A DNA stretch of 58,663 nt from Rhizobiaceae bacterium. Its GTDB lineage: Bacteria; Pseudomonadota; Alphaproteobacteria; Rhizobiales; Rhizobiaceae. Below are positions 1-58,663 of this stretch, one piece after another; positions within the stretch are counted from its first letter, which is position 1; each line of letters begins with the position of its first letter. The stretch spans positions 1-58,663 of the forward strand of contig JAHBYY010000019.1 in the NCBI GenBank assembly GCA_019635715.1, written 5' to 3'. A program made the translations under genes and the position numbers. The notes below the pieces were generated by a model. The model searched no databases. It worked only from the letters and a program-made list of their open reading frames with translations, and was not told the DNA's origin.

Positions 1-131
1 TCACAAGAGCCAAGGGTCGCCGCGGAGATCATTCTGGTCGCTCAAGCCGTCTTGTCGTGGGACGGATGTGGGCTAAGGGCAGGGCTGCGTCCGATCCAAG
101 GTCGTTTCCCTTCAATGTCACGCGCGGTTCA
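1..131. other. Window edge, no gene assigned
   Basis: No convincing coding sequence is visible. Short open stretches exist in all frames but none resembles a recognised protein tail. It could hold the promoter of the hydrolase gene that follows, though no clear -35/-10 pair or strong Shine-Dalgarno sequence is seen. Confidence 0.4.
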
Positions 132-815
132 ATGCACAAGCCGTTCATCGCCAGTTTGAAGCGCACCGCGCTGCTCTGCATCGATCTGCAGGAGGAGCAC
201 CGTTGCGACGAGCGCTATCTGGTGGATGGATATGGCGACGTCCTCGCCAAGGTCGCGCGGCTGCAGGCGGCGGCGCGCGCGGTTGGTGTGGCGGTCGTGC
301 ATCTCGCCTATATTGTCGATGCGGGCAAAGTGCCGCTGCGGCGCTTCCATCCGCTGATGGCGGATGGCCGTTCGGCGTTCAGCGACGCAGCCGACCCCGG
401 CACCGCGATCTGCCCCGAAGTGGCGCCGGTCGGGGGCGAGGCTGTTCTCGTCAAGGCAAATGCCAGCGCGTTTTCCCATGCCGACTTCGAGCCCGTGCTG
501 CAGGAGAGGGCGATCGAGACGCTGATCGTGACCGGCGTCTGGACGGAGGCCTGCGTCGCGGCGACTGTCAAGGACGCTGTCGATCGGGGCTTCCGGGTGG
601 TGCTGGTGAAGGACGCCTGCGGCAGCGGCACGCATGCGATGCATGCGACCGCGATCATCAATCTCGCCAACCGCCTCTATGGCGGGGCGGTGGTCGACAG
701 CCTGCAAGCCCTGACATTGCTGGCAGACGGACACGTCGCCGCCTGGCAGGTGGTCGGAGCGGTGCCGCTGCGCTTTGGCTTCGACGACGCGGCCGAGGTT
801 TACGCCGGCCTTTGA
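132..815 (+). CDS. Isochorismatase-family cysteine hydrolase
   Basis: A 227-residue protein of the isochorismatase-like alpha/beta hydrolase family, which cleaves amides or vinyl ethers with an Asp-Lys-Cys triad. All three candidates are visible: D18 in LLCIDLQ, K108 in VLVKAN and C141 in VWTEACVAA. The length is typical for the family. The reading frame stays open upstream to base 57, but the internal ATG gives the normal family N-terminus, so it is preferred. The gene converges on the GntR regulator 4 bases downstream. The substrate is not predictable; a nicotinamidase-, carbamoylase- or ureidoacrylate-type amidase is possible. The neighbouring catabolic genes suggest an amide or carbamoyl intermediate, which is inference only. 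Confidence 0.88.
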   Translation: MHKPFIASLKRTALLCIDLQEEHRCDERYLVDGYGDVLAKVARLQAAARAVGVAVVHLAYIVDAGKVPLRRFHPLMADGRSAFSDAADPGTAICPEVAPVGGEAVLVKANASAFSHADFEPVLQERAIETLIVTGVWTEACVAATVKDAVDRGFRVVLVKDACGSGTHAMHATAIINLANRLYGGAVVDSLQALTLLADGHVAAWQVVGAVPLRFGFDDAAEVYAGL

Positions 816-818
816 GCC

Positions 819-1499
819 TCAACGGTCTACGTCGTTGAGCGCCGTGGTGACGATCTGGGTGGTCGTCCACATGTGGGACGCGATCGCGGCGCAGGCACGC
901 GTCGCATCGCGCGCGATCACGGCCTCGGCGATGTTCCGGTGTTCGAGCGCGACATCGCGCTCGGTGCGCGCCAGCGGCACGGAAAGCTGGCGGTAGCGTT
1001 CGCTCTGGTCGTAGAGCTGGGCGCGGATGCGCAGCAGCCAGCGGTTGCCGCAGGCCGAAACCAGCGATCGGTGGAACTCGCGATGCGCCTTAACCCAGCG
1101 CTGGTCGAGCACGGCCGGATCACCGGGCATCGTATAGGGCGTATGACTCAGCCGGTGCAGGGCAGCGACGATGTCGGTCTCCCAGTCCAGGCCGCCCTTG
1201 TCGATGGCGAGCTTCAGGCACTCCTGCTCGATACGCACGCGCGCGTCGGTGAGTTCGGCGAGATCCTCGGGAGACACGTCGGCCACGGTATAGCCGCGCT
1301 GCGCCTTGGCGTTGACGAGGCCTTCGGCCGAGAGTTTTGACAGCGCCTCGCGCACCGCGCCGAGGCTCACCTCGTATTTCTGGACGAGCGCCTGGATGTT
1401 GATCTTCGATCCGGGAAGCAGGCGGCACGAGATGATGTCGTGGCGCAACTGCTCATAGACGTCGTTTGCGATGGTGCGGGCGACTGGATCCATTCTCAA
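819..1499 (-). CDS. GntR-family regulator, FadR/FCD subfamily
   Basis: A 226-residue transcription factor. Residues about 8-75 form the GntR winged helix (VYEQLRHDIIS, VREALSKLSAEGLV). The C-terminal part is an all-helical FCD ligand domain with the expected acidic and histidine metal or ligand residues (LTDARVRIEQE, AHREFHRSL, ALEHRNIAEAV). FCD regulators usually repress catabolic or transport operons and are released by a pathway metabolite. It lies at the distal end of the leftward catabolic block, so it is the natural candidate regulator of the VOC/CUT2 genes. The AAAATATATTTT site at 2674-2685 is a candidate operator, which is inference. Confidence 0.92.
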   Translation of the reverse strand: MRMDPVARTIANDVYEQLRHDIISCRLLPGSKINIQALVQKYEVSLGAVREALSKLSAEGLVNAKAQRGYTVADVSPEDLAELTDARVRIEQECLKLAIDKGGLDWETDIVAALHRLSHTPYTMPGDPAVLDQRWVKAHREFHRSLVSACGNRWLLRIRAQLYDQSERYRQLSVPLARTERDVALEHRNIAEAVIARDATRACAAIASHMWTTTQIVTTALNDVDR

Positions 1500-1649
1500 T
1501 ACCGTTCGGGACAGATCCGACGTAGTCCATCCGCTGCTTCGGCGCCACTGCGCCCGATGCCTTGCCCCCCGATTCCCGTGAATAGCCGTCCGCGCCGGCC
1601 CGAGGTCCGGCCGGTGGAAGGCAGGGCAGGGCAGGGATGGCGCGGCACG

Positions 1650-2606
1650 CTATTCGGCCTCGTAGTTTCTGGCGAAATCCTCGGGAGGCGTCGGCCCCCA
1701 CATGTAGAACGAATCCTCCGGATCGTGGTCCTGCGACTGCCAGTCCATGTCGACGGGAATATAGTCGATGTCGCAGGAATATTCGGCGTAGCTGCCCCAC
1801 GGGTCGCGCACATAGTGGAAGAAGTTCGAACCCAGAACATGCCGTCCCAGGCCCCAGCCGCGGACAAAACCCTTGTCGGCCATCTGCGTCGCGCCCTGTC
1901 CGACCTGGTCGATGAGCGGGACGTCCCAACTGGTGTGATGCAGGCCAGGCGCGGACGAGCGGACGAAGGCCAGCATGTGATGGTCGCTGCCGTGCCTGCC
2001 GTGCATGAAGGCGATGTTGTCGCCGGAGCGGTCGGACAGGCCCATGCCCAGGGCGCCGACATAGAAATCGATCGCCTTCTGGATGTCGCGGGTGAAAATC
2101 AGAATGTGGGCGAGCCGCGTCGGGCGCACTTTCGCAGCCTTGCTGCGCAACGGCGCGCCAACGATACCCGGCGGGGTCGAGACGTGGCCGCCATGCGCCT
2201 TGAAATCGGGCGAGGTCTTGGAGGTGACCACCAGCTCAATCAGATTGCCGTCCTGATCGCGGAACCACAGGCCGTTCGATTCGAAGCCCTTGGGCGGAGC
2301 GAGAAGCTTGATGCCGAGGGACTCCAGATGATGCTTGAAGCGCTGCAGGTCTTGCTCGAACACACCGAAGGACAGGTGCTGCAACTGCTTGCGGCCACCT
2401 TCGACGAAATAGCCCCAGTCGTGGTCGGATCCGTCGGTGCGCACGGCATAGCCGGCGCGATGGTCGACGACATCGAGGCCGAAGGCGGTGTGGAACCGCT
2501 CCGCCTCATGCAGGTCGGGCACTGCCATGACGAAGTGATTCACCGAGTGGATGCCGAGGAAGTCTCCGCCGTCGTTGCCCGGCTGGCGCCTCCGAATTGC
2601 CGTCAT
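1650..2606 (-). CDS. VOC-family extradiol-type dioxygenase
   Basis: A 318-residue two-domain vicinal-oxygen-chelate protein with beta-alpha-beta modules at about residues 18-130 and 163-285. The C-terminal module carries the three Fe(II) ligands of extradiol catechol dioxygenases: H167 (LAHILIF), H224 (LHHTSWDV) and E275 (YAEYSCD). It is therefore probably an active ring-cleavage enzyme. The start is set by a strong GAGGAGG Shine-Dalgarno just upstream; a longer frame reaching 2651 adds 15 unconserved residues. Its own promoter lies at 2665-2693. The aromatic substrate cannot be told. A second VOC gene of the same type follows upstream at 3132. Confidence 0.85.
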   Translation of the reverse strand: MTAIRRRQPGNDGGDFLGIHSVNHFVMAVPDLHEAERFHTAFGLDVVDHRAGYAVRTDGSDHDWGYFVEGGRKQLQHLSFGVFEQDLQRFKHHLESLGIKLLAPPKGFESNGLWFRDQDGNLIELVVTSKTSPDFKAHGGHVSTPPGIVGAPLRSKAAKVRPTRLAHILIFTRDIQKAIDFYVGALGMGLSDRSGDNIAFMHGRHGSDHHMLAFVRSSAPGLHHTSWDVPLIDQVGQGATQMADKGFVRGWGLGRHVLGSNFFHYVRDPWGSYAEYSCDIDYIPVDMDWQSQDHDPEDSFYMWGPTPPEDFARNYEAE

Positions 2607-2664
2607 GGAACTCCTCCTCGCAGGTCCATCTGCGCCGCGTTTGGATGGCACGGCCGACCCGATT

Positions 2665-2693
2665 GATTAAGGAAAATATATTTTCAAGTCAAT
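2665..2693 (-). promoter_or_regulatory. Sigma70-like promoter with AT-rich operator candidate
   Basis: Read on the minus strand, TTGACT (-35, 2688-2693) and TAATCA (-10, 2665-2670) are separated by exactly 17 bases, placed to drive the VOC dioxygenase gene. The spacer holds the perfect palindrome AAAATATATTTT (2674-2685), nearly identical to sites at 8964 and 14913. A repressor bound there would block RNA polymerase. The GntR protein encoded at 819 is the obvious candidate, but this is inference. Confidence 0.55.
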
Positions 2694-2713
2694 GATACGA
2701 TATAGCCATGCCG

Positions 2714-3112
2714 CTATCGCCTGAAAGGCGTCGGCTGGTAGGCGGCCAGCCGCCAGCGGCCGTTCGTCTTCATCCAGACTGCCATGCAGGAATTGTCGAT
2801 TCTGCGCAGTTCGGGGCCGACCGACGCGGTGGCGCGCATGGTGCCTGCAACGACAGCGCAGCCGTCGCGCGCGATGATCCGGTCGCTGGTGTGGTGGATC
2901 TCGTGGTAGACGAAGACGCCGCGCGCCACCTTGTCGAGATAGCTCGCCTTGCCGTCGCGGTCGCCGAGCGAATGGGTGTAGACCAGGTCGTCGTCGAGCA
3001 TCTCGTCGAGCGCGGCGACGTCGGATGCCAGCATAGCGGCATAGCGCCTGGCCTCCAGCGTCTCGATCGTTTCGATCAGTGTGTTCTGCCCTGCGGGATC
3101 TGCGGTGGACAT
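2714..3112 (-). CDS. NTF2-like / SnoaL-fold small protein
   Basis: A 132-residue protein with the cone-fold pattern of the nuclear-transport-factor-2/DUF4440 family: an N-terminal helix (TLEARRYAAMLASD), then an acidic strand region (LDEMLDDDLVYTHS) and a C-terminal RWRLAAYQ strand. Members act as small isomerases, dehydratases or ligand-binding subunits in catabolic pathways. The ATG at 3112 is preceded by AAGGAGAG at good spacing; the longer frame to 3355 is overlap with the upstream gene. It sits between the two VOC genes, 19 bases downstream of the second, so it is probably co-transcribed with it. Its role is unknown. Confidence 0.82.
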   Translation of the reverse strand: MSTADPAGQNTLIETIETLEARRYAAMLASDVAALDEMLDDDLVYTHSLGDRDGKASYLDKVARGVFVYHEIHHTSDRIIARDGCAVVAGTMRATASVGPELRRIDNSCMAVWMKTNGRWRLAAYQPTPFRR

Positions 3113-3131
3113 GGCTCTCTCTCCTTCGGCT

Positions 3132-4034
3132 TCAGTCTGCGACCGCAGGTGCGAACGGCATGGAATGCTCGACCCAGATGCGCGGCGGCAGCGCCCCCCA
3201 ACGGTTGACCACCTTGGGATTGGACAGGTTCTCGCCGGGATCGGCGATGCGGACCTGGTGGTTCTCGTCCTCGATGACCTCCATCTCGGCGATGCACTCC
3301 ACCAGGAAGCCCGACCGGTCGATGTAATAGGCGAAGAGATTGTCGCCGGCACCATGCCGGCCCGGACCCCAGACGAGGAAGCGCCCTTCGGCGTCCAGCG
3401 TGTCGCCGAGCCGCTTGAAGTCGTCGAAACTGGCGAATTCCCAACTGAAATGATGCAGGCCGGACTTGCCCTTGACCGTCGCCAGCGTGTGGTGACGATT
3501 GTCGGCGGCCCGCAGCCAGATGATCTCGTGGCCCTTGGTGCGCTCGGACTGGCGCACGCCGAGCACGGCCTCGAGCTCGCGGCTGATCTTTTCGGAGTCG
3601 CGGCTCGACAGGTTGATGTGGTCGAGGCAGCGCGGGTGGATGCCGGGGCCCGTGTAACGGACCGGCTGGCTGAGCGGCATCGGCGTGTGAACCTCGAAGA
3701 CGTGCCCCTCGCTGGTCGCGAAGGTCACCGACCGCTCGATGCAGTCGAGCGACGGGCGCTGCGACAGCAGCGGCAGCCCGGCATCGCGGACACGGTCGCG
3801 CACGGCGTCGACGGCGGCGGCATCGTGGGCCTGCAGACCGATGGCGCGAACCTCGTCGGCCGTGCCTTCGTGCAGGACCAGCTCGGCATGCCGCTGGTTG
3901 GAGGTCAGCAGGGCCCGGCCGCTCTGGCGCTCGACCAGCCGGACGCCGGCGATGGTGCGCGCATCGTCTATGGCGGTGCCGATGTCGGTGACGTTGAGGG
4001 CGACATAGCCCAGCCTCTGGACCAGCGGCTTCAT
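3132..4034 (-). CDS. Second VOC-family extradiol-type dioxygenase
   Basis: A 300-residue two-domain VOC protein of the catechol-2,3-dioxygenase type. N-terminal module about residues 5-115, catalytic module about 135-250, with ligands H139 (LDHINLSS), H195 (LHHFSWEF) and E246 (FLVECIAE). It has the same architecture as the protein at 1650 but is only moderately similar, so the pair probably act on different substrates or form a mixed set. It lies 42 bases after the CUT2 permease gene on the same strand, which suggests the importer and the ring-cleavage enzymes are transcribed together. The substrate is unknown. Confidence 0.86.
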   Translation of the reverse strand: MKPLVQRLGYVALNVTDIGTAIDDARTIAGVRLVERQSGRALLTSNQRHAELVLHEGTADEVRAIGLQAHDAAAVDAVRDRVRDAGLPLLSQRPSLDCIERSVTFATSEGHVFEVHTPMPLSQPVRYTGPGIHPRCLDHINLSSRDSEKISRELEAVLGVRQSERTKGHEIIWLRAADNRHHTLATVKGKSGLHHFSWEFASFDDFKRLGDTLDAEGRFLVWGPGRHGAGDNLFAYYIDRSGFLVECIAEMEVIEDENHQVRIADPGENLSNPKVVNRWGALPPRIWVEHSMPFAPAVAD

Positions 4035-4076
4035 GAGAAATCCTCCCGAATTCGCGCCCGCGCTGCTGCGCGCGGT

Positions 4077-5057
4077 CTACTTGACGATGCCGATCTTGCT
4101 GCGATCGGTGGTGACTGCAACAGCGATCAGGATGATGACGCCGAAGGCGACGTCCTGGGCCGCGCCGGGCAAGCCGGCGATGGTGGTGCCGACGCGCACC
4201 ATCACGGCGGTGAGGCCGCCGATCAAGCTCGCCGACAAGCCGCCGACGCCGCCGGAAATCGCCGTGCCGCCGACAACCACGCCGACCAGCGCCGGAAGCA
4301 GCAGGTTGCTCGCCATTGTCGGTGCCGAATAAAGCGTCTGCGACAGCAGCATGAGGCCGCCGAGCGCGGCGCACATGGAGGAGATGGCGAAGGCGTAGGC
4401 GCGCGTCGTGTCGCGTCCGACGCCGGACATATAGGCGGCGAGTTCACTCGCCCCGAAAGCGTAGACGTCGCGGCCGGCACGGGTGAAGCGCAGGACGAGC
4501 GCCAGCACGACCCAGACGGCGAGAACCGTGAGGAAGGCGTTCGGCATGCCGGCGGTCCGCCCGCCGAGGAAATCGAACGGTCCAAGGCCCGGCCCGATGC
4601 CGATCGTCGAGGCGTTGCTGAGATAGAGCGCGAGGCCCGAAAACACGCCCAGCGTGCCCAGCGTCATGACGAAGGACGGGATCTGCAGGCGTCCGATCAG
4701 CCAGCCCTGCAGGGCGCCGATCAGGCCCGCCCCGAGGATGACCGCCGGCACCGCGGCGGAGCCGAGTACCGGCATGAGCAGCGCTGCCACCACCGCGGCG
4801 AGCGACGCCATCGCCGCGGCCGACAGGTCGATGCAGCCGAGCAGGACCGGCAGAGTCGAGCCGATCACCAGGATCAGCAGCGGTGCGGCGTCGAAGAGCA
4901 GCGCGTTGACGGCGCGCCATTTCAGGATGCCCGGCGCGATCGAGACGACAAGGGCGAAGACGACCGCCAGCACGATCGCCGGTCCCAGTGTGCGCAGCAG
5001 GTCGCCGGGCGTTCGCAGCGAGGGGAAGAGGCGGGAGATTGCGGAGCGATGTGTCAT
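4077..5057 (-). CDS. CUT2 sugar-type ABC transporter permease (distal)
   Basis: A 326-residue RbsC/XylH-type inner-membrane permease with multiple hydrophobic segments. Family motifs are visible: PVLLGCIDLSAAAM, SFVMTLGTLG and VGVVVGGTAISGG. Start chosen at the MTHRS methionine; the longer frame runs into the palindromic repeat at 5098. It is one of two permeases for the importer whose ATPase and binding protein are encoded upstream, so the channel is probably a heterodimer. A repeat element separates it from the ATPase gene by 177 bases, so its expression may differ from the rest. Confidence 0.9.
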   Translation of the reverse strand: MTHRSAISRLFPSLRTPGDLLRTLGPAIVLAVVFALVVSIAPGILKWRAVNALLFDAAPLLILVIGSTLPVLLGCIDLSAAAMASLAAVVAALLMPVLGSAAVPAVILGAGLIGALQGWLIGRLQIPSFVMTLGTLGVFSGLALYLSNASTIGIGPGLGPFDFLGGRTAGMPNAFLTVLAVWVVLALVLRFTRAGRDVYAFGASELAAYMSGVGRDTTRAYAFAISSMCAALGGLMLLSQTLYSAPTMASNLLLPALVGVVVGGTAISGGVGGLSASLIGGLTAVMVRVGTTIAGLPGAAQDVAFGVIILIAVAVTTDRSKIGIVK

Positions 5058-5097
5058 GTCGAAGTCGCTTCCATGTCCGGGAGGGCTCGGCGCGAGG

Positions 5098-5193
5098 CAC
5101 CCCCACCCCTTACCCCTCCCCACAAGAGGGAGGGGAGCGTCGACGTCTCAAAATCCCCCTCCCCCTTGTGGGGAGGGGTAAGGGGTGGGGGTG
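5098..5193. repeat. GC-rich palindromic intergenic element, copy 1
   Basis: Two near-identical arms of about 40 bases in inverted orientation (left from 5098, right 5154-5193), each made of runs such as CACCCCCACCCC, TTACCCCTCCCC and ACAAG, around a short loop. It can fold into one long hairpin. A second copy with the same arms but a longer, unrelated loop lies at 30989-31131. It resembles the abundant non-autonomous intergenic mosaic elements of Rhizobiales (RIME/ABC-like); the exact family name is not certain. It sits between the ATPase and permease genes of the CUT2 operon. Confidence 0.85.
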
Positions 5194-5234
5194 CGCCGAA
5201 AGCAAAACCGGCAGGGAATCTCATTGTCATCCTC

Positions 5235-6752
5235 TCACACCATCGCCTTGACGATGTCTTCCTCGGACGGACGGTCGGATTGCACGTCGTCGAAGCGGCG
5301 GCTGACCCGCCCGTCACGCAGCACCAGGATGGTGTCGGAGAGCGTCACCATCTCGTCCAGCGTGTCGCCGACGAAGACGATCGACAGCCCGTCCTCGGCC
5401 AGTTGGCGGATGGCGTTGAACAGGTCGGCGCGCGCGCCAGGATCGAGGCCGCGCGTCGGATGGTCCAGGACCAGCAGCTTCAGCGAGCGCCCGAGCAGCC
5501 ATTTGGAAAGGACCGCCTTCTGCTGGTTGCCGCCGGATAGCTGGTCGATGCGGTGGTCGAGCGACGGCGTCTTGATCTTCAGGCGCTGCGACCACTTCTC
5601 GGCCTCGCGCCGTTCGCGCGCCGGCGCGAGCAGGACGCCGCCATGGCCGTACTCCGAGCCGAAGGTCACCGTCATGTTGGCGGCGACGCTCATGCCCTTC
5701 ATCATGCCCTCGGTCTTGCGTTCGGCGGGCACGTAGCCGATGCCCAGCCCGACCGCCCCGCGCGGCGACGTCAGACGGACCTCGCGGCCTTCGACGGCGA
5801 TCCGGCCCTGATAGGTCTCCTCGACGCCGAAGATCGAACGGCACACGGCTTCCGCGCCGGAGCCCTGCACGCCGATCAGGCCGACGATCTCGCCCGGCGC
5901 CACGGAAAAGCTCACTTCGGCGACCTTGCCCGGCACGGTGAGGTCGCGCACCTCCAGCCGCTTGCCGGCGTCCATTGCCGGCGGGTTGAGGCGCGGCAGG
6001 ATGGAGCCGGCACGCTGGCGTCCGACCATCAGCTCATAGAGCTCGTCCGGATCGGTCTCGCCATGCCTGCGTTCGGCGACGTTGCGGCCGTCCGAGAGGA
6101 CATAGACGCGGTCTGATATGGAAAGGACCTCGTCCATGCGGTGCGAAATGAACACCACCGAGGAGCGTGCCTTGAGCCGCCGGACCTGGCGGAACAGGGC
6201 CTGGATCTCCGAGGGCGTCAGCACCGAGGTCGGCTCGTCGAACAGAACCACCAGATGGCCGTCGACCAGTTCCTCGAGCGAGAGCACCTTGGCAAGCTCG
6301 ACCATCTGGCGCTGGGCGAAGGTCAGCTCGTCGACCGGCGTGTCGGGCGCGACCGCCAGCTCGACCTTCTCGAGCTGCCTGCGCGCCGCGTCGTTCATGC
6401 GCGTGCGGCGGTAGAAGCCGAGCCGGGCGAAATCGGTCGGCTTGTCGATGAACAGGTTCTCCGCGACCGTCAGATTGCCGATCAGCGACTGCTCCTGGTG
6501 CACGAGCCCGATGCCGGCGCGGGCGGCCTGGAGCGGCGAGCCGAAGCGGACCGGCGCACCGCGCAGGCGGACCTCGCCGCTGCTCGGCTGGTGCAGGCCG
6601 CCGATGATCTTCATCAGCGTCGACTTTCCCGAACCGTTCTGCCCGATCAGGCCGAGCACCTCGTGGGCGTGCAGGTCGATGTCGACGTCGTCGAGCGCGG
6701 TGACGCCGGGAAAGTGCTTGGAGACGCCGCGCAGGGTGAGGATGGCGTTCAT
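5235..6752 (-). CDS. CUT2 ABC transporter ATPase (RbsA/XylG type)
   Basis: A 505-residue protein with two fused nucleotide-binding domains. The N-terminal domain has Walker A GQNGSGKST, a divergent signature (LTFAQRQMVELAK) and Walker B LFDEPTS. The C-terminal domain has a degenerate P-loop (GVQGSGAEAV) with a good signature, LSGGNQQKAVLSKWL. This asymmetry is normal for CUT2 importers. It energises uptake together with permeases at 4077 and 6749 and the binding protein at 7809. Its start overlaps the upstream permease stop by 4 bases (ATGA), so the two are translationally coupled. Confidence 0.95.
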   Translation of the reverse strand: MNAILTLRGVSKHFPGVTALDDVDIDLHAHEVLGLIGQNGSGKSTLMKIIGGLHQPSSGEVRLRGAPVRFGSPLQAARAGIGLVHQEQSLIGNLTVAENLFIDKPTDFARLGFYRRTRMNDAARRQLEKVELAVAPDTPVDELTFAQRQMVELAKVLSLEELVDGHLVVLFDEPTSVLTPSEIQALFRQVRRLKARSSVVFISHRMDEVLSISDRVYVLSDGRNVAERRHGETDPDELYELMVGRQRAGSILPRLNPPAMDAGKRLEVRDLTVPGKVAEVSFSVAPGEIVGLIGVQGSGAEAVCRSIFGVEETYQGRIAVEGREVRLTSPRGAVGLGIGYVPAERKTEGMMKGMSVAANMTVTFGSEYGHGGVLLAPARERREAEKWSQRLKIKTPSLDHRIDQLSGGNQQKAVLSKWLLGRSLKLLVLDHPTRGLDPGARADLFNAIRQLAEDGLSIVFVGDTLDEMVTLSDTILVLRDGRVSRRFDDVQSDRPSEEDIVKAMV

Positions 6753-7798
6753 TTCACCACCCTCGTCTTGCGGCGCAGGTGCCAGGTCGACGCCGCGACG
6801 GCGACGACGATGACGACGCCTTCGATGGTCTTCTGCAGCAGCGGATTGGTTCCGGTCTGCACGAGGCCGTTGCGCAGCGTGACCAGCACGAGAACGCCGA
6901 CCAGCGAGTGAAGCACCCCGCCGCGGCCGCCGGACAGCAACGTCCCGCCGATCACGCAGGCCGCGATGCCGGGGAACAGAAGTCCCTCGCCGGCGAGCGG
7001 GTTGCCGACGCCGATCTGCGCCGCGGTGAAGATGCCGGCGACGCCTGCCATCGCGCCGCAGATGGCGAAGGCCGCGACCTTGTAGAGGCCGACATTGATG
7101 CCGGCGAGCCGGACCAGTGCTTCATCGGCGCCGATGGCGAAACCGATGCGGCCGAGCCTGGTGCGGCGCTCGACGACGAGGGCGACGAGGGCGATCGCGA
7201 CCGCGAGATAGACGAGGGCGCTGATGCCGAGATGCTTGTCGAGGGCCAGTCCGACGAAGCGGCCATCGAGGATCTGCGGCTGCCGCGACGGGAACAGCAG
7301 CGCCGCGAGGCCGAGCGTGATCAGCCACATGCCCAGCGTGACGATCAGCGAGGGCATCCGCAGATAGGCGTAGAGCATGCCGTTCAGCAGTCCGAAGCCG
7401 AGTCCGGCGCCGATGGCGACCAGGACGGCTCCGAGGCCGAGATCGTAGGGCGTGATGCTGTTGGCGATGAGGATCGCCAGCAGGATGTTGGTGAGCGATG
7501 CGACGCCCTCGCCAGACAGGTCGATCGAGCCCTGCACGAGCACGAAGGTCAGGCCGACCGCGATGATCGCCGGGACGGCCGCCGATTCGAGGATCGCCTG
7601 CAGGTTGGCGACCGACAGGAAGTTGGGAGCCATCATCGAGAAGACCAAAACCATCGCCGCCAGGGCGACCAGCGGCCCGGCCGACTTCAGCGCCCGCCCG
7701 AGGCCGGCGCCGGCGGTCCGCCGCTGCGCTCCGGCTTCCCCGACGTTCGGGGAAGCCAGGGCACCGGCATCCGCGGAGAGCAGACGCGTCTGTTGCAT
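6749..7798 (-). CDS. CUT2 sugar-type ABC transporter permease (proximal)
   Basis: A 349-residue RbsC-like membrane protein. A cytoplasmic N-terminal tail of about 35 residues is followed by many hydrophobic helices, with family motifs VQGSIDLSGEGVASL, SLIVTLGMWLITLG and GGTLLSGGRGG. It lies 10 bases downstream of the binding-protein gene and overlaps the ATPase gene by 4 bases. It differs clearly from the permease at 4077, fitting a two-permease channel. Transport of a sugar or sugar-like compound is the family expectation; the gene neighbourhood instead suggests an aromatic or cyclic substrate. Confidence 0.93.
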   Translation of the reverse strand: MQQTRLLSADAGALASPNVGEAGAQRRTAGAGLGRALKSAGPLVALAAMVLVFSMMAPNFLSVANLQAILESAAVPAIIAVGLTFVLVQGSIDLSGEGVASLTNILLAILIANSITPYDLGLGAVLVAIGAGLGFGLLNGMLYAYLRMPSLIVTLGMWLITLGLAALLFPSRQPQILDGRFVGLALDKHLGISALVYLAVAIALVALVVERRTRLGRIGFAIGADEALVRLAGINVGLYKVAAFAICGAMAGVAGIFTAAQIGVGNPLAGEGLLFPGIAACVIGGTLLSGGRGGVLHSLVGVLVLVTLRNGLVQTGTNPLLQKTIEGVVIVVAVAASTWHLRRKTRVVK

Positions 7799-7808
7799 GA
7801 TCGCAGGC

Positions 7809-8891
7809 TCAGTTCACGCCGACGGGGATCTGCCCCTTGGAGCGGGCCCAGAAGTTCGCCTTGAGCGCCTCGTAGCTGTAGGCCGCCGGGTCGGGCTGGC
7901 TCTCCAGCATCTCGTCGACATTCTCCTTGGTGGCGAGCGTCTGTTCCAGGAAGAAGTCGCGCTGGGCTTCGGTCATGTCGGCGATCTTGAGGTCGCCCGA
8001 GGCCACCGCGTAGGCGAGGGCGGCGGACACCGCGCCGTGCATGTGCGAGCTGATGCGCATGCTCGAAAGCATGTCGCCCGACTGGATCAGCTTCAGCACG
8101 TCGCTGGAGCCGTCGGAGCCGGTGACCGGCACCTTGCCGGCAAGGCCCTTCTCGCGCAGCGCTGCGACCGCGCCGAGCGCCATGCCGTCGTTCTGCGCGA
8201 AAATTCCCTTCAGCCCGTCGCCATAGCGGGCGATCCAGGTGCGGGTGATGGTCTGGCCCTCCGTCTGGCCCCAATTGCCGATCTGGGTGTCGAGGATCTT
8301 CATGCCCGGGCATTCCGATACCGCCTTCAACAGGCCGATCTCGCGCTGCTTGGAGGGCGGGTTGTCCGGTGTGCCCTTCAGCACGGCGATGCCGCCTTCG
8401 CCGCCGATCGCCTTGCACAGCGCCATGCCGTTCTGGTAGCCGGAATCGATGCCGTCGAAGGAGATGTTGGCGATCCAGGCTTCGGGGGCCGTATCCCAGG
8501 GATGGATCTCCTCCGGGCGGTTCCACATGGTCGTCATGAAGGCGCCGGCCGCCTCGGCGCGCTCGACGAAGGCTTTTGTGAAGGCGGTCGAGTCCGGGAA
8601 CCAGGCAAAGGCGCAGCCTTCGCAGCCGGCCGCCAGGATCGCGCCCAACTGCTGCATGTGCTTCTGGCCGTCGAAGCCGCTCTCATAGACCTCGACCTTG
8701 GCGCCGACCGACTTGGCGACCTGCTCGGCGCCCCAGATGACCTCCTGCCAGTATTCGCTGCTCGTCGTACCGACGGCGAGGTAAATGGTCGTCGGCTTGT
8801 CCTGCGCGATCGCCCGATCGGTGGCCATGGCGCCCAGCGTGATGGTGGCAGCCGCCATCAGGGCGGCTGAAAACGTGTTCAGCAGTCTCAC
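7809..8891 (-). CDS. Periplasmic substrate-binding protein (CUT2 type)
   Basis: A 360-residue periplasmic binding protein of the Peripla_BP_4 (ribose/galactose-like) type. A signal peptide is evident: short basic N-terminus, hydrophobic core to about residue 25, cleavage near AIAQ. The mature part begins with TIYLAVGTTSSEYWQ and contains FAQNDGMALGA and VTGSDGSSDVL, typical hinge and ligand regions. It is the first gene of the leftward CUT2 operon, so it sets the substrate specificity. The promoter region shares the AT-rich motif at 8964 with the divergent NmrA-like gene. Confidence 0.94.
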   Translation of the reverse strand: MRLLNTFSAALMAAATITLGAMATDRAIAQDKPTTIYLAVGTTSSEYWQEVIWGAEQVAKSVGAKVEVYESGFDGQKHMQQLGAILAAGCEGCAFAWFPDSTAFTKAFVERAEAAGAFMTTMWNRPEEIHPWDTAPEAWIANISFDGIDSGYQNGMALCKAIGGEGGIAVLKGTPDNPPSKQREIGLLKAVSECPGMKILDTQIGNWGQTEGQTITRTWIARYGDGLKGIFAQNDGMALGAVAALREKGLAGKVPVTGSDGSSDVLKLIQSGDMLSSMRISSHMHGAVSAALAYAVASGDLKIADMTEAQRDFFLEQTLATKENVDEMLESQPDPAAYSYEALKANFWARSKGQIPVGVN

Positions 8892-8963
8892 TTCGTCCTC
8901 CCGAGATCGAATTCCGTGCGCCGGCCGCTCCCGGCGATCAGCGCATGACCTACAATCCGGCAG

Positions 8964-8975
8964 AAAATCTATTTT
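8964..8975. promoter_or_regulatory. AAAATCTATTTT operator candidate
   Basis: A near-palindromic AT-rich 12-mer in the 176-base region between the divergent binding-protein (8891) and NmrA-like (9068) genes. The identical 12-mer recurs at 14913-14924 and a one-base variant at 2674-2685. On the minus strand it is preceded by GACTTTAC, comparable to GACTTG before the 2674 site. It is a possible binding site for the local GntR regulator; no binding evidence exists. Confidence 0.4.
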
Positions 8976-9067
8976 GTAAAGTCGAATAAATTATACATCG
9001 CAAAAAGTGATGATATACAGGTGGCGGCAAGGCGGGCGACGCCTCGAGCCGGACATGGAGGACGCGG

Positions 9068-9937
9068 ATGGCCGAGAGTGAACTGGTGCTGGTGACCGGC
9101 GCGACCGGGCGCACCGGCAAGGCGGTGATCGCGGCGCTTGCGGCAAGGGGCGCCCGCGTGCGTGGGCTGTCGCGCAAGGCCGCGACGGCCGATGGCGGCC
9201 GGGGCGCGGAGACGGCGGTGGCCGATCTTGCCGATCCGGTTGCACTGCGGGCTGCGGCAGAAGGCGTCGACCGCATCTACCATATCGGGCCGCGCTTCAA
9301 CGACCGCGAGGTCGAGTACGGCGCCAATGTGCTCGCCGCCGCCAAGAGCGCCGGGGTCCGGCATTTCGTGCTGCATTCGGTCTTCCATCCGCAGTGCCGG
9401 ACGATGGTCCACCACCGCCAGAAGCTCAGGCTGGAAGAGATGCTGGTCGAATCCGGCGTGCCCTACACGATCCTGCAGCCGGCCATGTACATGCAGAACA
9501 TCGCGCTGGAATGGCCGAAGATCGAGGCTGAGGGGATCTATGAGCGGCCCTATCGGGTCGACCTGCCGATGGCGATGGTCGACATCGTGGATCTGGCGGC
9601 GGCCGCCGCCGTGGTGCTGACCAGCGAGCGCTATGTCGGCGGGTCGTATGAACTGGCGGCGGACGGTTCGATGTCGCACGCCGCGATGGCCGAAGTGCTG
9701 GCGCGGCTGCTGGGCAAACCGGTGCGCGCGGCGCGCTACGCGCCGTCGGAATGGCGGCGGCGCAATGCCGCGCGCTTCCCCGAAGATTACCTCAAGATCT
9801 ACGCGGCGATGTGCCGGCACTACGACCGGTTCGGCCTGCCCGGCGGCAACGGCGCGTCGCTGTCGATGATCCTGGGGCGCAGCCCGGCGACCTTCGAGGG
9901 CTTTGCGCGGCGCTTCATCGCGGAGCGGAAGGGGTAG
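9068..9937 (+). CDS. NmrA-like NAD(P)-binding oxidoreductase
   Basis: A 289-residue atypical short-chain dehydrogenase. The N-terminal Rossmann motif is VTGATGRTGKAV; the HFVLHSVFHPQ and PYTILQPAMYMQN segments are typical of the NmrA/HSCARG group, which reduce quinones or ketones or sense NADP. There is no classical YxxxK pair, as usual in this group. A GGAGG Shine-Dalgarno stands just upstream of the ATG. It is transcribed divergently from the CUT2 operon and shares its control region, so it is probably part of the same catabolic regulon. Confidence 0.87.
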   Translation: MAESELVLVTGATGRTGKAVIAALAARGARVRGLSRKAATADGGRGAETAVADLADPVALRAAAEGVDRIYHIGPRFNDREVEYGANVLAAAKSAGVRHFVLHSVFHPQCRTMVHHRQKLRLEEMLVESGVPYTILQPAMYMQNIALEWPKIEAEGIYERPYRVDLPMAMVDIVDLAAAAAVVLTSERYVGGSYELAADGSMSHAAMAEVLARLLGKPVRAARYAPSEWRRRNAARFPEDYLKIYAAMCRHYDRFGLPGGNGASLSMILGRSPATFEGFARRFIAERKG

Positions 9938-9942
9938 CCGCC

Positions 9943-10020
9943 GGGGACAGTTTCCTTTTTTCGGCAGAAAGGCGGCAGCGTTTCAGATGTCGAGCAGGCC
10001 GAAAAAGGTAAACTGTCCCC
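9943..10020. repeat. Inverted repeat with GGGGACAGTTT ends
   Basis: Arms of 23 bases at 9943-9965 and 9998-10020 match at 21 of 23 positions in inverted orientation, around a 32-base loop. Each arm starts GGGGACAGTTT and ends TTTTTCGGC. The layout resembles REP-like or miniature inverted-repeat elements of bacterial intergenic space. It lies between convergent genes and might also help termination. No transposase is nearby. Confidence 0.7.
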
Positions 10021-10050
10021 TGAGCCCTTCCCCCGAGCCCCCTCAAGCCA

Positions 10051-10083
10051 AGCGGGCGGGACGCGCAACGCATCCCGCCCGCT
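10051..10083. terminator. Bidirectional hairpin between convergent genes
   Basis: A perfect 11-base GC-rich stem (AGCGGGCGGGA at 10051-10061 with its complement at 10073-10083) and an 11-base loop, 16 bases beyond the stop codon of the leftward isomerase gene. There is no T-tract, so intrinsic termination is uncertain, but the place between convergent genes fits a transcription barrier or mRNA 3'-end stabiliser. Confidence 0.5.
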
Positions 10084-10098
10084 CCAGGAAGACCGATC

Positions 10099-10968
10099 TC
10101 AGGCCGCCGCCACCTCGACGCCGGCTTGGGCGAGAACCTTGCGCGAGGTCTGCGCCGACTTCACGCCGGCGTCGCGCGCCGACAGGGCGTCGGCTTCCAG
10201 CGAGAAGACCTCGGGCCCGACATGGCGCAGATTGCCCTTGGCCGCGACGATGCGGATGATCTCGACCACGTCCATCTCGCCTTCGCCCGGGAACTTGCGA
10301 TGGTTGATCGTGTCGTCGAACAGCGAGTGGCCGACCTGCCGCCGCGGGCCGTCGTCGATCTGCATGCCGGCCAGATGCTTGCCCGGCAGGTTCTTCAGCA
10401 GGTCGAGTTCGTAGGCCCCCTTCGAGAAATGCCAGACGTCGACGAGGATGCCCGCATTTGACGGGTTGACGCCGCTGACGATCGCCCAGGCGTCCGAAAG
10501 GTTGGGCATGCCCCAGAACGGCATGAATTCGAGATCGATCCAGTAGCCGTGGTGCTTGGCCCGGTCGCACAGCCGGCCGAAGCCGTCGATCAGGCGCGGC
10601 AGCTCGACCGTGCCCTTGTCGTAGCCGGCGACGGCGAGGATCGAGGTCAGTCCGAGCTTCTCGCACATGCGGAAGGAGTGGTCGGTGCTGATGTCGAAGC
10701 GGGCGCGCAGCTCCGGCGTGCATTCGGCGGGAACACGGATCGGCGCCCAGTCGGTCAGCGAATCCAGATAGCGCAAGGGTGCGCCGGCATCGGCCGCCAT
10801 GGATTTCATGTCGCCCGGCGTCAGGCCGGATTCCAGCGCGTCCTGGTAGGTCTCGGGCGCGATGGCGAGGCTGGTGAAGCCGCCGGCCCGGGCGGCCTCG
10901 ACATGGCCGCGGAAGCCGTGGACCCGCGCCGAGGCGGGCCAGAAGACGAAGTCGGCAGGTGATGACAT
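10099..10968 (-). CDS. TIM-barrel sugar phosphate isomerase/epimerase-like protein
   Basis: A 289-residue protein of the AP-endonuclease-2/xylose-isomerase-like TIM-barrel family (IolE, IolI and hydroxypyruvate-isomerase relatives). Likely metal ligands fall in WIDLEFMPFWG, ILVDVWHF, MQIDDG and GPEVFS. It is paralogous to the gene immediately upstream at 11084: both share an LEF(M/I)PFWG segment, D-x-W-H and GPE-x-FS. Such enzymes isomerise or epimerise keto-sugars, or dehydrate polyols and cyclic acids. Function here is unknown; it is probably a step downstream of the importer. Confidence 0.85.
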   Translation of the reverse strand: MSSPADFVFWPASARVHGFRGHVEAARAGGFTSLAIAPETYQDALESGLTPGDMKSMAADAGAPLRYLDSLTDWAPIRVPAECTPELRARFDISTDHSFRMCEKLGLTSILAVAGYDKGTVELPRLIDGFGRLCDRAKHHGYWIDLEFMPFWGMPNLSDAWAIVSGVNPSNAGILVDVWHFSKGAYELDLLKNLPGKHLAGMQIDDGPRRQVGHSLFDDTINHRKFPGEGEMDVVEIIRIVAAKGNLRHVGPEVFSLEADALSARDAGVKSAQTSRKVLAQAGVEVAAA

Positions 10969-11083
10969 CTTGATACCTCGGAGATGGGATTCGACGGGGT
11001 GGTGCCGGCGATCGGAAAGGCGCGAGGGCTCGACGGCCGACGCAGTTGCGCCGGCCGCGGCCTTGTTCTCAGGCGATCCGGGT

Positions 11084-11974
11084 TCAGGCGGCCCTGGACG
11101 GTCCGAAACGGTGCGGGATGCCGGCCTTGTCGAAGACGTCGGCCATCGCCACGCGGCTGCGATTGCCGATCTCGTCGGCCGACAAGGTATCGTACAGCGC
11201 CGAGAAGGTTTCGGGGCCGTAACGGTTGAGGCCGCCGATGCGATGCAACTGCTGCAGCAGTTCGACGACCGGGAAGCCGCCGGTGCCGGCGTCGACGCGA
11301 TGGAAGATGCAGTCGTCGAGCAGCGTGCGCCCCGGCTTCAGGGTCGCGTCGGCATCGGCGATCTGGACGGTCGAGATCCTGTCGCCGGGGATCGTGTCGA
11401 GCAGCGCCGGATCGGGGTTGCCGCGCAGATAGTGCCAGAAGTCGAAGACGATGCCGCTGTTCGGCTTGTCGGCGGTCTTGACGATCTTCCAGGCGCGGGC
11501 CAGGTCCGGCAGGCCCCAGAAGGGAATGAACTCCAGGTCGCAGCGGATGCCGAGACCGGCGGCGCGGTCGCAGGTTTCGGCAAAGCCTTCGATCAACTGG
11601 TCCATCGACACCTGGCTTTCCGGGCAGGTGATGATGCAGCTCATGGAATCGACCTTGAGCGTCTCGGCGATGCGGAACCAGTCGTCGCCGTCGAAACCGA
11701 AGAAGCCGAGCGCGAAGGCCGCGGGGTCGAGATTGTCGGGCAGCCAGTGCGTCGCCCAGCGGCTGTAGGGATCGAGCTGGGTGAGCTTGACGCCCTCGTC
11801 GTCGGCCATCGACAGCATATCCTTGGTGGTGACGCCGTCGGCCAGCCAGCGGCAGTAGTTCCACGGGGTGATCGAGATGGCGTCGCAGCCCGCCAGCCGC
11901 GAGGCCCGCAACTGCTCCTTCAAGGGCAGCGAACGAACCGTTCCCACCCACATGATCGTCGACGACTTGTCCAT
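11084..11974 (-). CDS. TIM-barrel isomerase/epimerase-like protein, paralogue
   Basis: A 296-residue AP-endonuclease-2-like TIM barrel. Metal-site segments: RCDLEFIPFWG, IVFDFWHY, VQIADAD and YGPETFSALY. These align with those of the adjacent paralogue at 10099, indicating tandem duplication followed by divergence. It is 115 bases upstream of that paralogue and 42 bases downstream of the MDR reductase, all on the minus strand, so the five genes from 14842 down to 10099 could form one operon. Substrate unknown. Confidence 0.85.
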   Translation of the reverse strand: MDKSSTIMWVGTVRSLPLKEQLRASRLAGCDAISITPWNYCRWLADGVTTKDMLSMADDEGVKLTQLDPYSRWATHWLPDNLDPAAFALGFFGFDGDDWFRIAETLKVDSMSCIITCPESQVSMDQLIEGFAETCDRAAGLGIRCDLEFIPFWGLPDLARAWKIVKTADKPNSGIVFDFWHYLRGNPDPALLDTIPGDRISTVQIADADATLKPGRTLLDDCIFHRVDAGTGGFPVVELLQQLHRIGGLNRYGPETFSALYDTLSADEIGNRSRVAMADVFDKAGIPHRFGPSRAA

Positions 11975-12016
11975 GGTCTTCTCCCTTGCAACCTTCCGGC
12001 CCGGCGCGCTGCGGCG

Positions 12017-13042
12017 TCAGAAACCCTCGAAAACGATCTTCCCCGTCACCGAGCCTGCCTCGATGTCGCGATGCGCCGCAAGCAGGGCGGCCGCGTCGGC
12101 GCGGCCGCGGCGGCTGGTCAAGGTCGTACAGACCTTGCCCGCGTCGACCAGACCGGCGAGTTCGCCGAGAATGCGGCCCTGCTCGTCCATGTCGGCCGTC
12201 TGGAACAGCGAGCGCGCCATCATCGAATGCATGTGCAGCGCGATGGATCTTGTCTTCAGGGCCGTGACGGGAAAGGGGTCGGGATCATCGAGAACGCCGA
12301 TGCCGCCGAACGGCAGGACGAGGTCGGCGAACTGGTCCTGGTGGCGGGGCGTGTAGGCCAGCGCCATGAGCAGATCGACGCCCTTGAGGTCGAGCGCTTC
12401 GACCTGTGGCTTGAGCGGCCGGCGATGGTCGATCACATGGTGGGCGCCGAGGTTGCGGCACCAGTCCGCCGTTTCCGGTCGTGACGCGGTGGCGATGACT
12501 GTCAGGCCGGTCAGCGCACGGGCGAGCTGGATCGCCATCGATCCCGTACCGCCGGCACCGCCGATGACAAGCAGCACACGCGTGTCCGCGGCCGGATTGC
12601 GGCGCGCCCCGAGGCGATCGAACAGCAGCTCCCAGGTCGCCAGCGTCGTCAGCGGCAGGGCTGCGGCCTCGGCGAAGCCGAGGCTCTGGGGCTTGATCGC
12701 GACCAGCCTCTCATCGACGAGCTGATATTGCGCATAGCTGCCCTGGCGGGCGACCGAGCCGGCATAGAAGACGGCATCGCCGGGCTGGAAACCGCGCACG
12801 GCGGATCCGGCCTCGACCACGATCCCGGCCGCGTCATATCCCGGCACTTTCAGCCTGCCGCCCGTATCCATGATGCGGCGCAGCTTTGCGTCGAGCGGAT
12901 TGACCGAGATTGCGCGGATGTCGACCAGCAGGTCGCGGCCTTCCGGCGACGCCGGCCGAGGCAGGTCGACATCGACCAGCGCATCGGCAGTGTTCGCCGG
13001 GCCTGCCTTGGTGAAGCCGACGGCTTTCATCGTCGCGTCCAT
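12017..13042 (-). CDS. MDR-family NADPH:quinone-type oxidoreductase
   Basis: A 341-residue medium-chain dehydrogenase/reductase of the zinc-free or astacin-like quinone reductase branch. The N-terminal GroES-like domain has YDAAGIVVEAGSAV and GDAVFYAGS; the coenzyme domain has the Rossmann motif VIGGAGGTGSMAIQLAR. There is no Cys-Gly-x-x-Gly zinc cluster. It would reduce an enone, quinone or aldehyde with NAD(P)H. It starts only 4 bases after the SDR stop codon, so the two are probably coupled. Confidence 0.88.
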   Translation of the reverse strand: MDATMKAVGFTKAGPANTADALVDVDLPRPASPEGRDLLVDIRAISVNPLDAKLRRIMDTGGRLKVPGYDAAGIVVEAGSAVRGFQPGDAVFYAGSVARQGSYAQYQLVDERLVAIKPQSLGFAEAAALPLTTLATWELLFDRLGARRNPAADTRVLLVIGGAGGTGSMAIQLARALTGLTVIATASRPETADWCRNLGAHHVIDHRRPLKPQVEALDLKGVDLLMALAYTPRHQDQFADLVLPFGGIGVLDDPDPFPVTALKTRSIALHMHSMMARSLFQTADMDEQGRILGELAGLVDAGKVCTTLTSRRGRADAAALLAAHRDIEAGSVTGKIVFEGF

Positions 13043-13046
13043 GCTT

Positions 13047-13847
13047 CTAGAGCAGGCTGCGGATCGAACCGCCGTCGACGCCCCAGATCGACGAGGTCAC
13101 GAAGGAGGCCCGCTTGGAAGCGAGGAAGACGATGATGTCGGCGACCTCTTCCGGTTCGCCCATGCGCTCCAGCGGCAACTGGCGCAGCTTCATCTCATGG
13201 TCGACCGCCTTGCGCGGCGGCATGCCGTGCAGCTCTGAGAGCGCGTCGGCGAACCCGCCCGGCCGCGACCAGAGCGGGCTCCAGATCGGCCCGGGTGCGA
13301 CCGCGTTGACGCGGACGCGCGGCGCTTCGGCGCGCGCCAGGCTCTTGGTGACGCTGACCAGCGCGGTCTTCAGCGCGGCATAGTCGGCCGGCACCGTTTC
13401 CGGCTGGCGGGCGAGGTCGGACGTGTTGTTGACGATCGCGCCGCCGCTTTCGCGCAGCCGCGGCAGCAGCACGCGGGTGACGCGGATGTTGCTCATGAAG
13501 TTGACGTCGAAGGTGCGCTGCCAGTGGTGGTCGGTCAGTTGCTCGAAGGGCTGGGCGTCGACGATGCCGACATTGTTGACCAGAACGTCGAGCCGGCCGT
13601 CGGTTCCCGCGAACACTTCGGTAAGCGCATGCTCGACGCCCTCGGCGGTGGACAGGTCGGCGACTCCGGTCTTCACCGCGACGCCGGCTGACTGCGCTGC
13701 CTGCGCGGTCTCCTGCAATCCGGCTTTGTCCATGTCGACAAGGCGCAGCTCGGCGCCTTCATTGGCGAAGGCAAGCGAGGTCGCCCGGCCGATGCCGCTC
13801 GCCGCGCCGGTGATCAGCACGACCTTGCCCTTCAGTCCGGTATCCAT
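13047..13847 (-). CDS. SDR-family oxidoreductase
   Basis: A 266-residue classical short-chain dehydrogenase. The cofactor motif is VLITGAASGIGRA near residue 10, then NNVGIVD (NNxG), a catalytic Ser in NNTSDL and YAALK (YxxxK). An acidic residue after the second strand (LVDMDK) suggests NAD rather than NADP. It probably oxidises a secondary alcohol in the pathway encoded around it. Followed immediately by the MDR reductase gene, preceded by the FAH-family gene 104 bases upstream. Confidence 0.92.
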   Translation of the reverse strand: MDTGLKGKVVLITGAASGIGRATSLAFANEGAELRLVDMDKAGLQETAQAAQSAGVAVKTGVADLSTAEGVEHALTEVFAGTDGRLDVLVNNVGIVDAQPFEQLTDHHWQRTFDVNFMSNIRVTRVLLPRLRESGGAIVNNTSDLARQPETVPADYAALKTALVSVTKSLARAEAPRVRVNAVAPGPIWSPLWSRPGGFADALSELHGMPPRKAVDHEMKLRQLPLERMGEPEEVADIIVFLASKRASFVTSSIWGVDGGSIRSLL

Positions 13848-13951
13848 GATTCCTACCCTCGATCAGATGGCTGCCGGACCAGCGGCAGGCTTTGCACTGC
13901 ATGAAGCGACGACTGGCGGACCGGCCGACGGCGTTGTCCTGGCGCGTCCGT

Positions 13952-14842
13952 TCAGGCGGCGGCCTTGCCCGGCCGGCCCTCGGCGCGCACCTCGTCGCGG
14001 ACCGGGTTCACCAGCGTGCCGAGGCCCTCGATCTCGACCTCGCAGACGTCGCCGTCCTTCATCAGCAGGCGCGGATTGCGGGCCCAGCCGATGCCTGCCG
14101 GCGTGCCGCTGACGATCACGTCTCCGGGCTCCAGCGTGATCGCCTCGCTGATCGTCTCGATGATGGTCGCCACGTCGAAGAGCATGTCGTCGGTCGACGC
14201 CGACTGGACGACGGCGCCGTTGAGGCGCGTCTGCAGGCGCAGGCCCTTGCCGCCGGCCGGAACCTCGTCGGCGGTGACCAGCGCGGGGCCGAAGCCGCCT
14301 GTCTGGTCGAAATTCTTGCCGACGGTCCATTGCGGCGACTTGAACTGGTATTCGCGCACCGATCCCTCGTTGAAGATCGAATAGCCGAGCACATGGTCGT
14401 GGGCCTGGGCCTTGGAAATGTGCCGGCCGCCGCGGCCGATCACCACGACCATCTCGCCCTCGAAGTCGAGGCTGGTCGAGGCGAGGGGGCGGATGATCGG
14501 CTGGTTGTGGCCGATCAGCGTGGTGGCGAAGCGGGCGAACAGCGTCGGATAATCCGGCTGGTCGTAGGGGGACTCCTTGGTGTGGTCGGCATAGTTCAGC
14601 CCGACGCAGATGATCTTGGGCGGACGGGCGATCGGCGGCAGATAGGTGATCGAGCCAGGATCGATCACCGGCGCGTCGGCCAGCCTGCGGCCGAGCTGTG
14701 CAAGTTCGTCGCCGCCGGCCGCGATGATCTGGCCGAGATCCAGCGAACGACCTGCCGTCGCGGCCAGCAGGCCGCGCAATTCGCCGGACCGCTCGACGGC
14801 CAGTCCCTGCCCGCCGGCAGACTTGAAGCTAACGAAGCGCAT
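13952..14842 (-). CDS. FAH-family hydrolase
   Basis: A 296-residue fumarylacetoacetate-hydrolase-fold protein. An N-terminal cap of about 85 residues precedes the catalytic domain with ICVGLNYADHTKE, LDFEGEMVVVIGRGG (metal-binding E-x-E) and the GTPAGIGWARNP loop. The family cleaves C-C bonds of 1,3-diketo acids, decarboxylates oxaloacetate-like acids or hydrates dienoates. With two extradiol dioxygenases nearby, hydrolysis or hydration of a meta-cleavage product is plausible. An alternative is the 2,4-diketo-3-deoxysugar-acid hydrolase role known in non-phosphorylating sugar pathways. First gene of a leftward operon, divergent from the ADH at 15048. Confidence 0.9.
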   Translation of the reverse strand: MRFVSFKSAGGQGLAVERSGELRGLLAATAGRSLDLGQIIAAGGDELAQLGRRLADAPVIDPGSITYLPPIARPPKIICVGLNYADHTKESPYDQPDYPTLFARFATTLIGHNQPIIRPLASTSLDFEGEMVVVIGRGGRHISKAQAHDHVLGYSIFNEGSVREYQFKSPQWTVGKNFDQTGGFGPALVTADEVPAGGKGLRLQTRLNGAVVQSASTDDMLFDVATIIETISEAITLEPGDVIVSGTPAGIGWARNPRLLMKDGDVCEVEIEGLGTLVNPVRDEVRAEGRPGKAAA

Positions 14843-14904
14843 GCGGAGTTCCTCACCAGGATTGACTGCTTGTTGGGTTGAGGATTCGCCAAAAAATAAG
14901 ACAT

Positions 14905-14933
14905 GTCAACAAAAAATCTATTTTTATGTTGAC
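14905..14933. promoter_or_regulatory. Palindromic operator candidate in divergent promoter
   Basis: Perfect 7-base arms GTCAACA (14905-14911) and TGTTGAC (14927-14933) flank an AT-rich core that contains AAAATCTATTTT (14913-14924), the same 12-mer as at 8964. It lies midway between the divergent FAH and alcohol-dehydrogenase genes, so one bound dimer could control both. It is the best-formed operator-like sequence in the catabolic block. Confidence 0.55.
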
Positions 14934-15047
14934 TGTCCGATTGGTCAACCGCTATCGATCGGATGGTGGCGGATGAGGATGCCGCTTGGCGCGGGCGGGA
15001 CGACATATCCCCGACCGCCGCCGTCGAGGAATTTCGGGAGGATCGTC

Positions 15048-16118
15048 ATGAAAGCCCTTCGCTTCCACGCCAAGCGCGACCTGCGGCTGGAGGAGATCGC
15101 GCCGCCTGCTTCGCCGGGACCCGGAGAGGTCGTTGTCGCGGTCAGCGCCTGCGGCATCTGCGGCAGCGATCTCCACGAATATCTCGACGGCCCGATCTTC
15201 GTGGCGGTCGAGCCGCATCCGCTCACCGGGGCTTCGGCACCCTTGGTGCTGGGCCACGAATTTTCCGGCAGACTATCGGCCGTGGGCGGTGCGGTCGGGC
15301 GCTTCGCAAAGGGCGACAGGGTCGCGATCCTGCCGCATCTCAACAAGGCCGGCGACTATTTCGTGCGGCGCGGCCTCGGGCACATCAGCGACACGACCGC
15401 GCTGGTCGGGCTGTCCTCCGCCTATGGCGGCATGGGCGAATATGCGATCGTGCCGCAGGACAATGTCGTCAGGCTGCCCGACGGCGTCACCGACGAGCAA
15501 GGCGCGCTGTTCGAGCCGATGGCGGTGGCGCTGAATGCGGTCGACCGGGGTGGCGTGTTCGCCGGCAGCAGCGTGCTGGTCACCGGCGCGGGACCGATCG
15601 GCGTGCTGGCCGCGATGGCCGCGAAGGCGGCCGGTGCGTCACGCGTCTTCGTGTCGGAGGCCAACCCGGCGCGCCGCGCCAGGCTCGCCTCGCTGCAACT
15701 GGGCTACGAGATCGTCGACCCCACACAACCCGATTTCGCTTCCGCCGTTGCCGGGATGACCGAGGAAGGTCTCGGCGTCGATGTCGCGATCGAGTGCGCC
15801 GGACATGAACGGGCCCTTGCCGACTGCATCCGGCTGGCCCGCCGGGGCGGCACCGTGGTGCAGGTCGGCATCTTCGTCGATGCGCCACGCGTCGACATGC
15901 GGCTGCTGGTCTCGAAGGCCGTCACGCTGACGACCAGTTGGGGCTTCCCGATCACCATCGGGCCGCGCGTCGTCCAGATGATCGCATCCGGGCAGTTGCA
16001 GCCGGAGAAGATCGTCACCGGACGGGTGCGCCTGTCCGACGCCATCGCCAAGGGCTTCGACGAACTGGCGCGGCCCGACCACGACCACCTCAAGGTGCTG
16101 ATCGCGCTGCGGGACTGA
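15048..16118 (+). CDS. Zinc-type alcohol dehydrogenase, butanediol dehydrogenase-like
   Basis: A 356-residue medium-chain dehydrogenase. Catalytic zinc residues lie in SACGICGSDLHEY and LGHEFSG; the Rossmann motif is VTGAGPIGVLAAMAA. It resembles 2,3-butanediol/sorbitol dehydrogenases in N-terminal sequence. The usual four-cysteine structural zinc loop is missing: the corresponding stretch (LPHLNKAGDYFVRRG) has no cysteine. Start at the ATG following GGGAGGATCGTC. It leads a short rightward operon with the SDR at 16166 and shares its control region with the FAH gene. Probably oxidises a polyol or hydroxy-acid intermediate. Confidence 0.88.
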   Translation: MKALRFHAKRDLRLEEIAPPASPGPGEVVVAVSACGICGSDLHEYLDGPIFVAVEPHPLTGASAPLVLGHEFSGRLSAVGGAVGRFAKGDRVAILPHLNKAGDYFVRRGLGHISDTTALVGLSSAYGGMGEYAIVPQDNVVRLPDGVTDEQGALFEPMAVALNAVDRGGVFAGSSVLVTGAGPIGVLAAMAAKAAGASRVFVSEANPARRARLASLQLGYEIVDPTQPDFASAVAGMTEEGLGVDVAIECAGHERALADCIRLARRGGTVVQVGIFVDAPRVDMRLLVSKAVTLTTSWGFPITIGPRVVQMIASGQLQPEKIVTGRVRLSDAIAKGFDELARPDHDHLKVLIALRD

Positions 16119-16165
16119 CATCCCGCTCGATCCCAGCCAGTCTCAGACATATCAGGGAGGAATTG

Positions 16166-16894
16166 ATGGGCCGTCTTCAGGGAAAGGTGGCGCTCGTCAC
16201 GGGCGCCGCTCAGGGCATCGGTGCGGCAGTCGGCAGGCTGTTCGCGCAGGAGGGAGCGGTGGTCTACCTGACCGACGTGCAGGCTTCGCCACGCGAAGCG
16301 GCCCCGGCCGGCGTGGAATATCGCCGGCTCGATGTGGCGGACGAGACCGCGTGGAAATCGGTCGTTTCCGACATCGTGGCAAAGCATGGCCGGCTGGAAC
16401 TGCTGGTCAACAATGCCGGCATCGTCGAGCATTACGGCCAGATCGACGCGACCACGACCGAGGCCTGGCACCGTGTCATCTCGGTCAACCAGACCGGCAC
16501 ATTCTTCGGCATGCGCGAGGTCGTGCCGGTGATGAAGAAGAACGGCGGCGGCTCCATCGTCAATTTCTCGTCGATCTGGGGATCGGCCGGGGCCGGCGGC
16601 GCCGCACCCTACCAGGCCGCCAAGGGGGCCGTGCGCACGCTGACCAAGAACGGCGCGATCAGCTACGCCAAGGACAACATCCGGGTGAACTCCGTTCATC
16701 CCGGCATCATCTGGACGCCGCTGATCCAGGGTCAGAGCGAGGAGATGAACGCCGGCATCATCGCCGTCACGCCGATGGGACGCTCCGGCACTCCGGAGGA
16801 AATCGCCTACGGCGTCCTCTACCTCGCCAGCGACGAATCTTCCTTCGTCACCGGCCTCGAACTCAATATCGACGGCGGATACCTCGCGCAGTAG
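16166..16894 (+). CDS. SDR-family oxidoreductase (second)
   Basis: A 242-residue classical short-chain dehydrogenase: VALVTGAAQGIGAA near residue 8, NNAGIVE, catalytic Ser in NFSSIWG, YQAAK, and the PG motif in SVHPGIIWTPL. D38 region (YLTDVQ) suggests NAD preference. The sequence resembles 3-alpha-hydroxysteroid or cyclohexanol dehydrogenase-type SDRs, that is, enzymes for cyclic secondary alcohols. A GGGAGG Shine-Dalgarno precedes the ATG. It follows the zinc-type ADH by 47 bases and ends the rightward unit, converging on msuE. Confidence 0.92.
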   Translation: MGRLQGKVALVTGAAQGIGAAVGRLFAQEGAVVYLTDVQASPREAAPAGVEYRRLDVADETAWKSVVSDIVAKHGRLELLVNNAGIVEHYGQIDATTTEAWHRVISVNQTGTFFGMREVVPVMKKNGGGSIVNFSSIWGSAGAGGAAPYQAAKGAVRTLTKNGAISYAKDNIRVNSVHPGIIWTPLIQGQSEEMNAGIIAVTPMGRSGTPEEIAYGVLYLASDESSFVTGLELNIDGGYLAQ

Positions 16895-16945
16895 ACGTCC
16901 GGGCGGATCCGCCGCGGCCCGCCCATTTAGCGGCCTGCAGCCGCG

Positions 16946-17500
16946 TCAGACCGCCTGCGCGTAGACAGGAAGGGGCAGGATCGCCGAGATCGCCTCGGTG
17001 ACAAGCTGCTCGAGACGGGCTCGTTGGACGGGATTGTCGATCTGACCGTCGACGATGTCGCGGTCGCTCGCATAGAAGCCAGTGGGCAGCGTGTGAGCGC
17101 CGAAGAAGCCGAAAAGCGGCCGCAACTGGTGTTCGATCATCAGTGCATGGCGATCGCCGCCGCCTGTCGCGGTCAGCGCCACGGCCCGCCCCTGCAGCGC
17201 GGCGGGATCGACGAAGTCGAAGAAATATTTGAAAAGCCCCGTGTAGGAGCCCTTGTAGACCGGCGACCCGACGACCAGCAGGTCCGCGGTCTCGACGGTG
17301 CGCAGCACGGCCTTGAGTTCCGGCGCCATGTCGTCGCGCGAGCGGGCGGTGGCAAGGAACGGCGCCAGCGGATGCAATGCGATGACCTGCGTCTGCGCGC
17401 CGGTCGAGCGTTTCACGGCGGACGCCACCCGATCGATCAGCGCGTGGGTCTTCGAAACGGCCGAGAGGCTTCCCGAGATGCCGACGATCTGCTTGGCCAT
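16946..17500 (-). CDS. msuE: NAD(P)H-dependent FMN reductase (MsuE/SsuE family)
   Basis: A 184-residue flavodoxin-fold FMN reductase. The FMN phosphate loop is GISGSLSAVSKT at the N-terminus, and VVGSPVYKGSYTGLFKYFFD is the family hallmark. It supplies FMNH2 to two-component monooxygenases such as SsuD. The start is the ATG with a GGAGAT ribosome site; the longer frame to 17578 is not conserved. It is the last gene of the leftward ssu operon, 99 bases after ssuB, and may also serve the SfnG-like and other LLM enzymes of the island. Confidence 0.92.
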   Translation of the reverse strand: MAKQIVGISGSLSAVSKTHALIDRVASAVKRSTGAQTQVIALHPLAPFLATARSRDDMAPELKAVLRTVETADLLVVGSPVYKGSYTGLFKYFFDFVDPAALQGRAVALTATGGGDRHALMIEHQLRPLFGFFGAHTLPTGFYASDRDIVDGQIDNPVQRARLEQLVTEAISAILPLPVYAQAV

Positions 17501-17599
17501 GGATATCTCCTTTGATTCCTGAGAATTGCTCCAGCCTGCGCCGGTATTCCCGTCGGCAGGCCCGGTTCCGGACGGCATCCTGCCGACCCTGTTCAGACC

Positions 17600-18406
17600 T
17601 CAGTTCCCGGCCCTGCCGAAGAGCTGGTCGAGGATCTTTCCCTCCAGCGCGGCCAGTTCCGCCGAACCGTGCCGGCGCGGCCGCGGCAGCGGCACGGCGA
17701 GATCGAGCGTGATGCGCCCGCGGTCTATGACGATCACCCGATCGGCAAGCGCCACGGCCTCGGCGACGTCGTGGGTGACCAGCACGGCGGTGAAGCGCTG
17801 CTTCAGCCAGATGCGTTCAAGCAGCCGGTGCATCTCGATGCGGGTGAGTGCATCGAGGGCGCCGAGCGGCTCATCCAGCGCCAGGATGCGCGGCTGGCCG
17901 ACCAGCGCGCGCGCCAGCGCCACGCGCTGCTTCTGGCCGCCGGAAAGGATCGACGGCCAGTCCGCGGCGCGATCCTCCAGGCCGACTTCCGAAAGCATAG
18001 CCAGGGCCCGCTGGCGTGCCGGGGCGCCCTTGTCGATCCCCGTCAGGCCGACGGCGACGTTGGCGGCGACGCGCGCCCAGGGCAGCAGGCGCGGCTCCTG
18101 GAACATGATGCGGGCGCCGCCCTGGCTTTGCCGCCCGCCGTCGATCTCCAGCGTGCCGGAAGTCGGTTCGTCCAGCCCTGCCAGAAGCCGCAGCAAAGTG
18201 GACTTGCCGCAGCCGCTCTTGCCGATCACGGCGAGGAACTGCCCGGCGCCAACCTCGAGGTCGATGCCGTCGAGTACCACCTTGTCGCCGAAGCGCTTGC
18301 CGATGCTGCGCAGCCTCAGTAAGGACTGGGCCTGCGGCCGCCCCACGGCGCGCGCGGCGGGAACGGCGTCGAAGGGCAGCCGGGCGGTCGCGGCGGCAGC
18401 GGTCAT
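17600..18406 (-). CDS. ssuB: Aliphatic sulfonate ABC transporter ATPase SsuB
   Basis: A 268-residue ABC ATPase: Walker [12 protein letters not shown], signature [15 protein letters not shown], Walker [16 protein letters not shown] and the switch histidine in VTHDVAEAV. The nitrate/sulfonate/taurine subfamily is clear from the sequence and from its place after ssuC. The start is the ATG preceded by GGGGAAGAC; upstream codons belong to the inserted element at 18415-18687. That insertion separates it from ssuC, so its expression may be uncoupled from the promoter-proximal genes. Confidence 0.93.
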
Positions 18407-18414
18407 GTCTTCCC

Positions 18415-18687
18415 CTAGGTCCTGTGGACAGTTAGCGATTGGAGCGCGGTATGAGGCGAAGTCGTCCGGTTCCAGGAGCGGAGCCGAAGGCGGGGTTGAC
18501 CCCCGTCGAGGATCCGCGACGCCGAACCGGGCGATTTCGGCCATACCCCTTCGGGGCGCGGCGGATTTCGCGCCCGGGTTCGTTGGACCTCCCTCATGGT
18601 GGTCGACACCATCTCGGTCGATCCGCCTGCCCGAACACGAAATCCGACACGCGCCGCGCCCAATCCATAACTGTTCACAGGCCCTAG
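18415..18687. mobile_element. MITE-like element flanked by CTAG duplication
   Basis: A roughly 270-base non-coding insert bounded by CTAG on each side (18415-18418 and 18684-18687). Terminal inverted repeats of about 35 bases follow: the outer 21 bases match at 19 positions (GTCCTGTGGACAGTTA against GGCCTGTGAACAGTTA), and homology continues through GATTGG and GCGCGG with a one-base gap. No transposase is encoded, so it is a miniature inverted-repeat element. The 4-bp CTAG target fits the IS5-group target habit. It inserted at the ssuC stop codon; removing it would leave TAG followed by GGGAAGAC and the ssuB ATG. Confidence 0.8.
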
Positions 18688-19463
18688 GCCGACTGGAAAG
18701 CGGGATGCCATTTCAGCGACAGCCGCTCGAGCAGCCGCGCCAGGCTGTCCGCGAGCTTGCCGAGCAAGGCGTAGATCAGGATCGACAGCACCACGACGTC
18801 GATCAGCAGGAACTCGCGGGCCTGCATCGCCATGTAGCCGAGCCCGGACGAGGCGGATATCGTCTCGGCGACGATGAGCGTCAGCCACATGATGCCGAGG
18901 GCATAGCGCAGGCCGACGAAGATGGACGGCAGCGCGCCCGGCAGGATGACCCGCATGAATAGGTCGCGCCGGCTCATGCCGTAAATGCGCCCCATCTCGA
19001 CCAGGTGCGGATCGACGCCCTGGATGCCGAGCAGCGTGTTGACATAGATCGGAAAGAAGACGCCGAGCGCCACCAGGAACAGTTTGGCCTCCTCGTCGAT
19101 GCCGAACCAGAGAATGACGAGAGGAATCAACGCCAGATGCGGAATGTTGCGGATCATCTGCAGCGTCGTGTCAGTCAGGCCGCGCGACAGCGCCGAGACG
19201 CCGTTGGCCAATCCAAGCGCGAAGCCGATGGAGCCGCCGATCGCGAAGCCCGCGAGAGCCCGCACGGCGCTGACGCCGATGTTCCATACAAGCTCGCCGG
19301 ACAGCAACAGCCGCCAGAAGGCCTCGGCGACGGCGGACGGCGCGGGCAGCACGTTGGAGCCGATCAGTCCGGCACGCGCGGCCGCCTCCCACCCGGCGAT
19401 GATCGCCGCCGGGAGGAGCCAGCCGATGCCGGCGAGGCCGATGCCGCTGGCGAGACGCTTCAC
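18684..19463 (-). CDS. ssuC: Aliphatic sulfonate ABC transporter permease SsuC
   Basis: A 259-residue membrane protein of the BPD_transp_1 family with about six hydrophobic helices. The EAA loop is recognisable ([26 protein letters not shown]; quoted part: [19 protein letters not shown]). It forms the channel for alkanesulfonate import with SsuB and the SsuA proteins. Its ATG overlaps the ssuD stop by 4 bases. Its TAG stop lies inside the CTAG target duplication of the adjacent MITE-like insert, so the insertion left the protein intact. Confidence 0.93.
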
Positions 19464-20632
19464 GAGGCGGCCTGAAGGCGCCGTGCGCCATGATGGCCGA
19501 CGGTGAACTCGTTGGCGATATGGTCGCCGACAGTCCGCCGCGCGTTCGACAGCCCGAGCTTCGGAAACAGCAGTTCGGCCACGCGGTAGGCTTCCTCCAG
19601 ATGCGGGTAGCCGGACCCGATGATGGTATCGATGCCGACGTCCTGATATTCGCGGATGCGCGCGGCGATCTGGTCCGGCGTTCCGACCAGCGCAGTGCCG
19701 GCCCCGCCGCGCACGAGGCCGACGCCGGCCCAGAGGTTCGGCCCGACATGCAACTGGTCGCGCCGGCCGCCGTGGAGTTCGGCCATGCGGCGCTGACCGA
19801 CAGAGTCCATCTCCTTCAGGAACCGCCGCTGCGCGTTGGCGATCTGTGTGTCGGTCACGTGGCTGATCAGCCTGTCGGCCGCTGCCCAGGCCTCCTCTTC
19901 CGTTTCGCGCACGATGAAATGCAGCCGAATGCCGTAGGTGAGGCTGCGCCCGCGCGCTGCCGCCCTGGTGCGGGCCCGGTCCAGCTTCTCCTTCACCAGG
20001 TGAACCGGCTCGCCCCAGGTCAGATATTTGTCGACCTGGTCGGCGGCGAGGTCCAGTCCGGCATCGGAGGAGCCGCCGAAGTAGAGCGGCGGAACCGGCT
20101 TCTGTACCGGCAGAATGTCGAGCCGCCCGCCTTCGACGCGGTAGTAGCGGCCGTTGAAGTCCTGCGGTTCTCCCGACAGCAGACCGCGCCAGATGTTGAG
20201 GAACTCGTCGGCCTGCGCGTAGCGTTGGTCATGTGGCGTGAAAATGCCGTCACCGGCGAGTTCCACCGGATTTCCGCCGACGACGACGTTGAGCAGCAGC
20301 CGCCCGCCGCTCAGGCGATCCAGCGCCGCCGTTTGCCGGGCCGCCAGCGCCGGCGAAACGACGCCCGGCCGCAGCGCGACGAGGAACTTCAGGCGCTCCG
20401 TGTAGGTGGCAAGACCGGTCGCGGTGATCCAGGAATCCTCGCAGTTCTGCCCGGTCGGCAGCAGGACGCCGGGAAAGCCGAGGCGGTCGACGGCCTGGGC
20501 GATCTCCTTGAAATAGGCGAATTCCGGCGGGCGCTGCTGCTCCTCCGAGCCGAGATAGCGTCCGTCGCCATGGGTCGGGATGAACCAGAAGAAATTGAGC
20601 GGTCTGTCCGCCGCGGCGGGGTTGATGGTCAT
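19460..20632 (-). CDS. ssuD: FMNH2-dependent alkanesulfonate monooxygenase SsuD
   Basis: A 390-residue bacterial-luciferase-like monooxygenase that converts alkanesulfonates to aldehyde and sulfite using FMNH2 and O2. Diagnostic segments: [15 protein letters not shown] at the N-terminus, [13 protein letters not shown] containing the conserved active-site-region cysteine, [10 protein letters not shown] and [11 protein letters not shown]. The length is close to the E. coli enzyme. Reduced flavin probably comes from MsuE. It sits between ssuA and ssuC with an 18-base gap and a 4-base overlap respectively, the usual ssu order. Confidence 0.96.
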
Positions 20633-20650
20633 GAGGCGGCTCCTGCAGGC

Positions 20651-21616
20651 TCAGTTGGTCGGCGCGGTCCAGACGATGTCGCGCACTGTCACGGCACGCG
20701 GAATGAGCTGGAGCTCGGCGAAGGTGTCGGCGATTGCCTGCTGGCGCGCGACCACTGTGTCCGACAGCGGATTGACCTCGATGCGGTAACGGTCGATCGC
20801 AGCCTTCTGGACCGCGACGTCGATGCCGGTCGCTTCGGCGGAAATCCGCGCCAGCTCGTCGCGGTGTCCGGATGCCCAGCGTGCGACGCCGGTCAGTTCC
20901 TCCAGCAGTGCCGCCAGCAGGTCGGGATGATCCTGCGAGAAGGCGCGGCTGGCGAGATAGAAGGAATTGCTGTCGAGGCCGTCGGCCGTCGTCACCAGCG
21001 CGCGCGCGCCGTGCCTGGCTTCGGCGATGGCGAAGTAGGGATCCCAAACGGCCCAGGCATCGACGCTCCCGGTGGTGAAGGCGGCGACGGCATCGGCCGG
21101 GGTGAGGAAGGCCGGCTCGATATCGGAATAGGTCAGGCCTGCCCGCTTGAGCGCCTGCACGATGAAGTTGTGCGAGCTGGAACCCTTTCCGAACGCGACC
21201 TTCTTTCCCTTCAGGCCGGCGACGGTGCGGATCGGCGATGCGCCAGGCACCAGCACGGCATTCTGCACCGCGGGCGAGCTTGCCGCATAGACGAGGCTGG
21301 CGCCGGCTGCCTGTGCCAGGATCGGCGGCGTGTCGCCGGTCACGCCGAAATCGATCGCGCCGGCGCCGAGCGCTTCGAGCAGCGGCGGGCCGAACTGGAA
21401 TTCAACCCACTTGACCGTCTCGACGCCGAGCGCCTTGAGGCGCGTCTCGAAGACCCGCTGCTGCCGGGCGACCACCAGCAGGCTGCTGCTCTTCTGATAG
21501 CCGATGCGCACTTCGCGCAGCGGCTCGGAAGCGGCCGCGAGGCCGCCGATGCTGAACGCGCCCGCCAGGAGCGGGGCGCCGAACAGGCCGGATAGAAGGG
21601 TGCGGCGGTGGACCAT
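20651..21616 (-). CDS. ssuA: Aliphatic sulfonate ABC substrate-binding protein SsuA
   Basis: A 321-residue periplasmic binding protein with a signal peptide (RRTLLSGLFGAPLLAGAFS, cleavage around residue 30). The mature start VRIGYQKSSSLLVVARQQ and the VTGDTPPILAQAAG segment are typical of SsuA. It binds linear alkanesulfonates for SsuBC. It is 45 bases downstream of a paralogous binding protein, giving the system two receptors. The paralogues share GYQK, WVEF, GPPL-EAL and TGD-PPI motifs but differ widely elsewhere, so different ligand ranges are likely. Confidence 0.94.
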   Translation of the reverse strand: MVHRRTLLSGLFGAPLLAGAFSIGGLAAASEPLREVRIGYQKSSSLLVVARQQRVFETRLKALGVETVKWVEFQFGPPLLEALGAGAIDFGVTGDTPPILAQAAGASLVYAASSPAVQNAVLVPGASPIRTVAGLKGKKVAFGKGSSSHNFIVQALKRAGLTYSDIEPAFLTPADAVAAFTTGSVDAWAVWDPYFAIAEARHGARALVTTADGLDSNSFYLASRAFSQDHPDLLAALLEELTGVARWASGHRDELARISAEATGIDVAVQKAAIDRYRIEVNPLSDTVVARQQAIADTFAELQLIPRAVTVRDIVWTAPTN

Positions 21617-21661
21617 GACGATCGCTCCTGTCGAGTTGTCGCTTCGCGGCTGAGGCCGCGC

Positions 21662-22615
21662 TCAGTTGCCCGGCGGCGTCCAGACCGCGTCGGCGATCTT
21701 GATGGCGTTGGGGATCAGTCCGAGCTTGAAGAACCGGTCCGCGGTCGCCTGCTGGTTGGCGACGATCTCGTCGGTGATCGGAAAGATGCCGAACCTGGCC
21801 CGGTTGGCGGCCAGCGTCTGGGCGTCCAGCGGCACGCCGGTCACGTCGTGCAGGGCGGCGGCCACCTTGTCGCGGTTCTTGTCGGCCCAGTCCGCGGCAA
21901 GCGCCAGTTGCGCCGTCACCGCCGTCACGGTCTCCGGATGCGACCCGGCGAAGTCCCTGTTGGCGAGGAAGTAGGTGTTGACGTTCAGGACTTCCGGAGA
22001 TCTGACGAGCACCTTCGGCTGGTAGCGTGTCTCGGCGATGGCGAGAAACGGGTCCCAGATCGACCAGGCGTCGACCTTGTCGCTGGCGAAGGCGGCGGCG
22101 GCGTCGGCCGGCGGGAGATAGACCGCCTCGATGTCGCCGAAGGCGAGCCCGTTCTTCTCAAGCGCCGCGATCAGCAGGTTGTGGGCGCTCGTACCCTTGC
22201 CCACGGCAACCTTCCTGTCCTTGAGATCGGCCACCGAGGCTATGCCGGAGCCCTCCTTGACAATGATCGCCTCGCCATCCGAATTGCCCGGCAGGGCCGC
22301 GACATAGACGATGGCGGATCCCGCCGACTGGCCGAAGATCGGCGGTGCGTCGCCGGTCCAGCCGACATTGATGGCGCCGACGTTCAGTGCCTCGACCAGC
22401 GGCGGGCCTGCGGTGAACTCAACCCAGGAGACCGTGACGCCCTTGGGTGCGAGTGCCGCCTCGATCAGCCCCTGCTGCCGCGCGATGACCGGCAGCCCGG
22501 TCTTCTGGTAGCCGATCCTGAGCTCCTTGAGATCCTGCGCCGCGGCGGGCAGGGTGGCAAGCGCAGCGGTGGCGGCCAATCCGGCAAAGAAGATCCGGCG
22601 CGTGAGATTCAGCAT
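21662..22615 (-). CDS. Second sulfonate ABC substrate-binding protein
   Basis: A 317-residue SsuA-type binding protein, first gene of the ssu operon. Signal peptide MLNLTRRIFFAGLAATAALA with cleavage near AAAQDL. Mature domain: LRIGYQKTGLPVIARQQG, WVEFTAGPPLVEAL, WTGDAPPIFGQSAG and LPPADAAAAFASDKVDAWS. It probably delivers another class of sulfonate to the same SsuBC channel. Its upstream region (22616-23010) contains a short palindrome and the AT-rich motif shared with other operons of the window. Confidence 0.92.
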   Translation of the reverse strand: MLNLTRRIFFAGLAATAALATLPAAAQDLKELRIGYQKTGLPVIARQQGLIEAALAPKGVTVSWVEFTAGPPLVEALNVGAINVGWTGDAPPIFGQSAGSAIVYVAALPGNSDGEAIIVKEGSGIASVADLKDRKVAVGKGTSAHNLLIAALEKNGLAFGDIEAVYLPPADAAAAFASDKVDAWSIWDPFLAIAETRYQPKVLVRSPEVLNVNTYFLANRDFAGSHPETVTAVTAQLALAADWADKNRDKVAAALHDVTGVPLDAQTLAANRARFGIFPITDEIVANQQATADRFFKLGLIPNAIKIADAVWTPPGN

Positions 22616-23010
22616 GTCCCTCTCCTGTCCTGCGGCGCAGCGCTGCTGCCGACGGGGAGGAGGCTAAGTCATCCTATAAATTCTATAGAGAAAAAAGATT
22701 TTGTTTTGGCCACCATCGGGAAACCGCTTTTCCGCTCACCGCGCCAGGCTTTGCGAACAACCTCCTGTTCTCCCGGCATCGGACGGATCGTGGCGGACTC
22801 GCTCTTCCGCTCGATCATCCCCCGGCCGATCGACCGGGGCCGCGCTCCGATCCGCCACCTCTCCGCGTCGAAGCGACGAGCGCTGGCATGATGGCTGCGC
22901 GCGCAAAAGTCTCCGACCGGCTGTTGGCGGCCGGCCCGTCGACGCGCGCAGGCTTTTCCAAGATCGACGCTGCCCCCGAAAACCGGGCGCGGTGCGCCAG
23001 CCCTGGTCGC
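22616..23010. other. 395-base ssu upstream region
   Basis: No credible gene is seen. The first 90 bases next to the ssu operon are strikingly AT-rich and hold the regulatory candidates described at 22674-22702. The remaining 300 bases are ordinary GC-rich sequence without repeats, terminator hairpins or conserved small frames that I can support. Confidence 0.5.
22674..22702. promoter_or_regulatory. ssu control region: CTATA palindrome and AT motif
   Basis: CTATA (22674-22678) and TATAG (22684-22688) form an inverted pair with a 5-base spacer, about 60 bases upstream of the operon's first ATG. Directly beside it stands AAAAAAGATTTT (22691-22702), one mismatch from the AAAATAGATTTT core found at other promoters here. 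A LysR-type sulfur regulator such as CysB/Cbl is the family expectation for ssu genes; none is encoded in the window. Confidence 0.4.
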
Positions 23011-23964
23011 TCAGCTCCGGAAGCCGGCGTAGGCGGCGGCCGTGGCCCCGCGCGTCGCTGATCCTGCGTCAGGACCGTCGGCGCGGCGTGCCACTGAGTT
23101 TCGCAGCAGCGGTGCGACATGGTCGGCGAAGCGCGTCAGCGCGCCGACATCTCCATCCACCGAGACCATGAATTCGGAGACGCCGGCCTCGGCATAGGCG
23201 AGCAGAGATAGGGCCGACTGCGCCGACGATCCGTCGACGGCGATCTCGGTCGTGCGGTCGCCCGTCGGCCGGCCGAGCCGGACCGGCAGGGCAAACCGGA
23301 TCTGCGATGCGCGTCCGAAATGCTCGGCCGCGGCGCGGACGCGCTGCATCAGGATTCGGGTGTCGGGGAGCGTGCCCGGCGCAAGCTCGAAGATGTCGGC
23401 ATGCCGGCCGGCAACCTTCAGCGCCGATCCGGAGGTGCCGCCGATGCGGATCGCGATGCGCGCGCCGCGCGGTCCCTTTTCGGGCACGAAGCCGCCACGG
23501 ATGCTGTAGTGCGGCCCTTCGTGATCGAAAGGTCGCTCGTTCGCCCACAGCCGTTTCAGCAGCGTCAGATATTCGTCCATGCGCTGCCACACGGCGACAT
23601 GCCCGGGCCGCAGACCTGTCCGATCGTCGTCGCCGGCGAGACCATCCGCGAGCATTCGCAGCGACAGTCGGCCGCCGCATTTCCGATCGAGCGCGGCGAG
23701 CGCCGCCGCCGCGGACGGCGGTGTCATCACGCCGGCCCAATGGGTCAGCGCCACATCGAGGCCGGGAGCCGATCTTGCCAACTGGGCAGCCAGGTCGATG
23801 TTGGTCAGCAGGCCGGAGGCATCGTCGACCACGACTGTGGCGAAGCCACTGCGCTGCGCGCTGCTCAACGCAGCGGCCGTGGCGCGCGGATCGAAAAAGA
23901 ACGACCTTTGGTCGGCCGCTCCCGCCGGATCGGAGCCTGGTACGAAAGTGAACTCGATGGACAT
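23011..23964 (-). CDS. LLM-class flavin-dependent oxidoreductase
   Basis: A 317-residue luciferase-like monooxygenase, distantly related to SsuD but shorter. Visible family features: an N-terminal strand region IEFTFVPGS, RLSLRMLADG (equivalent of the NVVxG loop), MDEYLTLLKRLWANERPFDHEG and IRIGGTSGSALKVAGRHADIF. The ATG at 23964 has a strong GGAGGA Shine-Dalgarno; frames reaching 24150 are not conserved. Standing alone between the ssu and tau-like operons, it probably oxidises another sulfonate, nitrogen or sulfur compound with FMNH2 from MsuE. The substrate cannot be assigned. Confidence 0.88.
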   Translation of the reverse strand: MSIEFTFVPGSDPAGAADQRSFFFDPRATAAALSSAQRSGFATVVVDDASGLLTNIDLAAQLARSAPGLDVALTHWAGVMTPPSAAAALAALDRKCGGRLSLRMLADGLAGDDDRTGLRPGHVAVWQRMDEYLTLLKRLWANERPFDHEGPHYSIRGGFVPEKGPRGARIAIRIGGTSGSALKVAGRHADIFELAPGTLPDTRILMQRVRAAAEHFGRASQIRFALPVRLGRPTGDRTTEIAVDGSSAQSALSLLAYAEAGVSEFMVSVDGDVGALTRFADHVAPLLRNSVARRADGPDAGSATRGATAAAYAGFRS

Positions 23965-24323
23965 CGCATTTCCTCCTTCGTTCAGATGCTGGAAAGGCGG
24001 CTGGCGCTCCTGCTGGCGGATCGGGTCCGTCGGATTCATGGCACGAGGCCCGGCACGAAGGCCGCAGCCGCGCCGCAAGCGGTTGGGGATGCCACGTTCC
24101 CCAGGAGCGTCGGCATCGCGCCCACCGGCGATTGCCGGAATGCAACCCATCCTGGTCGGACAGTTCTCCTGGAGGTCATGCCATGGCTCCCTTCCAAGAA
24201 AAGTCTATAAATCTTATGGAATTTGTCGATTGCTTATTTCGGTCGTTTCCTGGAATGATTTTCTATCTGCCGCGCGCCGGCGGCGCCATGTCGGCGCCGC
24301 CGGGCGATGCACGGTGCCCGACG
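23965..24323. other. 359-base region with AT-rich promoter stretch
   Basis: No gene is seen. Bases 24195-24262 are AT-rich against a GC-rich background and include TCTATA (24204-24209) and TATGGA (24215-24220) as an imperfect inverted pair, plus AAGTCTAT, which is also found at 27972. This is probably the control region of the leftward LLM gene. The rest, up to the end of the 71-residue gene, shows nothing recognisable. Confidence 0.4.
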
Positions 24324-24539
24324 TCACCAGTGTCCGTAGACGTTCCAGCCCAGATAGATCGCCTCTTCGCGCAGCGCGAGGCGTTCACGATCCCGCTCAG
24401 GGTCCGCGGGTGTTGTAGGGATCTGGTGTGACTCGCCGGCACCGGCCTCGACCGCGGGGAGCCCGGCCGCCGCGCGCCGACGCGCCAGACGGCGCAGCTC
24501 GAGACGCACGGCAAGGGCGAACTTCGCCGCGCGGTTCAC
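24324..24539 (-). CDS. Small conserved-looking protein coupled to carbonic anhydrase
   Basis: A 71-residue basic protein of unknown function starting with GTG. Its GTGA start overlaps the TGA stop of the carbonic anhydrase gene, a classic sign of translational coupling and of a real gene. An N-terminal amphipathic Arg-rich helix ([13 protein letters not shown]) is followed by a Pro-rich linker and an aromatic tail ([14 protein letters not shown]). No signal peptide or cysteine. It is the last gene of the tauABC-like operon. It may be an accessory subunit, but I do not recognise a family. Confidence 0.6.
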
Positions 24540-25144
24540 AAGGATCCCCGCCTCGGCTTGCCGGCCGCCGTCGCTGCCTCGACCTCGACCAGCCTGCCGC
24601 TGGTGACGTCATAGACGTAGCCGTAGATCGGGATGTGGGGGGCGACGAGCGGATGCTCGCGGATGCGCCGCACGTCCTGCACGACGCTGCCATCGCCGTC
24701 GGCGATCGTGTGCCACTTGAGGAAGTGACCGTGTGCCGAGCCGTGGCCGTGCTTCGGATTGCTCCAGGCCTTGCCGTCGAACGCGGCTGTCTCGAGATTG
24801 TCCTCCAGCAGGTCGCCGATGATCTCGTCGGAGAACAGCTCCATGCCGCAATTGGTGTGGTGGATCACGAACCATTCCTTCGTGCCGAGCAGCTTGTGGG
24901 AGATCACCAGCGAACGGATGGCGTCGTCGGTGGCGCGGCCGCCGGCATTTCGGATCACATGGGCGTCGCCCTCTGCCAGGCCGGCATATTTGGCCGGGTC
25001 GAGCCGCGCATCCATGCAGGTCAGGATGGCGAAGCCCCGTGCCGGCGGCAGTGCCAGATCCTTCTTGTCGCCAAACTGTGCCGCGTAGGCCGAGTTGGCG
25101 TCGATCACCTCGTTGAGAACCCTGGATGGCTTGTCGTCCGGCAT
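24536..25144 (-). CDS. Beta-class carbonic anhydrase in tau-like operon
   Basis: A 202-residue beta-carbonic-anhydrase-fold protein. Zinc ligands C43, H96 and C99 and the D45-R47 dyad are present ([17 protein letters not shown]). The short form resembles the mycobacterial Rv1284 type; this fold also includes carbonyl sulfide and CS2 hydrolases, so CO2 may not be its only substrate. The real start is the ATG at 25144; the frame extending to 25972 is antisense shadow of the permease. It begins 30 bases after the TauC-like gene and is coupled to the 71-residue protein. Confidence 0.92.
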
Positions 25145-25173
25145 ATCCGCTCCCTGTCCCTTGCGGTGGCGTT

Positions 25174-26055
25174 TCAGTCCTTGCCGGCCCATGGCACCAG
25201 TGCTGCCTCGATGCGTCGGATGACGAATTCGAGCACGAAGGCGATGGCCGCGATGACGAAGATGCCCATGATCACGACGTCGGTGACCAGGAACTGGGCG
25301 GCCGACTGGATCATGAAGCCGAGACCGCGAGTGGCGGCGATGAGTTCGGCGGCCACCAGCGTCGTCCAGCCGGCGCCAAGGGCGATGCGCAGTCCGGTCA
25401 GGATCGAAGGTGTCGCCGACGGCAGCATCACATGCAGGATGACCTGCAGGCGGCTGGCGCCCAGCGCACGCGCCGCATTGAGCCGCTCCTGGCTCGCGCC
25501 CTTGACGCCCGCCGCGGTCGACAGGGCGATGGGCGCAAGCATGGCGATGGCGATGACCAGGATCTTCGACGGCTCGCCGATGCCGAACCAGATGATGATC
25601 AGCGGCAGATAGGCCAGCGGCGGAATGGGCCGCAGGAATTCCAGCAGGGGATCGAAGATGCCGCGCCCGACCGGACTCAGGCCGATCGCCAGGCCGACAG
25701 GGATGCCGACGGCAAGTGCTGCGGCGAGCGCCACGAAGACCCTGACGAGGCTCGATATGGCATGCTGCAGGAGGGTGGCGTCGGCGAAGCCCACGGTCGC
25801 GACGGTCGCGAACTTGACGAGGACCGCGGCGGGCGACGGCAGGAACACCGGCGAGACCAGATGCAGCGCCGCGGCGAGTGCCCAGACTGCCAGCAGCGCC
25901 AGCACCGTCAGCGCCGAAACGCGGCGTGCGGTGGAAACCGCCTTGCGGCGGGGTGCGACCGGTCGCGACCACGGCACCGACAGCGCATCCGGACCCGCTT
26001 CGGCGCGCCTGATGTCGTGCAGGGGTCGGCTGCGGGCTTCGGTGGCGAGCGTCAC
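25174..26055 (-). CDS. TauC/SsuC-like ABC transporter permease
   Basis: A 293-residue BPD_transp_1 permease with a polar N-terminal tail of about 40 residues, then about six membrane helices. The EAA-loop region reads [20 protein letters not shown]. It pairs with the ATPase at 26052, whose stop codon overlaps its start by 4 bases, and with the binding protein at 26913. Sequence and company indicate uptake of taurine, another sulfonate or a related small sulfur compound. Confidence 0.92.
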
Positions 26056-26825
26056 GCCGGCTCCCCCTGGAAAATCATGTCGGCGAGGTCGGCGCGCGCC
26101 GAAACGAAGTCGGGGTCGGCCTTGATCGACCGGACCGGCTCGCCCGCCGCGTAGCGGCGGCCGAAATCCAGCCGGATCTCATGAACGATGCGGCCGGGAT
26201 CCGGAGCCATCACGACCACCCTGGTGCCGAGCAGCAAGGCCTCTTCGATGCCGTGCGTGACCATCAGGAACCCGGCCTCGGCGGAGGCCCAGAGATCGAG
26301 CAGGAGCGTCTGCATGCGTTCGCGCGTCAGGGCGTCGAGCGCCCCGAGCGGCTCGTCCAGCAGCAGGAAGTTCGGCTGTGCGGCGAGCGCCCGCGCCAGG
26401 CCGACGCGCTGGCGCATGCCTCCCGACAGCTCCCATACCGCCTTGTCGCCAACACCGTCGAGGCGCACCAGCGCCAGCAGCGCGTCGGCGCGCTCGTGCC
26501 TCTGCCGCTCCGCAATTCCGGCCATGCGCAGGGCGAAGGCGACGTTGTCGCGAACGCTCAGCCATGGAAACAGCGCGTCGTTCTGGAAAACCACGGCCCG
26601 GTCGGCACCGGGCGCGACGATCGCCCTGCCGTCGACACGCACCTCGCCGGAGGACGGTGCTACGAGGCCGGCCGCGACGTTGAGGAGCGTGGTCTTTCCG
26701 CAGCCGGAGCGGCCGGTCAGGATGACGAAATCACCTGTCGAAACGGTCAGCGCCGCCCGCTGCACGGCAGGCCCTGCCTTGCCGTCGTAGCGGACGGTCA
26801 CGCCGTCGAGGAAGAGACTTGGCAT
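26052..26825 (-). CDS. TauB/SsuB-like ABC transporter ATPase
   Basis: A 257-residue ABC ATPase of the nitrate/sulfonate/taurine subfamily: Walker [12 protein letters not shown], signature [15 protein letters not shown], Walker [16 protein letters not shown], switch histidine in VTHGIEEAL. It lies 87 bases downstream of the TauA-like gene and is coupled to the permease. It is distinct from ssuB at 17600, so the window encodes two complete sulfonate-type importers. Confidence 0.93.
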
Positions 26826-26912
26826 CCCCGCTCCTTGCTGGGTTCCGCCCGCCCCGCTCCAGGCCTCGGTGGATCGGGGCGGGCGCAGGTCGCGCCGCTT
26901 GGGAGGATGGCG

Positions 26913-27926
26913 CTAGTTGGACGCGGCGGCCTCGGCGACATATTTCGCCGAGACGTATTTCGCGTAGTCGGGGAGCACAGCGTCGATCTTTCCCTGCTCC
27001 TTGAGGAATTCGGAAGTCGCAGCGATCGCCTTGACGGTCGCGCCGCCGAGATAGGCATCGGAGCCCTGATCGGCGAGCGGCGGGAACACGTAGCCCTTCA
27101 GCAGCAGCGGCACGTCGTCCAGCTTGGTGCCGGTGAGCCTGGCGATCTTGGCCGCCTGCTCGGACGAGGTGCTCCAGGCCTCGGGCGCCTTGAGGAAGTC
27201 GGCATAGGCGTCGCCCGTCACCTTGACGAAGCCGGTCACGGCAGCCGGGTTCTCGGCGGCGAAGTCGCTGCGGGCGATCCACGCGTCGAACGTCGGCGCG
27301 CCCCATTCGGCGACCTTGGCCGAGTCGACCACGACCTTGCCGCTGGCCCTGATCTGGCCGAGCGCCGGATCCCAGACATAGGCCGCGTCGATGTCGCCGC
27401 GTTCCCAGGCCGCCGCGATATCCGGCGGGCGCAGATTGAGGATCTCGACCGTCTTGGGGTCGACGCCCTCATGCTTCAGGGCGGCCAGCAGCGAGTAGTG
27501 GGTGGTCGACACGAAGGGAACGGCGACCTTCTTGCCGGCGAGATCGGCGATCTTCTCGATGCCCGATCCATTGCGCGCCACCAGCGCTTCCGACTCGCCG
27601 ATCAGGCCGACGACGAAGATCGTCTCGATCGGCAGTTCGCGGCTGGCGGCGGCGGCCAGCGGGCTGGACCCGACATAGCCGATGTCGACCGCGCCCGAGG
27701 CGATCGCCGCGATGACGTCAGCGCCGGAGTCGAATTTGCGCCAGTCGATGGCGGCGCCAAGCGCCTTCTCGTAGATGCCGTCCGCCTGCGCCACTTTCGA
27801 GGGCTCGACGACGGTCTGGTAGCCGATGGTGATCCTGAGGTCCTCCGCGGCGGCGGGGCCGATTGCCGATAGTGCGAAAAAGGCTCCCGAAAGGCCGAGG
27901 AGCAGGCGGCGCGAAAGGATGGACAT
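26913..27926 (-). CDS. TauA-like taurine/sulfonate-binding protein
   Basis: A 337-residue periplasmic binding protein. Signal peptide MSILSRRLLLGLSGAFFALS with cleavage near PAAAEDL. The mature protein opens with RITIGYQTVVEPSKVAQADG and contains GSSPLAAAASRELPIE and AAYVWDPALGQI, matching the TauA group, which binds taurine through residues in these loops. First gene of the leftward tau-like operon (binding protein, ATPase, permease, carbonic anhydrase, 71-residue protein). No TauD is adjacent, but a 2OG-Fe(II) oxygenase is encoded divergently at 28387. Confidence 0.93.
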   Translation of the reverse strand: MSILSRRLLLGLSGAFFALSAIGPAAAEDLRITIGYQTVVEPSKVAQADGIYEKALGAAIDWRKFDSGADVIAAIASGAVDIGYVGSSPLAAAASRELPIETIFVVGLIGESEALVARNGSGIEKIADLAGKKVAVPFVSTTHYSLLAALKHEGVDPKTVEILNLRPPDIAAAWERGDIDAAYVWDPALGQIRASGKVVVDSAKVAEWGAPTFDAWIARSDFAAENPAAVTGFVKVTGDAYADFLKAPEAWSTSSEQAAKIARLTGTKLDDVPLLLKGYVFPPLADQGSDAYLGGATVKAIAATSEFLKEQGKIDAVLPDYAKYVSAKYVAEAAASN

Positions 27927-28386
27927 CGTTGCGTTCCTGTGCCGGTGAGACTGCAGGAAACAAGATGATAAAGTCTATTCCTTTTGTAGAGAATAGATTT
28001 TGCGTGTTTGGCACCGGGTGGAGAAAATATCGCACGCGCAGTTGCGTCGGCTACCGACCGCCGGCGCCCGCCATGAAAATCGGCAAAAGCTGGGGCAGCG
28101 ACCTCGATTGCGGCGCGGGGGCGTCGCTTCAGCCGCGAGCCGGCATCGCCATTCGCTTCGATGCGTCGCTGCTTCGTCCTGGGGTCGATGGCCGGCCGGG
28201 GATGCGCGGCGCGTGGCCTGCGCACGTCTGCCGATGGAAATATGAGTTGGTTTGTAGATTTAATTTTTCCGACCGGGCGGCAGCGCGACCCGTCGCTGTC
28301 GCGTCGGGGGTGAATTGCGGCAGGCCATGCCTTCAACCGCGCCTGCGCCGGTGGGAAGCTTGGTGCGATCAACGGAGGGTCAGCAC
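27927..28386. other. 460-base divergent control region, tau-like / oxygenase
   Basis: No gene is supported. It carries two AT-rich islands. One near 27970-28001, next to the TauA-like gene, holds a palindrome described separately. The other, near 28248-28270 (GTAGATTTAATTTTT), faces the oxygenase gene. The 200 bases between are GC-rich with no recognisable signal. An ATG at 28327 is in frame with the oxygenase but has no ribosome site. Confidence 0.45.
27974..28001. promoter_or_regulatory. TCTATTC/GAATAGA palindrome with AT motif
   Basis: Perfect 7-base arms TCTATTC (27974-27980) and GAATAGA (27991-27997) with a 10-base spacer, 48 bases upstream of the TauA-like ATG. The right arm overlaps AGAATAGATTTT (27990-28001), one mismatch from the core AAAATAGATTTT shared with several promoters in the window. 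Position and symmetry fit an operator for the tau-like operon. Confidence 0.45.
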
Positions 28387-29439
28387 TTGGCCGAACAAAC
28401 GCCCCGCCGCCAGCTCCCGCAACTGGATCTTTCCGGTGTTGACGGGACACCGGCCGAACGCACCGCCTTTCTGAGGGAATTGAGGGTCGTCGCACGCACC
28501 GTCGGCTTCTTCTACCTGACGGGTCATGGGATCGATCAGCGGCTGATCGACGAGGTTCTGTCGGTCTCGCGCGGCTTCTTCGCGCTGCCGGAGGCGGACA
28601 AGCTGGCGATCGAGATGGTCAACTCGCCGCATTTCCGCGGCTACAACCGCACCGGACAGGAATACACGCGCGGCGAGCGCGACTGGCGCGAGCAGGTCGA
28701 CATCGGCCCGGAACTGGAGGCGCTGCCCTTCGGCCCGGGCCAGCCGGCCTGGACGCGGCTGCAAGGCCCCAACCAGTGGCCGCCGGCGCTGCCAGATCTG
28801 CGCGCGACGCTGCTGCGCTGGCAAGCGGAGATCAACGCCGTCGCCATCCGGCTGCTGCGCGCCTTCGCCGTCGCACTGGAGCAGGACGAGGACATCTTCG
28901 AGCCGATCTACAGGGCCCGGCCCAACCATCTCATCAAGATCATCCGCTATCCGGGCCGCGATGCGACCGGGAGCGAGCAGGGCGTCGGCGCCCACAAGGA
29001 TAGCGGCTTCCTGACGCTGCTGCTGCAGGAGACGCAGAAGGGCCTGCAGGTGGAGACGGACAGCGGCGCCTGGATCGATGCCGAGCCGCGCGCCGGCACG
29101 CTGATCGTCAACATCGGCGAGATCCTCGAACTCGCCTCCGACGGCTACCTGCGTGCCACCGTGCATCGCGTCGTGACGCCTCCCGCAGGAGCAGACCGCC
29201 TCTCGGTCGCCTTCTTCCTGGGGGCGAGCTTCGACACAGAGGTGCCGCTGCTCGATCTGCCGCCGGCGCTGAAGGCGCAATCGCAGGGGCTCACCCGCGA
29301 CCCGCTCAACCCGCTCTTCCGCAATGTCGGCCAGAACGCGCTGAAGAGCCGGCTGCGTTCCCATCCCGACGTCGCGCAGCGTCACCATTCCGATCTGCTT
29401 GCCGCCCAGCGGCTGGAGCAGGCCGTTCCCATCGCCTGA
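28387..29439 (+). CDS. 2-oxoglutarate/Fe(II) oxygenase, isopenicillin N synthase family
   Basis: A 350-residue non-haem iron dioxygenase. The N-terminal DIOX_N domain has VGFFYLTGHGID; the catalytic core carries the iron facial triad in AHKDSGFLTL (H-x-D) and ATVHRVVTP (H), and an R-x-S motif (ADRLSVAFF) for the co-substrate carboxylate. I chose the TTG start because GGAGG stands 8 bases upstream; the in-frame ATG at 28327 lacks one. Followed 14 bases later by metY. In this setting an oxidative C-S or C-N cleavage or hydroxylation of an imported sulfur compound is plausible but unproved. Confidence 0.87.
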   Translation: MAEQTPRRQLPQLDLSGVDGTPAERTAFLRELRVVARTVGFFYLTGHGIDQRLIDEVLSVSRGFFALPEADKLAIEMVNSPHFRGYNRTGQEYTRGERDWREQVDIGPELEALPFGPGQPAWTRLQGPNQWPPALPDLRATLLRWQAEINAVAIRLLRAFAVALEQDEDIFEPIYRARPNHLIKIIRYPGRDATGSEQGVGAHKDSGFLTLLLQETQKGLQVETDSGAWIDAEPRAGTLIVNIGEILELASDGYLRATVHRVVTPPAGADRLSVAFFLGASFDTEVPLLDLPPALKAQSQGLTRDPLNPLFRNVGQNALKSRLRSHPDVAQRHHSDLLAAQRLEQAVPIA

Positions 29440-29453
29440 CCCGGAGAAACGCC

Positions 29454-30779
29454 ATGTCCCTCGACAACCTCTCGCCCGAAACGCTCGCCCTCCACGGCGG
29501 AAGCTGGCGCTCCGACCCCGCGAGCGGCGCGGTCGCGGTGCCGATCTACCAGACGACCTCCTACCAGTTTCAGGACACCGGCCACGCCGACCGGCTGTTT
29601 TCCCTGGACGAGATCGGCCACATCTACACCCGCGTCTCCAATCCCACGCAGGACGCCTTCGAGACCCGGATCGCCCAGATCGAGGGCGGTGCGGCGGCGC
29701 TTCTCCTGTCGTCGGGCCAGGCTGCATCGGCCTATTCGGTGCTCAACCTGGCGGGCGCCGGCGACAACATCGTCTCTTCCACCGATCTCTACGGCGGAAC
29801 CTGGGCGCTGTTTGCCGCGACGCTGAAGCATTTCGGCGTCGAAGTCCGCTTCGCCGACCCCGCCGATCCGGACAGCTTCCGCCGCGCCACCGACGAGCGG
29901 ACGCGGGCCTACTACGCCGAATCGCTGCCCAATCCGAAGCTGCAGGTCTTCCCGATCAAAGAAGTCGCCGACATCGGCCGCGCGCTCGGCGTGCCGCTCA
30001 TCGTCGACAACACGGCGGCGCCGCTGATCATCAGGCCCTTCGAGCAGGGCGCGGCGGTCGTCGTCTATTCAGCTACGAAGTACATCGGCGGGCATGGCAC
30101 ATCGATCGGCGGGGTGGTCATCGACGGCGGCAATTTCCCCTGGGAAGAGCACGCCGAGCGCTTTCCGACCCTGACGAGGCCGGATCCGAGCTATCACGGC
30201 AAGATCTGGGTGGAGGCGGCCAAGCCGCTCGGACCGGTCGCCTACGTGCTGCGCATCCGCACGGTGCTGCTCAGGGATGTCGGCGCCGCCATCAGCCCGT
30301 TCAATGCCTTCCAGCTTCTGCAAGGTCTGGAAACCCTGCCGCTGCGCATCCGCCGGCACAGCGAGAACGCCATCAGGATCGCCACGTTCCTGCAGGATCA
30401 TCCCAAGGTGGAGACCGTCATATTCCCCGGGTTCCAGACCGGCGAAGCCGGACGTCGGGCGGACGTGGCGTTCCGCGGCGGCAGCTACGGCGCCCTGGTC
30501 GGCTTCGAACTGAAGGACGGTCGCGAAGCGGGACGCAGCTTCATCAACGCGCTGAAGCTCTTCTATCATGTCGCAAACATCGGCGACGCCCGCTCGCTGG
30601 CGATCCATCCGTCGACCACGACGCATTCCCAGCTTTCACCCGACGACCAGCTCGCCACCGGCGTGACGCCCGGCTACGTGCGGCTTTCGATCGGCATCGA
30701 GCATCCAGACGACCTGATCCGCGACCTCGAACAGGCGCTCGACCAAGCCGTCGCCGCACCCAAATTGAAAGCTGCGTAA
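29454..30779 (+). CDS. metY: O-acetylhomoserine sulfhydrylase-like PLP enzyme (MetY)
   Basis: A 441-residue Cys/Met-metabolism PLP enzyme. The N-terminus (ETLALHGGSW, AVPIYQTTSYQF, YTRVSNPTQDAFE) and the PLP lysine K209 in YSATKYIGGHG match the MetY branch, which joins sulfide or methanethiol to O-acetylhomoserine to give homocysteine or methionine. It directly follows the 2OG oxygenase gene with a 14-base gap and a GGAG ribosome site. Pairing a sulfur-releasing oxygenase with a sulfhydrylase suggests direct assimilation of the released thiol or sulfide, an inference from context. Confidence 0.92.
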   Translation: MSLDNLSPETLALHGGSWRSDPASGAVAVPIYQTTSYQFQDTGHADRLFSLDEIGHIYTRVSNPTQDAFETRIAQIEGGAAALLLSSGQAASAYSVLNLAGAGDNIVSSTDLYGGTWALFAATLKHFGVEVRFADPADPDSFRRATDERTRAYYAESLPNPKLQVFPIKEVADIGRALGVPLIVDNTAAPLIIRPFEQGAAVVVYSATKYIGGHGTSIGGVVIDGGNFPWEEHAERFPTLTRPDPSYHGKIWVEAAKPLGPVAYVLRIRTVLLRDVGAAISPFNAFQLLQGLETLPLRIRRHSENAIRIATFLQDHPKVETVIFPGFQTGEAGRRADVAFRGGSYGALVGFELKDGREAGRSFINALKLFYHVANIGDARSLAIHPSTTTHSQLSPDDQLATGVTPGYVRLSIGIEHPDDLIRDLEQALDQAVAAPKLKAA

Positions 30780-31250
30780 CCACGCCGTACGCCGGATGTA
30801 CGCACTCCGAAAGGCGAGGGCGGTCTGCGAAGGCGCGCCGCGGAGAGAAGGGCAGGGTCCCTGCCGCAGCGGCGCGCCACATGGTCGGTGTCTGCACGAA
30901 TGCGCGCGCCGGCCGCGCGTTGCGTGAAAATCCATGTCGACAGCAGGGCTATTGTATATGGCGGCTGGCTGGAATGCCGGCGACTGCGTACCCCCACCCC
31001 TAACCCCTCCCCACAAGGGGGAGGGGGACTTCGCGACCGCTTTTCCAGTCGGATTCGACGACGATTTGCGTTTGACGAGGCTGCAGACTGGTTCCCCTCC
31101 CCCTTGCGGGGAGGGGCCAGGGGTGGGGGTAGCCTCATATGCGATTGCCCTGATGTCGACAGGGAGCCTTCGCCGGGTTGCACCCCTGACCATGCCTGTG
31201 CCGTTCGGCTCGGGATGCCAGTTCGGGTCGGGCAAGGTTGCCGGGGACCC
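30780..31250. other. 471-base intergenic region carrying palindromic element
   Basis: The central part is occupied by the GC-rich palindromic element at 30989-31131. Flanking bases 30780-30988 and 31132-31250 show no gene, no strong terminator and no clear promoter. The region separates metY from the DszC/SfnB-like gene, so the latter may have its own promoter downstream of the repeat. Confidence 0.5.
30989..31131. repeat. GC-rich palindromic intergenic element, copy 2
   Basis: Inverted arms of 40 bases (30989-31028 and 31092-31131) match at about 36 of 40 positions and consist of TACCCCCACCCC, CCCCTCCCC and CAAGGGGGAGGGG blocks. The arms are the same as those of copy 1 at 5098-5193, but the loop is about 63 bases instead of about 17 and unrelated. 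It is therefore a dispersed family with conserved ends, probably non-autonomous. No transposase is present in the window. Confidence 0.85.
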
Positions 31251-32525
31251 ATGAACATCGCGAAACCACGTCAATCCAACGCCAAGGACATTCCCGTGAG
31301 CCACTCCGACCTCGCCTGGGGCACCAGCCCCACACCGGACTACGAAACCGTCGCCGACCGTTTCCGGCCGATCTTCGCCCGCATCGCCGAGACGGCGGTG
31401 GAACGGGAGCTGGCGCGCCGTCTGCCCGTCGAGGAGATCGGCTGGCTGCAGGCGGCGGGTTTTGGCGCGCTGCGTCTGCCGCGCGCGGAGGGTGGCTCCG
31501 GCGTCAGCCTCTCGGACTTCCTTGTCCTGCTCATCGAACTTTCGGAAGCGGATTCGAACGTCACCCAGTCGCTGCGCGGTCATTTCGGCTTCGTCGAGGA
31601 AATCGCCACCGCGCTGCCGGGCCCCCACCGCTCACGCTGGGCTGAGCGGATCGCCAGGGGCGCGACAGTCGGCATCGCCTGGACGGAGATCGGGGCCGCC
31701 GGCATCGAGGGCTTTTCGACGCGGGTGGTGCGCAAGGACGGCCGGCTCCTGCTCAACGGCTCGAAATACTACACGACCGGTTCGCTCTATTCGGACTGGA
31801 TCGACGTGGGTGCGCTGAACGACGAGGATGTCGACGTCAACGTCGTGGTGCGGCGCGACGCGGCCGGCGTCGACGTGGTCGACGATTGGGACGGCTTCGG
31901 CCAGACGCTGACGGCCAGCGGGACGACGCATTTCACGGATGTGGAAGTCGATCCCCTGGACATCCTCGTGGCCGACGAAAAATTCCGCCATGCCACGGGT
32001 TTCTACCAGTTGGTGCATCTGGCGACGCTGGCGGGCATCGGGCGGGCGCTGACGAAGGACGTCGCCACGGCGGTCGCGGCGCGCCGGAGAACCTTCAGCC
32101 ATGCCGCCGCCGCGCGCTCGTCCCAGGATCCCCAGGTGCTGCAGGTCGTCGGCCGCGTGCGTGCCGCCGCCTATTGCGCGGGCGCCATCGTGCTGCAGGC
32201 GGCACGCGCGCTGGAAGCGGCGGCGAGCGCGCGTCACAGCGGCGACGAGGCCGCCGAAGATCGGCTCAATGCGGTGGCGGAACTCGAGAGCGCGCAGGCC
32301 CAGGCCGTCGTGACCAGTCTCGTCCTCGACGCGGCCAACGCGGCCTTCGACGCGCTGAGCGCCTCGGCGACGCGGCGGCCGAACGGTCTCGACCGGCATT
32401 GGCGCAACGCCCGGACGCTCTCCTCGCACAATCCGCGAATCTACAAGGACCGCATCGTCGGCGATTTCGCGGTCAACGGGACGCTGCCGCCCTATCAGTG
32501 GCGCATCGGGACGCCGGCCTCCTGA
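31251..32525 (+). CDS. Acyl-CoA-dehydrogenase-fold monooxygenase (SfnB/DszC type)
   Basis: A 424-residue flavoprotein with acyl-CoA dehydrogenase fold: N-terminal helical domain (RFRPIFARIAETA), middle beta domain (GIAWTEIGAAG, LNGSKYYTTGS) and C-terminal helices ending in LDRHWRNARTLSSHNP. The RHWRN-R-T-H-x-P ending is typical of the FMNH2-dependent DszC/SfnB group that oxidise sulfur compounds, not of true acyl-CoA dehydrogenases. An in-frame GTG at 31296 has a better ribosome site (AAGGA) and may be the true start. A second homologue lies at 38524. Confidence 0.88.
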   Translation: MNIAKPRQSNAKDIPVSHSDLAWGTSPTPDYETVADRFRPIFARIAETAVERELARRLPVEEIGWLQAAGFGALRLPRAEGGSGVSLSDFLVLLIELSEADSNVTQSLRGHFGFVEEIATALPGPHRSRWAERIARGATVGIAWTEIGAAGIEGFSTRVVRKDGRLLLNGSKYYTTGSLYSDWIDVGALNDEDVDVNVVVRRDAAGVDVVDDWDGFGQTLTASGTTHFTDVEVDPLDILVADEKFRHATGFYQLVHLATLAGIGRALTKDVATAVAARRRTFSHAAAARSSQDPQVLQVVGRVRAAAYCAGAIVLQAARALEAAASARHSGDEAAEDRLNAVAELESAQAQAVVTSLVLDAANAAFDALSASATRRPNGLDRHWRNARTLSSHNPRIYKDRIVGDFAVNGTLPPYQWRIGTPAS

Positions 32526-32590
32526 CGGGTGCCGGCGGGTTCGCGCGGAGGGCGTTCCGCCGGTGGGTGAAGGGATGCGTTCCGCACGAG

Positions 32591-32606
32591 GTTCCAACTT
32601 TGGAAC
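32591..32606. promoter_or_regulatory. GTTCCAA-CT-TTGGAAC palindrome
   Basis: A perfect palindrome with 7-base arms and a 2-base centre, 168 bases upstream of the second CUT2 binding-protein gene and about 66 bases after the DszC/SfnB-like stop codon. An AT-rich stretch with TTGACA follows at about 32640. The symmetry suggests an operator for the CUT2/SfnG operon, perhaps for a LacI- or GntR-type dimer, but no such regulator is encoded beside it. Confidence 0.4.
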
Positions 32607-32773
32607 ATCATGCCTCCCAAATATAAGTAATTCGCTCAAATTAATTGACATTAGATCGGCAGGACGGAGCGGACATTCGCTACGCCGCCGGGAAAGCCGG
32701 ATCTCCCGGCCAAAGACCGAACACATCACCGGCCTGCATGCCTTGAGGGGCCAGGCTTTCAAGCGAGGACGAC

Positions 32774-34105
32774 ATGCCCAGGACCCGCCTTCCGAACTTT
32801 CCCGATTTCACACAGACGAAGGCGGTCGACGCCCAGCTCGACCGCCTCGACACGCGCGGCGTCTCTCGCCGCGACTTTCTGGCGCTGGCTTCGGCCGGTG
32901 CGGCGGCGGGCCTGACGGCGTCCGTTTTCGGCTCGCCGGGCGTCGCGGTCGCCGCCGAATCCGGCAAACTCGCCTACCTGGCCTGGACGACCCGCGTCGA
33001 ATACATGATCCAGGCCGCCGCCGCGATCGAGGCGGCGTCGAAGGAACTGGGCTTCACCTACTCGCTGGTCGACGGCCAGTTCGACAGCACCCGCCAGCTC
33101 AACCAGTTCGAGCAGGAAGCGACGGCCGGCACCCAGGCCGTGATCCTGCACGCCTCCGACGGCAGCAATCTGCGCCGCATCACCGAGATCGCCGCGCAGA
33201 GCAACCAGTATGTCGCCAATGTCTGGGCGACGCTGCCCTGGTTCACGCCGTTCGACGCCGGCGACCACTACGCGCTCTACGCCGTACCGGAGGAGTTCTC
33301 GGCGCATCGCGGCGTGACCGTGGAGTTGCTGAAGGCGGTGACCGAGCGCTTCGGTGGCGGCAACATCATCGGGGTGACCGGCGTGCCCGGCTTCTCGACC
33401 GACACGGTGCGCAGCCGCGGCCGCGACGATGCCTTCAAGGACTTCCCCAAGACCAGGCTGATCGGCGAATTGCCCGGCAATTTCAATCGCGAGGATTCGC
33501 TGAAGGCGACCGAGGACCTGCTGTCGCGCCACAAGGACGTGGTCGGCGTCGTGGCGCAGAACGACGACGTGGCGCAGGGCGTCATCGCGGCGCTGCGCGC
33601 TGCCGGGCTGCGGCCGGGCGAAGACGTGCTGGTGGTCGGCGCCGACGGCACCACCGAGGGCGTCAACGCCATCCGCGACGGCAAGCAACTGGCGACCAGC
33701 GCCAACAGCCCGGCCTTCTTCGGCGCCTTCTTCACCGCCTATCTCTATGACGTGACGCATGGCTGGAAGCCGCGCGCCGCCGAACGCCTGCTCAACTGGC
33801 GTTCGATCACGCTGACCGCCGGCAATCTCGACGTCTACCAGAAGCGCTTCGTCGACAATGGCGGGGTGCAGCCCTTCAACTACCGCAAGTTCTCGAAAGT
33901 GCTGCATCCGACCGACTGGGACCCGCAGAACGAGGTGTTCCCGCTCGATATCGACCATGAATGGCACGGTTTCCCGAAGCCCGAGGGCTGGGATTATCCC
34001 AAGGCCTATCTCGACGCCAAGACCAATGGCGAATGGGAGGCGGTCACCGCCGAGTACAGGGATCACTACAAGACCCCCTTCTTCGGCCCATCCCCCAACG
34101 CCTGA
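32774..34105 (+). CDS. Tat-exported CUT2-type substrate-binding protein
   Basis: A 443-residue periplasmic binding protein of the Peripla_BP_4 type with a twin-arginine signal (SRRDFLALASAGAAAG) beginning near residue 32, an unusual export route for this family. Mature features: YLAWTTRVEYMIQAAAA, ILHASDGSNLRRI, VVAQNDDVAQGVI and VVGADGTTEGVNAI. It is about 100 residues longer than ribose-binding protein, mainly at both ends. First gene of the second CUT2 operon, which continues with ATPase, permease and sulfur-type monooxygenases, so it may bind a sulfur compound, not a plain sugar. Confidence 0.92.
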   Translation: MPRTRLPNFPDFTQTKAVDAQLDRLDTRGVSRRDFLALASAGAAAGLTASVFGSPGVAVAAESGKLAYLAWTTRVEYMIQAAAAIEAASKELGFTYSLVDGQFDSTRQLNQFEQEATAGTQAVILHASDGSNLRRITEIAAQSNQYVANVWATLPWFTPFDAGDHYALYAVPEEFSAHRGVTVELLKAVTERFGGGNIIGVTGVPGFSTDTVRSRGRDDAFKDFPKTRLIGELPGNFNREDSLKATEDLLSRHKDVVGVVAQNDDVAQGVIAALRAAGLRPGEDVLVVGADGTTEGVNAIRDGKQLATSANSPAFFGAFFTAYLYDVTHGWKPRAAERLLNWRSITLTAGNLDVYQKRFVDNGGVQPFNYRKFSKVLHPTDWDPQNEVFPLDIDHEWHGFPKPEGWDYPKAYLDAKTNGEWEAVTAEYRDHYKTPFFGPSPNA

Positions 34106-34164
34106 TCACCGCAATTCAGGCAGGTGGCGCCTCGCGCGTCGCCTGCCCAGGAAGTCCATTGCCG

Positions 34165-35796
34165 ATGACCCAACCGCTCCTCGACCGCACACCTTTCTTC
34201 GTCGCCGACGGCCTGTCGAAGCGCTTCGGCGCGACGCGCGTGCTCGACGGCGTCGGCTTCTCCATTCCGGAGAAATCGGTGGTCAGCTTCGTCGGCGAGA
34301 ACGGGGCCGGAAAGTCGACCCTGTTCAACATCCTGAGCGGCGTGGTCGAGCCGGATGCCGGCACGATGACACTTGGCGGCAAGCCCTACCGGCCGCGCCA
34401 CTACGGGGACGCGATCGGCGTTGGCGTGTCGCGCGTCTTCCAAGAGCAGGCGCTGGTCCGCAACATCCCTGTCTACGAGAACCTGCTGCTCGGCCAGGAC
34501 GACGGCTTCTATCGCGCCGGGCAGTTCGTCGATCGCGCCGCGATGATCGCTGCGGCGCAGCGGATCGCCGACGAGGCGGGCATCGACGTCGACGTGCGGC
34601 GGCGCACCGGCAGCTACGACTTCTCGCGCCGCCAGTCGATCGAGATCGCCCGGGCGTGCCTTGCCCCCTCCATCCTCGGCGACATTGCGCAGCCGCTCGT
34701 GCTCCTCGACGAGCCGACCTCGGCCCTCGACCAGCGCGACGAGGATGCCTTCTTCCGGCTCGTCGCCAAGGTCCGCCAGCGCGGTTCGCTGATCTTCGTG
34801 TCGCACCGGCTGAGCGAGGTGCTGTCGGTCTCGGATGTGATCTACGTGCTAAAGGACGGGGCCCTCGTGGCCCGCCTCGAGGCAGGCGAGGCCGACGAGC
34901 GCATCCTGCACAGCCTGATGGTGGGCCGCGAGCGCGTCGCGGACTACTATTTCGAGCAACGCCAGAAGGTGACCGACGCGCAGCCCGTGGCGGTCGAGGT
35001 TGCGGGGCTGTCGTCGCCGGGTGCCTATGAGGACATAAGCCTGTCGATCCGCGCCGGCGAGATCGTCGGCATCGGCGGTCTGCTCGATTCCGGCAAGAGC
35101 CGTCTCGGCAAGGGCATCGCCGGCGTCGAGCCGCCCGCCACGGGCACCGTCGCGCTTGTCGGCCAGTCGCCTGTCCACCCCGAGATCGGCGCGTTCATCA
35201 GGGCCGGCCTGGGCTATGTGCCGGCGGAGCGGCTCGTCGAGGGCATCATCCCCTCCCAGAAGCTGAGCTGGAATTTCTCGCTCGCCAGCGCCGACCTGTT
35301 TTCAAACAGGCTCGGCCTATGGCGATGCCAGGCGGAGGTCGAGGCGGCGAGCCGCTTCATCGGCAGCCTGGCGATCCGGTCCGGAAGCCCGAACCAGCCG
35401 CTCAGCAAGCTGTCGGGCGGCAACCAGCAGAAGGTGGTCCTGGCGCGATGGCTGCAGCGGCAACCCGACGTGCTCGTCCTCGACAATCCGACGCGCGGCG
35501 TGGATGCCGGCGCCAAGGAGGAGATCTACCGGGTCATCCGCGACCTTACGGACCGTGGCGTCGCCATCCTGCTGATCACCGACGAGCTTCTCGAACTGAT
35601 CGGCCTGTCCAACCGCATCCTGATCCTGCAGCGGGGGCGGATCGCCGCTGAATTTGCCGCACCGGCCGATACAAAACCCTCCGAGCGCGAGCTGGTGGCC
35701 GCCATGCTGTCGGTGCCGGACGAGCCCGGCCCGCATGGCGCCGCCGCCATCTCGACGTCCGATCCAGTCCAATATTCCGAAAGCGCGCACGCATGA
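34165..35796 (+). CDS. CUT2 ABC transporter ATPase (second system)
   Basis: A 543-residue double-ATPase of the RbsA type. N-terminal domain: Walker A GENGAGKST, a divergent signature (YDFSRRQSIEIARA), Walker B LLDEPTSALD. C-terminal domain: modified P-loop GLLDSGKSRLG and signature LSGGNQQKVVLARWL. It is about 40 residues longer than usual, partly from a C-terminal tail after VAAMLSVPDEPG. The ATG is 59 bases after the binding-protein stop, and its own stop overlaps the permease start by 4 bases. Confidence 0.94.
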   Translation: MTQPLLDRTPFFVADGLSKRFGATRVLDGVGFSIPEKSVVSFVGENGAGKSTLFNILSGVVEPDAGTMTLGGKPYRPRHYGDAIGVGVSRVFQEQALVRNIPVYENLLLGQDDGFYRAGQFVDRAAMIAAAQRIADEAGIDVDVRRRTGSYDFSRRQSIEIARACLAPSILGDIAQPLVLLDEPTSALDQRDEDAFFRLVAKVRQRGSLIFVSHRLSEVLSVSDVIYVLKDGALVARLEAGEADERILHSLMVGRERVADYYFEQRQKVTDAQPVAVEVAGLSSPGAYEDISLSIRAGEIVGIGGLLDSGKSRLGKGIAGVEPPATGTVALVGQSPVHPEIGAFIRAGLGYVPAERLVEGIIPSQKLSWNFSLASADLFSNRLGLWRCQAEVEAASRFIGSLAIRSGSPNQPLSKLSGGNQQKVVLARWLQRQPDVLVLDNPTRGVDAGAKEEIYRVIRDLTDRGVAILLITDELLELIGLSNRILILQRGRIAAEFAAPADTKPSERELVAAMLSVPDEPGPHGAAAISTSDPVQYSESAHA

Positions 35797-36788
35797 CCGA
35801 CATCGCACGATCCCCAGGGTTTTCCAGGCCGCGCCTCCAGCTCCCGGCGCTGGAACTCGACGTCAAGCTGCTGCTGCCGCTGCTGGTGGTCGCGGTTCTG
35901 ATCGCCTTCTTCTCGGTCACCACCGAGTCCTTCGCCACGCTGCGCAACTTCAGCACGATCGCCGGCCAGGCGGGTACGCTGCTGATCGTCTGCCTCGGGG
36001 CGACCTTCGTCATCCTGATGGGCAGCATCGACCTGTCGGTCGGTGCGATCGTGCTGCTGGTCGGCGCACTGACGGTCACCGTGCTCAACCTCACCGGCAT
36101 CGGCGTCTGGGTGCTGCCGCTGGCGGCGCTGTTCGGCGCCGTGCTCGGCCTGCTCAACGGGTCCGTCTACGCGCTGAGCGGCATCCAGTCCTTCGTGGTG
36201 ACGCTGGGCTCGCTGTCGATCTTCTCGGGTGTTGCGCTGCAACTGCTGCAGGGGCGCGCCATCCAGTTCAGCGACGCGGCCTTCGAGAACCTGGCGATCG
36301 GCCAGTTGATTCCGAGCCTGCCCAACATCGCGCTGTGCGGCCTCGTCGCCTGGGGCGTCAGCGTGCTGATCGCCAGCCGCACCCGCTTCGGCCGCTACAT
36401 GTATCTGATCGGCGGCGGCGAGCAGGTGGCGCGCACGGCCGGCGTGCCGGTGCGCCGCTACAAGATCTATGCCTTCGCGCTCTCCGGCCTTCTGGCCGGT
36501 CTCGGTGCGGCGCTCGCCGTGGCGCGGCTGGGTGCGGCGGGCCCCTCGCTGGGGAGTGACCTTCTGCTCAACAGCCTCGCGGCGATCGTGGTGGGCGGCA
36601 CATCGCTTGCCGGCGGCAGCGGCGGCCCGCACCGCACGCTGATCGGCGTGCTGATCATCGCCATCCTCGACAACGGCCTCAACCTGCTCGGCGTCTCCTC
36701 CTATACGCAGATGATCATCAAGGGTGCCGTGGTCATCGCCGCCGTGGTCGCCAGCCGCGTCGAACTGCGCAACGCCGTGGTCAAGTGA
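35793..36788 (+). CDS. CUT2 ABC transporter permease (second system)
   Basis: A 331-residue RbsC-like membrane protein with many hydrophobic helices and family motifs VILMGSIDLSVGAIV, SFVVTLGSLSIFSG and VVGGTSLAGGSGG. Only one permease is encoded here, in contrast with the first CUT2 cluster, so the channel is probably a homodimer. Coupled to the ATPase by a 4-base overlap and followed 10 bases later by the SfnG-like gene, tying the importer to the monooxygenases. Confidence 0.94.
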   Translation: MTDIARSPGFSRPRLQLPALELDVKLLLPLLVVAVLIAFFSVTTESFATLRNFSTIAGQAGTLLIVCLGATFVILMGSIDLSVGAIVLLVGALTVTVLNLTGIGVWVLPLAALFGAVLGLLNGSVYALSGIQSFVVTLGSLSIFSGVALQLLQGRAIQFSDAAFENLAIGQLIPSLPNIALCGLVAWGVSVLIASRTRFGRYMYLIGGGEQVARTAGVPVRRYKIYAFALSGLLAGLGAALAVARLGAAGPSLGSDLLLNSLAAIVVGGTSLAGGSGGPHRTLIGVLIIAILDNGLNLLGVSSYTQMIIKGAVVIAAVVASRVELRNAVVK

Positions 36789-36798
36789 GGCGATCGCA

Positions 36799-37932
36799 AT
36801 GAACGACAGCAGAATCCTGACGCCGCGCCAGATCGGCGCCATCTATGGCGCCGATCCGCTGAAATTCGCCTTCTGGGTGCCGGCCTTTGCGGGTGGGTTC
36901 GTCTCCAGCACGATCGAGCAGCGGACGCATTGGGACTTCGACTACAACATCCGCCTGGCGCAGATCGCCGAGCGGGCCGGCTTCGACTACGGACTGATCG
37001 CGACGCGCTGGGCAAGCACCCACGGCGCGGATTCGCAGATCGAGGCGACGACGCTGGCGACCGCGCTGCTGGGCAGGACCGAGCGCCTGCAGATCATCGT
37101 CGCCGTGCTCACCGGCCTCTGGCTGCCGGGCGTCATCGCCAAGATGGGGGCGACCGCCGACCTGTTCTCGAACGGCCGCTGGAACATCAACGTGGTCAGC
37201 GGCTGGATGCGGCGCGAGTATGACGCCTTCGGCCAGCCCTGGATCGAGCATGACGAGCGCTATGCGCGCTCCGAGGAGTTCATCGAGATCCTGAAAGGAA
37301 TCTGGACGCAGGACCACTATTCCTTCCGGGGCCGGCATTTCAGCATCGACGACTACACGCTGAGCCCACGTCCGGTGAAGAAGCCGCATCCCGAGATCTT
37401 TCAGGGCGGCTCGTCGACGGCAGCACGGCGCATGGCCGCCCGCTGGTCGGACTGGTACTTCACCAACGGCAACACGATTGAAGGCATTCGCGCCCAGATC
37501 GACGAGATCGAGCAGAATGCAGCGCCCTTCGCACGCCGGCCGCGTATCGCCGTCAACGCCTTCGTCATCGCCCGCGACACCGAAAAGGAGGCGCGCGACG
37601 TCCATGCCGAGATCATCCGGCTGGCCGACGTCAAGGCCGTGCGCGGCTTCCAGGAGGCGACGCGAGAAGCCGGCCAGTCGACGAAGGACGGCAAGGGCAA
37701 CTGGACCAGCACGAAGCTGGAGGACTACGTCTAGCACAATGACGGGTTCCGGACCGACCTGATCGGCACTCCCGAGCAGATTGCCGAGCGGATCGTCGCC
37801 TACAAGGACATCGGCGTCAGCGCCATCCTCGCCGGCTTTCTCCACTGCCACGAAGACGCCGAATATTTCGGCCGCCGCATCCTGCCCCTGGTCCGCGACA
37901 TCGAAAGGTCGCGCACCCGGGCGGTTGCCTGA
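36799..37932 (+). pseudogene. sfnG: SfnG-like dimethyl sulfone monooxygenase with in-frame TAG
   Basis: A luciferase-like FMNH2-dependent monooxygenase closely matching the SfnG family (dimethyl sulfone to methanesulfinate): WVPAFAGGFVSSTIEQRT, NVVSGWMRREYDAFG, EIFQGGSS and SDWYFTNGN are hallmarks. At codon 312 (37732-37734) a TAG interrupts the frame. Reading through it continues without shift for 65 codons (HNDGFRTDLIGTPEQIAE, GFLHCHEDAEYFGRRILP) to TGA at 37930-37932, restoring the normal length of about 377 residues. Family members have Gln at the stop, so a CAG to TAG change is the simplest history. The product is either truncated by the conserved C-terminal helix region, restored by suppression, or dead. 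Confidence 0.9.
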
Positions 37933-37947
37933 CCAGGAGATCTTGAG

Positions 37948-38517
37948 ATGAGCCATACAGACGAACTGATTGCTCCCAGCCTTTCCCGCCTCGACGTGCC
38001 GCCGGAAGCGGCGTTGGACGACGACATCCGCAGGCTGATGAAGAGCCATCACAACGAGAACTGGATTCGCTCGCTGGCGCTCAATCCCGATACGGCGCGG
38101 CGCTTCACCGCCTATTTCGGCAGCCTGTTCGCCGCATCCGGTGCGCGCCTGCCGCTGCGCGACCGCGAACTGATCGCCGTGGTCGTGTCGGCGGAGAATG
38201 GCTGCGGGCTCTGCGAGATCCACCACACGCAGGCGCTCGGGGAGTTGCTGGAAGATCATGCGCGTGCCCGCAGGATCGCGCTCGATACCCATTCGGCGCC
38301 GCTTTCCGAGCGCGAGCATGCGCTGGTCGAGATCGCACGCAAGGTGACGCATACCCCGCGCGACGTGGTCCCGGGCGATTTCGACAGGCTGCGCCGGCTC
38401 GGGTTCACCGATCAGGATATCCTCGAAGTCGTCGAGACGGCGTCGTGGTTCAATCACACCAATCGCATCTTCATTTCGCTCGGCGTGGTGCCGGACGAGA
38501 AGTTCTTCGCGCGCTGA
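37948..38517 (+). CDS. AhpD-like peroxidase-related protein (CMD family)
   Basis: A 189-residue carboxymuconolactone-decarboxylase-fold protein of the alkylhydroperoxidase D / peroxidase-related group. The redox motif is C-G-L-C in ENGCGLCEIHHTQALG, with the downstream His of the AhpD proton relay. It may remove peroxide or organic hydroperoxide formed by uncoupled flavin monooxygenases. It sits 15 bases after the SfnG-like frame with an AGGAG ribosome site. The same kind of gene often accompanies LLM and DszC-type enzymes in sulfur clusters. Confidence 0.88.
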   Translation: MSHTDELIAPSLSRLDVPPEAALDDDIRRLMKSHHNENWIRSLALNPDTARRFTAYFGSLFAASGARLPLRDRELIAVVVSAENGCGLCEIHHTQALGELLEDHARARRIALDTHSAPLSEREHALVEIARKVTHTPRDVVPGDFDRLRRLGFTDQDILEVVETASWFNHTNRIFISLGVVPDEKFFAR

Positions 38518-38523
38518 ACGGGC

Positions 38524-39798
38524 ATGTCGACGCGCGATCTTGCGGATGGGGCCGAACGCGAAGCGTTACGCGGCGCGGGGTCGCCTCGGCATCGGGCGGT
38601 CATCATGCCCGGCGACCTGAACGGCTCGATCCTGACGGCGACGGCGGAAGCGATCGGGCGCGAGATCGGCGCCGGTGCCGCGGCGCGCGATGCTGACCGC
38701 ATCCTTCCGCATGCCGAACTGGCGCGGGTCAAGGCTGCCGGGCTGCTCACCGCGCGAATCCCCCGCAGCCATGGCGGGCCGGAAGCCGGCTGGCGCGAGA
38801 CGATCCGCATCACGCTCGATCTGTCGCGCGGCGATCCGAATGTCGGCCAGGCGATCCAGTCCCACAACGTCATCGTGGAAACGCTGCGCGCAGATGCCGG
38901 GCCAACCCTTCGGAGCCGCATCTTCGATGCCGTGCTCTCCGGGCAGATGGTGACGAATGCCGCCGCGGAGCGCGGCGGAAAGTTCTACGGCGAGATCGCG
39001 ACGCGGCTCCTGCCGGGTGCGGAGGGCGGCTACCGGCTCGAAGGCACGAAATACTACTGCACCGGAAGCCTGTTCGCCGAGCATTTCTACATCACCGCCC
39101 TCGATCCATCGGACCGATCCGTCGGCGTCGTGGTTCCCGCCGACCGCGCCGGGCTGGCGGTCGAAGACGACTGGAACGGCATGGGTCAGCGCACCACTGC
39201 CAGCGGTTCGGTCGTGCTCGATGCCGTTGAGGTCCATCCCGACGAAGTCTTCTTCCCGCCGTCGGCAAAGGACCGCCGCTGGCACCTGCAGGCGGCGGCG
39301 CAACTGCTGCATGCGGCGATCGACACGGGCATCGCGCAGGCGGCGCTCGCCGATGCGCTGGTGCTGGCGAGGGGCCGGGGCCGCACGTTGCGGGAGGCGG
39401 GCGTCCCCAGCGCCCTCGAGGATCCGTACATCCTGCACACTATCGGGGCGCTTTCGGTCGCCGCCAATGGCGCCGAGGTGCTGATGCTGCGCGCCGCCGA
39501 CGCAGTGGATGCCGCCGCCGCCGCCTATTTTGGCGGCGATACGACGGAGAGCCGCTACATCGATGCCTCGATCGCCGTCGCCGAGGCGCGCATTGCCTCG
39601 ACCAAGGCGGCGCTCGAAGTGAGCGAGCGCCTCTACGAGGTGGCGAACGCGTCCGGGACCGACCGCGGCCTCAATCTCGACCGGCACTGGCGCAACGCCC
39701 GGACCCACACGACCCACGATCCGCTCGCGCACAAATACCGCTTCATCGGCGACTATCTGCTGAACGGCCGCGCCCCGCCGACCACCGCCAAGATCTGA
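38524..39798 (+). CDS. Acyl-CoA-dehydrogenase-fold monooxygenase (SfnB/DszC type), second
   Basis: A 424-residue flavoprotein homologous to the one at 31251: LEGTKYYCTGSLFAEHF, WNGMGQRTTASGSVVLD and LDRHWRNARTHTTHDPL. These are the hallmark segments of DszC/SfnB-type, FMNH2-dependent oxidases. The first 27 residues are polar and not conserved, so an ATG at 38605 (MPGDLNG) is an alternative start. It begins 6 bases after the AhpD-like gene and precedes the NtaA/DszA-type gene by 15 bases, recalling the DszC-DszA pairing of sulfone-forming and C-S-cleaving steps. Confidence 0.88.
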   Translation: MSTRDLADGAEREALRGAGSPRHRAVIMPGDLNGSILTATAEAIGREIGAGAAARDADRILPHAELARVKAAGLLTARIPRSHGGPEAGWRETIRITLDLSRGDPNVGQAIQSHNVIVETLRADAGPTLRSRIFDAVLSGQMVTNAAAERGGKFYGEIATRLLPGAEGGYRLEGTKYYCTGSLFAEHFYITALDPSDRSVGVVVPADRAGLAVEDDWNGMGQRTTASGSVVLDAVEVHPDEVFFPPSAKDRRWHLQAAAQLLHAAIDTGIAQAALADALVLARGRGRTLREAGVPSALEDPYILHTIGALSVAANGAEVLMLRAADAVDAAAAAYFGGDTTESRYIDASIAVAEARIASTKAALEVSERLYEVANASGTDRGLNLDRHWRNARTHTTHDPLAHKYRFIGDYLLNGRAPPTTAKI

Positions 39799-39813
39799 CA
39801 TAAAGGTGCATCC

Positions 39814-41214
39814 ATGACCAGACCGCTGATCTTCAACGGTTTTTCGATGAATGTGGTGTCACACATCTACCACGGGCTATGGCGCCACCCGGAGAGCAGG
39901 CAGGTCGAATTCAACGATCTGAACTACTGGACCGACTTGGCGAAGACCTTCGAACGCGGAAAGTTCGACAATTTCTTCCTCGCCGACGTGATCGGGGTCG
40001 ATCCCGCCTACAAGGGGACGTGGGACACCTATGTGCGGGAAGCCGTGCAGATACCTGTCAACGATTCCTCGACGCTCGTGGCGGCGCTGATCCATGCGAC
40101 CGAGCATATCGGGCTGACCTTCACGTCCTCCATCCTGCAGGATCATCCCTTCAGTTTCGCACGGCGCGTGTCGACGATGGACCATCTGAGCAAGGGCCGC
40201 ATCGGCTGGAACATCGTCACCAGCGTCAGTCACAATGCGGCGCAGAATTTCGGCTTCGACCGCATCGTGCCGCATGACGAGCGATACACCTGGGCGGCCG
40301 AATATATCGATGTGGTCTACAAACTCTGGGAAGGGTCTTGGGACGACGATGCGGTCCTCGTCGACAAGACGGCGAACCTCTACGCCGACCCGTCGAAGAT
40401 CCATCGCATCCACCATGCGAGCCAGCGCTACAAGGTGCTCGGACCGCACCTGTCGCAGCCCTCGCTGCAACGGACGCCCCTGCTGTTCCAGGCGGGATCG
40501 TCGCGGGTCGGGCGTGCCTTCGCGGCGGCCAATGCGGAGGGAACCTTCGTCATGAGCCTCAACCCGCAGGGCGCCCGCAAGCTGGTCGAATCCGTCAACG
40601 CGCAGGTCGAGGCCGCCGGACGGCGCGCCGGCGACCTGAAATACATCCAGGGTCTTTCATTCGTGGTCGGCAGCAGCGAGGCGGAGGCGAAGGAAAAGGC
40701 GCGCGACCTGGACCACTATGCCAGCACCGACGGGCTGCTCGCCCATATCAGCCGCGATCTCGGCATCGATCTCGGGCTGCTGGACCCGGATCGCCCGGTG
40801 GCCGAACTCGATATCGAGGGCGTGCAGGGCTACATCGCCTATTTCGAGGAGGCCAATCCCGGAAAGCGCGCCCGCGTCCGCGATCTCGGCCATGCGCTAT
40901 CCTACAACACGCGCATCGTCGGCACTCCGGAGAGCATCGCCGACGCGCTCGACGACTGGCGCGATGCCGGCATCGATGGCGTCAACTTCATCTGCCAGAC
41001 GGCACCGGCGACCTATGTCGACTTCGTCGACCATGTGACGCCGCTGTTGCGGAAACGCGGTCTGGCACGCCGCGACTATGCCGAGACGACATTGCGCGAG
41101 CGCTTCTTCCCCGGCGAAGGCCCGCATCTCAACGAGCGGCATCCGGCGCGGCGCTACCGCGGCGCCTTTTCCCGCCGCGCCCCGCTCTCGACCTTGTCCT
41201 CGGCCGCAAGCTGA
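39814..41214 (+). CDS. NtaA/SnaA/DszA-family flavin monooxygenase
   Basis: A 466-residue LLM-class enzyme of the nitrilotriacetate/dibenzothiophene-sulfone monooxygenase branch. Recognisable segments: IYHGLWRHPESRQVEFND, RRVSTMDHLSKGRIGWNIVTS, DERYTWAAEYIDVVYKLWEGSW and LLFQAGSSRVGRAFAA. Length is typical (about 450). The DszA branch cleaves C-S bonds of sulfones with FMNH2, the NtaA branch oxidises C-N. Neighbours favour the former. Last gene of the second CUT2 operon; a hairpin at 41225 follows. Confidence 0.92.
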   Translation: MTRPLIFNGFSMNVVSHIYHGLWRHPESRQVEFNDLNYWTDLAKTFERGKFDNFFLADVIGVDPAYKGTWDTYVREAVQIPVNDSSTLVAALIHATEHIGLTFTSSILQDHPFSFARRVSTMDHLSKGRIGWNIVTSVSHNAAQNFGFDRIVPHDERYTWAAEYIDVVYKLWEGSWDDDAVLVDKTANLYADPSKIHRIHHASQRYKVLGPHLSQPSLQRTPLLFQAGSSRVGRAFAAANAEGTFVMSLNPQGARKLVESVNAQVEAAGRRAGDLKYIQGLSFVVGSSEAEAKEKARDLDHYASTDGLLAHISRDLGIDLGLLDPDRPVAELDIEGVQGYIAYFEEANPGKRARVRDLGHALSYNTRIVGTPESIADALDDWRDAGIDGVNFICQTAPATYVDFVDHVTPLLRKRGLARRDYAETTLRERFFPGEGPHLNERHPARRYRGAFSRRAPLSTLSSAAS

Positions 41215-41224
41215 TCGCGGCACT

Positions 41225-41243
41225 GCCCGGCTGTCGGCCGGGC
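41225..41243. terminator. Hairpin between convergent operons
   Basis: A 7-base GC stem GCCCGGC (41225-41231) pairs with GCCGGGC (41237-41243) around a TGTCG loop, in the 45-base gap between the rightward monooxygenase operon and the leftward MarR gene. There is no T-tract, so it is a weak candidate for bidirectional termination. Confidence 0.4.
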
Positions 41244-41259
41244 GCGCCTGCATCTGCCA

Positions 41260-41826
41260 TCAAGCTTTCTCAGGACCCGGCGGCGGCCGGGAAAACCATT
41301 GCCAATCCGGCGGTCCTCCCGGCTGGCCATCGTCACCGGCTGGCGCCTTCGTGCCATTGGCGAGGCCCGCGATCGCATCCTCCTGCACGGCGATCACGTC
41401 GCTGAGCAGGCGCACCAAGACGCGCAACTCGGCATCGCCGTATTTCGAAAGCACTTTTGCGCCGGCCTCCGCCACGAGACCGTAGGTGGCCGCCGCCAGC
41501 GCCGCCGTCATGGCGGTCGGGGTCACCAGCACCTTGCGCCGGTCGTCCGGGTCGGCCCGCCGCCGGACATAGCCGCGCCGTTCCAGCCTGTCGACCAGCG
41601 CCGTCACCGCCGCCGGCGTCAGACGCACCTCGCGGGCGATCGCGTTGGCGGGACGCGGCGCCTGGGACAGGAAGCTCAGGCAATGCAGCTCGGCCGGGTT
41701 GAGCCCGTAGAGTCTGCCGACCTCGGCATCGAATTTCTGAGAGCTGTCCTGGAATCGCATGACCAGCCGGCCGACGGCCTCGACAAGCTCGGGTTCCGGG
41801 ATGCTTGACATCTTTACTTCGATCAT
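41260..41826 (-). CDS. MarR-family transcriptional regulator
   Basis: A 188-residue winged-helix regulator. Core: LNPAELHCLSFL, IAREVRLTPAAVTALVDRLERRG (recognition helix) and the wing ADPDDRRKVLVTPT. A Gly/Pro-rich C-terminal tail of about 30 residues (APAGDDGQPGGPPDW) is unusual for the family. It is divergent from the FAD monooxygenase gene, with only 39 bases between the two start codons; those bases hold two palindromes, so it probably represses both genes. Confidence 0.9.
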   Translation of the reverse strand: MIEVKMSSIPEPELVEAVGRLVMRFQDSSQKFDAEVGRLYGLNPAELHCLSFLSQAPRPANAIAREVRLTPAAVTALVDRLERRGYVRRRADPDDRRKVLVTPTAMTAALAAATYGLVAEAGAKVLSKYGDAELRVLVRLLSDVIAVQEDAIAGLANGTKAPAGDDGQPGGPPDWQWFSRPPPGPEKA

Positions 41827-41828
41827 CT

Positions 41829-41863
41829 AATGATTTGATCATTGAAATATCAGATGGTGATAT
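41829..41863. promoter_or_regulatory. Double palindrome, probable MarR operator
   Basis: Two inverted repeats fill the gap between divergent start codons: AATGA-TTTGA-TCATT (41829-41843) and ATATCA-GATGG-TGATAT (41847-41863), both perfect and each with a 5-base centre. Two sites almost touching fit cooperative binding of a MarR dimer pair that would shut off both directions. Confidence 0.6.
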
Positions 41864-41865
41864 AA

Positions 41866-43098
41866 ATGTCAAGGAAATCCGCCGCCGGCGCCCAGGACCG
41901 GAGGATCGCGATCGCCGGTGCCGGCATAGGCGGCCTTGCCCTGGCGGCGCGCCTGGCGCGGCTGGGCCATTCGCCGGTGGTCTTCGAGGCCCGCGGCGAA
42001 GTCGCGGCGGTCGGCGAAGGGATTTTCCTGACGCTTGCGCCGAACGGCATGAACGGCCTGCGGCTGGTCGAGGCCGACGCCGCTGTGGAGGCCGCCGGCA
42101 TCGACACCACCGGCATCGAAATCCGCGGCAGTTCGGGCAAGCGCCTGAACCTCGCCGACCAGAGCGACCATCGGACGGTGTTCGGGGCGCCGAGCATCAC
42201 GCTCGGGCGCGGCGAACTGGCCGCGTTGCTGCTGGAGCGGGCCCGGCAGGCCGGCGCGGACGTGCGCTTTGATGCCGCTGTCGCCGCCGTCGATGCAGGT
42301 TCCGACGGTGTGGTGGTACGGCTTGCAGACGGCTCGGCGTTCGACGCCGATATGCTGGTTGCCGCCGACGGTCTGCGTTCGACCGTGCGGAACCAGATCT
42401 TTCCCGGCTACCCGCAGCCCGCCTATACCGGGCTGATCGGCACGGGTGGCACTGCCGAGGCCGACATCGAGCCGACCGGCGGCATGATGCGCATGACTTT
42501 CGGCGACCATGCCTTCTTCGGCTACATCCGGCCGGCGGGCGGACCCGTCTACTGGTTCAACTCCTATCCGGCCGAGGAGTCCGGGATCGGACGCATCGCC
42601 GATCCGGTCGCCTACGCTCGCGGGATCGGCGCACTGCACGCCGGCGATCCGGAACCCAATGCCCGCATCCTGGCTGCGGTCGGCCGGCTGGAGCGCAATT
42701 ATCCGGTCTACGACATGCCCGCGCTGCCGGCCTGGCACAGTGGTCGAGTGGTGCTGTTGGGCGACGCCGCCCATGCGATCGGGCCGCATACCGGGCAAGG
42801 TGCGTCGATGGCCATCGAGGACGCGATGGTCCTTGCCGCCTGTCTCGACGCGGAGGCTGCTCCCGAAACCGCCTTCGCCCGCTACGAGGCGCTGCGGCGC
42901 CGGCGGGTCGAGCAGGTGGTGCGGCTGACGCGCCGGCTGGGGTCGCAGAAGCGCGCATCGGGCTGGCTGAGCGTGAGGATCCGGGACCTCCTGCTGCCTC
43001 TGGTGATCCCTTTCGGGATCAGGGCCGGCCGAAAGCTCTTCGCCTACCGGGTCGACCGCGATCCCGTCATCTGTTCCGCCGATGAGCGCGAAGGTTGA
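41866..43098 (+). CDS. FAD-dependent aromatic-type monooxygenase
   Basis: A 410-residue group A flavoprotein hydroxylase. N-terminal dinucleotide motif [20 protein letters not shown], the middle strand [16 protein letters not shown] (DG motif) and the FAD motif [24 protein letters not shown] are all present. Such enzymes hydroxylate aromatic rings with NAD(P)H; some of this sequence type resist or modify antibiotics (tetracycline monooxygenase-like), so detoxification is an alternative. Divergent from and probably regulated by the MarR protein. Confidence 0.9.
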
Positions 43099-43205
43099 GG
43101 ACCGGCCCGGAGCAGCCGTGGCGCATTCAAGGGGATCGCGTCGATCGTTGCGCCGCTCGACGACAACACCGCATCACGGATAGCAATCCGCCAGTGAGCG
43201 GCGAA

Positions 43206-43295
43206 TGGCGGAGAGGGAGGGATTCGAACCCCCGATACCCTTGCGAGTATGCCGCATTTCGAGTGCGGTGCATTCGACCACTCTGCCACCTCTCC
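43206..43295 (-). tRNA. tRNA-Ser (CGA)
   Basis: A 90-base class II tRNA including an encoded 3' CCA. The acceptor stem GGAGAGG pairs with CCTCTCC, the anticodon loop contains CGA (ACTCGAAAT), a long variable arm is present and the T-loop reads GGTTCGAATCC. CGA decodes UCG. It stands alone between the FAD monooxygenase and rplU with its own promoter upstream. Confidence 0.96.
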
Positions 43296-43331
43296 GCGGG
43301 GCGTGGTACGCCGAAGGCGGCGCGGCGCCGT

Positions 43332-43360
43332 AGATAGCGACTCGCTTCCGGTGACACAAG
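43332..43360 (-). promoter_or_regulatory. Promoter of tRNA-Ser
   Basis: On the minus strand CTTGTG (43355-43360) and CTATCT (43332-43337) are 17 bases apart, close to the alphaproteobacterial housekeeping consensus CTTGAC-N17-CTATAT. It would start transcription about 30 bases before the mature tRNA. Confidence 0.6.
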
Positions 43361-43595
43361 CTATTTTCGGCGCGATTTCCGCACGGCAACGGCTTGGCGT
43401 CAGCAATCCAGGCAATCCCTTGGAACTTGACTCGACACCTCCCCTCAGGTAACGAGCGCGGCATTCCGGCGTGGGGCAAAGCTCCGCGCTGGTTTTCGTT
43501 TGGGCGCGTCGCGTCCGCAAACCGCAACGACTGACAAAAAGACGGCCGGACCGCGCAGGCGGGACCAGGCCGACCGAACAGCGAAAGGCTGAAAA

Positions 43596-44186
43596 ATGTT
43601 CGCAGTCATCAAGACCGGTGGCAAGCAGTACCGCGTTGCCGCCAACGACGTCATCAAGATCGACCGCCTCGCCGGCGAACCGGGCGACGTGATCCAGTTC
43701 GCGGAAGTTCTCGCCTTCGGCGAGGGCGACAGCGCCACCTTCGGCACGCCCTTCGTGGCCGGCGCGATGGTCACGGCGGAAGTGGTCAAGCAGGATCGCG
43801 CCCGCACCATCATCGCCTTCAAGAAGCGCCGCCGCCAGAACTCGCGCCGCAAGCGCGGCATCCGCCCCTACGAGACCTATGTGCGCATCGACGAGATCCT
43901 GACGGGCGGCGCCAAGCCGTCGGCGAAGAAGGCTTCGGCCCCGAAGGCCGAGACGGCCTCTGCCGCTCCGCTGTTCAGCGCGCCGGCGGGCGAGGCCGAC
44001 GATCTGGTCGTCATCAAGGGCATCGGCCCCGTCGCCGCCGGCCAGCTCGAGGAGCAGGGCCTGACCACCTTCGCTCAGCTCGCCGCCCTGACCGACGCCG
44101 ATATCGAGCGCATCGATGCGTCGATGCCGTTCAGCGCCGACCAAATCAAGGACTGGCGTGAGCAGGCGAAGGCGCTGGCGAAGTAA
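43596..44186 (+). CDS. rplU: 50S ribosomal protein L21 with C-terminal HhH extension
   Basis: A 196-residue protein. Residues 1-103 are canonical L21 ([38 protein letters not shown]). A linker rich in Lys and Ala follows, then a helix-hairpin-helix domain ([21 protein letters not shown], quoted part: [16 protein letters not shown]) ending [13 protein letters not shown]-like. The extension is common in Rhizobiales. A TTGACT at 43427 lies about 170 bases upstream and may begin a long leader. Followed by rpmA after 82 bases. Confidence 0.96.
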
Positions 44187-44268
44187 AATCGCCGGCAAGG
44201 CTTGACGCGGCGCGCGAAGCGCCGCAAACGAACAATCGAGCGCTTCCTGAAGCGCAAAGGAGTCTACG

Positions 44269-44538
<270 letters not shown>

Positions 44539-44607
44539 CCGGTATCCGCACCACAAACACCGGCGCCCATCTCGGGACCGGTGTCTGGCACGGCCAGAAT
44601 AGGATCA

Positions 44608-44636
44608 GGGGAGATGGGCCGCCATCTCCCCTTTTT
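44608..44636 (+). terminator. Intrinsic terminator after rpmA
   Basis: A perfect 10-base stem GGGGAGATGG (44608-44617) with CCATCTCCCC (44622-44631), a 4-base GCCG loop and five T residues (44632-44636). It ends the rplU-rpmA transcript just before the acetyltransferase gene, though the latter is only 17 bases further on and may partly depend on read-through. Confidence 0.85.
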
Positions 44637-44653
44637 CCGTTCCGGAGGACGCC

Positions 44654-45241
44654 ATGGTTGCCGAGAAGGACTATGCCGAAGACGAGACCCTGAGGATCGA
44701 CCGTGCCTCGCTCGCCACCGAGCGGCTGGTGCTGCGCCGCCCGGCCGAGCGTGACCTTGCGCCGCTCGCCGCGCTGGCCGACAATCGCCATGTCGCGGAG
44801 ATGCTGGCCCGCATGCCGCATCCCTACGGGCTGGCGGAGGCCCAGGCCTTCCTGTCGGCCGAGCGGCAGCGCCAGGCCGGCGCCGTCTATGCGATCACGC
44901 TGGCGGCCGGCGGCGTCCTGGTCGGCTGCGCCGGCCTGAACGTCACGGACCGCGGGCTGGAGCTCGGCTACTGGGTCGGCGAGCCTCACTGGCGCCGGGG
45001 ATATGCGACCGAGGCCACGCATGCGCTGGTGGATCTCGCCTTCCGCGACACACAGGTGAAGGTCCTGCACGCCTCCTGCCGGGTAATCAACCCGGCGTCG
45101 CGGCGGGTCATCCACAAGTGCGGCTTCCAGTATGCCGGGCAGGGCATGATGCATTCGCTGGTGGCCGGCCAGGTTCCCATCGAACGTTATCGGCTCGACC
45201 GGAAGACCTGGGCGAGCCTGCGAAGCTGGGCGCAGCTCTGA
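44654..45241 (+). CDS. GNAT acetyltransferase (RimJ/RimL-like)
   Basis: A 195-residue GNAT-fold acetyltransferase. TERLVLRRPAERDL is the RimJ-like opening, LELGYWVGEPHWRRGYATEA contains the acetyl-CoA pyrophosphate loop, and VINPASRRVIHKCGFQY is motif B. Targets are usually protein N-termini, amino acids or small amines. Its position right after rpmA is common in Rhizobiales genomes. Confidence 0.92.
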   Translation: MVAEKDYAEDETLRIDRASLATERLVLRRPAERDLAPLAALADNRHVAEMLARMPHPYGLAEAQAFLSAERQRQAGAVYAITLAAGGVLVGCAGLNVTDRGLELGYWVGEPHWRRGYATEATHALVDLAFRDTQVKVLHASCRVINPASRRVIHKCGFQYAGQGMMHSLVAGQVPIERYRLDRKTWASLRSWAQL

Positions 45242-45344
45242 CGGCACAAAGAGCCCGGGACGCCTCGATAAGACTTCGTTAACGGAAAAATGGGCCTAGT
45301 GGAGATGGCGGCGGAACCGTCCGCCGCCTCGCGGATTTCACCAC

Positions 45345-45638
45345 ATGGCTTTCCCAGCAGATCTCCTCACCGCGCCACGCGCTGCCCTGGCGGCACTTTT
45401 GCTGTTGCCGGCGCTGATCACCTCCGGCTCCGCCGCGCCGACGCATGACCGGCTGCCGACGATCGAGCAGCGCGACGAGGCCGCCGTACTGCTGCGGGAA
45501 GAGTTCGCGGACGCTCCCGACGGCGTCGATCCGATGGTCACCGGGCCGGTCACGGCGGCCTTCCGTGACCGGCAGAGGCAGGCGGGATGCGACACGGCGG
45601 AATGGCCGAACATCCCGCATGTCTGCTATCCGGACTGA
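45345..45638 (+). CDS. Small exported hypothetical protein
   Basis: A 97-residue protein with a likely signal peptide: basic-poor N-terminus, Ala/Leu-rich core to about residue 25 and cleavage after SGSAA. The mature part is short and acidic, with two cysteines near the end (QAGCDTAEWPNIPHVCYPD), probably a disulfide. The C-x-x-x-W-P-x-x-x-x-x-C tail recurs in small periplasmic Rhizobiales proteins of unknown role. Converges on the peptidase gene. Confidence 0.72.
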   Translation: MAFPADLLTAPRAALAALLLLPALITSGSAAPTHDRLPTIEQRDEAAVLLREEFADAPDGVDPMVTGPVTAAFRDRQRQAGCDTAEWPNIPHVCYPD

Positions 45639-45673
45639 CCCCGCCGGCCGATCCGGCGGGAGCCCCGATAGCT

Positions 45674-47722
45674 CTACAGTCCACGCTTTTCCATCATCGC
45701 CTCCGGCGAGGGCAGCCGGCCCCGGAAGGCCGTATACAGGGCCTCGGGGTCACGCGTGTCGCCAGCGGCGTAGATGTTGGCGCGCAACCGTTCGGCCAGC
45801 TCCGGGTCGAACACGTCGCCGGTCTCCTCGAACGCCTTGAAGGCATCGGCGTCGAGGACTTCCGACCACATGTAGGAGTAGTATCCGGCGGAATAGCCGT
45901 CTCCGGCGAAGACGTGCTGGAAGTGCGGCGTGCGGTGCCGCATGGCGATGGCGTCGGGCATCTCCAGGCGTTGCAGCGTTTCCGCCTCGAAGGCCAGCGG
46001 GTCGCCGGGCGCGTCCGGACGCGCGTGATAGGCCATGTCGACCAGCGCCGACGAGGTGAACTCGACGGTGGCGAAGCCCGCGCCGAAGGTCCGCGCAGCC
46101 AGCATCTTTTCCAGAAGCTCCCTCGGCATCGGCGCGCCGGTCCTGTGGTGCAGCGCATGCTTTTCCAGTACCTGCGGTACGGTCAGCCAGTGCTCGTAGA
46201 GCTGCGAGGGAAGTTCGACGAAGTCGCGGCTGACCGCGGTGCCGGAAACGGACGGCCAGGTCGCCTCGGTCAACATGCCGTGCAAGGCGTGCCCGAACTC
46301 GTGGAACAGCGTCTTCGCCTCGTCGATCGACAGCAGCGACGGCTCGCCGGCCGGCGCCTTGGCGAAGTTCATGATGTTGTAGATGATCGGCGCGGCGCCG
46401 TCGCCGAGCTTGTGGCTGGACTGCAGCGCGCTCATCCAGGCGCCCGAGCGCTTGCTCGGCCGGGCAAAATAGTCGGCCAGGAAGAGGCCGAGGTCCGACC
46501 CGTCGCGGCGGCGCACTTTGAAGATGCGGACATCCTCGTGCCAGGCGGTGATGCCCTGCTGCTCGTCGAAGCTCAGGCCGAACAGGCGACCGGCGACATC
46601 GAAGCAGGCTTCGATGATGCGGTCGAGCTGGAAATAGGGTTTCAGCTCGGCTTCGTCGAAGGCGTATTTTTCGGCCCGCAGCTTCTCCTGCCAGAAGCGC
46701 CAGTCCCAGCCGGCGATCGGCTCGTTGCTGCCCGAGGCGGCGGCCAGCCGTTGCAGGCCCTGGCGGTCGGAATCGGCCTTGGAGAGCGCCTTCTGCCAGA
46801 CGGGGTCGAGCAGCGCGTGCACGTTTTCCGCTGTCTTGGCCATCGTGTTGTCGAGCTTCAGCGCGGCGAAGCTGGCGTAGCCGAGGAGCTTCGCCTTCTC
46901 GGCGCGCAAGGCCAGCGTGCGCGCCACCACCTTGCCGTTGTCGTGCTCCCCGCCGTTCTCGCCACGCCGGATGAAGGCTTTCCACGCCTGTTCGCGCAGG
47001 TCGCGGCGGGTCGAATAGGTGGTGAAGGGCTCGTAGATCGAGCGCGACAGCGTCACCGCATAGCGGCCCTTCTGGCCGCGCGCCTCGGCGGCCTGCGCCA
47101 TCGCATCGCGCAGGAAGTCGGGGAGGCCGTCGAGGTCGCCGTCGTCGAGGATCAGCGACCATTCGCTTTCGTCGGCAAGCACGTTCTGCCCGAAGGTGGT
47201 GCCGAGCGAGGCGAGTTCCTCGCTGATCGCGGCCAGGCGCTTCTTGCCGTCGGGTGCCAGCCGGGCACCGGAGCGCACGAAGCCCTTCCAGCTCTTCTCC
47301 AGAACGCGCAGCGTCTCGGCGTCGAGCCCGAGTTCGGCGCGACGGCCGTAGAGATCGTCGATGCGCGCGAAAAGCCGCTTGTTCATCGAGATCGCCGAAT
47401 AGTGGCGCGACATTTTTGGCGCGATCTCGCGTTCCAGCCTCTGGATCGCCTCGTTGGTATGGGCACCGGCGCGGCACCAGAAGATCGACGAGATCCGGTC
47501 GAGCGCATCGCCGGCGCGTTCGAGCGCCGCCAGCGTGTTCTCGACGGTCGGCGCCTCGAGGTTGCCGGCGATCGCCGCGATCTCGGCCTCGTGGGCCGCC
47601 AGCGCGGCATCGAAGAGGGGGCCGAAATCGCCGTCGCCGATCCGCGCGAAATCAGGCAGTCCGAGCGGTCCGTCCCAGTGGGTCAGCGGATGCGTGGCGA
47701 GGTCGATGGAGGAAGCCGGCAT
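45674..47722 (-). CDS. M3-family metallopeptidase, peptidyl-dipeptidase Dcp-like
   Basis: A 682-residue zinc peptidase. The HExxH motif is in TLFHEFGHALHG with the downstream glutamate in SRDFVELPSQLYEHW. The C-terminal signature YSAGYYSYMWSEVLDADAF and the GWDWRFWQEKLR segment point to Dcp, which removes dipeptides from peptide C-termini in the cytoplasm; oligopeptidase A is the nearest alternative. Start set at the methionine of MPASSIDL; the longer frame enters the MarR control region. Confidence 0.93.
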   Translation of the reverse strand: MPASSIDLATHPLTHWDGPLGLPDFARIGDGDFGPLFDAALAAHEAEIAAIAGNLEAPTVENTLAALERAGDALDRISSIFWCRAGAHTNEAIQRLEREIAPKMSRHYSAISMNKRLFARIDDLYGRRAELGLDAETLRVLEKSWKGFVRSGARLAPDGKKRLAAISEELASLGTTFGQNVLADESEWSLILDDGDLDGLPDFLRDAMAQAAEARGQKGRYAVTLSRSIYEPFTTYSTRRDLREQAWKAFIRRGENGGEHDNGKVVARTLALRAEKAKLLGYASFAALKLDNTMAKTAENVHALLDPVWQKALSKADSDRQGLQRLAAASGSNEPIAGWDWRFWQEKLRAEKYAFDEAELKPYFQLDRIIEACFDVAGRLFGLSFDEQQGITAWHEDVRIFKVRRRDGSDLGLFLADYFARPSKRSGAWMSALQSSHKLGDGAAPIIYNIMNFAKAPAGEPSLLSIDEAKTLFHEFGHALHGMLTEATWPSVSGTAVSRDFVELPSQLYEHWLTVPQVLEKHALHHRTGAPMPRELLEKMLAARTFGAGFATVEFTSSALVDMAYHARPDAPGDPLAFEAETLQRLEMPDAIAMRHRTPHFQHVFAGDGYSAGYYSYMWSEVLDADAFKAFEETGDVFDPELAERLRANIYAAGDTRDPEALYTAFRGRLPSPEAMMEKRGL

Positions 47723-47813
47723 GCGTTGCCTTTCGCGATCTGGATCTGAAGCCGGGATGTAGGACCGGGCGCCCTGGCACGCAACCCGCCTTGACGCCGG
47801 CCATCGGGAATAA

Positions 47814-47842
47814 TAAGTAGGCAATAAAATAAGGCTTACTTA
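47814..47842. promoter_or_regulatory. Palindrome before marR-MFS pair
   Basis: TAAGTAGGC (47814-47822) and GCTTACTTA (47834-47842) pair at 8 of 9 positions around an AT-rich 11-base spacer, ending 4 bases before the MarR start codon. It overlaps the expected promoter and start region, a usual place for autorepression by a MarR dimer. Confidence 0.5.
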
Positions 47843-47846
47843 CTAA

Positions 47847-48317
47847 ATGCGCTACCCGATCGATCCCGACAGCTTCGGCTTCCTGGTGACGGATCTGACC
47901 CGGCTGATCCGCACCGAGATGGACCGGCTGATCGCCGAGGCTGGCCTCGGCATCACCCCGGGCGACGCGCGCACGCTGAGCCATGCGGCGCGCGCCGGCT
48001 CGATCCGCCAGACGCTGCTGGCCGAGCGCATCGGCGTGGAGGCGATGACGGTCAGTTCCTCGCTCGATCGGCTGGAGGCTCAGGGGCTGATCGTGCGGTC
48101 TGCCGACCCCGCGGACCGCAGGGCCAAGCTCGTGCGTGTCACCGAGGCGGGGGAGGCGATGCTGGCCCGCATCGCGCCGCTGGCGGCCCGTCTGCGCGCC
48201 GGAGCGGGCCAAGGGGTCTCCGCCGAGGAATGGCAGGGCTTCATCGGCACGTTGAAGACGGTCCGCGACAACCTGACCGCGGTGCGGGAAAGTGGACGGA
48301 AGGTCGCCGCGGAATGA
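47847..48317 (+). CDS. MarR-family transcriptional regulator (efflux-linked)
   Basis: A 156-residue MarR protein: helical N-terminus (LVTDLTRLIRTEMDRLIAEAG), DNA-binding helix LLAERIGVEAMTVSSSLDRLEAQGL and wing SADPADRRAKLVRVTEAG. Its TGA overlaps the MFS transporter ATG by 4 bases, so the pair are translationally coupled and the regulator probably controls the efflux pump in response to its substrates. Confidence 0.93.
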   Translation: MRYPIDPDSFGFLVTDLTRLIRTEMDRLIAEAGLGITPGDARTLSHAARAGSIRQTLLAERIGVEAMTVSSSLDRLEAQGLIVRSADPADRRAKLVRVTEAGEAMLARIAPLAARLRAGAGQGVSAEEWQGFIGTLKTVRDNLTAVRESGRKVAAE

Positions 48318-49567
48318 CCGGCCAGGCAACCCCGCAGCCGGCGCCCGTGATGAGCGAGCGCCGGGTCAGCCTGATCGGCGCGATGCTGGTGGCGATCGGC
48401 CCGGTCTCGATGGCGCTGTTCACGCCGGCCATGCCTGAGATCGTGCACTATTTCGGCACCACCGAATCCGCCGTGAAGATGACGCTGTCGCTGTATTTTG
48501 CCGGCTTCGCCATCGCCCAGCTTGTCTGTGGGCCGCTGTCGGACGGTTTTGGGCGCAAGCCCGTCGTCTTCGCCTTCATGGGCATCTATCTGATTGCGAC
48601 CGTTCTGTCGCTGCTCGCGCCGACCGTCGAAATGCTGGTGGGGGCACGCTTCCTGCAGGGCGTGGGTGCGGCCGTGGGCTGGTCGGTGGCACGGGCCGTG
48701 GTGCGCGACCTGTTCACCAGCGAGCGGTCTGCCCGCATCATGAACCTGATGGGGCTGATCCTCGCGGTCGGCCCGGCGATGTCGCCGACGATCGGCGGCC
48801 TGGTGCTCGAGCTTGCCGGCTGGCACGCCATCTTCTTCGTCATGCTGGCGGCCGCCTTCGCCATCATGCTGGTGGTGCGCTTCGCCATGGTGGAGACGGT
48901 GCAGCGCGACCTGTCGCGCATCGCGCCGCGCGCGCTGCTGCAATCCTATGGCACGATCCTGTCGACGCCCTATTTCGTGCTGGCCAGCCTGATCCTGGCG
49001 GGCGCGGTGGGTTCGATCTACACGCAGGCGACGATCCTGCCGTTCATCCTGATGGAGCGTGTCGGTCTGACGCCGAGCCAGTTCGGCGCAGGGATGCTGA
49101 TGCAGTCGGGGTCCTATCTTGCCGGATCGCTGGTCGTGCGCGCACTGCTGCCGCGCTTCGGCGCGCTGCGTCTTGTGCCTGTCGGACTGGCGCTGGTGCT
49201 GGTCGGCTGTGCCGCACTGGCGATCGGTCTGCACATTCTGCCCCCGACATTCCTCAACGTGATGGGACCGGTCGGCTTCAACGCCTTCGGCGTCGCCTTC
49301 GTCATGCCGGCGATCTCCACCGCCGTGCTTGCACCGTTCCCGCGCACCGCGGGGGCAGCCTCGTCGATGAGCGGCTTCTTCCAGATGGGCGGAGGTCTCG
49401 TCGGCGGCATCGTCTGCGCCCTGATGGGCGACCCGGTCTCCGCCATGGCGACGGTGATCCCGGCGATGGGCCTCGTCGCCGTGGTGTCGTGGCTGTGCTG
49501 GAGCCGCCTGTCGGTTCCGGCCGCGGGTCTCGTCGTCACGCCGGTCGCAGTCGCCCCGGCCGAGTAA
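48314..49567 (+). CDS. MFS drug efflux transporter, Bcr/CflA family
   Basis: A 417-residue major-facilitator protein with about twelve hydrophobic helices. Motif A of the family is GPLSDGFGRKPVV after helix 2, and VGARFLQGVGAAVGWSVARAVVRD is the drug-antiporter helix 4-5 region typical of Bcr/CflA. It probably exports a toxic compound by proton antiport. Coupled to the upstream marR gene. Confidence 0.93.
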   Translation: MTGQATPQPAPVMSERRVSLIGAMLVAIGPVSMALFTPAMPEIVHYFGTTESAVKMTLSLYFAGFAIAQLVCGPLSDGFGRKPVVFAFMGIYLIATVLSLLAPTVEMLVGARFLQGVGAAVGWSVARAVVRDLFTSERSARIMNLMGLILAVGPAMSPTIGGLVLELAGWHAIFFVMLAAAFAIMLVVRFAMVETVQRDLSRIAPRALLQSYGTILSTPYFVLASLILAGAVGSIYTQATILPFILMERVGLTPSQFGAGMLMQSGSYLAGSLVVRALLPRFGALRLVPVGLALVLVGCAALAIGLHILPPTFLNVMGPVGFNAFGVAFVMPAISTAVLAPFPRTAGAASSMSGFFQMGGGLVGGIVCALMGDPVSAMATVIPAMGLVAVVSWLCWSRLSVPAAGLVVTPVAVAPAE

Positions 49568-49572
49568 CCCCG

Positions 49573-50217
49573 CTACTCGAAATCGGGCCGTTCGAAATCG
49601 CCGGTGTCTCGGTTCATGACCCACAATTCGCCGCTCGAAATGTCGAACCAGGCTCCGGAGAGCGTCAGGCGCCCCTTCTGCTCCAGAATCCTCACGCAGG
49701 GGAAGGTCCGCAGATTGGCGATCGAATAGCGGATCGAGATGCGCTCCAGCGAGGTCTGGCGCTCGCCCGCGGTGAGCATCGCGTTGCCGTTGACGGCCTC
49801 GGCCGAGGGCGCGAGCAGGCTCATCCACTTGCCGATGAAATCGCCGGGCGAAAGCGGTTCGCTTGCCGGAGCGAGTGCGGCCCGGATGCCGCCGCAGCGC
49901 CCATGTCCCATCACGACGATGTTCTTGACCTTCAGGCTCTGCACCGCGAATTCGAGGGCGGCAGAGGCGGCATGATATTGGCCGTCCGGTTCGTAGGGCG
50001 GGATCAGGTTGGCGACGTTGCGCAGCACGAAGAGTTCGCCCGGCCCGGCGTCGAAAACGACCTCGGGTGCCGAGCGCGAGTCGCAGCAGGCGATGACCAT
50101 CGTCTCGGGCGCCTGCCCCTCGCGGGCCAGCGACTTGTATCTGCCGGTCTCGGTGGTGAAGCGGCCGGCCATGAAGTTCCGGTAGCCGGCAAGCATGTGA
50201 TCGGGAAGATGCGTCAT
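49573..50217 (-). CDS. Beta-class carbonic anhydrase
   Basis: A 214-residue plant-type beta-carbonic anhydrase: zinc ligands C44, H105 and C108 and the D46-R48 dyad (IACCDSRSAPE, VMGHGRCGG). It interconverts CO2 and bicarbonate in the cytoplasm. It differs clearly in length and sequence from the enzyme at 24536, which is tied to the tau-like operon; this one looks like the housekeeping copy. A GGAGGT ribosome site precedes the start. Confidence 0.95.
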   Translation of the reverse strand: MTHLPDHMLAGYRNFMAGRFTTETGRYKSLAREGQAPETMVIACCDSRSAPEVVFDAGPGELFVLRNVANLIPPYEPDGQYHAASAALEFAVQSLKVKNIVVMGHGRCGGIRAALAPASEPLSPGDFIGKWMSLLAPSAEAVNGNAMLTAGERQTSLERISIRYSIANLRTFPCVRILEQKGRLTLSGAWFDISSGELWVMNRDTGDFERPDFE

Positions 50218-50283
50218 CGGCCACCTCCTTAGAAAATCTGCAAACCGGGATCAACGCACATCTGCTGCAGCGCAGCAAGTCGA

Positions 50284-51057
50284 TCATGCGCTGATGGCGA
50301 TGGCGATGCCATGCGCGTCCCGGTCGGGCGGATCTGGATAGAAGCACGCTTCGCCGCGCGCATGGCGCGCCGCGACGAACAGCATGGCCATGGCGTCCAG
50401 CAAGTCATCCTCGCCGGCGCCGGAGGGAGGCCGGCCGGCGACAAGGTCGCGGCCGAACCCGTGATCGGCGAGCAGGGCGCGGCGCTCGTCCATCCCGGGT
50501 GGATAGGGACTGCTCTTCACCTTCTTCGGCAACGACATGGGCCGCCTGCCGTTCAGCACCCAGAAGGCGAGCTCCGGATGGGATTCAAAAACGCGATCGC
50601 GCAGCTCCGGCCGCGCGACGAGTAGCGTGTCGATCTCCCGGATCTTCGGGAACAGCGCGAAAGCCTGGATGGAGACGCCGCGCGGCGGCTCCGACGTCGC
50701 ACGCGCGACGGCGCACGCGCAGCGGTGGTCCTCATACCATGCGTCGAGCGTGGTGAAGGAGCGGTGCGCGGCATAGACCGCGGCGCGGGATGGTATCGAG
50801 AAGACGCTGGACTGGCGATGTCCAAGGAACCGCCGGACGATCCCTTCCGGGCCGCGCCCGCCATGTCGCGACCTCGCGGGAAGACCGATCGGCATGTCGA
50901 CGGTTAAGATGGCGTCGTCGGGCCATTCGGCAAGGATCGCATCGAAGGAGCCGTGGATTGCGACGGCCGGTTCCGACCCCGGCCGTTTGCCGACGGCGAT
51001 CCAGCCTGCCTTGCACCCGTCGACACCGACGATGGCGACCGGTGCCGTCAGGCTCAC
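50284..51057 (-). CDS. DUF429-family protein
   Basis: A 257-residue protein of the DUF429 family, an RNase-H-like-fold group of unknown function. Features: VAIVGVDGCKAGWIAV at the N-terminus, the acidic VDMPIGLP motif, RCDRE-like region (FLGHRQSSVFSIPSR) and AGEDDLLDAMAMLFVAARH at the end; Asp residues resemble RNase-H-fold metal ligands. It starts with GTG, which overlaps the pdxY stop codon by 4 bases. I see no reason to propose a specific substrate. Confidence 0.88.
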   Translation of the reverse strand: MSLTAPVAIVGVDGCKAGWIAVGKRPGSEPAVAIHGSFDAILAEWPDDAILTVDMPIGLPARSRHGGRGPEGIVRRFLGHRQSSVFSIPSRAAVYAAHRSFTTLDAWYEDHRCACAVARATSEPPRGVSIQAFALFPKIREIDTLLVARPELRDRVFESHPELAFWVLNGRRPMSLPKKVKSSPYPPGMDERRALLADHGFGRDLVAGRPPSGAGEDDLLDAMAMLFVAARHARGEACFYPDPPDRDAHGIAIAISA

Positions 51058-51941
51058 GCGCGCCGATCCCGCTCCGGATGGGTGAGGTGGCGCAACTGCA
51101 CCATCGCCATGGGATGCGACAGGCTCTGGATGTCTGTCTCGATCTGCAATTCGTCGCCGCCGCGCTTCGTCGTGCGCGCCAGGATCTCGAAGACCGAGGC
51201 CGTCGTCGACTGCAGCGCCTTGGCGCTCGGCTGGGCTTCGAGCAGCCGCGCCAGCAGCAGCGCCGCCGTCAGGTCGCCGGTGCCGTGCGGCGCGTTGTCG
51301 ATCGAGCGGTGCTCGGCGAGCAGCGCCTCGCTGCGCGTCAGCATGAGATTGCCGATGCCGCCCGACAGCAGGCCGGGCGCCGACGTTACCAGCATGGTCG
51401 GCGGGCCGAGCTGTGCCGCGGCCGCCATCAGCGCGTGCAGGTCTTCGAGCGGCCGTCCGATCAGCCATTCGAGTTCGTAGCGGTTCGGCGTGGCGACATC
51501 CGCGATCGGGATCAGCAGGTCGCGGATCGCGGTGGCCACCTGCTCCGAGACGTAGAGGCCTCCCTTGTCGCCGATGACCGGGTCGCAGACATAGAGCGCC
51601 TTGGGGTTCTGCGCCTTGACCGCCTTGACGACTTTCGCCACGCCCTCGGCCTGGCGGCTGTCGCCGAGGAAGCCGGACAGGACGCCGGCAACCTCGGAAA
51701 GCCACGGAGTGGACGCGAGGTCGTCCATGAATGCCGCGAACTGATCGGGGTCCGGCGAGATGCGCGTGCTCGGACCGTGGCCGAGATGCCAGGGCAGCAT
51801 GACCGTCGGCACGATCCATACCGGGAAGCCGAGGGCTTCGAGCGCCAGGGCGGCGGCGCGGTTGCCTACCGTGCCGCGCGCGACATGGCTGGAGATGACG
51901 ATGATGGCGCGCGGCGCTGGGCTGTCGGAGCTGTCCGTCAT
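51054..51941 (-). CDS. pdxY: Pyridoxal kinase PdxY
   Basis: A 295-residue ribokinase-fold kinase that phosphorylates pyridoxal for PLP salvage. Diagnostic segments: IVISSHVARGTVGNRAA, VCDPVIGDKGGLYV, TPNRYELEWLIGR and the catalytic NAPHGTGDLTAALLLA with the GTGD anion hole and base. Start taken at MTDSSD; a longer frame adds unconserved residues. Coupled to the DUF429 gene by a GTGA overlap. Confidence 0.93.
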   Translation of the reverse strand: MTDSSDSPAPRAIIVISSHVARGTVGNRAAALALEALGFPVWIVPTVMLPWHLGHGPSTRISPDPDQFAAFMDDLASTPWLSEVAGVLSGFLGDSRQAEGVAKVVKAVKAQNPKALYVCDPVIGDKGGLYVSEQVATAIRDLLIPIADVATPNRYELEWLIGRPLEDLHALMAAAAQLGPPTMLVTSAPGLLSGGIGNLMLTRSEALLAEHRSIDNAPHGTGDLTAALLLARLLEAQPSAKALQSTTASVFEILARTTKRGGDELQIETDIQSLSHPMAMVQLRHLTHPERDRRA

Positions 51942-51946
51942 GGCGA

Positions 51947-52204
51947 TCAAAATCCCCCCAGTACATAGGCAACCAGCCACACGATGATCGCGATGGTGAT
52001 CACGAGGCCAAGTCCGCGGCCGATCTTCGTGCCCCAGTACTCGATCGGGTCGACATCATGCGGCGTCTTTGCATTGGCTTGGCGTCGCATGGCGTCGACC
52101 GCCGAGCCAAGGGTGGCGAAACCGCTGGAATCAGCCTCACGCGCCACCCTGTCGAGGATCCGGCGCGATTCCCGCTGGCTGTCGCTGTCCTTCTCGTTCG
52201 ACAC
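51947..52204 (-). CDS. Small C-terminally anchored membrane protein
   Basis: An 85-residue hypothetical protein. A charged helical N-terminal part (RESRRILDRVAREADSSG) leads to one strong hydrophobic helix near the C-terminus (LGLVITIAIIVWLVAYVLGG), so it is probably tail-anchored in the inner membrane. It ends 5 bases before pdxY on the same strand and could be co-transcribed. A similarly short protein often precedes pdxY in Rhizobiales; function unknown. Confidence 0.75.
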   Translation of the reverse strand: MSNEKDSDSQRESRRILDRVAREADSSGFATLGSAVDAMRRQANAKTPHDVDPIEYWGTKIGRGLGLVITIAIIVWLVAYVLGGF

Positions 52205-52352
52205 ATCCGGTTTCCTGCCCCGCCGAAGCGGTCGCGACCTCGCCTAGCACAGGCGTCCGCGCCCGTCCAAGCGGGAAGGGAATCCGCCCCCATTTCTCTG
52301 CCCCCGCAGTATGCTAAGACGGTGCATGTCTGGCCAAGCCGGGGAGCCCATC

Positions 52353-52991
52353 ATGTCCGTTCGCGCCGACCGCCTCCTGCCGTCACCGGCGTCGATCCTG
52401 CGCCTTGCCGCCCTTGCCCTGCTGCTGCCGCTGCTGTCGGCCTGCGGCTACAACACGATCCCGACCGCCGAGGAACATGCCAAGGCGGCCTGGAGCGAGG
52501 TGCTCAACCAGTATCAGCGCCGCGCCGACCTCATCCCGAATCTCGTCGAGACGGTGAAGGGCTATGCGGCGCACGAGAAGGAGGTGCTGGACTCGGTGGT
52601 CGAAGCCCGCGCCAAGGCCACGCAGGTGACCGTATCGCCCGACGCGCTGACCGACCCCGAAGCGATCAAGGCGTTCCAGGACAGCCAGTCCGGCCTGACC
52701 GGTGCCCTGTCGCGGCTGCTGGCGGTAGTCGAGAATTATCCGGATCTCAAGGCCAACCAGAACTTCCTGGCCCTGCAGGCGCAGCTCGAAGGTACGGAAA
52801 ACCGGATCACCGTCGCCCGCCGCGACTACATCGAGGCGGTGCGCGACTACAATCTGACCCTCAAGACCTTTCCCTCGGTGCTGTGGGCGACCTTCTGGTT
52901 CACATCCAACCAGCCCTACCAGACGTTCACCATCCCGGAGGACAAGATGGAGGTGCCGAAGGTCGATTTCGGCAGCGGCCAGGGCGGCTGA
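52353..52991 (+). CDS. LemA-family lipoprotein
   Basis: A 212-residue LemA protein. Lipoprotein signal: hydrophobic core AALALLLPLLSAC with the lipobox cysteine at about residue 30. The conserved core is EVLNQYQRRADLIPNLVETVKGYAAHEKEVL, of which the QYQRRADLIPNLVETVKG part is diagnostic. The family forms helical hairpins on the envelope; biochemical role is unclear. It heads a rightward group with two TPM-domain proteins, a widely conserved linkage. Confidence 0.94.
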   Translation: MSVRADRLLPSPASILRLAALALLLPLLSACGYNTIPTAEEHAKAAWSEVLNQYQRRADLIPNLVETVKGYAAHEKEVLDSVVEARAKATQVTVSPDALTDPEAIKAFQDSQSGLTGALSRLLAVVENYPDLKANQNFLALQAQLEGTENRITVARRDYIEAVRDYNLTLKTFPSVLWATFWFTSNQPYQTFTIPEDKMEVPKVDFGSGQGG

Positions 52992-53005
52992 ACCAGGCGG
53001 CGGCC

Positions 53006-53830
53006 ATGGCGCGGCATCGCTCCGCCGGGCAGCGCGCCGTCCTGCCGCTGCTCCTGTTGCTGTTCGTCCTCATTGCCGGGCCGACCGTCGCGAACGCCGC
53101 CGAACTGCCCGCCCTGACCGGACGTGTGGTCGACACGGCCGGCATGATCGATGCCGGAACGAAGGCCGGGCTGGAGGCCAAGCTCGCGGCGTTCGAGGCG
53201 AAATCCTCCGACCAGATCGTCGTGGCGACCATCGACAGCCTCGGCGGCGAGGCCATCGAACCCTACGCCAACCGGCTGTTCCGTGCCTGGGGTCTCGGCC
53301 AGGCCGGAGAGAACAACGGCATCCTGCTGCTCGTCGCCAGATCCGACCGCAGGATGCGCATCGAGGTCGGCTACGGCCTGGAAGGTACGCTGACCGATCT
53401 GCATTCCAAGCTGATCATCGAGAACACCATGGTGCCGGCATTCCGGGCCGGCGATTTCTCCGGCGGGATATCCCGCGCCGTCGACGACATCATCATGGTG
53501 CTGGAGGGCAACGCCGCCGAACTCGAGGCGCGCGGGGCGCGCAACCAGGACGGTGCCGGCCCTGAAGTCGACTGGGTCTTCGTGCTGTTCTTCATCGTCT
53601 GGGGCACGCTGTTCTTCGGCGGCATGGCGATGGCGATCCTGCCGCCGATCTTCGGCCGCAAGATCGGGCCCGGCAAATACCGGTGGCTCGGCATGGATGT
53701 CAGCGTCGGCTCGGGGTCCTCGTCCGGCGGCGGCTGGTCGTCCGGCGGCACGTCGAGGAGCAGCGGCGGCGGTGGCTTCTCGGGCGGCGGCGGATCGTCG
53801 GGTGGCGGCGGCGCATCGGGGAGCTGGTAG
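53006..53830 (+). CDS. TPM-domain membrane protein (YgcG type)
   Basis: A 274-residue protein. Signal peptide (LPLLLLLFVLIAGPTVANAA), TPM domain at about residues 40-165 (LTGRVVDTAGMIDA, DQIVVATIDSLGG, IEVGYGLEGTLTD), one membrane helix (WVFVLFFIVWGTLFFGGMAM) and a Gly/Ser-rich C-terminal tail. TPM domains occur in thylakoid phosphatase-like and membrane-repair proteins; function here is unknown. 14 bases after lemA; its TAG is directly followed by the next ATG. Confidence 0.92.
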   Translation: MARHRSAGQRAVLPLLLLLFVLIAGPTVANAAELPALTGRVVDTAGMIDAGTKAGLEAKLAAFEAKSSDQIVVATIDSLGGEAIEPYANRLFRAWGLGQAGENNGILLLVARSDRRMRIEVGYGLEGTLTDLHSKLIIENTMVPAFRAGDFSGGISRAVDDIIMVLEGNAAELEARGARNQDGAGPEVDWVFVLFFIVWGTLFFGGMAMAILPPIFGRKIGPGKYRWLGMDVSVGSGSSSGGGWSSGGTSRSSGGGGFSGGGGSSGGGGASGSW

Positions 53831-54460
53831 ATGACGCTGTCACCCTATGACCACGAGCGCATCGCAGCCGCGATCAGGGCCGCGGAGCGCCAGACATCCG
53901 GGGAGATCTTCTGCGTGGTGGCGCGAAGCAGCGATCCCTATTTCTTTCCCGCAGCCTTCTTCGTCACCGTCGGGATTCTCGTCGCCGGACTGGTCGCGGC
54001 AGTCGCCGCGCATTTGTGGTGGATCCACCTGCCTGCCCTGGATTTCGTCGCCGCGCAGCTCCTCGCGATCGCCGCGGCCTGGCTGCTCTTGTGGACATTT
54101 CCGTCCATCCGCCTGCGCTTCGTGCCTTTGCGGCTTGGCTACCGGCGCGCCCACGACAATGCGCTGAAGCAGTTTTTGGCGCGCAACGTGCATCGCACCG
54201 AGGCCCGCACCGGCGTGCTGATCTTCGTGTCGCTCGCGGAGCGCTATGCCGAGATCGTCGCCGACGGAGGTATCGACGCCAAGGTGGGCGAGGGGGCCTG
54301 GACCGGCGTTGTCGCGGAGCTCGTCGACCATGCTCGAGGCGGCAGGCTGGCGGACGGATTCGTCGGGGCAGTGCGGACTGTCGGCGATATGCTGGCCCGG
54401 GATTTCCCGCGCGGTGCGACCGACGCGAACGAGCTCGACGACCATCTTGTGGAAATCTGA
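53831..54460 (+). CDS. TPM-domain protein with internal membrane helices
   Basis: A 209-residue protein beginning immediately after the preceding stop codon. A split TPM-like domain: N-terminal RQTSGEIFCVVARSSD, then two hydrophobic helices (about residues 37-95), then LIFVSLAERYAEIVADGGID and VGEGAWTGVV. It matches the second TPM partner commonly encoded after LemA and YgcG-like proteins, so the three products probably act together at the inner membrane. Confidence 0.9.
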   Translation: MTLSPYDHERIAAAIRAAERQTSGEIFCVVARSSDPYFFPAAFFVTVGILVAGLVAAVAAHLWWIHLPALDFVAAQLLAIAAAWLLLWTFPSIRLRFVPLRLGYRRAHDNALKQFLARNVHRTEARTGVLIFVSLAERYAEIVADGGIDAKVGEGAWTGVVAELVDHARGGRLADGFVGAVRTVGDMLARDFPRGATDANELDDHLVEI

Positions 54461-54538
54461 CGCGACCTGACCGCGGCGCGTCCTGCCGGGCGCAGCGTGC
54501 TTGGCATCGGCGCGGTGGACGCGTATGGTTAACCAATC

Positions 54539-55045
54539 ATGACCACGCTGACGATCGACATCCGCAGGGCCGATCCGGACGACGCGCAAGCGATTGCCGA
54601 CGTACATCATGAAGCGTGGATGGGCGCCTATTCCGGCATCATCCCGCATCGCGCCCTCGCACGAATGGTGTCCCGCCGCGGCAGCGACTGGTGGTCGCAT
54701 GCGATTCGGCGTTCCGCCACGGTGCTGGTCGTCGTGATCGGCGGGGAGATTGTCGGTTACGCGACGCTCGGCCGCAATCGGGCGCGCGAGCTCAGCCAGC
54801 AGGGCGAGATCTACGAACTCTACCTCAAGCCGGAATACCAGGGCGTCGGCCTCGGGTCCCGGCTGTTCGCCGCCGCCCGCCGCAAGCTGGCGGACCATGG
54901 GCTTGAGGGCACGGTGGTCTGGGCGCTGGAGGAGAATACCGGCGCCACGGCTTTTTATGAGGGCGCCGGGGGCCGCGACATCGCCGAGGGGGTCGAGGTT
55001 TTCGACCAGAAGGCGCTGAAGAAGGTCGCCTACATCTTCGACTGA
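54539..55045 (+). CDS. GNAT-family N-acetyltransferase
   Basis: A 168-residue GNAT acetyltransferase: [20 protein letters not shown] at the N-terminus, [20 protein letters not shown] with the Q/R-x-x-G-x-G/A acetyl-CoA loop (QGVGLG), and [18 protein letters not shown] as motif B. Substrate unknown. Monocistronic in appearance, between the TPM gene and ppa. Confidence 0.92.
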
Positions 55046-55143
55046 TCCGACGCTTTGCCGGCGCAGTTGCGCTGGAACGAAGTCCCCGCTATCGGTCTCG
55101 CCCGACGCCGCAGCGCGGCAGCGCTTTTCCGAGAGGGTCAGCC

Positions 55144-55683
55144 ATGCGTATCGAAGCCATCTCCACCGGGAAAAACCCGCCGGAAGACATCAACGTCATC
55201 ATCGAGGTGCCGGTCGGCGGCGAGCCGATCAAATACGAGATGGACAAGGAGGCAGGCACGCTGGTCGTCGACCGCTTCCTGTACACTTCGATGCGCTATC
55301 CGGGAAATTACGGCTTCGTGCCGCATACTCTGTCGGGCGACGGCGACCCGATCGACGTTCTGGTCTGCAACACCCGCGCCCTGATCCCCGGCTGCGTCAT
55401 CAACTGCCGGCCGATCGGCGTGCTGCTGATGGAGGACAATGCCGGCGTCGACGAGAAGGTCATCGCCGTGCCGTCGCCGCATCTGACCAAGCGGTACGAG
55501 AACGTCCACAACTACACCGACCTGCCGCAGATCACGCTCGACCAGGTCGCCCACTTCTTCACGCACTACAAGGATCTTGAACCCGGCAAGTGGGTGAAGA
55601 TCGGCGGCTGGCACGGCGTCGAGCGCGCCCGTGAGATGATCGTCGAGGCGGTCGCGCGCAACAAGGCGGCGAAGGCCGGCTGA
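55144..55683 (+). CDS. ppa: Inorganic pyrophosphatase, type I
   Basis: A 179-residue soluble pyrophosphatase that hydrolyses PPi to phosphate. The signature DGDPIDVLV and the preceding [17 protein letters not shown], plus [15 protein letters not shown], carry the Mg2+-binding acids. Usual length for bacterial family I enzymes. A GAGAGG ribosome site precedes the ATG. Confidence 0.98.
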
Positions 55684-55689
55684 GCGGCC

Positions 55690-56286
55690 TCAGTTCTCGG
55701 CACGCTGGTAGTCAGGCAGCGGCACCTCGCCGCTGACCAGCACGCGTTCGTCGGCGCCGCAGGCAAAGGTCTGCGCCTGTTCGTCGGCGATCCGGCGCGC
55801 CGTCTCGTTGGCCTTGGGATTGCCGCTGGCGACGACGAGGCCGACCGTGCAGCCTTCGCCTTTGCCCGGCTGGCCGACCTTCTCGATGACCAGGACTTCG
55901 GTCCTGGCCTCCGGCTCGTCGGGATCATCGTTGACGAACCAGCGATGGATGGCGGCGAACGGCACGATCACCTCGCCGTCGACCTGCAGCCGCCACTCGA
56001 TCTTCGCACCTGTCGAGTTGAACGCGGAGAAGCTCTCCCACTGCGACTCCTCGGTCGCCGGCGGAAAGCCGTAAAACACCGATTCCCGCGCGTCGCCATA
56101 GTCGACGACCACCGGATAGCCGCGCCAGCCGGGACAGACGCGACGCGCAAAGCCACCTTCGCCCTCGGACGCGACGAGGGCGCAGCTCTTGGCGAGATCC
56201 AGATCGGTGTATTCGCTACGGATCTCGGCTGCCATCGCGGGCCAGGCAAAAGCAACCAGGGCCGCCGGTATCAACAGGCCGCGCAT
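55690..56286 (-). CDS. Exported hypothetical protein
   Basis: A 198-residue protein with a clear signal peptide (RGLLIPAALVAFAWPAMAAE, cleavage after AMA). Mature part has four cysteines (AKSCALVASE, RRVCPGWRG, GEGCTVGLV, TFACGADER), which could form two disulfides, and a VVVDYGDARESV segment. This pattern is seen in rhizobial periplasmic proteins with no assigned function. Converges on ppa with a 6-base gap. Confidence 0.82.
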   Translation of the reverse strand: MRGLLIPAALVAFAWPAMAAEIRSEYTDLDLAKSCALVASEGEGGFARRVCPGWRGYPVVVDYGDARESVFYGFPPATEESQWESFSAFNSTGAKIEWRLQVDGEVIVPFAAIHRWFVNDDPDEPEARTEVLVIEKVGQPGKGEGCTVGLVVASGNPKANETARRIADEQAQTFACGADERVLVSGEVPLPDYQRAEN

Positions 56287-56391
56287 CCGAACATTCTCCC
56301 CTGCAGCCGCACGTCGCGACGGTAGCGCAGGCCCGGCGCAGCGTCCATCGCGCCGATGCGGCTGGCTAATGGGCAGGACGCCGGTCCGACG

Positions 56392-56712
56392 TCAGGGCGC
56401 GGGGGCTGCCAGGGCATTCAGGCTGGCGAGAAGCGTTTCCAGCGTGGCGTCGACGCGCACGGTCTTCTGCCTGGACGTCTGACCGGCGATGATCCGCACC
56501 GCCGACCGCGGCACGGCGAGCCGCCTGGCGATCAGCAGTTCAAGCGCGGCGTTGGCTGCACCCTTTTCCGGAACGGTCCGAACCCGCGCACCAAGGCGGC
56601 TTGAACCGTCCGAGAGGCTTTCGACCGGGCCGAGCTCGTCCCGGCTCGACCGCGGCGTCAGGCGCACGAAAAGATCGACGCCCCCGTCGCGCGGCCGGTA
56701 CCATGCCGCCAT
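56392..56712 (-). CDS. DUF167/YggU-family protein
   Basis: A 106-residue DUF167 protein: DLFVRLTPRSSRDEL near the start and VRTVPEKGAANAALELLIAR, SAVRIIAGQTSRQKTVRV are the family's conserved core. Function unknown. It starts 9 bases after the yggT-like gene, a linkage conserved across proteobacteria. Confidence 0.93.
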   Translation of the reverse strand: MAAWYRPRDGGVDLFVRLTPRSSRDELGPVESLSDGSSRLGARVRTVPEKGAANAALELLIARRLAVPRSAVRIIAGQTSRQKTVRVDATLETLLASLNALAAPAP

Positions 56713-56721
56713 GGCGGCGGA

Positions 56722-57012
56722 TCAGACCACGGCGGGCGCGATCGTCGTCCAGAGCAACTGGCGCAGGAAGAAGATGATCAGCAGCACGATGATCGGCGAA
56801 ATGTCGATGCCTCCGAGATCGGGCAGACGGCGGCGGATCGGTGCCAGCACCGGCTCGGTGACCTTGAAGAGGAAATTGCCGATCGCTCCGACGAACTGGT
56901 TGCGCGGATTGACCACGTTGAATGCGTAGAGCCAGGAAAAGATCGCCGACGCGATCAGGATCCACCAGTAGATGCCCAGGGCAAGATCCACGGTCTGGAT
57001 GAGGGCGAGCAT
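56722..57012 (-). CDS. YggT-family membrane protein
   Basis: A 96-residue inner-membrane protein with two hydrophobic regions ([18 protein letters not shown] and [14 protein letters not shown]) joined by a loop with [19 protein letters not shown], the YggT/YCF19 hallmark. Members have been linked to osmotic tolerance and to cell division or chloroplast membrane organisation. Upstream partner of the DUF167 gene. Confidence 0.94.
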
Positions 57013-57203
57013 TCATGTCTCCTGGATCGCAGGTGGTCAAACACCAGACCGACCCGCGCGGACCTTTTGGGGTACGGCGTCCGATCCGCAGGCTGCGGCG
57101 TGCCGATGAATGTGCGACATGTAGCGACAGAGTGCTGGCCCCACAAGTCCTCGGGTCGCGGCGGGGCCGGGCGAAGCCTAGTCAAAATGCTGCGCCGCCG
57201 CGC

Positions 57204-57232
57204 TTGACAGGAAATGCCGCTCGGCCCCATAT
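57204..57232 (+). promoter_or_regulatory. Promoter of tRNA-Ala
   Basis: TTGACA (57204-57209) and CCATAT (57227-57232) with a 17-base spacer, close to the alphaproteobacterial consensus. The expected start point is about 10 bases before the tRNA gene. Confidence 0.65.
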
Positions 57233-57250
57233 CACCGCCATCCGCTGGAC

Positions 57251-57326
<76 letters not shown>

Positions 57327-57470
57327 ACGGATTTCGCTCGAACAAGAGCCCATGATTCGCGTTATGAATTCCATCGACATTTCAAAGCTTTGTCGCGGTA
57401 CAGCACATCAATTTCATGGTTTGAGACGCTGATACTGGCGCATTATGTCCCCAAACTTATTGGTGAGCTT

Positions 57471-57815
57471 ACTGACCTGCCGCCGTTGGTTGCGGACGCA
57501 ATCCGTGACTGCTCACGGCGCGGTGAGAGGGTTCTGGATATATTCGGCGGTTCCGGCTCGACATTGATCGCCGCACATACATGCGGGCGTCAGGCGCTGC
57601 TGCTGGAACTCGATCCTGCCTGTTGCGACACGATCATTACTCGCTGGCAAACCTATACCGGCAAGAAGGCTGTTCTCGCCGATCAGGCCCTCGACTGGCC
57701 GTCCGCCAAAGCCGACACAGTTCCGCAAGGGGCAATCAGGCAATTCAAAAGGCAGACCGAAATCATCGAATGGGACCGACAGCGACAAATCGGCGAACGC
57801 GCTGCTCATGCGTGA
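57471..57815 (+). pseudogene. DNA methyltransferase, C-terminal remnant
   Basis: Only the last part of a DNA (adenine or cytosine-N4) methyltransferase remains. Recognisable: LVADAIRDCSRRGERVLDIF, then FGGSGSTLIAAHTCGR (AdoMet-binding FxGxG loop), LELDPACCDTIITRWQTYTG and KKAVLA. The catalytic DPPY motif and the target-recognition part are missing upstream. The frame runs on to a TGA at 57813-57815, overlapping the start of the DUF5681 sequence, so the natural stop has also been lost. Confidence 0.78.
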
Positions 57816-58619
57816 GGCAGAACGTCTCCTGAGAGTCAGAGAGGGAGAAAGCCTCCAGCAGATCTCTGCGATAGAGGCTGTGGTCCGCGCACAGTTCGTT
57901 CAGGCGACCAAATACAGAAATGCCTATGCGCAAAAGCACATCATAGAACGTTACGACAGGGCGGAGCGGGAACGCCAATACGCAATGAGGAAATCATTGC
58001 GTATTGGCGCGAAAGGACCGCTCTGGAGCGCGCGGCAATCGTGCAGGCAAAAGAGCTTCGCAAACCCGCACCGGAATTCATACCGCACCCCGACGACGTG
58101 ATCATCGATAATGAAGCGGGCGTGCGGTTCATCGGTCCGTTCGATCAGGATAGTCTTGCGGCGACGAACAGCACGATCGCGTTACGCGACATGCTAATCC
58201 TGCAGGCCGGGCTTGACGAGAAGCTTTGGGATCAACCCGATGACGGAAATCTCCTGGAAGGACCGGGCAGTGCCGCCATTTTGGCAATCGTCCTCGATGG
58301 CTCACTGCCTCCTCGATTGCAGATGAGAGATGTTCTGAACTGGTTTCGTATCGATCGCTATTCCAGACAGCCCAAGCGTTGGCTTTTGAAAGAAGTCCAT
58401 ACTGGCTGGCAGAAGCTGAGGTGCAAAGTACCTCGAGGCTACATCTTCCCGAAACTGGGCACAGGCAAACGGATTATCGAGTTCGCCAACGATTTCAGCG
58501 AAGCGAACATTTCGGGTGAACTGGACACATCGTCTCTGCACGAGATCAGCTCGTTCATAGAGGCGTCGGGATTGCTGTCCCATCTCTCTAACCATCGTCA
58601 GCAACAGCCTGCCGAATGA
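57703..58619 (+). pseudogene. DUF5681-domain gene, frameshifted and start-less
   Basis: The N-terminal motif PPKPTQF-RKGQSGNSKGRPK is the DUF5681 hallmark, followed by LLMREAERLLRVREGESLQQ and HIIERYDRAERERQ. No ATG, GTG or TTG precedes the motif in its frame, so the start is lost; the first ATG is at 57808. Near 57985 the frame shifts (net loss of one base): the text continues in another frame as NEEIIAYWRERTALERAA and FIPHPDDVIID to the stop at 58617-58619. DUF5681 proteins often sit beside DNA methyltransferases on mobile DNA; their function is unknown. Confidence 0.75.
57973..58009. repeat. Perfect 15-bp hairpin at the DUF5681 frameshift
   Basis: CGCCAATACGCAATG (57973-57987) is exactly complementary to 57995-58009, with a 7-base loop AGGAAAT. 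The point where the DUF5681 reading frame changes falls within the left arm and loop. A perfect palindrome inside a coding sequence with a shift at the same spot suggests template-switch correction of an imperfect palindrome; programmed frameshifting is the less likely reading. Confidence 0.85.
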
Positions 58620-58628
58620 AAGACGCAA

Positions 58629-58652
58629 TGAGAAGCGTCATGGCGCTTCTCA
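58629..58652. repeat. 9-bp hairpin after DUF5681 remnant
   Basis: TGAGAAGCG (58629-58637) pairs perfectly with CGCTTCTCA (58644-58652) around a TCATGG loop, 10 bases after the stop codon. No T-tract follows, so it is at best a weak terminator. It lies close to the window edge and its context is cut off. Confidence 0.5.
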
Positions 58653-58663
58653 ATACATTGTCC

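Follow-up and report, generated by a model that had tools for sequence, protein, structure and literature searches.

Enzymes of the SfnG family (TIGR04021; solved structures 8t0u and 8t0w) are FMNH2-dependent dimethylsulfone monooxygenases, and a gene assigned to this family is predicted from its sequence to convert dimethylsulfone into methanesulfinate with reduced FMN. In the related enzyme MsuD, removal of the last 16 residues lowers the activity 13-fold, and the substitution R296A in the substrate loop abolishes it (PMC8234197, in excerpt). Stop codons that interrupt bacterial genes tend to be short-lived in evolution, according to a study in which the same stop had to be found in at least two genomes (PMC7918605).

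The gene described here lies in a window of 58,663 nucleotides, the whole stretch of DNA that was analysed. Like the SfnG enzymes, it scores above the family cut-off, even when deprived of its C-terminal tail. Unlike them, it carries an internal stop, stands on a long branch and departs from the family at 25 of 118 invariant columns upstream of the stop. It also resembles the TAG/CAG example of PMC7918605, with one stop in a conserved frame where the relatives have glutamine, but it differs from the cases collected there in that the stop was seen in one genome. We think it probable that the gene is a recent nonsense allele of one of two SfnG-like genes present in this genome.

The interrupted frame and its family

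The frame between positions 36799 and 37932 consists of 311 codons, TAG, 65 codons and TGA, with exactly one internal stop and not a single shift (Table 1). Residues 1-311 alone match TIGR04021 (dimethylsulfone monooxygenase SfnG) with 430.5 bits over profile positions 1-291, and thus pass the curated cut-off of 382.95 bits without the tail; their match to Pfam Bac_luciferase reaches 205.7 bits. The 65-residue tail, taken by itself, matches TIGR04021 with 79.8 bits at profile positions 294-349, while a comparison of the tail with Pfam gave no family at E 0.001. By sequence, the SfnG entry 8t0u is the best solved structure for the pre-stop part and the tail alike (the tail against 8t0u residues 319-377, E 1.5e-22). 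The complete barrel and the C-terminal region are not found together in one open frame, since profile positions 294-349 fall behind the TAG. The first-pass annotation, which had described an in-frame amber codon in an SfnG-like gene, is borne out by the single TAG, the unshifted frame and the separate family matches on its two sides.

Table 1. Coordinates of the interrupted gene and its neighbours in the window
Feature	Position	Strand	Remarks
Substrate-binding protein	32774..34105	+	Open; same gene cluster; Pfam Peripla_BP_4
Permease of the upstream ABC importer	35793..36788	+	ORF; homologues in syntenic loci; 10 nt separate its end from the SfnG start
SfnG-like luciferase-family monooxygenase, translated part	36799..37734	+	311 codons + TAG; TIGR04021, Pfam Bac_luciferase
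In-frame TAG	37732..37734	+	Codon 312; Gln in 46/46 aligned relatives
Post-stop tail, taken as untranslated	37735..37932	+	65 codons, homologous to the C-terminal end of SfnG; TGA 37930-37932
Carboxymuconolactone-decarboxylase-family (CMD; peroxidase-related) gene	37948..38517	+	Profile match
SfnB-like flavin oxidoreductase	38524..39798	+	TIGR04022, 377.1 bits (below the cut-off of 430.9); open
NtaA/DmoA-family monooxygenase	39814..41214	+	TIGR03860, 473 bits (cut-off 279.7); open

The TAG is flanked by coding scores of 0.58 per codon on its upstream side and 0.52 on its downstream side, with negative values in the other two frames. Codon usage was scored on roughly a tenth of the genome, 475,664 bases in all, made up of the window, one locus of 17 kb and 20 stretches of 20 kb each taken as a sample. 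This sample holds 345 gene models, which end in TGA (260), TAG (71, the window SfnG included) or TAA (14). When the 343 sampled stops followed by at least 150 nt were examined for what lies downstream, five were found to lead straight into 50 coding-like codons. In four of these continuations an ATG or GTG lies in frame, as it would if another gene began there; the window TAG is the only one of the 343 with a coding-like continuation devoid of either codon. Because such a start-less continuation occurs once among 343 stops, the interruption exceeds chance, is really present in the sequence and is single in the sampled tenth of the genome. Genome-wide recoding of TAG was rejected on the same counts (71 of 345 models ended by TAG, one start-less continuation in 343), as was re-initiation past the TAG, the first 50 codons after the stop having no in-frame ATG or GTG. 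A consensus scan of positions 37600-38000 gave neither a terminator nor a promoter, and both were likewise discarded.

The gene was aligned with 46 relatives, including the paralogue of its own genome. Glutamine occupies the stop column in every one of them (24 CAG, 22 CAA), as had been supposed at first, and none of the 46 has a stop there; an in-frame stop at a position where all relatives stay open is what characterizes a nonsense allele or a pseudogene. As to other frame lengths, the full tail is retained by 45 of the 46. In the remaining one, a Paracidovorax record (L039, match from 6001), SfnG departs from the family after about query residue 341. The tail of this protein looks altered or damaged, yet it still runs past the position of the window's stop.

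The residue directly after the TAG is histidine here, against tyrosine in 46 of 46 relatives. Invariant columns were defined over 45 relatives, without L039 on account of its divergent tail; 25 of 118 are changed upstream of the TAG and 4 of 26 downstream (Fisher p 0.60). In other words, 93 of the 118 family-invariant residues are kept before the stop and 22 of the 26 beyond it; mean identity to the relatives is 62% in the tail and 53% in the pre-stop part. Because the pre-stop columns have changed as well, the substitutions point to divergence of the whole gene rather than to decay of the tail. The statement that the tail carries no further damage therefore holds in the sense that change is not in excess there, but not to the letter, with histidine in place of tyrosine and 4 of 26 invariant columns altered. 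The relaxed constraint expected behind an old stop was not seen in this comparison, whose power is low: 26 invariant tail columns offer little chance of detecting decay, and undetected unconstrained drift in the tail could reach about 0.15 amino-acid changes per site (one-sided 95%). A tail without extra drift would mean that the stop is not old, or that the tail is still translated.

The window copy forms an isolated long branch, its tip measuring 0.64 where the next longest measures 0.15. Its description as strongly family-like is thus right as to membership (TIGR04021), but the copy is an atypical member, with a long branch and many changed invariant columns. Many of the changed residues lie near the N-terminus, for example at residues 29-34 and 65-75. 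Such divergence suggests a different substrate. In view of the histidine found where 46 of 46 relatives have tyrosine, and of the 25 invariant positions changed upstream of the stop, the gene could already have begun to drift, or to take on another function, by the time the stop appeared.

Neighbourhood, second copy and relatives

Nine of the ten neighbouring genes translate without inner stops and the tenth lies within the long open frame 30888-32525, so that the neighbours, thought from the outset to be intact, are so as far as they were checked. The next gene follows the frame's TGA at a distance of 15 nt and the TAG at 213 nt, a spacing that agrees with the TGA being the old gene end.

Within the order, four other genomes have homologues of the substrate-binding protein at 58-77% identity (5 of 397 genomes matched, its own included). 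Together with an ABC ATPase, a permease, an NtaA-type monooxygenase and a CMD gene, it recurs in four other members of the order, at one locus each (L150, L151, L152 and L153), with best matches of 58-79% identity. The binding protein gene is duplicated in L150, L151 and L152; a fifth locus (L149) has a match to the binding protein only. The gene adjacent to the permease in the four loci encodes an NtaA-type monooxygenase, whereas in the window SfnG stands between the importer permease and the CMD gene, and no SfnG of the window's kind was found in the five stretches of 15-20 kb that were fetched. The recurring set perhaps imports and oxidises some organosulfur compound, and SfnG looks like a later addition to this importer-linked operon.

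A second, intact SfnG gene (G000:C98:15011-16081) lies on another contig of this genome and is 54-55% identical to the window copy. The first-pass annotation, made from the window alone, could register neither this gene nor the unusual divergence of the broken copy. The surrounding cluster (L082, G000:C98:3000-20000) contains matches to two SfnB-like genes, one NtaA-like gene, another luciferase-family gene and ABC-type genes, matches that express similarity to the window's genes rather than the outcome of a family scan. The window copy is probably redundant with the intact one; its divergence suggests that the broken copy may have had another substrate.

Relatives of the window copy are distant. 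Eleven loci were confirmed among 35 stretches from assembled genome contigs, the best segment being 58% identical, or 59.7% over the full frame, and all matches in 1433 plasmid records lie below 60%; both searches may omit records that stand very close to the genome of the window. Counting the genome itself, SfnG was found in 1 of 4 genomes of the genus (that one being its own), 38 of 394 of the family, 5 of 385 of the class and 21 of 398 of the phylum, with no relative above about 60% in the last three sets. Among the matches listed, three others were flagged as having an inner stop (G023, G070 and G050:C78:60195), and in G023 and G070 the flagged stop is where the match runs out, as would be the case for a natural gene end. 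No inner stop in SfnG was marked among the other matches listed for the family, the class and the phylum.

The truncated product and the decoding of the TAG

Translation would start at 36799 and end at the TAG through the action of RF1, whose gene (prfA) is present (491 bits, cut-off 423.25), yielding a product of 311 residues. The structure predicted for an intact relative is of moderate overall confidence (mean pLDDT 68.4; pTM 0.74), with 10-residue blocks past residue 300 at 80 to 94. In this model, the TAG corresponds to residue 294 and is followed by a strand (303-305), a helix (307-319), a strand (324-328) and a helix (333-353). If strand 324-328 is taken as the eighth of the barrel, the 311-residue product would lack the last barrel strand and the last helix. 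Tail residue 4 aligns to residue 300 of E. coli SsuD, in a weak alignment (E 0.27). Given the residue number that we take the substrate-loop arginine to have in SsuD, this alignment would place the residues just past the TAG at or beside the substrate-loop arginine of related enzymes. Because the last strand and helix would be missing, and in view of what truncation and the R296A substitution do to MsuD, the product is very likely inactive as SfnG; it should neither fold nor work as such.

No UAG-reading tRNA appeared among the 30 tRNA genes found, all of which read sense codons; this set is incomplete, tRNAs for Trp and Ile being absent too and the genome 85% complete. The best match to PylS reaches only 23.1 bits where 178.15 are required, and sub-threshold matches occur in 12 of 14 control genomes as well. 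Pyrrolysine or amber recoding was rejected, as RF1 is present, PylS falls far below its cut-off and TAG is a common terminator. The 100 nt past the TAG revealed no stimulatory structure (z +1.03; 175 of 200 shuffles of this single sequence fold at least as well).

Origin of the stop

The TAG, the conserved glutamine column, the like conservation on its two sides, the intact paralogue and the RF1 gene are all directly observed; we infer that the product is inactive, the copy redundant and the stop recent, and that the cell truly has this base. Until lately, constraint seems to have acted on the full length of the SfnG copy, and its loss would probably be tolerated because of the intact SfnG in the second gene cluster. 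A recent mutation, one of three options left side by side in the first-pass annotation, is the best supported of them, but how recent it is can be bounded only loosely: the SfnG relatives found do not exceed about 60% identity, and drift of about 0.15 changes per site would be invisible.

An artefact of assembly or base calling is the next to be weighed, and we hold it unlikely without treating it as negligible. In that case the gene would be whole in the cell; should the draft be a metagenome bin, the stop would instead belong to some strains and not to others. The genome is indeed a draft, in 151 contigs and 85% complete, and an isolated single stop in a frame otherwise without lesion, with unspoilt conservation of the tail and no counterpart among 343 sampled stops, is what an error could produce; moreover, a consensus error would look identical to a real nonsense change. 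The sequence itself gives no sign of low quality, however, and the SfnG frame and the neighbours that were checked are open.

Readthrough of the TAG by a near-cognate or suppressor tRNA would supply some full-length enzyme and keep the gene under selection at a lowered output. The unspoilt tail, coding-like and as conserved as the rest, is the best argument for it, but a young mutation explains the tail equally well. In-frame stops with dN/dS below 1 have been reported (PMC7918605), and the set of tRNAs found is incomplete. Nevertheless, the stop occurs in none of the 46 aligned relatives, the other SfnG matches listed have no inner stops, no UAG reader was found among the 30 tRNAs, PylS stays at 23.1 against 178.15 bits, RF1 is present, the 100 nt past the stop fold no more stably than shuffled sequence (z +1.03), and no second start-less coding-like continuation follows the 343 stops. 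Readthrough, offered earlier as one way to account for the tail, is thus unsupported, and we regard it as improbable. Slightly more doubtful still is its elaborate form, a leaky amber codon that would throttle the output of a divergent SfnG-type enzyme in an importer-linked organosulfur operon and be kept by selection through low-level readthrough. That the 311-residue product is a functional shorter enzyme is hardly credible: it does exceed the SfnG cut-off alone, but the tail is kept by 45 of 46 relatives, the exception (L039) departing only after residue 341, past the stop, the missing part would hold the last barrel strand and helix according to the model, and a far smaller loss harms MsuD (PMC8234197, in excerpt).

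The case is most likely that of an ordinary, probably young, gene-breaking change rather than of unusual decoding. Its significance is mainly one of annotation hygiene, in that the locus should be kept out of counts of functional SfnG genes and should not be cited for amber recoding either. Beyond this, it draws attention to a divergent SfnG in an importer-linked operon, an intact relative of which, if found, could have another substrate.
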